Shown here: piece by piece, positions 1 to 42,072 of the stretch
How positions within the stretch are numbered: position 1 is the first letter of the stretch
Layout of the letters: each line of letters begins with the position of its first letter
Source: Methylacidiphilum caldifontis
Lineage (GTDB): Bacteria; Verrucomicrobiota; Verrucomicrobiia; Methylacidiphilales; CAMAQI01
Assembly: GCA_945877805.1 (NCBI GenBank)
Contig: CAMCSM010000014.1
Coordinates: 1 to 42,072, forward strand
Direction: 5' to 3'
DNA length: 42,072 bases
Position numbers and translations under genes: made by a program
Notes under the pieces: generated by a model
The model's input: only the letters and a program-made list of their open reading frames with translations
Database searches by the model: none
Told to the model about the DNA's origin: nothing

Positions 1-329
1 TCCGCAACAGGATGGAGGGGATTGGATTGTGTTGTACATGGACGAAATTTGCGTTTTTGTTTGGCAAAAAGTCCAGCTTGGCGCATAAGACGATTAATTC
101 GATTTTTTCCGATTCGTAAACCTTGATCTCTTAGATCCCATTGAATACGAGGAGAGCCATAGGTTTTACGGCTTTGAACAAAAGAAGTTTTTATTTTCAC
201 AGTAAGATCCTTATCTTGATTTTTTCGCACACCAAAGGGCTTTTGCTTCTGGGCATAGCTGGTGCTTCGAGGTATGTTTAACGTGTTGCAAATCTCGGCG
301 CGTGAATATTCAGATGCCATTTGCTCCAT
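1..329 (-). CDS. IS3-family transposase OrfB, N-terminal part (partial)
   Basis: This is the second reading frame of the IS, in the -1 frame relative to orfA, with an ATG overlapping the orfA stop (TGATG). The visible 109 residues carry the HTH_21-type start of IS150/IS3 OrfB: YSRAEICNTLNIPRSTSYA, then SRKTYGSPRIQWDLRDQG and NRINRLMRQAGLFAK. The DDE integrase core would lie beyond position 1. In this family OrfB is normally made as an OrfAB fusion by -1 frameshifting, and a suitable slippery run is present in orfA. The product would join and cut the IS ends during transposition. Completeness and activity cannot be judged. Confidence 0.85.
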   Translation of the reverse strand, partial: MEQMASEYSRAEICNTLNIPRSTSYAQKQKPFGVRKNQDKDLTVKIKTSFVQSRKTYGSPRIQWDLRDQGLRIGKNRINRLMRQAGLFAKQKRKFRPCTTQSNPLHPVA

Positions 330-649
330 CAACCCATAAATGGGTTGGCGCCCTGTGATTCTGAGCAAATGGCAATGGCTTTTTTTAAAATTTCACAGGC
401 TCGATCCTTGGCTCGAAGTTGTTCTTTAAGAAGTTTTACTTCTCGCTCTAGCTCTGTACGAGATCCATTTTTAATCTCTGGAATGAGACTGGGAGGCTCA
501 TGGATCAAGGCTTTTTGCTTCCAGCTCCTTAGGGTCACTGGATGGACTCCTAAATCTTGTGCCACATCCTTTAACGTTTTGTCGCTACTGAGTAGTAATT
601 CTACGGCTTGTTTCTTAAATTCAACCGTGTGTTTAATTGCTGATTTCAT
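329..649 (-). CDS. IS3-family transposase OrfA (HTH_Tnp_1)
   Basis: A 106-residue protein of usual OrfA size. Residues 5-45 form the helix-turn-helix of the HTH_Tnp_1 family (FKKQAVELLLSSDKTLKDVA, then LGVHPVTLRSWK), which binds the IS ends. Residues 68-92 (REVKLLKEQLRAKDRACEIL) are the leucine-zipper-like coiled coil used for dimerisation. The start ATG follows AAGGAA. Near the 3' end the frame reads TTA AAA AAA GCC, giving a run of seven A (386-380 on this strand). This is an A-AAA-AAA slippery heptamer placed so that a -1 shift enters the orfB frame upstream of the orfB ATG. Confidence 0.85.
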   Translation of the reverse strand: MKSAIKHTVEFKKQAVELLLSSDKTLKDVAQDLGVHPVTLRSWKQKALIHEPPSLIPEIKNGSRTELEREVKLLKEQLRAKDRACEILKKAIAICSESQGANPFMG

Positions 650-686
650 AGTTTATTCCTTATTAAACCAAAAAAACGTGTCCACA

Positions 687-883
687 ATATTGAAGAAACC
701 TCAAAGTGGAAAGCGAAGAAAGGAGACTTAAATCAACTTCCGATAAAACAGAAGTGGAAAATTGCTTATGAAATACGAGAGGAAAGTTTTGTGAAAGTGG
801 ATTGGCTTGCTCAAGAGTTGGGAATCAAAAGCAAGAGAAGTCTTATCACAGGAATGAGTCTTATCCGAAAGGGAAGACTCTAA
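687..883 (+). pseudogene. 3' remnant of a REP-associated (Y1-like) transposase
   Basis: An open frame runs from the IS boundary to the TAA at 881-883 without its own start. The tail reads LPIKQKWKIAYEIREESFVK, VDWLAQELGIKSKRSLI and TGMSLIRKGRL. The pattern (KGD, then IA..IR.ES..KV.WLA..LGI) resembles the C-terminal helical tail of REP-associated tyrosine transposases common in this part of the bacterial tree. The family call is from pattern memory only, and the catalytic HUH/Tyr part is not in the window. The IS3 element appears to have interrupted it. A hairpin repeat directly at its 3' end fits the habit of these genes of sitting next to palindromic REP units. Confidence 0.45.
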
Positions 884-996
884 TTTACTTTTTACGTCAT
901 GACACGAACACTGCGAGAAGTCTTATCACAGGAATGAGTCTTATCCGAAAGGGAAGACTCTAATTTACTTTTTACGTCATGACACGAACACTGCGA
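835..996 (+). repeat. 80-bp tandem duplication with a GAAA-loop hairpin
   Basis: Positions 835-914 are repeated exactly at 915-994, and the next two bases (ga) also match. Each copy contains the end of the transposase-like frame, its stop and a hairpin: GAGTCTT, bulged A, TCC, loop GAAA, GGG, AAGACTC (856-880 and 936-960). Because the second copy repeats the stop codon, the duplication does not lengthen the upstream frame. The hairpin with a GNRA loop looks like a REP unit or single-strand transposon end. Perfect identity suggests a recent event, or an assembly artefact. Confidence 0.9.
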
Positions 997-1258
997 TTTT
1001 TTGATAGAAAGAAAAACTAAAAAGAATTATTCCTTTTATTATAGGAAAAATGCTGGCCCTGATATTTTGAACAAATGTTTACAGGACTTTATCTTTGGAG
1101 AGCCAAAATTAATATTCGATAATGAATCTCCCAAGCCAACCCACTAACTCCCCATCTCTCTGTGAACAAGGGTGAGGAGTATTGGTAGAATTAGATTTTC
1201 AATTCAATATATTTCCTGCTTTCTTGCTTTCCTAAGAGCGTTTTGTTTTAATTGTGTT
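997..1258. other. AT-rich intergenic stretch, no gene seen
   Basis: Together with the repeat, 884-1258 holds no supportable coding frame. It is AT-rich. At 1209-1240 it carries a short sequence (TTTCCTGCTTTCTTGCTTTC) that recurs with few changes at 17819-17850, upstream of the short-chain dehydrogenase. I see no convincing promoter or terminator. Confidence 0.5.
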
Positions 1259-2455
1259 ATGTCAGATCAAAATTCTTATCTTCAGACGATTTTGAAGATT
1301 CTTCCCGACGGCATTTATTTTAAAGATAAGGAAGGTCGGTTTGTTCTGGTGAACGAATGGATGGTTAAACGGTTTGGGCTTGAGAAGGTCGAGGATCTTC
1401 TTGGCAAAACCGATTTCGATTTATTTATTGGAGATCATGCCCGCGAGGCCTTTGAGGACGAACAGGAGATCTTACGTTCCCAAGTCCCCTTATTAGATAA
1501 AATCGAGCACGAAGTTTGGAGCGATGGGAAGGAGTCTTGGGTCTCCACTTCTAAAGTCCCTTGGCTTGATCAGGAGGGAGCGCTCATCGGAATTTTCGGA
1601 GTTTCAAGAGATGTTACGAAGCGCGTTCGCGCAGAGCAAAAGCTTCATCAAGCTCATGAAGAGTTAGTCGCTAAAAATAAGCAGCTCCAGGAGGATTTGA
1701 TTTTAGCTTCGGAGATTCAAAAAGCGTTGATGTTGAAAAATTTTCCGATTTTTTCTGGTCCTGGCTCCTCCTCTGAATCGCTTTTGACCTTTAATCAAAA
1801 GTTTCTCTTTTCAGGATTAGTCGGAGGAGATTTTTGTGATGTGATTAAATTTGATGAATCCCGTGGAGTGATTTTAATGGGAGATGTGATGGGGCATGGA
1901 GTCCAAGCGGCTTTGATTGTCTCGATGATTCGGGCGATTATTTCTCAACTCAACCATCAACCGATCTCTGCGGGAGCCGTTCTCGAGAAAATTAATCGTG
2001 GCCTGCTAGAGGCCTTTCATGGATTGGAGGGGGTGAGTTTAATTTCTGCAGGGGCCATTGGAGTGAATCTTGAAGAGAGGAAAATCCAATTTGCGAATGC
2101 CGGCCATTATGTTCCTTTTCGTATGAGAGCGAACGGCAAGGTGGAGTCTTTGGTTTCAAAAAATGAGGTTCGCGCACCGATTTTAGGGATCGATGAGCAT
2201 TCGGCTTATCCCATTGTGGAGCTCTCTTATGAAAAAGGGGATCGACTCCTCTTTTTTACCGATGGATTGCTCGAAGTTGAAAATCTCAATCAAGTGACTT
2301 ATGGAGAGGAGCGGCTTCGAAGTTGGTTTGAACAACATCACTCTCTCTCCAGTGCGGAGATGATTGAGGCACTCGAAGCCGATCTGTTGAAATATTCCGA
2401 GGGGATCGGTTTTCAGGATGATATCGGGTTGTTAATCACCGATATCAATTCATAA
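1259..2455 (+). CDS. PAS-PP2C (SpoIIE/RsbU-type) serine phosphatase
   Basis: A 398-residue soluble signalling protein. Residues ~8-125 form a PAS sensor domain (ILPDGIYFKDKEGRFVLVNE, ending IGIFGVSRDVTKR). A short coiled-coil linker follows (KLHQAHEELVAKNKQL). The rest is a SpoIIE-type PP2C phosphatase with its metal-binding motifs intact: GGDFCD, GDVMGHG, NAGHY, FTDGLLE and a terminal DDIG. Family members dephosphorylate anti-anti-sigma factors in partner-switching cascades. No anti-sigma or STAS gene is nearby, so the partner is unknown. I place the start at the ATG before SDQNSY. An in-frame extension to 1172 is encoded largely by a dispersed repeat and looks non-native. No clear Shine-Dalgarno sequence is visible. 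Confidence 0.85.
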   Translation: MSDQNSYLQTILKILPDGIYFKDKEGRFVLVNEWMVKRFGLEKVEDLLGKTDFDLFIGDHAREAFEDEQEILRSQVPLLDKIEHEVWSDGKESWVSTSKVPWLDQEGALIGIFGVSRDVTKRVRAEQKLHQAHEELVAKNKQLQEDLILASEIQKALMLKNFPIFSGPGSSSESLLTFNQKFLFSGLVGGDFCDVIKFDESRGVILMGDVMGHGVQAALIVSMIRAIISQLNHQPISAGAVLEKINRGLLEAFHGLEGVSLISAGAIGVNLEERKIQFANAGHYVPFRMRANGKVESLVSKNEVRAPILGIDEHSAYPIVELSYEKGDRLLFFTDGLLEVENLNQVTYGEERLRSWFEQHHSLSSAEMIEALEADLLKYSEGIGFQDDIGLLITDINS

Positions 2456-2524
2456 ACCGAACGAGCCGGAACCAATGTTCATTTGAGGGACTAATGCAAG
2501 AAATAGAATTAAAAGAGGGGCCCC

Positions 2525-2923
2525 ATGAGTGATCGAGGAGAAATAGAGTTCGAGTTACAAAAAAAAGTGGAGGAACTTGGAGTTTCTACCGTTCAGCGCC
2601 ATCTTTTTCTCTGCGCAGAGCCGAGCAAGCCGAAGTGTTGCAGTGCCGAAAAAAGTACTCTTTCGTGGGAGTTTCTGAAGGCACGACTGAAGGCGCTGAA
2701 TTTAACGGGGCCTCAGGCCTTGGTTTATCGCACGAAAGTCAATTGCCTCCAGATTTGTGTGAACGGTCCGATTGCCGTGGTCTATCCCGAGGGAACTTGG
2801 TATCACTCCTGTACCCCAGAGGTGTTAGAGCGGATTATTCAAGAGCATTTGATTCAGGGGAAGGTCGTTGAGGAGTTTTGTTTTGTTCAGAATCGGTTAA
2901 CCCAAGTTTTGCATGAGGAATAG
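2525..2923 (+). CDS. thioredoxin-like [2Fe-2S] ferredoxin family protein
   Basis: A 132-residue protein with the fold signature of thioredoxin-like 2Fe-2S ferredoxins. The cysteines are Cys30 (HLFLCAE), Cys38/39 (KPKCC), Cys74 and Cys78 ([11 protein letters not shown]), followed by [13 protein letters not shown] and [11 protein letters not shown]. Four of them should ligate a [2Fe-2S] cluster. Such proteins are cytosolic electron carriers or cluster-binding accessory proteins, and a precise partner cannot be read from the context. A GAGGGG sequence lies 4 bases before the ATG, a good ribosome binding site. It stands alone between the phosphatase and the kdsB operon. Confidence 0.8.
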
Positions 2924-2981
2924 ATCGGGAGCGATCCTGCTCGTTCGCATGTGCGTTCCTATAAAAAAGAGTTAAAGACAA

Positions 2982-3062
2982 TTTTTCACACGAAGTCGCA
3001 AAGCATCCCAAGGTTCTCCCCGTAGGAATTTAGAAAAGAATAAATCATCAAAAAAACTATTT
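2982..3062. repeat. dispersed hairpin-type repeat, copy 1 (inverted mate at 29926-30040)
   Basis: The segment TTTTTCACACGAAGTCGCAA, followed by a stretch containing CCCAAGGTTCTCCCCGTAGG (from 3007), matches two parts of the recQ-kamA spacer. The second part matches 29939-29971 in the same orientation. The first matches the reverse complement of the 30018-30037 region. There the two parts are arms of one large palindrome, whereas here only one arm remains. The copy sits between the ferredoxin gene and kdsB and supplies the unlikely in-frame extension upstream of kdsB. Confidence 0.75.
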
Positions 3063-3186
3063 TGTTTTATTGGCGTCTTTTGCTTTTACTTGGCGGTTCA
3101 CCTCTTTTTCCCTTAAGTTGAGGGAACTTGCTCAATGGACCTTAAGATTTGATTGTCCTCCTCCAGATCCTCGGTTAGATCGGGGG

Positions 3187-5567
<2,381 letters not shown>

Positions 5568-5579
5568 AAAAGAGGGGTT

Positions 5580-6152
5580 ATGGTTTATCCGATTGTTCGC
5601 TACGGAGATCCTGTGCTTCGTCAAAAAGGGAAAATTGTGACTACGGTTACGAAAGAGATTCGTAAATTAGTCGAAGATCTTTTAGAGACGATGAACCATG
5701 CTGATGGAGTTGGACTTGCGGCTCAGCAAGTGGGAAAAGCGCTGCAAATTGCGGTCGTTGATGTCACGCAGGTGACCAATCGTGAAAGTCGCATGTGGAT
5801 CAAGGATCAAGCGGTCGACCCGCTGGAGTATATGCCGCTCGTTCTTTTGAATCCGACACTTGAATTGACCAAGAAAAAAGTTTTTGGCAACGAAGGCTGT
5901 TTGAGTTTTCCGGGGCTTGGCTTTGATGTTCCCCGCTCCACACGGATTAAAGTGAAGACGCAAACTTTAGAGGGTAAAGTTTTTGAGTTTGAGGCGGGAG
6001 GACTTTTAGGGAGAGCGATCCAACATGAATACGATCATCTCCATGGAAAGCTTTTCATCGATCACCTCGACAGCGAGGGGAAACAGGAGATCAAAGCCGA
6101 TCTGAATCTTCTCCTGCAAGGCAAAGAGATTCCGCAGCGCGAATCGGAATAA
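5580..6152 (+). CDS. def: peptide deformylase
   Basis: Removes the formyl group from the N-terminal Met of new proteins. The three diagnostic motifs are present: GVGLAAQQVG, EGCLSFPG (metal Cys) and QHEYDHLHGKLF (HExxH, metal His pair and catalytic Glu). It is 190 residues, slightly longer than average, with an insertion around residues 70-85 (MWIKDQAVDPLEYMP). AGAGGGG-like sequence lies just upstream of the ATG. It is probably the last gene of kdsB-pyrG-def. Its stop is followed immediately by a dispersed repeat with a hairpin that recurs directly after the recQ stop. Confidence 0.95.
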   Translation: MVYPIVRYGDPVLRQKGKIVTTVTKEIRKLVEDLLETMNHADGVGLAAQQVGKALQIAVVDVTQVTNRESRMWIKDQAVDPLEYMPLVLLNPTLELTKKKVFGNEGCLSFPGLGFDVPRSTRIKVKTQTLEGKVFEFEAGGLLGRAIQHEYDHLHGKLFIDHLDSEGKQEIKADLNLLLQGKEIPQRESE

Positions 6153-6154
6153 AA

Positions 6155-6220
6155 AATCTCTTAGTGAAGTAAACTTCCTAAGATATATAAACATCTATCA
6201 CTCAAGAGACTATGAAAAAT
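6155..6220 (+). repeat. post-gene repeat, copy after def (mate after recQ at 30051-30121)
   Basis: About 65 bp starting 3 bases after the def stop match, with few changes, the sequence that follows recQ on the minus strand. Shared blocks include TTAGTGAAGTAAA, ATATATAAACATCTATC, CAAGAGA and TATGAAAAAT. In the def copy CTTAG-T-GAAGT-AA-ACTTC-CTAAG can fold into a hairpin with one bulge (6160-6182). In both cases the element has the same orientation relative to the upstream gene. It could act as an mRNA 3' end or processing site. There is no clear U-run terminator. Confidence 0.8.
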
Positions 6221-6231
6221 TCAATTTAATA

Positions 6232-6334
6232 AGGAGCCGACTCCAAAAGGGTTTGGAGGAGACGATCTGATCCCGCAGCAGCGGGAGAAGAGATTGCAGG
6301 ACGCAATCCGAATGAGACGGGAGTTGAATGAGTC
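6232..6334 (+). repeat. double-hairpin dispersed repeat (52 bp identical to 36625-36676)
   Basis: Positions 6232-6283 are identical to 36625-36676. The block folds as CTCCAAA-AGGG-TTTGGAG (6241-6258). In this copy a second stem follows, TCCCGC-AGCA-GCGGGA (6271-6286), which is broken in the second copy. Downstream to 6334 the sequence stays purine-rich. A degraded third trace (GATCCCGCA, then GCGTCAACTTAA) lies at 7821-7843 and matches the flank of the 36625 copy. Two stems in a row resemble a REP/BIME unit. Confidence 0.85.
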
Positions 6335-6483
6335 AATAAGGATTTGGAGTGGGCTCAAAGTGTCGGCGTCCACCTACGTTTTCTTTCAGAACTACGGCGG
6401 ATCTTCGACAGAAAAGCAGGAATGTTTTTTTCCTCTTTTCCTGAGTTCCCTATTGAAAGTTTTAATAATCCGCTTCACTCCTT
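6335..6483 (+). other. possible degraded coding fragment, unrecognised
   Basis: A frame without a credible start or ribosome binding site reads EWAQSVGVHLRFLSELRRI and on into the hairpin repeat at 6484. The amino-acid composition looks protein-like up to that point, so it may be a remnant of a gene cut by repeats. I do not recognise the family. Together with neighbouring repeats and the ATPase remnant it fills the 830-bp gap between def and the PHP phosphatase, in which no intact gene is seen. Confidence 0.3.
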
Positions 6484-6506
6484 TGCCATTCCCCATTCCA
6501 TGGGGA
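6484..6506. repeat. 23-bp hairpin repeat (inverted copy at 29771-29793)
   Basis: TCCCCAT-TCC-ATGGGGA (6490-6506), with six bases in front, recurs exactly as the reverse complement at 29771-29793 in the recQ-kamA spacer. Both copies lie inside larger hairpin clusters. Confidence 0.85.
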
Positions 6507-6522
6507 TAGTTGCTTTGCGTTT

Positions 6523-6671
6523 AACCCATTTCTTGCATTAGAACTGGAGGGGCAGTGGCCCACTGCCTTCCCCGTCCGATGAGGCACAGAGCCTGTGCCC
6601 CTCCATTTTTTATCACCATTTTGGTGATATCGTTTGCGAGGTATATCCATTCCCAATGCAAGAAATGGGTT
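6523..6671. repeat. 149-bp MITE-like element with terminal inverted repeats and three stems
   Basis: The ends are perfect 17-bp inverted repeats: AACCCATTTCTTGCATT (6523-6539) and AATGCAAGAAATGGGTT (6655-6671). Inside are three stems: GGCAGTG-GCC-CACTGCC (6551-6567), GGCACAG-AGC-CTGTGCC (6583-6599) and TATCACCA-TTT-TGGTGATA (6611-6629). About 100 bp of it (6571-6671) recurs inverted at 16179-16279, where it forms the end of the PRC-barrel gene. No coding capacity is seen. The layout resembles a miniature transposable element, but no flanking target duplication is obvious. Confidence 0.9.
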
Positions 6672-6711
6672 TAATAAATCGCTCAACGACGGGTCCTTGT
6701 CAAATCAACGG

Positions 6712-6932
6712 CAGTTCCAGTTTAAAATTGATTTTATTGTCGAGCATGGAAACCAACTGACGCCGATTGAAGTGAATGGACCGAGCATCCGAACCTCCGT
6801 GATGCCCGTCATTTACTTCTTTTTCTTGAAGAGAACGAAGAAAGATCAAAACAGGGCTACATCATCTGTCGTACTCCCCGACCTATGCGACTCCACGATA
6901 AGATCATAGCACTCCCTTGGTTTTATCTCTAG
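6712..6932 (+). pseudogene. C-terminal remnant of a DUF4143-type AAA ATPase
   Basis: The frame reads FKIDFIVEHGNQLTPIEV, loses one base near 6775, then continues in the next frame as WTEHPNLRDARHLLLFLEEN, KQGYIICRTPRPMRLHDKI and IALPW to a TAG at 6930-6932. This matches the C-terminal end typical of DUF4143 domains of large single-gene AAA ATPases (an 'IEVK' nuclease-like strand followed by R-A-x-H-L-x-x-F). The ATPase part is missing, cut off by the repeats to the left, and the frameshift makes the remnant non-functional. The family assignment is from motif memory. Confidence 0.6.
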
Positions 6933-6985
6933 TGAGAGTCCAATTCTTTTTTGTATTTTTGAGGTTCCTCTGTTAGCTTCTGCTC

Positions 6986-7798
6986 ATGGGATTAATTTGG
7001 GAAACACATTCGCACACGACACTGTGCAATCATGCACACGGAACCGTTGAAGAATATGCGGCCGCTGCATTAGAGCGAAATCTTGCGGGGATTCATATTA
7101 CCTGTCACACCCCCCTGCCGTCTGGATTTTCCCCGCAGGTGCGGATGAGAGAGGATCAATTTGAGTCCTACCTCGACATGATCGATCGGGTTCGCCGACA
7201 ATACGCAGGGCGGCTTCAAGTCGGAACAGGTCTTGAATGTGACTATCTTCCGGAGCTTGAGCCGTGGATTGCAAAAATTCGTGAGCGCCATCCGTGGAGT
7301 CACTTTCTGGGCTCGGTTCATCCTCAAACAGGAGAATACAAAGCGACTTACGCATTAGGAGTTCCGGTCGAAAATATAAAACGTTATTTTCTGTTGCTTG
7401 CAAAATCTGCGGAAAGCGGTTTTTTTGATACCCTGGGACATCCCGATCTCATTAAAAATGAATATCCGGAGTTATGGAACGTTGACTCATTTCTGAAAAC
7501 AATTTGTGAGGCTCTGGATCGGATCGCAGCAACGGGGGTGGCGATGGAGATGAATACTTCCGGTTGGAATAAAGCGGTTTCGGAGGTCAATCCCGGCTCG
7601 GTTATTCTACGAGAAATGGCAAATCGAAAAATTCCTGTGGTCCTTGGGGCTGATGCCCATCGTCCGACACGAGTCGGAGATCGATTTTTCGAGGGGTTAG
7701 AGATTTTAGAAGCAGCAGGGTATCAAGAGGTCGGAGTTCAATCGATCGGAAAAAGAGAGATGATCTCCATAGAGGAGGCGAAGAAAGGTTTCTATTAA
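6986..7798 (+). CDS. PHP-domain histidinol-phosphatase (HisK-type)
   Basis: A 270-residue PHP-family phosphoesterase with the metal-binding motifs in order: HSHT (residues 8-11), HITCHTP, GLECDY, FLGSVH, DTLGHPDL and the C-terminal GADAH. Length and the GSVH/GHPDL pattern fit histidinol-phosphate phosphatase of the HisK/HisJ type, which converts L-histidinol phosphate to histidinol in histidine synthesis. No other his genes are nearby, so the substrate is not supported by context and other phosphate esters are possible. It starts at the ATG after GCTTCTGCTC, without a strong Shine-Dalgarno sequence. It stands alone. Confidence 0.8.
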   Translation: MGLIWETHSHTTLCNHAHGTVEEYAAAALERNLAGIHITCHTPLPSGFSPQVRMREDQFESYLDMIDRVRRQYAGRLQVGTGLECDYLPELEPWIAKIRERHPWSHFLGSVHPQTGEYKATYALGVPVENIKRYFLLLAKSAESGFFDTLGHPDLIKNEYPELWNVDSFLKTICEALDRIAATGVAMEMNTSGWNKAVSEVNPGSVILREMANRKIPVVLGADAHRPTRVGDRFFEGLEILEAAGYQEVGVQSIGKREMISIEEAKKGFY

Positions 7799-7820
7799 TC
7801 TTATTTTATGTTTTAACCCA

Positions 7821-7845
7821 GATCCCGCATATGCGTCAACTTAAT
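7821..7845. repeat. relic of the 52-bp repeat flank
   Basis: GATCCCGCATATGCGTCAAC and the next few bases align with the region 36663-36690 (GATCCCGCA, eight bases missing here, then TA-GCGTCAACTTAA). It lies in the 170-bp spacer between the PHP phosphatase and the convergent PEP-CTERM gene, which otherwise shows nothing recognisable. Confidence 0.5.
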
Positions 7846-7968
7846 GAAAAACAAAGAAAATACAGGAAACTCTCTAATGAAGGCATGAAGGCATGAAATA
7901 ACACAACAAAGAGGATCGATTGTTGGACTGATCTCCGTGCAGGGACAAATGGCGTAGTGATACTGGGC

Positions 7969-8628
7969 TTATGAAGCGCGACGGAAAGTCAGTCTACCAA
8001 GAAAAATGAGAGCACATACGGAGAGTAAAAACATCACTCCTTTTGGCTCAGGAATTGCAAGATTATTGCCAAATCCATCGATAGTAAGTGCTCCTGGGGA
8101 AGTAATTATGACTCCAGAATTAGTATTCAATCCAGAAAGAGTCAATGATTGAGTTCCAGAATTCATCCCTAGGCTGCTGCCAGATATTGTTGTTATTGTT
8201 CCTGCGGAGAGGACGGTAGTTCCGGAATAGATGTTAGCACCACTTAATGACAATGTTCCTGCCCCTGAAGAACTAATATTCGAACTTCCGCTGCCTATTT
8301 GGATTGTCCCTCCTGTTATTTGGCCTCCTGCTTGACTCAACGATGTAGGTCCTGTCTGGAAAGAAATTGTTCCGGTATTGGTATTAATGAGAGAAGTTGA
8401 AGAAAGTAGGATCGAATGGGCGATGATGGAGATATTTTGAGTATCCGTGGTAATGGAGGTGTTGCCTTCGAGTCTAAAATCTAAATTTAAATCATTGAAA
8501 TAAAAAGCGCCATCCGATAAAAAATATTCGGAGACAGAATGGGTCGTTTCCGTCCCTGAAGAATCGGTGAGAAAGATTTGCCCATGGACGGAGGCAATCA
8601 ATAATGCGATGAGTCCAAGGATTTTCAT
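7969..8628 (-). CDS. PEP-CTERM protein with autotransporter-associated beta-strand repeat
   Basis: A 219-residue exported protein. Residues 1-16 (MKILGLIALLIASVHG) are a signal peptide, the middle is Ser/Thr/Gly-rich beta sequence with a repeat of the autotransporter-associated type (LSGANIYSGTTVLSAGTI), and the C-terminus is a sorting signal: PEP, a hydrophobic segment, then RLTFRRAS. PEP-CTERM tails are recognised and removed by exosortase, so the protein is expected in the outer envelope or extracellular matrix. No exosortase gene is in the window. The start is the second Met. The first, at 8664, would put 12 residues in front of the signal peptide. It lies downstream of the flagellar run on the same strand but is probably a separate unit. 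Confidence 0.8.
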   Translation of the reverse strand: MKILGLIALLIASVHGQIFLTDSSGTETTHSVSEYFLSDGAFYFNDLNLDFRLEGNTSITTDTQNISIIAHSILLSSTSLINTNTGTISFQTGPTSLSQAGGQITGGTIQIGSGSSNISSSGAGTLSLSGANIYSGTTVLSAGTITTISGSSLGMNSGTQSLTLSGLNTNSGVIITSPGALTIDGFGNNLAIPEPKGVMFLLSVCALIFLGRLTFRRAS

Positions 8629-8763
8629 TTGGATGAAAAATAATGCTGCTTTTTGAAAAATCAATTATAAAGAGCGAAGATTTTGTACGGCCGTCCAAAA
8701 CCGAAATAGATGAAGAGGAAACAGATTTTCCGATCAAAAAAGGGGAGGCCTGCGATTCTAGGA

Positions 8764-9444
8764 TTAAGGTGTAGCTGTTCCAGAACGCTTCATCGTGTCA
8801 GTGATTCGAAGAATTCGTTCGCGGTCATCCGGATGTTTTGAAGCCCACGTTTCAAGAAGTTTGGCCTGTCGTTTTACCTTCGTTAATCCCATCAGCTTTG
8901 CCACTTGATCATCGGGGGTTCCTCGAAGGAGTTCGACATTTTCATCGATTTTCATCAAAGAGTAGAGATCGGCCATTTTTTGAAGATTGCCATCCTCCCC
9001 TTTATTAATCGTGAGGACACGACTTTCGATCTCTTTTTTATGCTTTTGGAGTTGTTCGTCGATTCGTGTTTGAAGTTCGAGCACGCGATCTCTTTCCACA
9101 TTGATCGCTGCTCTTTCGTTTTTGAGGAGCTCCTCTCGATCGATAAGATCACGGTCTCTGGCAAGTTGTTCCTCTTCCCGTTTCTTCAGATCTTTCGACC
9201 ATAGTTCCATTTCCTCGGCCGTTTTCGCAAGGGAATCGGTTGTTTGTACCTTGAGGATAGGAGGTCCGGCATTTTCCATTCCAGGGACAGGAAGTTGTGC
9301 GGCGACGGGGGTCTGTACGACCGGTTTCTGCATCTCCTGAATCTTCGGAAGGAGATAGGTCATCATGACCGCACCGACCCCGCCAAAGATCGCAAGAAGA
9401 AGGATCACGCAGGTAATGAGAACGGTTTTAACGGTTATTTTCAT
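8764..9444 (-). CDS. MotE-like flagellar protein (MgtE-N-like C-terminal domain)
   Basis: A 226-residue protein: one N-terminal membrane helix (residues ~7-30, TVLITCVILLLAIFGGVGAV), a long charged coiled coil (~75-145) and a C-terminal helical domain (DLYSLMKIDENVELLRGTPD, then QVAKLMGLTKVKRQAKLLE) like the MgtE N-terminal domain of MotE proteins. In other bacteria MotE links stator or MotC to the MS ring. Here it is the last gene of the fli run, overlapping fliJ by ATGA. I infer a stator-anchoring or chaperone role. No motA or motB is present in this window. Confidence 0.65.
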   Translation of the reverse strand: MKITVKTVLITCVILLLAIFGGVGAVMMTYLLPKIQEMQKPVVQTPVAAQLPVPGMENAGPPILKVQTTDSLAKTAEEMELWSKDLKKREEEQLARDRDLIDREELLKNERAAINVERDRVLELQTRIDEQLQKHKKEIESRVLTINKGEDGNLQKMADLYSLMKIDENVELLRGTPDDQVAKLMGLTKVKRQAKLLETWASKHPDDRERILRITDTMKRSGTATP

Positions 9445-9866
9445 GAGGCAATCCTCATAGCATAGCGCGTTTGGGTGATGTCATCGAGAAATTTCCGATC
9501 TCGTTGATCCTCTTCTTCCAATGCGAGTTCTTGGCGGTGTTCGATCACTCGTTCGATCATGTCGTGTCGCTGCTTGCTTAAAAGTGTTTTTTCAATTTGC
9601 TGGTCTCTTTGCTCGATCGATTTTTGATGTTCGTTCGTTCTTGTCAAAATCGCTTGCTCTGACTCGACAAAATGGGTGTCAAAATGGCGAAGGAGTGAGG
9701 AGCCTTGAAAGGCCTCTTTCGCAAAAAGATCGGATTGAAGTTTTTGTTGTGAAGTTTGCAGCTCATGAAGTCGTGTGTAGACCTCTCGATGTTGAAGCAT
9801 CAGTTGATGCTCCTCTTTTTCGAGTTCATATTTCCGAATTTTTTTAAGAATTTCCAGGGCGTTCAT
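9441..9866 (-). CDS. fliJ: flagellar export chaperone FliJ
   Basis: 141 residues, almost entirely charged heptad-rich coiled coil (LEILKKIRKYELEKEEHQLM through the C-terminal RKFLDDITQTRYAMR), as expected for FliJ. Sequence conservation in this family is low, so the call rests on size, coiled-coil character and position: it overlaps the end of fliI by 4 bp and the start of the motE-like gene by 4 bp. FliJ inserts into the FliI hexamer and connects it with FlhA during export of rod, hook and filament subunits. Confidence 0.8.
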   Translation of the reverse strand: MNALEILKKIRKYELEKEEHQLMLQHREVYTRLHELQTSQQKLQSDLFAKEAFQGSSLLRHFDTHFVESEQAILTRTNEHQKSIEQRDQQIEKTLLSKQRHDMIERVIEHRQELALEEEDQRDRKFLDDITQTRYAMRIAS

Positions 9867-11182
9867 TTCAGCCCTCCGAGAATCGACTCAAGGGTTTTAA
9901 GAGTCTCTTCAAACTCGACTTTAATAGAAATTTTTTGGCGTAAAAATTCGATTAGTTGAGGGTAGATATGAAGGGCTTGATCGAGTTGTGTATTATTTCC
10001 AGGGGTGTAGGCGCCGATCTCGATCAGCTCTCGATATTGACGTTGAATCGCCAAAACATGCCTTGCTTTCCCTGCGAGATTTTGATGCGCCTCCGTAACG
10101 AGATCCGGCTGTAGACGACTCAAGCTCTCGAGGATATCGATCGCAGGATAATGATTTTCTGCTGCGAGTCGACGGGTGAGGAGAAGATGGCCATCGAGAA
10201 TTGATCGGGCGCAATCGCTGACCGGATCATTCCAATCATCCCCTTCGGTGAGTACGGTATAAAAAGCGGTGATTGCGCCTTGATCGTAACAGCCGGCTTG
10301 CTCCAAAATAACAGGGAAAAGCCCGAAAACAGAGGGAGGATAGCCACGAGTGGCCGGAGGCTCGCCGATCGCAAGGCCGACTTCGCGTTGTGCCATCGCC
10401 AGTCGTGTCAGGGAATCCATCATCAGCAGGACATGTTTTCCTTGGGCACGAAAATGCGCTGCAATCGTATTTGCGGTATGGGCTGCTTTAATACGAACGA
10501 GAGCCGGCTGATCGGAAGTGGCGATAATTAAAACTGTTTTTTTGAGAGCTTCAGGGCCTAAATCTTTTTCAACAAATTCGAGGACCTCACGACCGCGCTC
10601 CCCAATTAATGCGATGACATTAATGTCCGATTCCGCATAGCGAGCAATCATTCCCAGAAGACTGCTTTTACCGACGCCGCTTCCGGCAAAAAGACCGAGA
10701 CGTTGGCCGACGCCACAAGTGGCAAAGGCATCAATCGCCCGGATTCCTGTTTTAAAAGTTTTTTGAATCCGCGGTCTTTTCGTGGGAGAGGGGACCTTTT
10801 GAATCATCGGAGATCGCAGCGTCTCTTGAGGAAGCGCCCCGAGATCATCGATCGGACGTCCAAGAGGATCGAGCATCCTTCCGAGCACATGATCGCCGAC
10901 GGGGATTTGCGGGGGAGTTCCTAACGATTGAACCGCATCCCCAGGGGCAATTCCTTTAAGATCCTCCCAAGGCATCAGAAGTAATTTATTATCTCTAAAT
11001 CCGACGACTTCCGAAAGGATTCGATGACCTTGATGGGTTTGAATCCAACAAGCCGTTCCCAGAGATGCGGGGGGGCCTTGCGATTCGACAGTAAGTCCGA
11101 CGACCTTCGAGACTCGACCGGAAATGGCGTAGGAATCCATTTCTTGAATCGATCGTTGAAGGGGCTTCAGGAGCTCATTCAT
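9863..11182 (-). CDS. fliI: flagellum-specific export ATPase FliI
   Basis: A 439-residue F1-beta-like ATPase that powers the flagellar type III export gate. The Walker A loop is AGSGVGKSS (residues 166-174). Walker B lies around residue 255 (HVLLMMDSLTRLA), and other family motifs are GERGREV, PATRGYPPSVF and ILDGHLLLTRRLA. The N-terminal part holds the beta-barrel (ISGRVSKVVGLTVESQGPP). Start and stop each overlap a neighbour by 4 bp (fliH upstream, fliJ downstream), so the three are coupled. Confidence 0.97.
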   Translation of the reverse strand: MNELLKPLQRSIQEMDSYAISGRVSKVVGLTVESQGPPASLGTACWIQTHQGHRILSEVVGFRDNKLLLMPWEDLKGIAPGDAVQSLGTPPQIPVGDHVLGRMLDPLGRPIDDLGALPQETLRSPMIQKVPSPTKRPRIQKTFKTGIRAIDAFATCGVGQRLGLFAGSGVGKSSLLGMIARYAESDINVIALIGERGREVLEFVEKDLGPEALKKTVLIIATSDQPALVRIKAAHTANTIAAHFRAQGKHVLLMMDSLTRLAMAQREVGLAIGEPPATRGYPPSVFGLFPVILEQAGCYDQGAITAFYTVLTEGDDWNDPVSDCARSILDGHLLLTRRLAAENHYPAIDILESLSRLQPDLVTEAHQNLAGKARHVLAIQRQYRELIEIGAYTPGNNTQLDQALHIYPQLIEFLRQKISIKVEFEETLKTLESILGGLK

Positions 11183-11742
11183 GATTGATCCAAGGCAAGT
11201 TTAAGTTTTGCCAATTTCAGTTGAAGACGTCCATCAATGGACCCGAGATCGCTATGAATTCGATACTCTCCCGCAGTGAGATCGTGATTGGATTTCCACA
11301 GAATCGTTCCCTGACCAAGGATCATCCCCGTTTTTTCGCAAATATTTTGAATGCTTTCGAGATCCAAAGGGGAGCACTCGATACGAATCGATTGAGCCTC
11401 GCTGAGATCTCGAAGTAACGATTGGATCTCCTCGGCAATTTGCTGGTGCGTGAACGGATTTTTCTTGAGAAGTTTATCCGTGATCAATTGGATGAGTTGA
11501 GGAAAATCAGAAGCGATCAAGGTTCTCGACTCTTGATGAAGGGAGGTCAGTGCTTGGAGCGATTTTTTCCACTCCTCTTTCTGCGTATCGACCCATTTTT
11601 TCTGTTCCAAGGCAGCCTGCCATTTTCCTGCTTGATAACCGGCGTGAAACCCCTCATCAAATTGTTTGGTATCGAGAGCGGGCTTGCCCTCGATGCGCTC
11701 GATTTTGTTAATTTTTGAAGGAATGGCAAATTTGATTTGCAT
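11179..11742 (-). CDS. fliH: flagellar assembly protein FliH
   Basis: A 187-residue FliH-type negative regulator and stator-like stalk of the FliI ATPase. It has the typical N-terminal FDEGFHAGYQAGK motif followed by an alpha-helical stretch, and a V-ATPase subunit E-like C-terminal domain ending in GEYRIHSDLGSIDGRL. It overlaps fliI by 4 bp and starts 12 bp after the fliG stop. It binds FliI and the C-ring protein FliN, bringing the ATPase to the base of the export gate. Confidence 0.88.
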   Translation of the reverse strand: MQIKFAIPSKINKIERIEGKPALDTKQFDEGFHAGYQAGKWQAALEQKKWVDTQKEEWKKSLQALTSLHQESRTLIASDFPQLIQLITDKLLKKNPFTHQQIAEEIQSLLRDLSEAQSIRIECSPLDLESIQNICEKTGMILGQGTILWKSNHDLTAGEYRIHSDLGSIDGRLQLKLAKLKLALDQS

Positions 11743-11754
11743 GGGCGGTTCTCT

Positions 11755-12843
11755 TTAGACGATGGAGTCAGAACCACCACCACCCTTACGAATGATCGTA
11801 ATTTCACCGGAGGATTCAAGTCGTCGAACGGCATCGACGATTTTGTCTTGAGCCTCTTCGACATCGCGTAAGCGAACAGGAGGCATAAACTTGAGTTCCT
11901 CTTGGAGAGACTCCACCGCCCGTTTGGAGAGGGCTCCAAAAATAAGGGATTTGAGTTTCTCGCTCGCTGTTTTGAGGGACTTGGCAAGGATCTGGAAGTC
12001 GACTTCGCGAAGAACACGTTGCATTTGAGCTTTGTCGAGATCGTTGAGATCTTCGAAAGTGAAAAGAAGCTTTTTGATCGCTCGGGAGACATCCGGATTT
12101 TTTTCTTCCAGACTGTTGAGAATTTGATTCGAGGTCGCCTCATCGAGAACGTTGAGAACTTCCGCGAGATTTTTAGTTCCTCCGGTCGTCGAGAAATCGA
12201 CCTGATTTCGGAGTTGAAGTCGGTTTTTGATCAAGGTCATGACTTGGGAGACCACCTCAGAGGAGACGGCATCCATCATCGCAAGACGTTCGACGATCTC
12301 CGTTCGCTGATCGGGAGCGATAAGCGTTAAAACCTCGGCGCAACGGGTCGGTTCGAGATAGGAGAGAATCAAGGCCCACGTTTGGGTCTGTTCTTTGCGC
12401 AATAAACCCATCAGTTGGCGCGGTTGAACTTCACGAAGAACCCCTGCTTCTAAGGAACGAAACTTTGAAGGGGAGACTCGGGTGAGAATCTCATTCGCTT
12501 TAAGACTTCCCAGCGATTTTTCTAAAACAGCTCGGGCATAGCTCGGGCCGCCAGCGGTCGAGGTGACGGCGTGAACGGTAATGTTACTAAATTCTTTGAC
12601 GATCGCTTGTTGGACCGGAATCGAAATGAAATCCAGTTTCGCCATCTCCTTCATGATCTCTTCGACTTCTCGTTCATCGAATTGATTGAGAATTGTCGAG
12701 GCGATATCCGACCCTAAGACAACCAAAAGTCCTGCAAGCTTCTGGTTTTTATTCCATCCTTCTAAATGATTAATATTATCAGACCCGTTTTGCGCAGGTT
12801 GATCGAGGTTGTTTTCGAGGAGGATGTCTTGAGTTGCACTCAT
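11755..12843 (-). CDS. fliG: flagellar motor switch protein FliG
   Basis: 362 residues with the three-part FliG layout: N-terminal FliF-binding domain (QKLAGLLVVLGSDIASTIL), middle ARM domain with the EHPQ-like region (LRKEQTQTWALILSYLEP), and a C-terminal torque domain that contains DIQ/charged helices (FTFEDLNDLDKAQMQRVLR). FliG forms the top of the C ring and contacts the stator. It is slightly longer than average because of a Gln/Asn-rich N-terminal extension of ~30 residues and a Gly/Ser-rich tail. It lies between fliF (46-bp gap) and fliH. Confidence 0.95.
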   Translation of the reverse strand: MSATQDILLENNLDQPAQNGSDNINHLEGWNKNQKLAGLLVVLGSDIASTILNQFDEREVEEIMKEMAKLDFISIPVQQAIVKEFSNITVHAVTSTAGGPSYARAVLEKSLGSLKANEILTRVSPSKFRSLEAGVLREVQPRQLMGLLRKEQTQTWALILSYLEPTRCAEVLTLIAPDQRTEIVERLAMMDAVSSEVVSQVMTLIKNRLQLRNQVDFSTTGGTKNLAEVLNVLDEATSNQILNSLEEKNPDVSRAIKKLLFTFEDLNDLDKAQMQRVLREVDFQILAKSLKTASEKLKSLIFGALSKRAVESLQEELKFMPPVRLRDVEEAQDKIVDAVRRLESSGEITIIRKGGGGSDSIV

Positions 12844-12889
12844 ATCAGTTACATTTACTTTAGCAGGAAATCGCTAGATGACACGGTTA

Positions 12890-14557
12890 TTATACTTCAT
12901 CTCCCTCTTCTTTGATCAGCCATTGCCGAATCGCAAGGGAGGTATTGGAAGGATTGTCTTGAATGAGCTTCGAGATTTCATCGGCAGTCAATTGACCGGG
13001 AGCGCCTCCTCGGCGCTTTGACTTTCTGTTTTTCTCGGCCTCTTCCTCTTCCTCTTCACCGGAGAGTTGTCGTCGGCGAATTTTAATCTCCTCTTCCGAA
13101 GGGGGCTCAAATTGCGAGAGCAAGTCTTCGAATTCGCTTCGAGCCTCTTCGTCGCTTTGGGTCGTCGATTTGACGGTCTTCCAAAGGTAGAACAGGAGGC
13201 CAACCGCGATCAAGAGAAGGAACCCTTGAGAGGCCCAAGGGAGCCATTTTTTGAACTGTTCAATGTCGGTCTTACCAACAGGAGCGGTATTCGCAAAGAG
13301 GTCGTTAAATTCCGTTTCAACGAGTTGGAAGGAATCTTTTCGAGTCTCGTTTTGAGTGAATCCAATCGCCGCTTTGACGATCTCTTCGAGTGATTTCTTT
13401 TCTGCGTCGTTACGGGGAGTAGCGGTAGGAGCTGCTCCTCCTCCTTTGCGGGTGTTTAAGAAAACAGCGATGCCGATTTTTTTGATCTGTCCGACCGCAT
13501 ATTGTCGGTTTTCAACGACCCGACCGATTTCATATTGATTGGTCGTATTCTCACGAGTGATGTTCGATTTCGTAACAGGAGAGCCATTCGAGGCACTCGA
13601 GGCCTCGATATTACTTGGACTTCCTGCCGCTCCGCCCGCACTTTGAGTGGAGCTATCGCTGACTTCATTATTAACGACCTCACTTCGAGGAACTTGGTTT
13701 TTAGGATCAAACCGTTCCGAGGTCTCTTGGACGGTATCAAAATTTAACTCTGCGGAAATGCGAACGACGGAATTTCCTGGCCCGAGAACCTGATCGAGCA
13801 TCGATTGAGCTTTCTCGCGAAGATGTTCTTCAGCCTCTTTAACGGCTGATTGTTGACGATTGGTGAGTGAGGCGGTGCTGGAGATATTTTCATCTTCAGC
13901 AAGAGCTTTTCCTGTGTTATCGACGACAGTGACCCGATTCGGTTGAAGTCCTTCGACTCCATTTGCCACTAAAAAACGAACCGCTTGCACTTGACCGGGG
14001 GCAAGAACGCGACCCGGTTTGAGTTGAACGAAGACCGAGGCTTTCGATTCCCGTCGTTCGCGAACGAAGAGTCTTTCTTCAGGGACAACGATCATCACGC
14101 GCGCCTCTTGAATTTCATCAAATTGTTTGATCGTTCTCGCAAGCTCTCCTTGGAGCGCGCGGTAGTAATTGGCGCGTTGCATGAAGTCAGAGACTCCAAA
14201 GGTCGGCTTATCAAAAAGTTCAAATCCAACGCCACCGGCTGAATCGGAGGTGCGTGGAATTCCTTGCGCCGCTAAAGAGAGGCGGGTTTCATAAACAGCA
14301 GTGGCAGGAATAAGAACAGCGGTTCCTCCATCGGAGAGTTGATATTGAATTTTTTTACTCTGGAGAAAATCGACGATTTTCGAGGCCTCCGTCGGAGCGA
14401 GTCCTGCGTAGAGGAGACTAAATTTCGGCTGACTCGCAAAATAGGTAATTCCGATCAGGACGGCAAAGACCAGCGCAAAGCTGCCGATCAATGATAGCTT
14501 TCTTGACCCCGATAACCCTTGCCATAGTTGATTCAATGATCTTTTTATCTCGTCCAT
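12890..14557 (-). CDS. fliF: flagellar MS-ring protein FliF
   Basis: 555 residues with both expected membrane helices: ~21-41 (LSLIGSFALVFAVLIGITYF) and ~443-464 (FLLLIAVGLLFYLWKTV). Between them lie the periplasmic ring-building motifs (LYAGLAPTEASKIVDFL, RVMIVVPEERLF, SVFVQLKPG, RFLVANGVEGL). The cytoplasmic tail has an acidic and Lys/Arg-rich stretch and ends in QWLIKEEGDEV, the FliG-binding segment. A GGAGG sequence seven bases upstream of the ATG is one of the best ribosome binding sites in the window. The MS ring is the platform on which rod, C ring and export gate assemble. Confidence 0.97.
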   Translation of the reverse strand: MDEIKRSLNQLWQGLSGSRKLSLIGSFALVFAVLIGITYFASQPKFSLLYAGLAPTEASKIVDFLQSKKIQYQLSDGGTAVLIPATAVYETRLSLAAQGIPRTSDSAGGVGFELFDKPTFGVSDFMQRANYYRALQGELARTIKQFDEIQEARVMIVVPEERLFVRERRESKASVFVQLKPGRVLAPGQVQAVRFLVANGVEGLQPNRVTVVDNTGKALAEDENISSTASLTNRQQSAVKEAEEHLREKAQSMLDQVLGPGNSVVRISAELNFDTVQETSERFDPKNQVPRSEVVNNEVSDSSTQSAGGAAGSPSNIEASSASNGSPVTKSNITRENTTNQYEIGRVVENRQYAVGQIKKIGIAVFLNTRKGGGAAPTATPRNDAEKKSLEEIVKAAIGFTQNETRKDSFQLVETEFNDLFANTAPVGKTDIEQFKKWLPWASQGFLLLIAVGLLFYLWKTVKSTTQSDEEARSEFEDLLSQFEPPSEEEIKIRRRQLSGEEEEEEAEKNRKSKRRGGAPGQLTADEISKLIQDNPSNTSLAIRQWLIKEEGDEV

Positions 14558-14578
14558 AACCTAGCCTCCATGCTCGTT

Positions 14579-14689
14579 TTAATTTCGTTGAGTTGCTGAA
14601 TCGTTCAGCTTATCCGAAATGTGGTTCAGCTCTCTTCCTTGAGGGCTTTCACCACCTTTAAAACCGATTCCCAGCATCCTTGCCGTCAC
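14579..14689 (-). other. fliE-fliF spacer: possible 36-codon ORF and inverted repeats
   Basis: The 155-bp spacer (14558-14712) is longer than others in this tight operon. It contains an open frame GTG to TAA (14689-14579) reading VTARMLGIGFKGGE and on to NDSATQRN, with no good ribosome binding site. It also holds inverted repeats: TTAAAACCG/CGGTTTTAA (14659-14667 with 14689-14697) and, on the minus strand, GCTGAA-CGA-TTCAGC. Either a small protein or a structured leader of fliF is possible, and I cannot choose between them. Confidence 0.3.
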
Positions 14690-14712
14690 GGTTTTAATTT
14701 TTTTCTTTCACG

Positions 14713-15114
14713 TTATACCGGAATTCGCATGACCTCCTGATAGGAATCAAGAAGTTTATTACGCATCTCGGTTAACATCGTGAAAGCAACACTGGACTCT
14801 TCCACTGCGATCATCGCTTCGTGGACCGGAGTCGCTCCTCCTTGGAGGACATCTCGAACTTTTTCTCCCGCGACTTTCTGGACTTGGTTCACATCACGAA
14901 CGGTTTGTTGCATGAGATGTCCAAATGTCGTCGGTTCATGGAGACCTAAAGAGCTCAGAGGCTGAGGAGCCTTTGTGGAGGGTTGAAACTCAATCGACTT
15001 AGGAATTTGAAAGTTAAATTGCCCCGAAGGAGTTGCTGTCGCAGGACTCCCCTGAGTCGTCGGAAGGGGAAGAGTTGCGGCGCTGGAGAGTGCTTGAAGA
15101 GAGGGAATTGTCAT
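14713..15114 (-). CDS. fliE: flagellar hook-basal body protein FliE
   Basis: 133 residues. The C-terminal two thirds match FliE: TFGHLMQQTVRDVNQVQKV, then VHEAMIAVEESSVAFTMLTE and RNKLLDSYQEVMRIPV, the conserved terminal motif. FliE joins the MS ring to the proximal rod and is an early export substrate. The N-terminal 50 residues are Pro/Thr/Ser-rich and variable, as usual. It starts 12 bp after the flgC stop, with a weak GAGATAAACG upstream. Confidence 0.93.
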   Translation of the reverse strand: MTIPSLQALSSAATLPLPTTQGSPATATPSGQFNFQIPKSIEFQPSTKAPQPLSSLGLHEPTTFGHLMQQTVRDVNQVQKVAGEKVRDVLQGGATPVHEAMIAVEESSVAFTMLTEMRNKLLDSYQEVMRIPV

Positions 15115-15126
15115 CGTTTATCTCGG

Positions 15127-15558
15127 TTATTGAGCGATCCTCATCGATTGAGAAAACATTTGCCGTGCCGTGCTAATCACTTGAAGATTTGCCTCGAAGG
15201 AGCGACTCGCCGTGATCATGTCGACCATTTCGCTCATGACTTCGACATTCGGCATGGTCACCATCCCCTCTTTGTCTGCATGAGGGTGATTCGGGAGATG
15301 AACTTTTTGAAATGGTCTCGGGTCATCGACCACTTTCGTGACTTTTACTTGAGGGCTGGAAAGAGTATCGCTCTTCCCTGTCATCTCGGGAGGAAGATAC
15401 GATTCAAAGATCACTTGTTTACGACGATAGGGATTGCCGTTCGCATCTTTCGTTGTATTGCTTTGAGCGATGTTGGTGGCGATGACGTCCAAACGGGTAC
15501 GTTCCGCTTGAAGAGCGCTTCCGCTAATCGCAATGCCAGGAATCAGATTACTCGTCAT
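15127..15558 (-). CDS. flgC: flagellar basal-body rod protein FlgC
   Basis: 143 residues, full family length. The N-terminal rod motif reads GIAISGSALQAERTRLDVIA, followed by TNIAQSNTT. Mid-protein it has YRRKQVIFE, and the C-terminus has VMSEMVDMITASRSFEANL. FlgC is a proximal-rod subunit exported by the flagellar type III system. The ATG overlaps the flgB stop (ATGA), indicating coupled translation. Confidence 0.96.
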   Translation of the reverse strand: MTSNLIPGIAISGSALQAERTRLDVIATNIAQSNTTKDANGNPYRRKQVIFESYLPPEMTGKSDTLSSPQVKVTKVVDDPRPFQKVHLPNHPHADKEGMVTMPNVEVMSEMVDMITASRSFEANLQVISTARQMFSQSMRIAQ

Positions 15559-15953
15559 GAGGTTCTCCCTGTGATCGCGGCTTTGAGGCCATTATATCTT
15601 TTGGCTGCAAGATGACTCGAAAACTCGAAAAGAGTTTGATTTTTAGTCATTTCTAAAAGTTCAGAGTCGAGATTGACATTATTACCATCTGATTTCTCCC
15701 CTAAAGCGTTGAGATCCTTTTGAATAATATCATGGGGAAAGAGAGGTCGAGCCTCTTCACCATGGTCGAGCCTCTTTAACGACTCCTGAAGCGAGGATTG
15801 AAATTGGGCGGAAATATCGAGTCTTTTATAGCCTGGAGTATTGACGTTGGCGATATTGCTCGCAATTGCCTGCTGCCGGAACGAGGAGGCATTCAAGCTC
15901 ATCTTGAGGCTTTGAAGCGTTGAGTCGTTGAAAAGCGGGGCAATGGTATTCAT
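15555..15953 (-). CDS. flgB: flagellar basal-body rod protein FlgB
   Basis: 132 residues. The family signature is at residues ~28-47: QQAIASNIANVNTPGYKRLD. The C-terminus (EMTKNQTLFEFSSHLAAKRY) is also typical. FlgB is the rod subunit next to FliE. It is the first gene of the run flgB-flgC-fliE-fliF-fliG-fliH-fliI-fliJ. A sigma-54-like -24/-12 site ends 15 bp upstream of the ATG, which would give a leader of only about 4 nt. Otherwise only CTTGAG precedes the start. Confidence 0.95.
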   Translation of the reverse strand: MNTIAPLFNDSTLQSLKMSLNASSFRQQAIASNIANVNTPGYKRLDISAQFQSSLQESLKRLDHGEEARPLFPHDIIQKDLNALGEKSDGNNVNLDSELLEMTKNQTLFEFSSHLAAKRYNGLKAAITGRTS

Positions 15954-15967
15954 CTCAAGTCGATATC

Positions 15968-15983
15968 TGCAAAGCCTGTGCCA
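15968..15983 (-). promoter_or_regulatory. sigma-54 (-24/-12) promoter-like site upstream of flgB
   Basis: The minus strand reads TGGCACAGGCTTTGCA, with GG and GC elements exactly 10 nt apart. This matches the RpoN consensus TGGCAC-N5-TTGCA. Flagellar rod and hook operons are RpoN-controlled in many bacteria. The predicted start lies at about 15957, only 4 nt before the flgB ATG. Caution: the first ten bases (GGCACAGGCT) also occur in the hairpin of the dispersed repeat 270-290 bp away (16252-16268), so the match may derive from a repeat. Confidence 0.5.
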
Positions 15984-16162
15984 GTTTTATTTAAAAAAGT
16001 TATAAATAGCTAAAATACAATAGTTTAAGTATTAATTTACTTTTTTTTCATGATTTAATTAAGAAAAAAACTCCTCAAATAATTCAATAACAATCAAAAA
16101 ACAGGGAAATAAAGAAAAAAATTCTTAATAGCGGTAATATTTTCCCTACTGGTCTATTTTTC

Positions 16163-16951
16163 TCAAGGGATTCGGATAAACCCATTTCTTGCATTGGGAA
16201 TGGATATACCTCGTAAACGATATCCCAAAATGGTGATAAAAAATGGAGGGGCACAGGCTCTGTGCCTCATCGGACGGGGAAAAGGCTCGTAAAACGAGAA
16301 GATCTCTCCGCTGGAAGCGGAAATAATTTTGGTACGGAGGGAGGAGGGGGTACAACTGCAGCCCCGACCTGTCGGGGCTGTAAAGACCTTTTTTCCTGGC
16401 AACCAATTATGAGTACTGATCACAAGATAGCGAATCGCCCAAGAGTCGTCGTCGATGATGAAGTCTTCGACATGTCCGATCTCGCCATCGGATGCTTGAA
16501 TGTGATAGCCGTTCACCTCATGAGTACTGCGCAAATGGGGATCCCAGGCCTTTTCTGTTGAAGTGGGCTTATCCCATTCATTTCGATTGCGTGAAAGGCG
16601 CGGAAGATAACCCCATTGATTGGGGCCACTCCAGTAGACGGGCCACTCGTAGTAGCCAAAGAAATCTTCTTCAAACTGACGTGAAACCGGTTTATCCGTA
16701 TTGAGAGAGGGACTTTTTTCAATCTGTTTTTTTGTCAGACTGATTTCGATATTTTCCTCTGCTTCGTTTACAGCGACAAGTGCATAGGGCGAGATCAACA
16801 CTTGGCGACCTGTGAGCCAGTTGCCGGTATTGGCGACCAAATAACGGATTGTCCAATGCTTATCATCAAAATAAAATTCTTGAGCTTTACCGATTACGCC
16901 GTCACGGCAATCGAGTTTATATCCTTGGATGGTCTTGGCGCTGCAGAGCAT
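16163..16951 (-). CDS. two-PRC-barrel protein with repeat-derived C-terminus
   Basis: The protein has two PRC-barrel domains. The first (residues 1-60) runs from TIQGYKLDCRDGVIGKAQEF to TGNWLTGRQVLISP. The second (~143-192) runs from EVNGYHIQASDGEIGHVEDF to STHNWLPGKKVF. A FGYYEWPVYWSGPNQWGY linker lies between them. The second domain stops at the point where the first continues as VLISPYAL. After about position 16395 the frame runs through hairpin DNA and then a dispersed repeat, giving a foreign tail (RHRACAPPFFITILGYRLRG). So the gene is 3'-truncated and may be a pseudogene. AAGGAAAC lies upstream of the ATG. PRC-barrels bind RNA or membrane partners, but the function here is unknown. Confidence 0.7.
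   Translation of the reverse strand: MLCSAKTIQGYKLDCRDGVIGKAQEFYFDDKHWTIRYLVANTGNWLTGRQVLISPYALVAVNEAEENIEISLTKKQIEKSPSLNTDKPVSRQFEEDFFGYYEWPVYWSGPNQWGYLPRLSRNRNEWDKPTSTEKAWDPHLRSTHEVNGYHIQASDGEIGHVEDFIIDDDSWAIRYLVISTHNWLPGKKVFTAPTGRGCSCTPSSLRTKIISASSGEIFSFYEPFPRPMRHRACAPPFFITILGYRLRGISIPNARNGFIRIP
16179..16382. repeat. hairpin cluster incl. inverted half-copy of the 6523-6671 element
   Basis: Positions 16179-16279 are the reverse complement of 6571-6671, with a 2-bp deletion in one stem. Then come three more stems: CTCGT-AAA-ACGAG (16286-16298), TCCGCT-GGA-AGCGGA (16307-16321) and CAGCCCCGA-CCTG-TCGGGGCTG (16359-16380). All lie inside the open frame of the PRC-barrel gene. The last stem is followed at a short distance by a T-run on the plus strand, but no plus-strand gene ends there. 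Confidence 0.85.
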
Positions 16952-17041
16952 AATCGTAGTTTCCTTTTGGTGGTTTGTTTCGAATAGTACTTTGAAAATA
17001 AAATTCTAGAAAAAGAGTACTACAAAAGTTCTCTGTAATCT

Positions 17042-17075
17042 ATGGGGTGTTACCCGACTATTTAAAATGATTAAA
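17042..17075. repeat. GGGTGTTACCC repeat, copy 1
   Basis: ATGGGGTGTTACCCGACTAT, followed by TTAAAATGATT, recurs at 17568-17600 with three changes and, inverted and degenerate, at 17669-17691. Each copy contains the small stem GGGT-GTT-ACCC. Copies 1 and 2 flank the small membrane-protein gene at 17106-17435. Confidence 0.8.
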
Positions 17076-17105
17076 GATGCTGCATCCTCTTGAGATGGTT
17101 CACTA

Positions 17106-17435
17106 TCAATCGTTGATTCGCACTAGGGCCTTGGCTCCTGCGCCTAATGCCTCTGCGATCTGTTGATTGGCGCTCGCTCGATCCATCGTTGCTGTGGCGG
17201 TAATGATCAGTTGAATCTCGTCCCACTGAAGGCTCTCCGTTGCGTAGGGGGGGAGTTGATTTTTGATCATTTCGAGATGCTTCCCCCAGGACCAGGCACC
17301 GACTCCCAAAGCGAAGAGGATGGGGAGGCGGATCAGTCCCCATTTCAAGGACTTCGATTTTTTGTGGGCTCGAACCTTTTTGGTGAGATTTTCAGCATGG
17401 CGTTTCAGGGGGAGATGCATAAGAGTGGTGCGCAT
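17106..17435 (-). CDS. small hypothetical membrane protein
   Basis: 109 residues with a basic N-terminus (KRHAENLTKKVRAHKKSKSL), one hydrophobic helix (~51-70, WGLIRLPILFALGVGAWSW) and a C-terminal domain of ~40 residues ending GAGAKALVRIND. I do not recognise the family. The start could also be the Met at residue 6; both ATGs follow CACTCTT and lack a Shine-Dalgarno sequence. It is bracketed by direct GGGTGTTACCC repeats about 520 bp apart. Coding status is likely but not secure. Confidence 0.45.
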   Translation of the reverse strand: MRTTLMHLPLKRHAENLTKKVRAHKKSKSLKWGLIRLPILFALGVGAWSWGKHLEMIKNQLPPYATESLQWDEIQLIITATATMDRASANQQIAEALGAGAKALVRIND

Positions 17436-17567
17436 AAGAGTGAATTGGGTTGTCGACTCAAAGAGAAGACCAACCCCCTCCCGATTGATATTGAAGATCC
17501 GCTTTGACTTCCTCGGTCATCAGTGAACCAGTGAGCGTAAAAGTATCGAGAATCAATAGACACTTCC

Positions 17568-17691
17568 ATGGGGTGTTACCCGATTATTTAAAACGATTGA
17601 AAATTATGAGTAATCGTTTGTGACGCAGCAAAAACCAAATGAATGCGTGTTGTCGTATGCCCGACTTATTTTAAATAGGGTTATACCCCAT
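17568..17691. repeat. GGGTGTTACCC repeats, copies 2 and 3 (inverted pair)
   Basis: Copy 2 (17568-17600) is direct to copy 1. Copy 3 (17669-17691) is inverted, reading ATGGGGTATAACCCTATTTA on the minus strand. The pair forms imperfect terminal inverted repeats of a ~124-bp unit with no coding potential. Small palindromes lie inside and just beyond it (TTTAGA/TCTAAA around 17715-17740). Confidence 0.65.
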
Positions 17692-17932
17692 AGTTGATCT
17701 TCGTTACGGTTCTATTTTAGACCATCCTTTGATCTAAAGTGAACGACTCTCAGAATCTCTAAGGAAGGCTGGAATTCATGAAGAAGACAATTTTTTTGGT
17801 TTTTAAAAATGAAACTTCTTTTCCTGCATTCTTGCTTTCCTGAGAGAGACTCGTTTTAAAAATCTTTTTTGATCAAAGGACAATATTAAATGGAAATTCT
17901 TAAAAAATATTTATTAACTGAAGGAAAATAGA
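17692..17932. other. non-coding spacer upstream of the dehydrogenase
   Basis: With the repeats above, 17436-17932 has no supportable gene. At 17819-17850 it carries the short sequence TTCCTGCATTCTTGCTTTCC that resembles 1209-1240 upstream of the PAS phosphatase. AAGGAAAATAG before the ATG at 17933 is the ribosome binding site of the next gene. Confidence 0.5.
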
Positions 17933-18804
17933 ATGACAACGAAAAGCAAAAAATAATCACTAAAAAACCAGTTTGGTTTATTACAGGCTGCTCAACCGGT
18001 TTTGGCCGTGAGCTCGCCCGACATCTGCTTGAACTTGGATATCGAACGGTCGTCACTGCTCGTCATCCAGAGACTGTGGCCGACTTTAAGTATCATGATC
18101 ATGCGTTAGTTCTTAAACTTGATGTCACGAAACAATCTCAAGTTGATGCTGCAATTAAAGCGGCTGAGGAAAAATTTGGAAGTATCGACGTACTGGTGAA
18201 CAATGCAGGAATCGGTTATTTTGCAGCCGTCGAAGAAAGTGAAGAGGATGAAGTTCGTCGTATGTTTGAGATCAATCTGTTTGGACTGAGTCGGATGATT
18301 CAGGCTGTCTTGCCTAAGATGCGCAGGAAACGAAAGGGGACGATTGTCAATTTTTCTTCAGTAGCCGGGCTTCGAGGATTTCCCTCCATGGGTTTTTATA
18401 ATGCGACTAAGTTTGCAGTTGAAGGATTGTCGGAGGCACTTTGGCAGGAGGTTGAGCCACTTGGGATCAAGGTAATGCTTGTCGAACCGAGTGGATTTCG
18501 CACCGATTGGGCAGGGCGGTCTGCAAACGAGAGTAAACATCAGATAAAAGACTATGCGAAAACCGCGGGGGAGTGGCGTCGGGAAATTCGTAACGACTCG
18601 GGTAAACAACCGGGCGATCCTGTTCGCGCAGTTCAAGCGATTGTGAAAGCGGTTGAATCACTCCATCCTCCACATCATCTTCTTCTCGGCAACAATGCTT
18701 ACGATGGAGCGATCTCCAAGATCGATGAGTTGCGGAAGGAATTTTCGGCCTGGGAGTCGGTTTCTCGCGGTGCAGATTTTCCCAAGAAAATAAAAAAGAA
18801 GTGA
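17933..18804 (+). CDS. short-chain dehydrogenase/reductase with an apparent 5' frameshift
   Basis: A classical SDR: cofactor loop TGCSTGFG, NNAG, catalytic Ser in NFSSVAG, and YNATK (Tyr/Lys). Downstream features (ALWQEVEPLGIKVMLVEPSG) fit the larger oxidoreductase subgroup. The Rossmann glycine loop lies upstream of the first usable start in its frame (GTG at 18076). The credible ATG at 17933, with AAGGA seven to ten bases before it, reads MTTKSKK and hits TAA. A -1 shift on the A6 run at 17948-17953 joins it to the SDR frame, giving a normal ~290-residue protein. This is either a sequencing error, slippage, or a recent mutation. The substrate is unknown. Confidence 0.75.
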
Positions 18805-18867
18805 TCTCTTTATCGGGAGCGATCGCGGCTATTGTGCTCCGAAGGATCGAGATCTCGCCAGGCGAGC

Positions 18868-19326
18868 CTAACCTTTAATCTGATTGCTCTTAAACTCTTG
18901 TTGAAGCTCTTTTTTAATCGCTGCTTTTTTGAGATCTTGGCGCTTATCTCCCTTATCTTTTCCGACCCCTAAGCCCAAGAGCACTTTTACTTTATTCTTC
19001 TTCCAATACATCTTCAGGGCGATCAAGGTCCTTCCTCGCTGCGCCACCTCACCAAACAACTTCATGATCTCATTGCGATGGAGTAAAAGCTTACGAACCG
19101 CTTTTGCCTCATGATTAAACTTGTTCCCTTTATCGTAGGGAGAGATATCGAGTTGATATAAATAGACCTCATCCTTTTCAATTCGGGCAAAGGCATCGTT
19201 CATGTTCACATGCCCTTGACGTAACGATTTAACCTCAGTCCCCTTGAGCACAAGCCCAGCCTCAATCGTTTCGGAAATAAAATAGTCGCGGGAGGCTTTC
19301 CGATTGACGCTGATTTCATCGCTCAT
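18868..19326 (-). CDS. smpB: SsrA-binding protein SmpB
   Basis: 152 residues from the preferred ATG (MSDEISVNRKASRDYF). SmpB binds tmRNA and brings it to stalled ribosomes for trans-translation. Motifs: NRKASRDYFI, ETIEAGLVLKGTEVKSLR, SPYDKG, HEAKAVRKLLLHRNEI and KVLLGLGVGKDKGDKRQDLK, with the basic C-terminal tail that enters the ribosome decoding site. An upstream ATG adds four residues (MEFP). The ssrA gene is not in the window. rpoZ lies just upstream on the same strand. Confidence 0.96.
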   Translation of the reverse strand: MSDEISVNRKASRDYFISETIEAGLVLKGTEVKSLRQGHVNMNDAFARIEKDEVYLYQLDISPYDKGNKFNHEAKAVRKLLLHRNEIMKLFGEVAQRGRTLIALKMYWKKNKVKVLLGLGVGKDKGDKRQDLKKAAIKKELQQEFKSNQIKG

Positions 19327-19378
19327 CGGAAACTCCAAAAATAGAGGGAAAAATGGGAATCAAAAAATTGAAACCAGA

Positions 19379-19630
19379 TTAGCTGCGACGACGACGCGGC
19401 TTGCGAGTCGTTGTTTTGTCGCCGGCATCATCTCCTTCAATCAGCTCATAACTGAGCTTTCCTTCTGAGACCTCACGTAGGGCGACATCCATGAAAGTCC
19501 ATTTCGGATGAACTTCAACCAAAGGGCGAGCCCCTTGACCGAGTTGTCGGCAACGTCGTGAAATAATATTCACGAGAATTTCTGGGCTTTTGATGATATT
19601 TAATGCATCTTGTACGTAAGTGTGTCTCAT
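19379..19630 (-). CDS. rpoZ: DNA-directed RNA polymerase omega subunit (divergent)
   Basis: 83 residues from the ATG preceded by AGGACAAACT. The stretch VNIISRRCRQLGQGARPLVE corresponds to the omega core (ISRRARQL..G..P). The following MDVALREVSEGKLSYELIEG is the usual A-L-x-E-I-x-x-G-K helix. The Lys/Arg-rich tail (KTTTRKPRRRRS) is variable. The omega subunit chaperones the beta-prime subunit in RNA polymerase assembly. The in-frame extension to 19684 would run into the divergent promoter region and is not used. It is divergent from the phytoene synthase gene (71 bp apart). Confidence 0.8.
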   Translation of the reverse strand: MRHTYVQDALNIIKSPEILVNIISRRCRQLGQGARPLVEVHPKWTFMDVALREVSEGKLSYELIEGDDAGDKTTTRKPRRRRS

Positions 19631-19701
19631 AGTTTGTCCTTGGAAAACGGGGGGCGAATTTGACAAAAAAGCGTAACCTTGCAAGTATTATCTCTCTTTA
19701 A

Positions 19702-20601
19702 ATGACAACTATTGCGCTTTCCTTCGAATCTTGCCGTCTGATCACCCAGACTCACGCCAAAACTTTCTACTTCGCCTCTCACACCCTTGCCCCCGAAATT
19801 CGCCAGGGAGCCTATGCCATTTATGCCTTTTGTCGCATGGCAGACGATGCCGTTGATTTGGCAACGTCGGAGGCTGATCGGAAGGCTGCCGTGATTGAAT
19901 TTCATGCGAAACTTGACTCTGTCTATTCAACGCAACTCTTTGACCATCAAATAGATCCATGGATCGAAGGGTTCTCCAAAACAGTTCACCGCTATCAGAT
20001 TCCGAGGATTTATTTTGAGGAGCTTTTAGAAGGGATGACCCTCGACCAAGGCTCCGTGAGGATTCAAACCTGGGAGGAGTTAGACCGTTATTGCTACCTT
20101 GTTGCTGGGGTCGTCGGGGTCATTATGACCCATCTTTTTACTCAACCTCGTCCCGAACTGCTCGCCGCCGCCAAAGATCTAGGAACAGCGATGCAACTCA
20201 CCAATATCCTTCGAGATATCCAAGAGGATTTTGAACGCGATCGAATCTATCTTCCTCAAGAGGAGCTCGATCAATTTGGAATCACGACGGAAAAATTTCA
20301 GCAGGGAGTCAAAAATCCGGAATGGATTCCGTTCCTTCAATTCCAGATTCAGCGCGCTCTCGACTATTATTCACGATCGGAAGCCGGAATTCGAGAGCTA
20401 CCTCAGAACGGTGTTCAAAAAACAGTTTGGCTCATGCGCGTGCTTTATGCCGAAATTCTTAAGGAGATTGAAAAGAGCGACTACAATAGTTGGAAGGGAC
20501 GTGTTCGGGTTTCATTTCTTAAAAAAATCGGCCTAGCGCTTCCGTTGATTTTCGGTCGTTTCCCCCATAAACCGGATAAGCTGGAGTCAAGGCTCGTTTG
20601 A
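19702..20601 (+). CDS. phytoene/squalene synthase family protein
   Basis: 299 residues, trans-isoprenyl diphosphate head-to-head synthase family. Both Mg-binding Asp-rich motifs are intact: DDAVD (48-52) and DIQED (172-176, in NILRDIQEDFERDRIYLP). The flap YCYLVAGVVG is also present. Such enzymes join two GGPP or FPP molecules to phytoene (carotenoids), or presqualene diphosphate/squalene (hopanoids). Sequence alone does not decide between CrtB and HpnD types; the FERDRIYLP motif occurs in both. No crtI or hpn genes are nearby. The ATG directly follows an AT-rich region without a clear Shine-Dalgarno sequence. Confidence 0.85.
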   Translation: MTTIALSFESCRLITQTHAKTFYFASHTLAPEIRQGAYAIYAFCRMADDAVDLATSEADRKAAVIEFHAKLDSVYSTQLFDHQIDPWIEGFSKTVHRYQIPRIYFEELLEGMTLDQGSVRIQTWEELDRYCYLVAGVVGVIMTHLFTQPRPELLAAAKDLGTAMQLTNILRDIQEDFERDRIYLPQEELDQFGITTEKFQQGVKNPEWIPFLQFQIQRALDYYSRSEAGIRELPQNGVQKTVWLMRVLYAEILKEIEKSDYNSWKGRVRVSFLKKIGLALPLIFGRFPHKPDKLESRLV

Positions 20602-20693
20602 AGCGCGAATCGTTTTAATAACGAACCAACTCATTCCGGCTCCGGTTTATGAATAGGCTTCGCAAAAAAATTCTTAATCCTTTTTTTATCACC

Positions 20694-21821
20694 CTATTTC
20701 TTCAGTAAAATCAATAACTCCGCAATAAACAAATGAATTCTTTCGGCTTGAGGTCCCCATTGAAAAGATTTTGCCCACGCCCGAATCTCTAATCGATCTT
20801 GAACTTTTAATGCCTGCTCTTTGACCGCCCGAGCGATCGCCTCCGGCTGATCGGCGGGAACTCGAGAGCACCAATCTCCAGGTCGTAACTCTTTTAAGAT
20901 CGGAAGGTCGGTGGTCACTATTTTTTTTCCAGCGGCGGCATACTCCACCAGTTTCATCGGAAAGGTCTGGAGTGAATTCATAGGAGTGAGTCGATTCGGA
21001 ATGAGTGCGATTGAGGCTCTTTCCATGACTGCCTGGACTTGATCATGAGGCAAGAATCCTAAAAAACGGACATTCACCGGAGCCTCATTTCGGAGAGCCT
21101 CAATCTCACGATCATTCCCTCCCACAATCGTGAGATGAAAATCGGGAAGTAATTTCATTGCCTGAATCGCATTTGAAACCCCTTTCCAATGCTGAAAACT
21201 CCCTAAGTATAAAAGCTCTTTTGAATCGGCCCGCTCAAGATCCCACTCAAAAAAACAGGCCTCTGCACAGTTCGGGCTCACCAGACGACTTTTGGGAATC
21301 GAAAAACTTTTTTCAATCTGTGTGAGAAGATAGTGCGAGGTTGAAACGACGGCATCCACTTTTTGATAAACGGCCTGCTCTTGAGTGCATAGCTTTCGAT
21401 AACGCCATGAACGGGAATCGAAAGCGTCGGAAAAAACTTCGTGAGATTCAAAAACAAAAGGAAGTTTCGGAAATGATTTTTTAATAAAAGCCGCTGCCTT
21501 GAGATGAATTCCATAAACCACATCAAAGGAATTTTGTTTTTTAATCCACTCCCCGACTTGATGATAAAAATGGGCGGAGGATTTAATGGGAACTCCTCCG
21601 ATTTTCCATTGCCGAGAAAAACTATGAAATTCAATCCCGGAGAGATTTCCGCCACTCATCGTCAGCAGCTCACTTTTCGCTGTAATCTCCGAATGATCAT
21701 AGGCAGTCACCAAAGTCACCTCAATGCCACAACGGGCCAATGAAAGCACTCGATTCAAGGTATGAATTTCTCGTGCTTTTCTTCCCGTAATCTCCTCCCC
21801 ATATAAATAAAGTAGTCTCAT
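20694..21821 (-). CDS. GT4-family glycosyltransferase
   Basis: 375 residues, GT-B fold. The N-terminal acceptor domain starts MRLLYLYGEE and holds VVYGIHLKAAAF and FVFESHEVFSD. The C-terminal domain has the donor-binding features: ELLYLGSFQHWKGV, LTIVGG, VRFLGFLPHDQVQAVMERA, and the E-x7-E-like region FPMKLVEYAAAGKKIVTTD. It follows the polymerase/ligase gene by 7 bp, so it is the third gene of a surface-polysaccharide operon. It probably adds a sugar to the lipid-linked repeat unit on the cytoplasmic side. Donor and linkage cannot be told. Confidence 0.85.
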   Translation of the reverse strand: MRLLYLYGEEITGRKAREIHTLNRVLSLARCGIEVTLVTAYDHSEITAKSELLTMSGGNLSGIEFHSFSRQWKIGGVPIKSSAHFYHQVGEWIKKQNSFDVVYGIHLKAAAFIKKSFPKLPFVFESHEVFSDAFDSRSWRYRKLCTQEQAVYQKVDAVVSTSHYLLTQIEKSFSIPKSRLVSPNCAEACFFEWDLERADSKELLYLGSFQHWKGVSNAIQAMKLLPDFHLTIVGGNDREIEALRNEAPVNVRFLGFLPHDQVQAVMERASIALIPNRLTPMNSLQTFPMKLVEYAAAGKKIVTTDLPILKELRPGDWCSRVPADQPEAIARAVKEQALKVQDRLEIRAWAKSFQWGPQAERIHLFIAELLILLKK

Positions 21822-21828
21822 ACTCGTT

Positions 21829-24096
21829 CTACTTAACCCCCCACTCGACGGCCTCTCGATAGTTTTTCTTCTCCGCCAGAACTTGCGCTACAAGTTGCTT
21901 AAACCAAAGCGGAGCCTCCGAGAGCGAGGCGACCTGCAGGAGCACCTGATCACGCTCCTCGATCCGGCCATTGGCGTGCAACCACTCAATCCAACTTCGA
22001 CTGTTTACCCAATTGCTCGGGTTTTGACTCCATTCCCTTTGAAGAAGTTCCTCTTTCCCCTGACTCTCTAAGGGCAAATGAATCGGAGTCCAATTTTTTG
22101 AAACCGATTCCCAAGCTTTTTCAAAATCTCCGAGCCGCTGATCAACCGAGGACCAACGACCCCTTTCAGAAACCTCCGGTTCTCCTTGATCTTTAACCCA
22201 GTCACGCCAGTAGTCTCTTTGATTGAGCTGAACCACAACCTCATAAAAATTTCTTCTTTCATCCACTCCCCACTCCGAACTCTTTAACTTGCCTCGACTC
22301 TCCTTCCAACCCTCAAAGAGTTGAGAGGCCTCCAACGGTTTTTCTTGAACTAAATAGGTCGGAATTAAGGCCGGATGTAAATCGATAAACTGTTTCCAAA
22401 AAAGAGAGGCGTTGGGAAGTAAGCGGGTTTGATTCACTGCCATCATGAAGATCTCATCCGAGCGATGTCCCGACCGCTCGACTCCTCGCGCCCAAAAGGA
22501 AAGAGCGATCCCCTCAGAATACCGTTGAACCGCAAGGGCGGCCTCTACGGGGAGCGTCCAAGCCGTAGGAAGGAGTCGGTGACTTAAGCGAAACTCGCGG
22601 TAGCCCTCTTCTCGGGTCGATTCATTCACAAGGGATCGTTTCCCTCGTTCATGCCGATAGGCTCCATTGAGAGGATCTGTTTTGATTAATTGCTCCAATT
22701 GTTGTGCCGATAATTTGCCGAGATTTCTCTCCCCCCAGCTCGCCCCAGAACTCCAGCCTAACCACGCTAAAATGAGGCAGCAAAGAAGCGGAAAGAGATA
22801 ACTTCGATGCGAATCTCGCTGAGACTCTTCGTGCGAAGGAAGCCTCGTCGCCGTAAAAATCACCCAACAAAGGGCCGCAATCACGGCGTTCCCCCAGCGA
22901 AGGATCGGAACATCAATGCAGCCATGGAGTCCAATCGCCATCAGCCCCCCCAAGGCACTCATTCGTAACGGAAATTGATGATGAGAACGCATCTCGTCCC
23001 AAGCGGGAAAGGCCATGAGAAGGATCAGCGCAATCCCAAGGAGCGACAAGACCACTCCCCCTTCCGCCAGGAGCTGTAAATAAGTACTCTCTGGATGGAG
23101 CACCTGGTGATTCGGTTTTCCTTCCGTCTGATAAAAGGGAATCACTTTCTCGTACATCCCCACGCCATGCCCTAACCACGGCGCCTCTTGGATGACCTTC
23201 AGTGAATCCTTCCAAATTTCAACTCGACCGACCAACGCTCTCTGTGGAGAAATTTCGGATTGAACTCTTTTTATGAGCGAAGAACCGGAGAGGCTGACAA
23301 AGCTTACCGCGATAACAACGATCGCAAATCCGACCACTAAAAACCGAAAATCCTTTTTATGGAAGCAGATCAAAATCAATACGATCAGGAGTGAAATTAA
23401 TCCCGAGGCAATCGCCCCCCGTGAATTGGAGGCAACCAATGCGACCGCAAGAACGGCCATTCCCAACACAGCAAAAACCGATTGTAAGGTGAGGCGATGC
23501 TTAAACGATTCCCAAGCGCAGCCCCATCCTAAAAAAAGCCCCATGACCATCAAGGCTCCCGTATGATTGCGATTCGGAAAAGGGCCAAACCCATCGTAGC
23601 CTAAAGTCGGACGAAGCTTAAAGATCGCCACATCTTTCAAAGCAAAAGAGCAAAGCGCAACGACTACAATCGCGATAAAGCCACTCCACGCTAAATGAAT
23701 CCTCAAGGTTCGTGTATCACTAAAGGAACGCCACCACCAAATCAATCCCGCAATCCCCACGCCTTGAACGAAAAACTTTAAAAAACCGGTCCATTCCGGA
23801 TGATGTAATTTACCTAAATAAACCCCGTAATCTTCCCGAAGCGAGATTCTCCAATACGGCTCAAAAAAGAGCGAGGCAGGCAAAAGCTCTTTGGCTAAAA
23901 GGAAAATCAAAAAAAATGAAATTCCACCGACTAAATAAAAAGGAAATACATCCCCTCTCAACGGTTGCGCTCTCATCCCTAAAATCCATACGCTAAACAC
24001 AATGACTTGCGACCAAAGATCGACCCCACCAAATAGGAGGAGGGAAAGAAAAACCAATAAGGAGGAGGCGATCCATTTATTCAGAGAATTTTGCAT
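21829..24096 (-). CDS. O-antigen polymerase/ligase (Wzy/WaaL superfamily) with C-terminal helical domain
   Basis: 755 residues. The first ~430 hold about 10-12 membrane helices and the hallmark periplasmic loop of the O-antigen ligase family: KDSLKVIQEAPWLGHGVGMY, then HPESTYLQLLAEGG. The remaining ~320 residues are soluble and helical, with repeated Trp/Leu-rich units of TPR character. This tail occurs in members of PVC bacteria and others. It overlaps the upstream WecA-type gene by 20 bp. It should act in the inner membrane, polymerising or transferring undecaprenyl-linked glycan. Wzy and ligase cannot be separated by sequence. Confidence 0.85.
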   Translation of the reverse strand: MQNSLNKWIASSLLVFLSLLLFGGVDLWSQVIVFSVWILGMRAQPLRGDVFPFYLVGGISFFLIFLLAKELLPASLFFEPYWRISLREDYGVYLGKLHHPEWTGFLKFFVQGVGIAGLIWWWRSFSDTRTLRIHLAWSGFIAIVVVALCSFALKDVAIFKLRPTLGYDGFGPFPNRNHTGALMVMGLFLGWGCAWESFKHRLTLQSVFAVLGMAVLAVALVASNSRGAIASGLISLLIVLILICFHKKDFRFLVVGFAIVVIAVSFVSLSGSSLIKRVQSEISPQRALVGRVEIWKDSLKVIQEAPWLGHGVGMYEKVIPFYQTEGKPNHQVLHPESTYLQLLAEGGVVLSLLGIALILLMAFPAWDEMRSHHQFPLRMSALGGLMAIGLHGCIDVPILRWGNAVIAALCWVIFTATRLPSHEESQRDSHRSYLFPLLCCLILAWLGWSSGASWGERNLGKLSAQQLEQLIKTDPLNGAYRHERGKRSLVNESTREEGYREFRLSHRLLPTAWTLPVEAALAVQRYSEGIALSFWARGVERSGHRSDEIFMMAVNQTRLLPNASLFWKQFIDLHPALIPTYLVQEKPLEASQLFEGWKESRGKLKSSEWGVDERRNFYEVVVQLNQRDYWRDWVKDQGEPEVSERGRWSSVDQRLGDFEKAWESVSKNWTPIHLPLESQGKEELLQREWSQNPSNWVNSRSWIEWLHANGRIEERDQVLLQVASLSEAPLWFKQLVAQVLAEKKNYREAVEWGVK

Positions 24097-25438
24097 AAGT
24101 CCATTTTTTTAACGATTGATTCAATGCCGATCGAAACAGCCCCGCAAGATTTTCCCAATGCTCGATCTCCTCATTCTCCGGAACACCCAAAACCACCCTC
24201 TGTCCATCACTCAACACTATCGCTATCGATCGTTCCTCTTTCCGATCAAATGAAAAACCAACCCCCTGAATCAAGACTCGAAAAAACACCTGAAATGCTT
24301 CAAAACTCTTCGATCGTTCAACCTCCAGCTCCAAAAGTTCAGTGGCGAGGATTACGTATTGCACTTGCGATCGACGATGAATTGCCCGATCGACCTTAAG
24401 ACGAAGATGGGACCACGACTGAACGTATCCCAAATTTTTCACAGAATAGACGGCCGATAAAAAAAGAAAGCTTCCCACAATGGGTAAAGTTCGCCCCTGA
24501 CTCCAAAAAATGCTCAATCCAAAAAGCCCGAGCAGTAAAAAAACCGCGTACATTCCGAGTACCATTCGTCGCTTCGAAAGGCCGATTTTTTGTAAGCGAT
24601 GATGAATATGTTCGGCATCTGCACGGAAAATCGGGTACCCCTTTAGAAATCGTCTACAGAGCGCAAACAGCGTGTCAGCAATCGGAATTCCCAATGCGAC
24701 AACGGTGACGAGCAAAGCGGCTGCAATCGATCCTTTGTTCGAGCTCACTAAGGAAAGAGTCGAAATCGCAGAGCCAATTAAATAAGCTCCTCCATCTCCT
24801 AAAAAAATCTTTGCCGGCGGAAAATTAAAAAAAAGAAATCCAACAAGAGCTCCCACCATCCCCAAGGAGATCAGCACCACTCCCCACTGCTGGGACTGAA
24901 TCGCCACGACTCCCAAGGTCAAAAACAAAAATGCCCCCAATCCGCCCGCAATCCCATCCGCCCCATCGATCAAATTAATTAAGTTCGGAATCGCAATCAG
25001 CCAAAAAATCGTGATTAAAAAACTCCAGCGAGTTAAATCGAGGGTAAAGCTTCCTCCTGGATAAGTCATCGAATCGATTCGAAGCCCTAAAGCGTAAATC
25101 CCAATCGCAATCAAAATTTGCACGACTAATTTAATTCGGGCACCGAGGGGCTTAAAATCATCAATGAACCCCAGAAGAAACATCGCGAATGGCCCCCCTA
25201 AAGCAGGAATCCATAAATGAGATCTGACCTCTCCCTGCATCCCTAAAAAAATAGCTCCCAGCCCAAAAACGAGGGCGAGAGAAGCTCCCCCCAATCGAGA
25301 AATCCCCTGAATATGGGTTTTGCGAAGCCCATCAGGGAGATCGACCCCGAATCCAGATCGGGCCTTAGCGATTAAAAAGGGGATCGTCATCAACGATATC
25401 CCCATTCCGATCAATCCTGCAATAAGAGCGTAAACCAT
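24077..25438 (-). CDS. WecA/TagO-type undecaprenyl-phosphate sugar-1-phosphate transferase
   Basis: About 453 residues with ~10 membrane helices. Family motifs: GFIDDFKPLGAR, PNLINLIDGADGIAGGL (catalytic Asp pair), FPPAKIFLGDGGAYLIG, and the cytoplasmic HIHHRL loop (RADAEHIHHRLQKIGLSKRR). This loop is diagnostic for WecA/TagO over MraY. The enzyme moves HexNAc-1-phosphate from a UDP-sugar to undecaprenyl phosphate, starting surface-polysaccharide synthesis. A ~120-residue soluble C-terminal extension (LLELEVERSKSFEAFQVFF onward) is unusual. The ATG at 25438 has TTGAGGTCG before it. A TTG three codons upstream is part of that site. Confidence 0.9.
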   Translation of the reverse strand: MVYALIAGLIGMGISLMTIPFLIAKARSGFGVDLPDGLRKTHIQGISRLGGASLALVFGLGAIFLGMQGEVRSHLWIPALGGPFAMFLLGFIDDFKPLGARIKLVVQILIAIGIYALGLRIDSMTYPGGSFTLDLTRWSFLITIFWLIAIPNLINLIDGADGIAGGLGAFLFLTLGVVAIQSQQWGVVLISLGMVGALVGFLFFNFPPAKIFLGDGGAYLIGSAISTLSLVSSNKGSIAAALLVTVVALGIPIADTLFALCRRFLKGYPIFRADAEHIHHRLQKIGLSKRRMVLGMYAVFLLLGLFGLSIFWSQGRTLPIVGSFLFLSAVYSVKNLGYVQSWSHLRLKVDRAIHRRSQVQYVILATELLELEVERSKSFEAFQVFFRVLIQGVGFSFDRKEERSIAIVLSDGQRVVLGVPENEEIEHWENLAGLFRSALNQSLKKWTYAKFSE

Positions 25439-25523
25439 CGACCTCAATGCTACTCTTTGATCTTAAGAAAGGAAACCTCGATTTTTTAATGGCATTTCAA
25501 TGATTTAGACTTAAGCTTATTTC

Positions 25524-26123
25524 ATGACTTCAAGACATCCCTCCTTTCCCCGTCGTGCCTTTACTTTAATTGAACTACTCGTCGTCATCTCGATCATCGC
25601 GATTTTAGCGGGAATCGGCTTTACCGGAGCCACCGCTGCCTTTAAAGCGGTTCATAATACCGAGGCGAGTACGATGATGAGCAATCTCAAAATTGCGATG
25701 AGTGCCTACCAATCGGACTATAGTCGCCTTCCGATCCCACCTGATGCGGGAGCAGAGGACTATACGATCTCTGAAGAGGAGGACTGGAAGGAGCTTGTGA
25801 TCATGCTTCAAGGAAACAAAGATCCCTTTACTTTAGAAAAAGTCGAAGAACCGCGATTCCCAAATCCTCGCGAAAATAATTATATTTCCTTTAAGAAAAA
25901 AGAGCTGACCCCTGAGGGAGCCCTTAAAGACCCGACCTTCGGAAAAGCAATTGGCTATTATGTCATGATTCTCGATGGTGATTACGATGGAATCGTTCGC
26001 GTCCAACCGGATTCAGCCTGTAAAAATATCACTGAAGAGATCCCGGTGAACTCCTCCGTCGCCCTCTACTCACGAGCTGGGGGGACGGATCAAACACCTG
26101 AAAAGGCGCTCTACTCCTGGTAA
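25524..26123 (+). CDS. type II secretion/type IV pilus-like pseudopilin
   Basis: 199 residues with the class III prepilin signal: RRAFTLIELLVVISIIAILA. Cleavage is after the residue before Phe and the Glu is at +5. The N-terminal methylation helix is followed by a soluble domain with GspG-like spacing (MMSNLKIAMSAYQSDYSRLP) and repeated acidic residues. It would be processed by a prepilin peptidase and inserted in the inner membrane. No secretin, ATPase or peptidase gene is in the window, as is typical of the many stand-alone pseudopilins of Verrucomicrobiota and Planctomycetota. It is followed at once by a second pseudopilin. Confidence 0.85.
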   Translation: MTSRHPSFPRRAFTLIELLVVISIIAILAGIGFTGATAAFKAVHNTEASTMMSNLKIAMSAYQSDYSRLPIPPDAGAEDYTISEEEDWKELVIMLQGNKDPFTLEKVEEPRFPNPRENNYISFKKKELTPEGALKDPTFGKAIGYYVMILDGDYDGIVRVQPDSACKNITEEIPVNSSVALYSRAGGTDQTPEKALYSW

Positions 26124-26129
26124 TTGCTT

Positions 26130-26663
26130 ATGAATCAACGTGCTTTTACCCTTATTGAAATTTTAGTGGTCATCGGAATTATCGCCATTCTTGCGGGAAT
26201 GGGAATGAGCGTGGCGAAACCGGTGATGGAAAAAGGAAAAAAATCGAGAGCCAGCGCTGAGATTGTTGCTTTTGAATCGGCCCTCGAACGATATAAAGCC
26301 GATAACGGCGACTATCCTCTTTCTGAAGTATCTCCCGATCCCGAAACGGAGGGAGACCCGACTAGCGAATCCTATATCGCAGCCTCACGAACCCTCTTCC
26401 AAGCTCTCTGCGGACGTAAAAACTATAAAGAGGCAGCAGAAGGACAGATCTATTTTGAAGCCCGAGTCACTCAAGTCGACAAAAATTCTCGCATTTCAAC
26501 GGAGGAAGAGACTTATCTCGTTGACCCTTGGGGAAATGCCTACGGCTATCATAAAAACGAAGCAAACGCGGGAATGAATCCCGGATTTTTTGATCTTTGG
26601 ACTACATCAGGATCGACTGAGATTGAAGCCAAGAAACAGTGGATTGGTAATTGGCGCCAATAA
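26130..26663 (+). CDS. type II secretion/type IV pilus-like pseudopilin (second copy)
   Basis: 177 residues from MNQRAFTLIEILVVIGIIAI. The same prepilin signal as the neighbour is found (Phe at +1, Glu at +5), then AEIVAFESALERYKADNGDY (GspG-like), ending DPWGNAYGYHKNEANAGMNP and a predicted last strand. The Pro-Trp-Gly motif (VDPWGNAYGYH) is characteristic of GspG-type major pseudopilins with a calcium site. I use the ATG at 26130; a TTG two codons earlier is less likely. The 6-bp gap to the first gene suggests a two-gene unit. Confidence 0.87.
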   Translation: MNQRAFTLIEILVVIGIIAILAGMGMSVAKPVMEKGKKSRASAEIVAFESALERYKADNGDYPLSEVSPDPETEGDPTSESYIAASRTLFQALCGRKNYKEAAEGQIYFEARVTQVDKNSRISTEEETYLVDPWGNAYGYHKNEANAGMNPGFFDLWTTSGSTEIEAKKQWIGNWRQ

Positions 26664-26687
26664 TTATAAATCCATACGGATTTTAAA

Positions 26688-27869
26688 GTGATTGATCTCT
26701 ATCAAAAAACGCGGCATTGCCGAGGCTGTAGTCATCCCTCCAGCGGTTTAAAAGAGATGATCCATATGAATCCAATGCCCCCCGCTGGGCCATTGAATTC
26801 CTCTCAAGAAATTGCTCTTAAAATCGCTAAAATCCCGCTGACGCTTCTTCAATGTCAGAACTGCGGATTGGTTCAAGTTCAAGAAATTCTTAATCCGCAT
26901 TTCCAAATCGATCAAACCCCTCTTCCAACCTCTCAATTTAAAGGGCTTGTCTCCCATTACACCGAATTCGCAAATCTTCTTTCAGAACGCTATGAACTCA
27001 ATAAAAATGTTCATCTTATTGAGATTGGAAGCAATGATGGCCTGTTCCTTAGCTCACTTCCCGATTCTTGGAATAAACTTGGAATCGATTTTGAATCTCC
27101 AGGATCACTTCCGACCAATGAAAAGACTCAATGGATACGTGACCCGCTCACCAAGGCTCTGATTGATAAATTCCACATCGACGGTTGGGCCCATGTCGTT
27201 TGTCTCACGAATGCGCTGAGAAACACCGAAGAGGCTCGCTTATTTTTTAATACCGCCTCCCTACTTCTCATTGAAGGGGGAGAGTTTTGGATCGAGGAAC
27301 CCTCTCTTGATCTCTTGCTCGTCGATGAACAGTGGGATCTTTTAAATCATTCTCAGGCAAATTTCTGGACTCTTGCCTCTCTTCAATCCTGCCTCGACCC
27401 CATCGGACTTGAATATGTGGAGAGCTTTATTCCTTCCTACAATACCAACGTCCAACGTCATGTCTTTCGCAAAGGGGTTCCTGTGCTCTGTGAAAATAGT
27501 TTTGAAGGCATCTCCCCTCATCTCCTTCGAATAAAGGCAGCTTATGAAAAACGTTTCGATTCACTCCCTGTCCAAAAAACCCTTGAAGCGCGGCGTATGG
27601 GAAAAAAAATTGCGGCCATCAGCGCCTCGCGACGCACTCAAGTTTACTTGAACCAAATTCAAATCCTCCCCATTGAATATATCATCGATGAAATTCCCCA
27701 GCGCCAAAATCATTGGATCCCAGGAAGAGGAATTCCCGTCGTCCCCCCTGATTTCTTAAAGAAATACCCGGTTGATTTTCTCATGGTCTCCCACGCTTCC
27801 GAACTTGAGGGATATAAAGAACATTTTCCTGATTTTAAAGGGGAATGGATTGCTCGTTTTGGGTCATAA
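26688..27869 (+). CDS. class I SAM methyltransferase, sugar C-methyltransferase-like
   Basis: 393 residues with the three-part layout of NDP-sugar C-methyltransferases. It has an N-terminal zinc site of four Cys (CRGC at 11-14 and CQNC at 56-59, followed by GLVQV). A SAM-binding Rossmann domain follows, with motif I VHLIEIGSNDGLFL. The C-terminal domain has AISASRRTQVYLNQI, then YIIDEIPQRQNHWIPGRGIP and VSHASELEGY. Family members methylate C3 of TDP-4-keto-deoxysugars. It may decorate the surface glycan made by the nearby minus-strand operon. This is inference. The start is GTG with no clear Shine-Dalgarno sequence. Confidence 0.75.
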   Translation: MIDLYQKTRHCRGCSHPSSGLKEMIHMNPMPPAGPLNSSQEIALKIAKIPLTLLQCQNCGLVQVQEILNPHFQIDQTPLPTSQFKGLVSHYTEFANLLSERYELNKNVHLIEIGSNDGLFLSSLPDSWNKLGIDFESPGSLPTNEKTQWIRDPLTKALIDKFHIDGWAHVVCLTNALRNTEEARLFFNTASLLLIEGGEFWIEEPSLDLLLVDEQWDLLNHSQANFWTLASLQSCLDPIGLEYVESFIPSYNTNVQRHVFRKGVPVLCENSFEGISPHLLRIKAAYEKRFDSLPVQKTLEARRMGKKIAAISASRRTQVYLNQIQILPIEYIIDEIPQRQNHWIPGRGIPVVPPDFLKKYPVDFLMVSHASELEGYKEHFPDFKGEWIARFGS

Positions 27870-27881
27870 TTAATACATCTG

Positions 27882-27919
27882 TTGACTCATACACTAATCA
27901 TGATAATTTTTGTGTATGA
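27882..27919 (+). promoter_or_regulatory. vapBC promoter and inverted-repeat operator
   Basis: TTGACT (27882-27887) and TAATTT (27904-27909), 16 bp apart, are a plausible promoter. The same stretch carries a perfect 8-bp inverted repeat, TCATACAC (27887-27894) and GTGTATGA (27912-27919), that covers the -10 region and the vapB start codon. This is a good candidate operator for VapB ribbon-helix-helix autoregulation. Confidence 0.6.
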
Positions 27920-28116
27920 GAACAAATATTGATCTCGATCAAAAACTGATTGAAAGGGGACTTCACGTCTCTGGACTTAAAACAAAAAAAGACCTCGTGC
28001 ACCTCGCATTATCTGAATTTCTGCGCAAAAAAGATCAAAAACAGATTCTTCATTTAAGAGGAAAAATTGAATGGTCAGGGGATTTGGATCAAATTCGTAA
28101 ATCACGTTTCGCATGA
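27916..28116 (+). CDS. vapB: VapB-type antitoxin
   Basis: 66 residues. The N-terminal MRTNIDLDQKLIERG is the ribbon-helix-helix strand typical of the VapB antitoxin family. SGLKTKKDLVHLALSEFLRK follows, and the C-terminus GKIEWSGDLDQIRKSR is the toxin-binding tail. The ATG at 27916 is chosen over a TTG two codons upstream. The stop overlaps the vapC start by 4 bp (ATGA). It neutralises VapC and represses its own operon. Confidence 0.88.
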   Translation: MRTNIDLDQKLIERGLHVSGLKTKKDLVHLALSEFLRKKDQKQILHLRGKIEWSGDLDQIRKSRFA

Positions 28117-28502
28117 TTCTTGTTGATACGAGCGTTTGGATTGATTTCCTTAAGAACAGAAAGACTTTAGCCATAGACCGACTTCTTTTCTTTTTAGAGG
28201 AAGAGGAAACCATTCTTTATACAGGAGTCATATTGCAAGAGTTGTTGCAAGGCTGTCGAAAAGAGAGTGATTGTTTATTAATTGAAAATCATTTTCAGAG
28301 TTTTATTGAGATATTTCCTCAAAAAACGACCTACAGACTTGCTGCAAAAATTTATCGAGATGCAAAAAATAAAGGGTTTACAATTCGAAGTTCAATTGAC
28401 TGTCTCATCTCCGCCTGCGCCATTGAGCATAAAGTTCCAGTTCTCCAACAGGATAGGGACTATCTTTATATCCAAAAGATTTCGGACCTTAAAATCGCCT
28501 AA
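28113..28502 (+). CDS. vapC: VapC-type PIN-domain toxin
   Basis: 129 residues, PIN-domain ribonuclease. Acidic active-site residues are visible at the start (MILVDTSVWIDFL), around ILQELLQGCRKE, in SSIDCLISACAIEH and in QQDRDYLYI. VapC toxins cleave specific RNAs such as initiator tRNA or the sarcin-ricin loop, and the target of this one is unknown. It overlaps vapB upstream. Its last bases overlap the end of the convergent kamA-like gene by 4 bp. Confidence 0.9.
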   Translation: MILVDTSVWIDFLKNRKTLAIDRLLFFLEEEETILYTGVILQELLQGCRKESDCLLIENHFQSFIEIFPQKTTYRLAAKIYRDAKNKGFTIRSSIDCLISACAIEHKVPVLQQDRDYLYIQKISDLKIA

Positions 28503-29680
28503 AAAGTAGCAGTCTCTTTGACAAGAGGTCGAATGACCGCTTCTCCCTCGATCACAGGCTCCCGATACTCAAAGAGCTCTCCCTTATAATTCTTTAAAAT
28601 CCAACGATCCGGCTCTTTGGCGACAACGTAATCAGGATTCAACGGAATCTTGCCACCCCCGCCTGGACCATCCACCACATACTGCGGAACGGCATAGCCC
28701 GTAGTATGGCCTCGTATCTGCTCCATGATCTCCAATCCTCTTTGAATCGGAACCCGAAAATGGGCCGAGCCTTGAATCAAGTCGCACTGATACAAATAAT
28801 AAGGACGAACTCGACAACGTAACAGTTTCTGAAAAAGGGTCTTCAAAATCTCTGGATCATCGTTGATCCCCTTAAGGAGAACCGCCTGATTGCCTAACGG
28901 AATCCCCGCATCTGCTAAACGACCTAAAGCCGCTTGAACCTCGGTCGTTAATTCTTTGGGATGGTTGGTATGCACGCTCATCCAAAGGGGATGAAACTCT
29001 TTTAGCATTGCGACCAGTGCCGGGGTGATTCGTTGAGGAAGAAAGATCGGAATTCGACTCCCAATCCGAATAAATTCAATGTGTGGAATATCCCGAATCG
29101 CTTTCAAAATTGTGTGTAATTTCTGATCCGAAAGCAGCAATGGATCTCCCCCCGAGAGCAAAACATCGCGAATCTCCGTATGCTCCTTCAGGTAGTTAAT
29201 CGCCCGTGCAAAATCGGTCTCTAAATGCTGCTCTCCTACACCGCTCACGACTCGACTACGGGTACAATAACGGCAGTAAGCAGCACAACGATCGGTGACT
29301 AAAAAAAGAACTCGATCCGGATAACGATGAACTAAACCAGGAACCGGCATCGATTCATCTTCGCCACAGGGATCCAATAATTCCCCAGGACTTTGGAGCA
29401 TCTCCCCTCCTCGGGGAATCACCTGCTGTCGAATCGGACAGAGGGGATCATTCGGATCAATTAAATTAAAATAATAAGGGGTAATTCCAAGGGCGAGCTT
29501 CGTTTCTGAAAAAGCAACCCCCGCCAGTTCGTCAGGAGTAAGTAAGAGTTTTGAAGAAAGTTGATCGAGTCGACTCACCCGATTTCGTAACTGCCAACTC
29601 CAATCATTCCACTCGGAATCGGAGGCCGCAGTCCAATCTCCCTTCCCTGCGGGAATAAAATCGCGAAATGTCGATTGCAT
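28499..29680 (-). CDS. lysine 2,3-aminomutase-family radical SAM enzyme
   Basis: 393 residues. The radical SAM cluster motif is Cys132, Cys136, Cys139 (FLVTDRCAAYCRYCTRS). The PLP-binding Lys is K344 in DGPGGGGKIPLNP. The two Asp residues that hold the substrate's side-chain amine in lysine aminomutase align as D300 (YYLYQCD) and D337 (YVVDGPGG). So beta-lysine formation is likely. Free-lysine KamA and EF-P-modifying EpmB are both possible. Neither efp nor epmA nor lysine-fermentation genes are nearby. The C-terminal GHTTGYAVPQYVVDGPG and later EYREP favour the KamA-like branch. The start MQSTFRDFIP is followed by the usual N-terminal helices. Confidence 0.83.
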   Translation of the reverse strand: MQSTFRDFIPAGKGDWTAASDSEWNDWSWQLRNRVSRLDQLSSKLLLTPDELAGVAFSETKLALGITPYYFNLIDPNDPLCPIRQQVIPRGGEMLQSPGELLDPCGEDESMPVPGLVHRYPDRVLFLVTDRCAAYCRYCTRSRVVSGVGEQHLETDFARAINYLKEHTEIRDVLLSGGDPLLLSDQKLHTILKAIRDIPHIEFIRIGSRIPIFLPQRITPALVAMLKEFHPLWMSVHTNHPKELTTEVQAALGRLADAGIPLGNQAVLLKGINDDPEILKTLFQKLLRCRVRPYYLYQCDLIQGSAHFRVPIQRGLEIMEQIRGHTTGYAVPQYVVDGPGGGGKIPLNPDYVVAKEPDRWILKNYKGELFEYREPVIEGEAVIRPLVKETATF

Positions 29681-29770
29681 GAATTTTTTGTAAAAAACAG
29701 CCTAAGTCCTCTCGAATTTCTGTCAAGTGGGGTAATTTCCCCCAAATCCTTCCTTCCCTAAGAGCAAGAG

Positions 29771-29793
29771 TCCCCATGGAATGGGGAATGGCA
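29771..29793. repeat. 23-bp hairpin repeat (inverted copy of 6484-6506)
   Basis: Exact reverse complement of 6484-6506; stem TCCCCAT/ATGGGGA with a GGA loop on this strand. Confidence 0.85.
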
Positions 29794-29925
29794 CAGTTGT
29801 GAAGTGGAACAGGGATAAAGGCAATTTTCACACACTCCCTGCGTGGTAACGCAATTAAAAATGGGAAACCATTTGGAGAGCCGAGGGCAGGCAACCAGAA
29901 GCGGGGGTGAGAAGGGGCTTCGTAG

Positions 29926-30040
29926 AGCCGCAAAGCTTCCCAAGGTTCTCCCCGTAGGAATTTGGAAAAGAAAAAATCAAAAAAATCATTTGTGTTTCGG
30001 GAGGAGCCTTGGGCAACTTTGCGGCTTCGTGTGAAAAACT
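29926..30040. repeat. large palindromic repeat (mate at 2982-3062)
   Basis: The left arm AGCCGCAAAGCTTCCCAAGG (29926-29945) pairs with the right arm CCTTGGGCAACTTTGCGGCT (30007-30026) with two mismatches. The interior contains CCCAAGGTTCTCCCCGTAGG, shared with 3007-3026. The flank GTGTGAAAAA at 30030-30039 matches the inverted start of the copy at 2982. Confidence 0.85.
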
Positions 30041-30050
30041 GTATTTGGGT

Positions 30051-30121
30051 ATTTTTCATAATCTCTTGGACGATAGATGTTTATATATTATTGGAAGCTT
30101 TACTTCACTAAGAGAGATTTT
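30051..30121 (-). repeat. post-gene repeat, copy after recQ (mate after def at 6155-6220)
   Basis: Read on the minus strand, the sequence 30 bases after the recQ stop matches that after def, with small insertions (for example TCTCTCTTAGTGAAGTAAAG). It ends with the same TTATGAAAAAT-like block. Orientation relative to the upstream gene is the same in both places. Confidence 0.8.
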
Positions 30122-30150
30122 TACTTCTTCTCGGAGAACCCCTTTTTTCT

Positions 30151-32385
30151 CTATCCCTTCCATCGTCCATGCGCCGCTAGGGTCCATTTAATCTCGGCGT
30201 AGGAATAGTCCTCCGGAAGAAGCTCTTTAATCTCTCTCAATCGAGTCACTTCACTCGGCGCTTTGCTTAAGATCTGCTGTTGACGATCGGGATAGACCAA
30301 CTCATCAATTTTGAGCGGACTTGATTCTCGAAGAAGAATCTTTGAAATATGTTCCTCTACCGTCATCTCCGTCAGCCCTCGACTCTCCGCAATCTCTCCT
30401 AAGCTCATCCCTTGATGTAATAATCGCAAGGTCTCCTCAATCGTCTGGGGACTCTTTCCCTCAATTCTCTTCTTCTTTTTTCGCCCCCCCGATGGGCCAG
30501 ATTCCCCACTTCCCGGCCAGTCGATCTCTGGCTCCCGCTCCCCTTTCATCACCGACTCTCCCATCGCCGAGAGAGTCACGATCGGATAACTTCCAGAACT
30601 CACCTCTAAATAATGCTCCCCTTTCAAGGCCTCAAACAAGGAGCGAAGATAATGTTCCGAGTGCTCTCGAAGCAATCCGTAGGTCGTGAGTCGATCCATC
30701 CCCGATTCAAGGACCTCCTTCGAACGACTCCCAATCAGCGATAAGACAATTCGTCCCACCCCGTACTGCCCCACCCATCCCTCTGAGGTGCGTCGCGAGG
30801 TTCTCGCCACGGCACTGAGGGCTTTACGGACGATCAAGGTCTCCTCCGTGGTTCCTTTGCGAATCACCCGGTGGTGAGATTCTCGACAGCGATCACATCG
30901 GCCACAATTCTCCTCTCGCTTCTCTCCAAAATAATCGAGGATCAATTTTTGACGACATTTCCGCGATTGCACAAAGCGTACCATCTGCTCCAACTTGGCC
31001 TCCGCTCGCCGACGTTTCTCCTCCATCCCCTTAAAATCAATTTTTAAATTCTGAAACGGAATCTCTGGCTTTAAAAGTCGTGTCCCCTTCGCTCGCTGGC
31101 CCGGAATCTCAAATCGCTCCAACGCTCCGATTTTCTCTAAAACCCCAAGCCCATTTCCCAACGCCATCTCATTCTCGATCTCTCCGATCGATTCATGCAT
31201 CTCACTGATCGAAACGGTGGTTTCATAACCGGGCCTCGAACGTAAATAATTATAAATGGCATGCAGCGTCTCCCGAGAGGGATTCGATCCCTCGATAAAA
31301 AACTCCTGAATCCGCGTATCCACTGGATTATAAAGCAAAATACATTCGCTCGGCTCCCCATCCCGTCCCGCTCTTCCGACCTCCTGATAATAGGCCTCTA
31401 AACTCCCTGGGATATCGAAGTGGGCCACGAAACGTAAATCCCCCCGATCGATCCCCATTCCAAAGGCATTCGTCGCAATTGCGATCGGGATCTCACGAGA
31501 GATAAAACTCTCCTGTGCAGCCCCTCGTTCGAGTTCCGTCATCCCCGCATGATATTTCACATGTCTTATTTTCTTCTCGCGAAAATGTTCGGTTATTTTT
31601 TCCACATTCTTGCGTGTGGCGGCATAAATAATTCCGGTCTCCTGTTTCCGCGCAAACTCCTCCAGCATCAATAATTTTTCCGCGACGGTCGCGGTGTATT
31701 GAATCTGAAGCCCGAGATTCTCTCGCTCAAACCCCGTCACCCATTCCTGAGGCTCTCGAAGCCCGAGATGCCGAATCATATCCTCACGTACAATCGGCGT
31801 CGCTGTTGCGGTCAAGGCGACGATCTGCGGATAGCCGAGTTCCTCTAACACAGGGGGAATCGCTAAATAATCAGGGCGAAAATCATGTCCCCATTGAGAA
31901 ACGCAGTGCGCCTCATCCACGGCAATCATCACCGGGGGAACGGCGCGCAACGCCTCACGAAAAGCCTGATGCCGAAATCGTTCCGGGGCGACGTAAACCA
32001 AGCGAAACTCCCCCGCCCTCATTCTTCGAATCCGATCGGCCTGCTCCGAAGGGGAGAGCAGACTGTTGATCATGGTCGAGGCGATCCCCTTTCGCTCCAA
32101 AGCGTCCACCTGATCTTTCATCAACGCTAAAAGGGGGGAGATCACCAGGGTCAACCCCTCTCGGACTAAGGCAGGGAGCTGATAACAGAGCGATTTCCCA
32201 CCCCCCGTCGGCATCACCACTAAAGTATCTCTCCCAGAAAGAATCGAGGCGATAATCCGCTCCTGCTCTCCTAAAAAAGAGGGAAACCCAAACCGAGCAC
32301 TCAGAATCTCATAGACCTTGGCCGGTAAAATAGCCCCCTCCTCTCTCCCCTCTTCCTGTGAAATGATCTCTTCAAATGCTTCCAT
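30151..32385 (-). CDS. recQ: ATP-dependent DNA helicase RecQ
   Basis: 744 residues, SF2 3'-5' helicase for recombination and replication repair. Helicase core: Walker A MPTGGGKSLCYQLP, DEAH box AVDEAHCVSQWGHDFRPDY (DEAH plus the RecQ aromatic loop), motif IV-VI GIIYAATRKNVE, AFGMGIDRGDLR and QEVGRAGRDGEPS. A zinc site follows (CRQ, then ENCGRCDRC), and after it an RQC winged-helix region (RRTSEGWVGQYGVGRIVLSL). The C-terminus is a Lys-rich linker and a helix-turn-helix (TLRLLHQGMSLGEIAESRGL) of the HTH_40 type rather than a classical HRDC domain. It is divergent from mazEF. Confidence 0.95.
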   Translation of the reverse strand: MEAFEEIISQEEGREEGAILPAKVYEILSARFGFPSFLGEQERIIASILSGRDTLVVMPTGGGKSLCYQLPALVREGLTLVISPLLALMKDQVDALERKGIASTMINSLLSPSEQADRIRRMRAGEFRLVYVAPERFRHQAFREALRAVPPVMIAVDEAHCVSQWGHDFRPDYLAIPPVLEELGYPQIVALTATATPIVREDMIRHLGLREPQEWVTGFERENLGLQIQYTATVAEKLLMLEEFARKQETGIIYAATRKNVEKITEHFREKKIRHVKYHAGMTELERGAAQESFISREIPIAIATNAFGMGIDRGDLRFVAHFDIPGSLEAYYQEVGRAGRDGEPSECILLYNPVDTRIQEFFIEGSNPSRETLHAIYNYLRSRPGYETTVSISEMHESIGEIENEMALGNGLGVLEKIGALERFEIPGQRAKGTRLLKPEIPFQNLKIDFKGMEEKRRRAEAKLEQMVRFVQSRKCRQKLILDYFGEKREENCGRCDRCRESHHRVIRKGTTEETLIVRKALSAVARTSRRTSEGWVGQYGVGRIVLSLIGSRSKEVLESGMDRLTTYGLLREHSEHYLRSLFEALKGEHYLEVSSGSYPIVTLSAMGESVMKGEREPEIDWPGSGESGPSGGRKKKKRIEGKSPQTIEETLRLLHQGMSLGEIAESRGLTEMTVEEHISKILLRESSPLKIDELVYPDRQQQILSKAPSEVTRLREIKELLPEDYSYAEIKWTLAAHGRWKG

Positions 32386-32451
32386 AAAAGAGTTAACCCC
32401 GCAAAATTAAAAAAAGCAAAGAAGATTCATTTAATTCAGAAATAAAAAATT

Positions 32452-32480
32452 TTGACACGTGATCACATTGTAGTTACATT
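32452..32480 (+). promoter_or_regulatory. mazEF promoter with palindromic operator candidate
   Basis: TTGACA (32452-32457), a 17-bp spacer and TACATT (32475-32480). The expected start point, about 7 bp after the -10 box, coincides with the mazE ATG at 32487, so the mRNA may be leaderless; no Shine-Dalgarno sequence is present. GTGATCAC (32459-32466) in the spacer is a perfect palindrome suited to repressor binding. Confidence 0.65.
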
Positions 32481-32486
32481 TTTTAA

Positions 32487-32738
32487 ATGAAAACAACGCT
32501 CATTTCCATTGGGAACTCAAGGGGGATTCGCATCCCAAAACCGTTCATTGAAGAATGCGGTCTTGAAAATGGGGTCGAGATCGTAGTCCAAAATAAAACA
32601 ATTCAGATTCATGCCACGCGAAAAATTAGGGAGGGTTGGGAGAACTCTTTTAAATCGATCTCCAAACACTCCGACGATACTCTCCTCGATCAATTTCAGT
32701 CCACTCAATGGGATCATGAGGAATGGGAATGGAAGTGA
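32487..32738 (+). CDS. mazE: MazE/AbrB-type antitoxin
   Basis: 83 residues. The N-terminal swapped-hairpin AbrB/MazE fold is seen as TTLISIGNSRGIRIPKPFIE, with the typical S-x-G-N-S-x-G-x-R-I-P pattern. The C-terminus is acidic and Trp-rich (TQWDHEEWEWK), which would thread into the MazF groove. It overlaps mazF by 16 bp and lies 101 bp from divergent recQ. Confidence 0.85.
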   Translation: MKTTLISIGNSRGIRIPKPFIEECGLENGVEIVVQNKTIQIHATRKIREGWENSFKSISKHSDDTLLDQFQSTQWDHEEWEWK

Positions 32739-33052
32739 AGCGATTTGATATCTACCTGACTAACCTTGACCCCACTATTGGTCGGGAAATCAAGAAAACT
32801 CGACCCTGTACGATTATTTCACCCGATGAAATGAATCGTCACCTAGGAACTGTTATTATTGCTCCGATGACGACAAAAGGCCGCCCCTATCCCACTCGCG
32901 TCACCTGCCTGTTTCAAGGAAAATCAGGCCAAATCGTTCTCGATCAAATCCGAACGATCGACAAGGGGCGACTCGTAAAACTTCTTGGAAAACTAACCCC
33001 CTCCGTCAGCAGCCAAGTCGCTCACCGACTCACAGAGATGTTCCAAAAATAA
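32723..33052 (+). CDS. mazF: MazF/PemK-type endoribonuclease toxin
   Basis: 109 residues, or 107 from the second ATG. The fold signature is VKRFDIYLTNLDPTIGREIK, then KTRPCTIISPDEMN (conserved Arg/Pro region), IIAPMTTKGRPYP and the C-terminal LDQIRTIDKGRLVKLLGKL. MazF cleaves mRNA at short sequence motifs, and the specificity of this one is unknown. It ends 2 bp before the end of the convergent sufE-like gene. Confidence 0.92.
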   Translation: MGMEVKRFDIYLTNLDPTIGREIKKTRPCTIISPDEMNRHLGTVIIAPMTTKGRPYPTRVTCLFQGKSGQIVLDQIRTIDKGRLVKLLGKLTPSVSSQVAHRLTEMFQK

Positions 33053-33054
33053 TC

Positions 33055-33513
33055 CTAAGTACACTCTGCAGCACGCTTACGATCGAGCCAGACTTTGCAG
33101 ATCTGCTTCATCCGAGTCAAAATGTAGTAAGTCGTCTGACTCCGCAATCGCACCAACTCCGCTCCCACGATCCGAGGGACAAAATCACTCGGAAGGTCTA
33201 AGACTGCTTGCGGAGCACAACCTTCAAGCCCTTTACACAAAATCGCTGTCATCGCCTTGGTCAAGGTCTGGACTTGTGGCCCCAAGCGCATCCGAAAAGA
33301 GACCCCCCCCTCGGGAGTGATCTTTAAAAAGACCGCGACCTCATCGGTACACTCTTCATCCTTACGGATATCTTCGATGTCAAAAGTCTCCCCCTCTTTC
33401 GGTTCGACTCTTTTGGCATTATCGCAATAGGCGATCAAATTCTCACGCTTCCCTTGCTCGGGAAGCGATTCGAATAAACCGATAATCGCCTGTAATTTCG
33501 GAGGATAACTCAT
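33055..33513 (-). CDS. SufE-family sulfur acceptor
   Basis: 152 residues of the SufE/YgdK family. It has the N-terminal [20 protein letters not shown], active-site Cys55 in [13 protein letters not shown] (the sulfur-accepting Cys loop) and [20 protein letters not shown] near the C-terminus. In Suf systems SufE takes persulfide sulfur from SufS. Here no sufS is nearby; the gene instead overlaps a two-domain rhodanese by 4 bp, so sulfur may be handed between these two. This is inference. Confidence 0.82.
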
Positions 33514-34358
33514 GAACGTTCAATCGGCGAACGAACTCGATTTCCCCACTCCGTCCACGATCCATCATAATTTCGGACATTTTTAAAGCCGAGAAGATAG
33601 GTCAACACAAACCAAGTATGGCTGGAGCGCTCCCCAATCCGGCAATAGGCAATAATATCATCCTCTTTTTTAAGCCCAAGCTGGCCTTCATAAATTTTGA
33701 CCAACTCCTCAACGCTTTTAAAGGTCGCATCCTCATTAGTTGCCGTCTTCCAAGGCATACTCTTTGCCCCAGGGATATGACCTCCCCGCAAAACACCCTC
33801 TTGCGGATATTCTGGCATATGCGTCGTCTCTCCAGAAAATTCGCTCGGAGAACGAACATCGACCAACGGTTTGGCCGCTTTGCTATGAGCTAAAGTATCT
33901 TCGTAAAATGCACGGATCTCATCATCAAATCGTTTTGCAGGAATCGGATAAGCAGTTGCCGTAAGGGAAGGAACCTCACGAGTCGTCGCTCGTTTTTCAG
34001 CGACCCATTTTGCACGCCCCCCGTTCAAGAGCTTAACCTTTGTGTGACCGTAAAGACGAAAGGCCCAAAGCGCGTAAGTCGACCACCAGTTTGATTTATC
34101 GCCGTAAAAAACAACGGTTGTCTCCGGGGTAATCCCATTTCTGGAACACAACTGCGCAAAGAGCTCTGGAGAAACATAATCACGCACGAGTTGATCCTGA
34201 AGATCACGTCGCCAATCAATATGGACTGCCCCCGCAATATGACCTGTGTCGTAAAGCAACACATCTTCGTTGCTCTCAACAATTCGGACGGACAGGTCGT
34301 TCTGATGTTTTTCGACCCAATCACAATCGACTAAGACTTCGGCATTAAAATAGCTCAT
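33510..34358 (-). CDS. thiosulfate/3-mercaptopyruvate sulfurtransferase (two rhodanese domains)
   Basis: 282 residues. The N-terminal rhodanese domain (1-~125, with [20 protein letters not shown] and [10 protein letters not shown]) lacks the catalytic Cys. The C-terminal domain has the active loop CRIGERS starting at Cys239, typical of bacterial thiosulfate sulfurtransferases. The motif [13 protein letters not shown] begins the second domain. AAAGGATATCT lies before the ATG. It transfers sulfane sulfur to a thiophile. The overlapping SufE-type gene is a plausible acceptor. Confidence 0.88.
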
Positions 34359-34482
34359 AGATATCCTTTAAATCTCTTTTGGTTGAAGAGAAGCTAAATT
34401 AGAAGCAATTAAGGACATGCGTCAAATTGAAAGATATTTAAAAGTCTTAAGTCTCATTAGATGGAGTTCGTTTTCAGTGGAA

Positions 34483-34935
34483 TCAAGAAATCTCTGAGGA
34501 AGACTGGAGCGCAGGGAAATTAAGTTGTGGGGGCTGCTGAGGGGACCAAGGATTGAGATTAAATTCCGAGGTTTGGAGACGATTTCGGTACTCTTTTCCC
34601 ATGAGCAGGATATCAGCAAGGGTGAGTCCTTGATATCGGTTTTCGTATTGAGATAAATTATTTTCGGCGAGGAGGAACAAACGAAAGGCCGGCTCGAGGC
34701 GGTTTTTTTGAAGATGGACAAAGGCCCCTGCAAATTGAATCAATCCCTTATAAAAATTAGCCTCCGTTCTTCCTCGGTCTTCGAGCCAAAGCTCTTCAAG
34801 AACATCATGTGCTTCGTAGTAAGACTGCTCATTAAAGCATTCAAAATAGCCTAAGTAATGAGGATTCCAAGAAGAGGAAGGGGATCGATATTTCTCAATG
34901 CGGTCGGCGATACGAGGTGATTTTTTGCTCTTCAT
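34483..34935 (-). CDS. DUF309-family protein
   Basis: 150 residues. The core YYEAHDVLEELWLEDRGRTE, followed by FYKGLIQFAGAFVHLQKNR, is the signature of the DUF309 family, with a conserved H-x3-E-x2-W motif on a helical bundle. The biochemical function of the family is not established. A C-terminal Pro/Ser-rich tail of ~20 residues is not conserved. It is divergent from mobA with only 34 bp between start codons; that gap contains CTTAA-TTTT-TTAAG. Confidence 0.82.
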   Translation of the reverse strand: MKSKKSPRIADRIEKYRSPSSSWNPHYLGYFECFNEQSYYEAHDVLEELWLEDRGRTEANFYKGLIQFAGAFVHLQKNRLEPAFRLFLLAENNLSQYENRYQGLTLADILLMGKEYRNRLQTSEFNLNPWSPQQPPQLNFPALQSSSEIS

Positions 34936-34969
34936 TATTTAAATTTAAAGGATATCTTAATTTTTTAAG

Positions 34970-35563
34970 ATGAAAAACCCTTTCTCGGCTCTTTTACTTG
35001 CAGGGGGACGCTCCTCTCGAATGGGCTCAGATAAAGCATTTTTAAGTTATCAGGACAATCCGTTATGGCGGCATCAATTGAATAAATTTAAAATAATCGG
35101 GGCTGAGAAAATCTTTATTAGTCGGGGATTGGGGCAATCCGATTGGGAATGTGATGAAACCTTTGTTTGGGATCGATTTGAGCAAGCGGGACCGATGGGA
35201 GGAATTCTTGCAGGAATGGAGCTCACTCAAACCCAGTGGATGATGGTATTGGCGGTTGATCTTCCGATGATTTCCCTTTCTGCTTTACAAAAATTAGTCG
35301 CCGTAGCCTCGGAGGATTGTGGGGCGGTTTACTGGAATAAATCTTATTTTGAACCGTTAGTCGCCCTTTATCCAACGATTCTAAAAAAAGAAATTCAGAA
35401 CTCTTTAGAAAAGGGAGATAGATCGATCCAACGGCTTTTAAGAAAATGGGTTGAGGAAAAGAAAATGATTTCGATCGAGATCCCTTTGGAATGCATCGTT
35501 CAATATACCAATGTAAATAGCGTTGAAGAATTTGCGCAAATCACAAAAACAACCAAAAGTTGA
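34970..35563 (+). CDS. mobA: molybdenum cofactor guanylyltransferase
   Basis: 197 residues. GTP-binding N-terminus: ALLLAGGRSSRMGSDKAFL. Further family motifs: AGPMGGILAGM, AVDLPMIS (metal Asp) and FEPLVALYP. The enzyme attaches GMP to molybdopterin to make bis-MGD for DMSO-reductase-type enzymes. No other moa/moe or molybdoenzyme genes lie in the window. It runs convergently into mutM, with a 68-bp gap. Confidence 0.88.
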   Translation: MKNPFSALLLAGGRSSRMGSDKAFLSYQDNPLWRHQLNKFKIIGAEKIFISRGLGQSDWECDETFVWDRFEQAGPMGGILAGMELTQTQWMMVLAVDLPMISLSALQKLVAVASEDCGAVYWNKSYFEPLVALYPTILKKEIQNSLEKGDRSIQRLLRKWVEEKKMISIEIPLECIVQYTNVNSVEEFAQITKTTKS

Positions 35564-35631
35564 CCATTTTACAAATAATTTTAAGAGTGAGGGACTAAGG
35601 ATGAAAAATGAAATTAACCCAATCTGGATAT

Positions 35632-36477
35632 TCAGCTATCTGGCTGGCAAGAGAGACAAAAGTGAGTCGCACGTCCTCCGAGAACGATCCGAGAAATTAA
35701 AGCTCCACAACGAGAGCATGGCTCTCCTGTTTTTCCATAAACGAGATGCTTTTGGGCATAAGTTCCTGCCTCTCCTGAGGCATTTACATAATTACGAATC
35801 GAGGAGCCCCCTGAAGTAATCGAGCGCTCCAATAATGCAATGATCGCCTGCCAAAGTTTTTTCAACTCGCGGATCCGTGATGCTGAAATCTGGGGGTGAA
35901 TTTTTCTCAGAAAGAGGGCTTCGTCGGCATAAATATTTCCGACTCCAGCGATGATACTTTGATCGAGAAGTGCTGTTTTAATTGGTCTCTTACTTTTTCT
36001 TACTCCATCTTGAAAACAGAGAAAGGCCTCCTCTGGCCGGTGAAAGGGATCCGGGGCGATCTTTTTCTCGAGAAAATAACGATTTTCATCAGAGACTAAG
36101 GTCAACGTTCCAAATCTTCGGGGATCATAAAATAAAAGATCGCAATCGGTAAAAGAGAATCGAGATCGGATCTGTAATCCTTTCCCCTCTTTTCCAATCG
36201 CGTTGCGAACGGGATCAGGAATGTTTTTACTCTTAGAGTCGAGCATCTTTCCTGTCATTCTCAAGTGCTGAATGAGGGTGATGTTATTCTGAAAACGCAA
36301 AAGAATATATTTTCCCCGTCGCGCAACCTCGAGTAGCTGAAGTCCTTCGAGCGATTTTGGTTTTAAGGGACTTTCGAACCAAACACGAGAGTCAAAAATC
36401 TCTAATGAACGGAGTTTCCTGCCTGCTAAATAAGCGAGTCCTCGGACAACCGTTTCTACTTCAGGAAGTTCTGGCAT
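35632..36477 (-). CDS. mutM: formamidopyrimidine-DNA glycosylase
   Basis: 281 residues. It starts with MPELPEVETVVRGL, carrying the catalytic Pro2/Glu3 pair. It then has RRGKYILL (Lys), HLRMTGKM, DPRRFGTL, GVGNIYADEALF, and a C-terminal zinc finger (CSRCGALI, then CLSCQ). It excises 8-oxoguanine and FaPy lesions and nicks the strand. All key residues are present. It is separated from menG/ubiE by a 314-bp repeat-containing gap. Confidence 0.96.
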   Translation of the reverse strand: MPELPEVETVVRGLAYLAGRKLRSLEIFDSRVWFESPLKPKSLEGLQLLEVARRGKYILLRFQNNITLIQHLRMTGKMLDSKSKNIPDPVRNAIGKEGKGLQIRSRFSFTDCDLLFYDPRRFGTLTLVSDENRYFLEKKIAPDPFHRPEEAFLCFQDGVRKSKRPIKTALLDQSIIAGVGNIYADEALFLRKIHPQISASRIRELKKLWQAIIALLERSITSGGSSIRNYVNASGEAGTYAQKHLVYGKTGEPCSRCGALISRIVLGGRATHFCLSCQPDS

Positions 36478-36791
36478 CGTCTCTTTAAATTAGCCTGATC
36501 ATTTGAAGTTTTGTTTCAAAAATCATAAATGAGAGCACGGGGCGATGCAAGGGGTAAATTAGGCCCCAAATCCTTCCATAAAAAAATTTTGGTTCCCCCT
36601 TTCGAAAAAATTAAGAACACTCTTAGGAGCCGACTCCAAAAGGGTTTGGAGGAGACGATCTGATCCCGCAGCAGCGCATAGGCGTCAACTTAAGAGAAAT
36701 GGAAATACAACTGATTTTGTTGTTTTAATACTTTCCATTAAGTAAAATGGGGTGTCGATATTCAATCATTCCATTTCGGCTGCTGATTTAC
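36478..36791. other. 314-bp spacer with a 52-bp dispersed repeat
   Basis: No gene seen. The middle carries the repeat at 36625-36676, and the rest is AT-rich. ATTTTACTTAATGG-like sequences near 36735-36750 could form weak stems, but I see no convincing terminator for menG/ubiE. Confidence 0.6.
36625..36676 (+). repeat. 52-bp dispersed repeat (identical to 6232-6283)
   Basis: Exact match, with the stem CTCCAAA-AGGG-TTTGGAG at 36634-36651. The second stem found in the other copy is interrupted here by GCATAGG. The downstream flank (GCGTCAACTTAA) matches the relic at 7831-7843. Confidence 0.9.
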
Positions 36792-37508
36792 TTAAAATAT
36801 TTTTTTTATGGAAGGATCTAGGAGTCCTTTATGCGCCCTATGCAGTGCAACAATTCCGCCGGTTAAATCCCAATAAAAACTGTCTTCAAAACCGCTTTGT
36901 TTTAATTCTTGAACCAATTGCTTTTGGGTGGGAAATCGACGGATCGTCTCCGCTAAATAATCATAGTCTGAAACCTCCGCTCCCCAGATCTGTGCCATGA
37001 CCGGCAAAATCTCAACTAGATATTTCCAATAAATCTTTTTCCACCAAACGACAGGATGGGAAAACTCCATAAGATATAAAAAACCGCCCGGACGCAAGAC
37101 GCGAAGAATTTCCTTTAAGGCGATCGGACGATCGACCACATTCCGATATCCAAACGAGATCGTGACCGCATCAAAGGAATGATCTTGAAAGGGTAAATGC
37201 ATCGCATCGGCAGTGGAGAGTTCTCGAATCCCTTTCTGTTGGGCAACGGCTAACATCGGAAAACAGAAGTCCCCCCCTACCCCAATTCCCTGATAGGCTT
37301 TTCTTTTCCTCAACGTGATCAAGAGATCGCCACTTCCTGTCGCCAAATCGAGCAGATCTCGGGGGAACTGCTCTTTGACTCGTTGGGTCAGAAAACCTCT
37401 CCAATAGTAATCGACGCCCCCGCTCAGAAGATGATTTAAAAAATCATACCTTTTCGCAACTCTCGAAAAAAGAGTCTTCACTTGTTGAGCGGTTTTTGGA
37501 TGTTTCAA
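36792..37508 (-). CDS. ubiE: demethylmenaquinone/2-polyprenyl methyltransferase (MenG/UbiE)
   Basis: 238 residues. SAM-dependent C-methyltransferase of quinone synthesis: VAKRYDFLNHLLSGGVDYYW (family signature), LLDLATGSGDLL (SAM motif I), DAVTISFGYRNVVDRPIAL, and LRVLRPGGFLYLMEFS. The FGYRNV motif is diagnostic of UbiE/MenG. Menaquinone is likely for this type of organism, but the quinone cannot be told from the gene. It starts 20 bp after the PGM-PurC gene stop, on the same strand. Confidence 0.92.
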   Translation of the reverse strand: MKHPKTAQQVKTLFSRVAKRYDFLNHLLSGGVDYYWRGFLTQRVKEQFPRDLLDLATGSGDLLITLRKRKAYQGIGVGGDFCFPMLAVAQQKGIRELSTADAMHLPFQDHSFDAVTISFGYRNVVDRPIALKEILRVLRPGGFLYLMEFSHPVVWWKKIYWKYLVEILPVMAQIWGAEVSDYDYLAETIRRFPTQKQLVQELKQSGFEDSFYWDLTGGIVALHRAHKGLLDPSIKKIF

Positions 37509-37528
37509 AGGATGAATCCTTTTTCCCT

Positions 37529-40324
37529 TTAACTTTTTAACAAGTCAAAAGCCTCTTGATACTTGGCTTGAATTTTTTGAATGATCGCTTCGGGAAGCAC
37601 AGGACCTGGAGGTTGCTTATCCCAATCGACTGTTTCTAAATAATTACGAAGTATCTGTTTGTCAAAACTGGGCTGTGATTTTCCCGGTTGATAATGCTCT
37701 GCAGGCCAAAATCGGGAGCTATCGGGAGTCAATATTTCATCAATTAAAATAATTTTTCCCTCGAGCCAACCGAATTCAAATTTCGTATCAGCAATGATAA
37801 TCCCCCGTTTACTCGCAATCTCTTTTGCCGATCGATATAAAGTGAGGGTCAAATTTTGAAGGGTTTCATACAAAAGATCTCCGATCTGGTCCCTAGCTTG
37901 AGCTTCGGTTAAATTCTCATCATGACCGGTCTCTGCCTTTGTCGCAGGGGTAAACAAGATCCGAGGAAGTTCCGAGGACTCTAAAAGCCCTTTCGGAAGC
38001 GGAAAGCCACCACAAGTTCCCGACTCCTGATACTCCTTCCATCCCGATCCCGCTAAATAGCCACGGGCAACACACTCCACAGGAATGACCTCCGTTTTCT
38101 TCGCCCGAACCAATCTCCCCTTCCACTCAGGAATCTCAATCCCCGCAGGAAGATCATAGCTGATGACATGATTGGGAATCAGATGCGAAGTTCGGTCAAA
38201 CCATTGTCGTGCAATTTGGGTCAGGAGAACCCCTTTGTTCGGAATCAGATTCGGAAGAATCACATCAAAGGCCGAAATACGATCTGAAGCGACGATCCAC
38301 AACTCCTCTTGATACGTATACAAATCCCTTACTTTTCCACTTCGTAACGGCTGGATTCCCCACGATTTCAATTGCTCTAAATTCATCTCTACCGTTGTGG
38401 CAGAACTGCCGACTCGCTTTTTGATATCCTCTTGAACCTCATTCCACCATGAATCCAAGGAAAGCTTGCAGCTCTCCTTCACGGCATTGAGATCTCCTTT
38501 GACCGCTGCTTTTGCAAAAAAGTAGAATTTGATCTTCGGCTCTGTTCCTGATCCCCGTACCGCCATTCGACAGCCATCCTCCATGTGGAAAATGAGCATC
38601 ATCTCCTTGGGGATCACTTTCCCATCAAGATCTTTGTAGATCTCTTTTTCAAAATCTTGAATCTGAACCACTTTCTTCCCCTGATAGGACTGAGGAGGAT
38701 TCGTTCGATAAGACTCCAAAAGCCTCTTGATTTGTGCCGCCCCAACAGCCCCCTCAAAGGTGAGGGCCCCTAACTTCTCGGTATAAAAGCCGTACTCTTG
38801 ATAAATCTGATTGAGGCAATCCAATAAGGTCCTCCCTTGAATCTTTGCCTCTGCAGCTGCCTCGGCAAACATCAAGGCCGCGGCATTGGCATCCTTATCC
38901 CGGACATAATCTCCTCCGGAGTAGCCATAACTCTCCTCTCCCCCAAAAATAAAGAAGGAACTTTTCTCCAAAAGAATCCCTCGGCGCTCGGTTGCTGAAA
39001 GTGAATCCCTTCCCGCTAAACCGGCCTCTTGCTCGTAGTTCCGAAGTTTTTCGCCGATGTACTTAAATCCGGTCAAGGTCTCAATACACTTCAGTCCCTG
39101 CTTTTCTGCCATCGATTTCTGAAGATCGGTGGTCACAAAGGTCTTAATCAACACGCCATGAGATTTATTTTTCTCATTTAAGATCCCTTGTGCGAAAAAA
39201 CGTCGAATTCGATAATCGGCCATCAAGGTTCCGATAATATTTCCGGAGACGATCTCATACTCCCCTTGGTCATTACGAATCGCCACCCCCATCCGATCGC
39301 AATCAGGATCAGTTGCAATCACGATGTCCGCCTTTAATTCCTTTGCCTGAGCAATCGCGATTGCGAGTGCCTCGGCATTCTCAGGGTTTGGTGATTGAAC
39401 CGTGGGGAATCGACCATCCCCTTTTTCTTGCTCAGGAACAATATGAAGTTGGAAGCCAAACTTTTTGAGCAGTCGCGGAATGATCTGAATTCCTGTCCCA
39501 TGCAATGAGGTGAAAACGATCTTTAACGATGACTTCGCCTTCTGAATCGTCTCCGGCTCCAAAACAAGACTCTCGAGTGCCTGAAGGTAAGCTTGATCCG
39601 CCTCCTCTCCCAGTAAATGCAATCTCCCTTTCTCCAGAGAGCAAGTCGAGGAAGCCCCCTCTTTTAGACGGTTCACCTCGGCAATGATTCCACTCGCTTG
39701 CGGTTCGACAACTTGAGCCCCATCTTCGAAATAACATTTAAATCCATTATCATGCCACGGATTATGACTTGCGGAGATCACGACCCCCGCTTGCGCTTTC
39801 AACCAACGGACAGAGAAAGAAAGTTGCGGAGTCGACCGAGAATCGGAAAAAAGATAAGCCTCATGACCTTGGGATTGAACACATTCCGCTAAAAGCTCGG
39901 CGAAATGACGGGAGAAATGGCGTGTATCATGAGCGATTACTACTTTTGATTTTTGATTCGGAAAATTCTTCAAAAGATATTCGCCGAGTCCGAGTGCGGC
40001 AAAGCGAATATTGGCATCATTCATGACATTCGTCCCCACCCCCGCATGTTCAGGAGCCCCTAACGGAGTGGGAGTTCCCTTCTCCGCTTGCGTCACCGTC
40101 TTACAAATCGTTCGTCCTCGAATCCCTCCGGTCCCAAATTTAAGGTTCGTATAAAAACGATCGTTCAACTCCGTCCACTTCTCCCCCTCAACAAGCTCCT
40201 CAATACTCAATTTCGCCCAACTCTCCAATTCAGTCGATTGATAAAGATTAAGAATCGCCTCCCGAGAGGAGGCAAGGAGAAGACCGGATTGAACTGCAGA
40301 TTCGAGAGAGGAGGCAATAGTCAT
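37529..40324 (-). CDS. phosphoglucomutase/phosphomannomutase - SAICAR synthetase fusion
   Basis: One uninterrupted 931-residue frame. Residues ~1-640 are a complete PgcA-type alpha-D-phosphohexomutase: FGTGGIRG (63-70), catalytic Ser186 in SASHNP, metal loop D339-P-D-C-D343, sugar loop GGEESYG (461-467) and phosphate loop RGSGTEP (590-596). Residues 647-931 are a complete PurC: SGKVRDLY (662-669), SDRISAFDVILPN (680-692), VARGYLAGSGWKEY (752-765), DTKFEFG (846-852), DEILTPDSSRFW. The join is a ~10-residue linker (GSSATTVE) before Met647 (codon 38386-38384). GGTAGAG near that Met is too close to be a normal ribosome binding site. It would link sugar-phosphate interconversion to the eighth step of purine synthesis. 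PurC is not found separately in this window. Confidence 0.9.
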   Translation of the reverse strand: MTIASSLESAVQSGLLLASSREAILNLYQSTELESWAKLSIEELVEGEKWTELNDRFYTNLKFGTGGIRGRTICKTVTQAEKGTPTPLGAPEHAGVGTNVMNDANIRFAALGLGEYLLKNFPNQKSKVVIAHDTRHFSRHFAELLAECVQSQGHEAYLFSDSRSTPQLSFSVRWLKAQAGVVISASHNPWHDNGFKCYFEDGAQVVEPQASGIIAEVNRLKEGASSTCSLEKGRLHLLGEEADQAYLQALESLVLEPETIQKAKSSLKIVFTSLHGTGIQIIPRLLKKFGFQLHIVPEQEKGDGRFPTVQSPNPENAEALAIAIAQAKELKADIVIATDPDCDRMGVAIRNDQGEYEIVSGNIIGTLMADYRIRRFFAQGILNEKNKSHGVLIKTFVTTDLQKSMAEKQGLKCIETLTGFKYIGEKLRNYEQEAGLAGRDSLSATERRGILLEKSSFFIFGGEESYGYSGGDYVRDKDANAAALMFAEAAAEAKIQGRTLLDCLNQIYQEYGFYTEKLGALTFEGAVGAAQIKRLLESYRTNPPQSYQGKKVVQIQDFEKEIYKDLDGKVIPKEMMLIFHMEDGCRMAVRGSGTEPKIKFYFFAKAAVKGDLNAVKESCKLSLDSWWNEVQEDIKKRVGSSATTVEMNLEQLKSWGIQPLRSGKVRDLYTYQEELWIVASDRISAFDVILPNLIPNKGVLLTQIARQWFDRTSHLIPNHVISYDLPAGIEIPEWKGRLVRAKKTEVIPVECVARGYLAGSGWKEYQESGTCGGFPLPKGLLESSELPRILFTPATKAETGHDENLTEAQARDQIGDLLYETLQNLTLTLYRSAKEIASKRGIIIADTKFEFGWLEGKIILIDEILTPDSSRFWPAEHYQPGKSQPSFDKQILRNYLETVDWDKQPPGPVLPEAIIQKIQAKYQEAFDLLKS

Positions 40325-40384
40325 ACAGGAAAAGCCTCTTCAAAAATGCGTCCCTTGACAACTTAAAAAATCCAAAGCGATTTT

Positions 40385-42072
40385 TTAAGGAATCTGCTGT
40401 TTTGACCAAGTGCCATTCAGGGCTCTTTGCCAAATTTCCTCACCTTCAATCACGGTCATCGAGATCCAATCGTTCACAAATAACTGGCGGACGCCGCTTT
40501 GCCGTTCCAGTATCTGATCGACACTTTCCCGTTTTGCTTGAACCACCACACTCAATCGCAAAGGCTCGTGAATCCATTTCTTTCCATCATGCAGTGACTG
40601 AAGAGGAAGTCCCGATTGGAGGTCCCCTCCATTCCCTTGCCAAATTCCAATTGTTCCGACGACATTATGAATCGCTTTATTGCCACTGCCATACCGTTCG
40701 GGATTAACGGTGGAGGCAAAATATTGGAGATTGATCCAACTGGCAACGACGACGGGGGCGATAAGAATTAACTCCAAGACCTTCAAATCAGGGTCCAGAG
40801 AGCTCTCGTAATCATGAAGAAAAGTTCGGCCATCGAGATGAAGCCCCTTTGTTCGGTGACGAGGGGCGGCAATGAAGGCGGCATTATTCGCCAGTCCCCA
40901 TTCCGGTCGTAATTGTGACCAGTCAGAGGTTCGATTCCGTACGAAATCATCCGTTGTTGCAAACTCCTCTTTTTGAATCCCTAATGTCAACGATCGCTCC
41001 TGACGAGTTCTTCGACCGGATTCCTCAAGCGCTTTTTTCAATCGCTGCAAGTCCGCTTGATGGGATTCGGGGACTGAATCGATATCATACAATTGAACAT
41101 CATCTGAGGTCGTCTGATGTAGTCCTGCGACAAACAAGGTTTGATCTGAGAGGTGAATCCCTTGCTTCAGAAGTTCATTGCGTACCAGTGTGTTATTCAG
41201 GATTTTTACTGCAACGAGAGCGTTGCTTTTTCCCGCGTGCCCTCCGCAGGCGCCACAATCTAAGCCAGAGGCATAAGGATTATTTTCAGTTTTACTTCCA
41301 TGTCCGCAAATGAACACCAATCGACTGAAGTTTTGAACCAACCCTAGATTCCGGAGGGCTCCCAGGGCTAATTCCACCTGCTTATCGAAAGGAATTCCAG
41401 TTCCACGAACTGATTCAAAGTCGATCATCAGCTTCGATTCATTACACTTACAGGAGGTGGGTTTCCCTCGGCTTGCGAATAAGGTTTTTTGCGTCAGGTC
41501 AAACCCCTTTGTCCAACCAACGCTTTCCACAAACGGAAAACAGGCCCCAGCTGCTGTCTTAAATCCGTTCCATGCGTAATTGATCCGTTTTTTCAGATCG
41601 TAGGAGGCGAGCTTTTTTTCCTCGTTGTCAACATAGTCCTCTCTAATTTGAAAGGCCGGTTTTAAAAGAACAGGACATTGCGAAATCGAGCTCTCTTCGC
41701 CAAAGGGAATTCGAGCGATGGTCATGCCAAAAAAGCCGGCAAATCCAAAGGTCTGAATTTCAGAGTCGACAGCCTCTAAATGCCTCCGAAATCGCTCCGA
41801 TCTCACATCGATACAAAAAACCGCCTGAACCGATGGTTTTTTTTCAGAACTTAAATTGACCTTCAATGAAGTTATCTCTTTCAGGAGTCTCTTGCGATAG
41901 GAGGACTCCAGCGCTCGATGCGAAATATAGCGAGCCCACCATACGTGATCAAGTTCACAGAGAGTGATCCCCTGAAGATAAGAGCGATAGTTCTCCTGTT
42001 CCTGGGACGAAAGGGAATCCCATAGAAACCGCTCGTAAACGAGTCGAATGGCTAAAAGATCTCGCAACGGAT
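40385..42072 (-). CDS. dabA: inorganic carbon transporter subunit DabA (DUF2309), C-terminal part
   Basis: At least 560 residues; the N-terminus lies beyond the right edge. This is the beta-carbonic-anhydrase-like subunit of DAB CO2/bicarbonate accumulation systems. The four expected zinc ligands are visible: Cys and Asp in AVFCIDVRSE (85 and 87 of the visible part), His256 in ICGHGS and Cys271 in GLDCGACGGH. As far as I recall, the distance of 15 residues between the last two matches characterised DabA. Other motifs: FGFAGFFGM and GGDLQSGLPLQSLHDG. The partner DabB, an NuoL-like membrane protein, would be expected upstream, outside the window. The PGM-PurC gene follows after 60 bp. Confidence 0.92.
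   Translation of the reverse strand, partial: PLRDLLAIRLVYERFLWDSLSSQEQENYRSYLQGITLCELDHVWWARYISHRALESSYRKRLLKEITSLKVNLSSEKKPSVQAVFCIDVRSERFRRHLEAVDSEIQTFGFAGFFGMTIARIPFGEESSISQCPVLLKPAFQIREDYVDNEEKKLASYDLKKRINYAWNGFKTAAGACFPFVESVGWTKGFDLTQKTLFASRGKPTSCKCNESKLMIDFESVRGTGIPFDKQVELALGALRNLGLVQNFSRLVFICGHGSKTENNPYASGLDCGACGGHAGKSNALVAVKILNNTLVRNELLKQGIHLSDQTLFVAGLHQTTSDDVQLYDIDSVPESHQADLQRLKKALEESGRRTRQERSLTLGIQKEEFATTDDFVRNRTSDWSQLRPEWGLANNAAFIAAPRHRTKGLHLDGRTFLHDYESSLDPDLKVLELILIAPVVVASWINLQYFASTVNPERYGSGNKAIHNVVGTIGIWQGNGGDLQSGLPLQSLHDGKKWIHEPLRLSVVVQAKRESVDQILERQSGVRQLFVNDWISMTVIEGEEIWQRALNGTWSKQQIP

Follow-up and report, generated by a model that had tools for sequence, protein, structure and literature searches.

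A sigma-54-type element close to the flgB start codon in Methylacidiphilum caldifontis and other Verrucomicrobiota

The element and the flagellar genes behind it

The window, which is the whole 42,072-nucleotide stretch of Methylacidiphilum caldifontis DNA analysed here, carries a series of minus-strand flagellar genes that opens with flgB and continues with genes for rod, FliE, FliF, FliG, FliH, and FliI-type proteins identified with Pfam (Table 1). FlgB scores 76.5 bits against the NCBIfam FlgB model (cut-off 59.05), and a preliminary description was right that the element considered here heads a flagellar run. The element, TGGCACAGGCTTTGCA (minus strand, 15983..15968), matches the sigma-54 consensus without a mismatch (TGGCAC-N5-TTGCA against TGGCAY-N5-TTGCW) and has the GG and GC doublets at the fixed spacing by which -24/-12 promoters are recognized.

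The end of the -12 element is separated from the flgB ATG by 14 nt. By convention the sigma-54 +1 is counted 12 nt behind the C of the -12 GC, and because sigma-54 start sites usually sit at a set distance behind the element, the +1 is predicted near 15957, which would give flgB a leader of 3-4 nt. The figure of 4 nt that had been given for the distance of the promoter from the start codon holds for this predicted leader but not for the element, which is 14 nt away. The distance used agrees with Campylobacter jejuni, in which 18 sigma-54 start sites fall 8-13 nt behind the motif in a published start-site map (PMC3847290).

Table 1. Positions of the promoter element, candidate enhancer, and flagellar genes in the window.
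Feature	Positions	Strand	Basis or remark
Candidate enhancer (activator site) GGAAAATATTACC	16133..16145	-	180-192 bp upstream of flgB start codon
-24 element TGGCAC	15978..15983	-	Sequence; AAAACTGGCAC invariant in three same-genus genomes
-12 element TTGCA	15968..15972	-	Sequence; TGCAGATAT invariant in three same-genus genomes
14-nt stretch, -12 element to start codon	15954..15967	-	11/14 positions invariant in the genus
flgB start codon ATG	15951..15953	-	Sole ATG/GTG/TTG in frame upstream of conserved motif
flgB	15555..15953	-	NCBIfam TIGR01396 over cut-off; Pfam Flg_bb_rod
Rod gene, flgC position	15127..15558	-	Pfam Flg_bbr_C and Flg_bb_rod; name FlgC by position
fliE	14713..15114	-	Pfam FliE
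fliF	12890..14557	-	Pfam YscJ_FliF, YscJ_FliF_C
fliG	11755..12843	-	Pfam FliG_N/M/C
fliH	11179..11742	-	Pfam FliH
fliI-type ATPase	9863..11182	-	Pfam ATP-synt_ab, T3SS_ATPase_C
Gene at fliJ position	9441..9866	-	Position only; 0 Pfam families

From the upstream stop codon to a point some 16 codons ahead of the conserved SNIAN motif, the flgB frame contains a single ATG, GTG, or TTG, at 15953..15951. A misplaced flgB start codon in the window was considered and rejected because this ATG alone is usable ahead of the motif. None of the tetramers GGAG, GAGG, AGGA, and AAGG occurs 4-10 nt upstream of flgB, as expected of a leaderless mRNA without a Shine-Dalgarno (SD) sequence. This observation carries little weight, because SD-like tetramers are also missing over the same interval before fliE, fliG, fliH, and fliI; they are present before the gene after flgB, fliF, the gene at the fliJ position, and the gene after that, and at the rod gene in the flgC position the tetramer is a GGAG 6 nt before the ATG. 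An Rfam scan at gathering scores found no known RNA family in 15500-17200.

Conservation and inheritance of the spacing

Counts within the window have no significance (8 motif matches at up to two mismatches, with 6.8 in shuffled sequence), while the strict pattern TGGCAYN5TTGCW has seven matches in the whole genome and its reversed form has one. Comparison with relatives is more informative. The order set comprised 60 genomes, including that of the window, and 11 of these had a flgB match, giving 12 loci. The element lies 10-15 nt before the start codon in all 12, which speaks against a chance match and supports the near-leaderless placement predicted in the preliminary description. Among three genomes of the same genus, the two boxes and 11 of the 14 nt leading to the ATG are invariant, and the spacer is invariant in one of its five bases; one of these genomes has GCCCT where the window has AGGCT, with TGGCAC and TGCA identical.

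For the wider survey, 134 flgB loci were pooled: the 12 from the order, 42 from a draw of 387 genomes of the phylum, and the best 80 of 344 confirmed loci in a named collection. The draw gave 48 genomes with a hit, of which 44 were read (two of these, G000 and G008, by way of the order set); the four unread genomes, G183, G345, G393, and G396, had scores below the family cut-off. Removal of ten duplicates, identical over 300 bases, and of L228, which has no start codon, left 101 loci from Verrucomicrobiota and 22 others. Phylum membership was taken from the record title or kinship label; by that rule L206 is one of the 22 others, although the FlgB tree places it within Verrucomicrobiota.

The element lies 10-16 nt before the start codon (hereafter near) in 69 of the 101 Verrucomicrobiota loci, most often at 11 nt (32 loci); Markov-shuffled upstream regions gave a mean of 0.04 loci in this range and a maximum of 1 in 200 runs. 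In the cultured flagellated relative Pelagicoccus mobilis, the element has one mismatch and stands 11 nt ahead of the flgB ATG. Among the loci outside the near range the gap is 5 nt in one (11 nt from another ATG), 21-32 nt in 17, and 52-86 nt in three, and 11 loci have no element at up to one mismatch, so not every locus depends on tight spacing. Inspected by eye, four of these 11 (G382, G326, G222, and G234) have a TGGCAY box in the equivalent position with GT replacing GC. If the start codon nearest in the alignment is used instead, then the near count drops to 61 of 101, with the loss of eight Spartobacteria-type loci that have ATGs at 12 and 18 nt and of one locus that moves to 20 nt. The absence of gaps of 17-20 nt hinges on the start-codon rule, since under the alternative rule these eight loci shift to 18 nt and the one to 20, and it is set aside as evidence. 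The 22 other loci, a small set chosen by likeness to the query, include none that is near under the rule used (L213 becomes near, at 16 nt, if a GTG is taken as the start), with the element at 22-46 nt in eight and absent in 14. The placement had been called unusual, and this is correct in comparison with the sigma-54 promoters described in the literature consulted, but within the phylum it is common.

On the FlgB tree, which is built from a short protein, has many weak forks, and excludes two rows of less than 100 aa, the near label takes 9 changes, compared with 39.6 when labels are shuffled. Of the 12 order rows, 11 group together in a supported clade, and the twelfth, a second copy in G039, is found elsewhere. 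In the Limisphaera/Pedosphaera-type group, a near group of eight is nested among 13 rows with gaps of 21-32 nt, which suggests that tight spacing was regained there. The second G039 copy (L013, G039:C348) is itself near-leaderless in layout and stands beside Chthoniobacterales-type rows; it may be of foreign origin or a binning error.

Start codons at the 69 near loci are ATG in 66 and GTG in three, in keeping with the preference of leaderless translation for a 5'-terminal AUG, and an SD-like tetramer is found in 10 of the 69, compared with 7 of 20 loci whose gaps are at least 20 nt. Nucleotides 9-11 behind the -12 element show a bias in these 69 loci: G is overrepresented at the two positions preceding the nominal +1 (39 and 44 loci), and C or T occupies the nominal +1 itself in 55. 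Because excess G precedes the nominal +1 and a pyrimidine occupies it, initiation at the A of the ATG itself is plausible for the common 11-nt gap. The G-rich bases before the ATG in many near loci, together with the SD-like tetramer in 10 of the 69, would also fit a longer transcript.

Sigma-54 regulators, candidate enhancer, and other sites

The preliminary description suggested a search for rpoN, for an NtrC-type flagellar activator, and for further copies of the site before flagellar genes, and the genome has rpoN, an NtrC-type activator that tracks flgB, and a further copy before flgF. The rpoN gene is on contig C29 of the window genome (414 bits against a cut-off of 277). A sigma-54-like site with one mismatch (L083:7437-7452, plus strand) lies 36 nt before this gene, and self-control of rpoN is possible. 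The genome has four response-regulator/AAA+ activators, one of which, an NtrC-type protein on contig C6 (G000:C6), has an ortholog scoring 567 bits or more in 11 of 11 flgB-bearing genomes of the order. Among the other 49 order genomes, G024 holds a comparable activator (548 bits) and the next best scores 450 bits. The G024 gene (C39:29542-30894) is a close ortholog, and rod proteins were undetected in that genome. In G010 and G020 the 3' end of the activator gene is about 0.4 kb from flgB, upstream and in the same orientation, with short frames possible between. Hits of the C6 activator to models of FlbD (Caulobacter) and FlgR (Campylobacter) were below cut-off.

The candidate enhancer upstream of flgB, of which GAAAATATTnCC is invariant in the genus, belongs to a palindromic pattern defined as a 13-mer GG-N9-CC with at least seven A/T among the nine. 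The pattern was derived from the 12 order loci and is accordingly upstream of all 12; in held-out loci it was found at 29 of 57 near flgB loci, with 3.6 expected by chance (maximum 9) and four for a CC-N9-GG control. When 13- or 14-mers are allowed, palindromes occur at 18 of 30 flgF loci (chance 3.7) and 4 of 29 flgG loci (chance 1.7). Most lie about 90-170 bp before the start codon. The strict palindrome is absent upstream of 12 of the 30 flgF loci, that of the window genome included.

The FlgF query had matches in 33 of the 33 flgB-bearing genomes chosen for this search, and 30 loci were read. With up to one mismatch, the element lies 11-17 nt before the flgF start in 25 of the 30, and all 30 have it at up to two mismatches; at flgG, the next gene, it is found in 1 of 29. 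The flgF gene of the window genome directly precedes flgG and has a GTG start codon 11 nt from the element; its protein has the NCBIfam flgF model as its best match, at a score under the cut-off of that model. At a putative flhB, assigned by eye, the element lies 18 nt before the start in two genomes, G102 and G145, and 20 nt before it in G142.

Other strict matches in the window genome include three with a readable gene, at 57 nt before a glutamine amidotransferase class II gene (Pfam), at 34 nt before a small gene with GGGAGG, and at 21 or 33 nt before a third gene, and three without a convincing gene. When the pattern is relaxed (NTGCW, 9-16 nt to RTG), four genomic sites match and the control yields none; the four precede flgB, flgF, a conserved gene whose function is unknown, and a 21-codon frame. 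Given the gaps of 21-57 nt at the other strict matches and the non-flagellar looser sites, tight spacing is neither general nor with certainty limited to flagella. Near-leaderless sigma-54 genes as a general rule of the phylum were also considered: across eight genomes, 19 of 51 downstream ATGs had gaps of 10-16 nt (11.5 expected), and after removal of the three known flgB/flgF rows, 16 of 48 did (P 0.058), which falls short of showing such a rule. A gene for a conserved protein stands behind a near-leaderless sigma-54-like element at L088:1529-2236 (plus strand) and L092:784-1506 (minus strand), and also at G000:C109:2994-3024. The protein has no Pfam match, and its two families share 34% identity.

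Proposed mechanism and alternatives

The preliminary description proposed an RpoN-type promoter at 15968-15983, and its conservation, the rpoN gene, and an NtrC-type activator that tracks flgB all support this. The preferred reading, with a probability of roughly 0.8, is that 15983-15968 is an enhancer-dependent sigma-54 promoter that holds the transcription start to within a few bases of the flgB start codon, giving a near-leaderless message. Building on the observed element, spacing, conservation, rpoN gene, flgB-tracking activator, and palindrome enrichment, the minus-strand element would be a working promoter for the flgB-fliI run, which would be transcribed as an operon. The NtrC-type regulator G000:C6 may bind the upstream AT-rich GG-N9-CC palindromes and would then contact sigma-54 RNA polymerase at -24/-12, upon which the promoter would open. 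Because sigma-54 start sites sit a fixed short distance behind the -12 GC, RNA would begin 0-6 nt before the start codon (3-4 nt in the window), and flgB would therefore be translated leaderless or near-leaderless. An equivalent layout heads flgF genes and appears to be widely inherited in Verrucomicrobiota. The tight arrangement is shared by many relatives, which suggests that their ribosomes start such messages without the usual leader. Methylacidiphilae and Spartobacteria are listed among classes with a CCUCC-type anti-SD in a published survey (PMC10783764), which would make leaderless starts exceptional in these groups.

If the sigma-54 promoter is real, then the main flgB message could still come from a second upstream promoter with a normal leader, with sigma-54 adding only a short form. 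The AT-rich upstream region could hold a sigma-70 promoter, and many relatives have G-rich bases before the ATG; however, the scan found one weak minus-strand sigma-70 match, which does not exceed the shuffle mean of 1.5, and the tight spacing, for which a spare promoter would have no use, is seen again at flgF and elsewhere in the phylum. This alternative is considered unlikely. Less likely by a clear step is translation from a codon further inside flgB, which would restore an ordinary leader: eight Spartobacteria-type loci do have a second in-frame ATG 6 nt on, but in the window no other usable start was found ahead of the conserved motif, and FlgB starts at similar alignment positions across relatives.

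That the element is a chance match or a by-product of a nearby dispersed repeat, both of which the preliminary description had allowed for, is the least credible of these explanations. The likeness that prompted the idea was correctly noted, as ten bases of the element, GGCACAGGCT, recur in a hairpin at 16250-16259, and the window has no excess of matches at two mismatches. Retention of the element in 12 of 12 order flgB loci nevertheless disposes of coincidence as its source. A repeat-derived promoter fails because five of the ten shared bases sit in the unconserved spacer, which varies in the genus (GCCCT for AGGCT) while the boxes are kept; moreover, the 2.94-Mb genome contains 40 dispersed copies of this repeat when up to two mismatches are allowed. 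We take the likeness itself to be coincidental.

Sigma-54 flagellar promoters with an NtrC-type activator are known, as in the FlrC and FleQ systems. The present case resembles them in the -24/-12 element, the response-regulator AAA+ activator with a Fis-type helix, and the position before rod genes, but differs in that the start codon is a few bases from the predicted start site in most of the phylum loci sampled. The nearest parallel found in the literature comes from Deinococcus-Thermus, in which a -10 box adjoins reading frames (PMC12340547): there too the promoter is set so that RNA starts at the start codon with no ribosome-binding site, although the box is of the sigma-70 type, while here an enhancer-dependent sigma-54 element is found on flagellar genes. 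In Campylobacter jejuni and Helicobacter pylori, leaderless genes exist beside a sigma-54 flagellar regulon, but these leaderless genes follow sigma-70 boxes and are themselves poorly conserved between species (PMC3847290). A start-site paper on Bradyrhizobium states that specific promoters have not been described for leaderless genes (PMC4842269). A search of titles and abstracts returned no report of near-leaderless sigma-54 flagellar promoters and no paper on flagellar control in Verrucomicrobiota; the parts are known, while their combination was not found in the literature searched.

Leaderless messages have mostly been described behind sigma-70 boxes, whereas here an activator-controlled class of promoter appears to keep a fixed distance to the start codon in a large part of a phylum. 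If true, nature would offer here a group of leaderless genes that can be switched on and off, with which the choice of such messages by ribosomes could be tested, and flagellar control in the phylum would gain a promoter, an activator, and a candidate enhancer. A broader proposal, for which the odds seem about even, is that Verrucomicrobiota have an ancestral flagellar regulon in which the start codon is locked to the sigma-54 promoter at operon heads (flgB, flgF, and perhaps flhB and the conserved gene without known function), yielding activator-gated leaderless messages that bypass SD selection and leader-based control, with the lock regained inside a lineage that had lost it.

The dispersed repeat near flgB, GGCACAGGCTCTGTGCCTCATCGG, is palindromic and is found in the window at 16250-16273 (plus strand) and 6576-6599 (minus strand). 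Read on the minus strand at 16266-16250, it is terminator-like, and several copies in the genome lie within about 200 bases of the first base of a contig.
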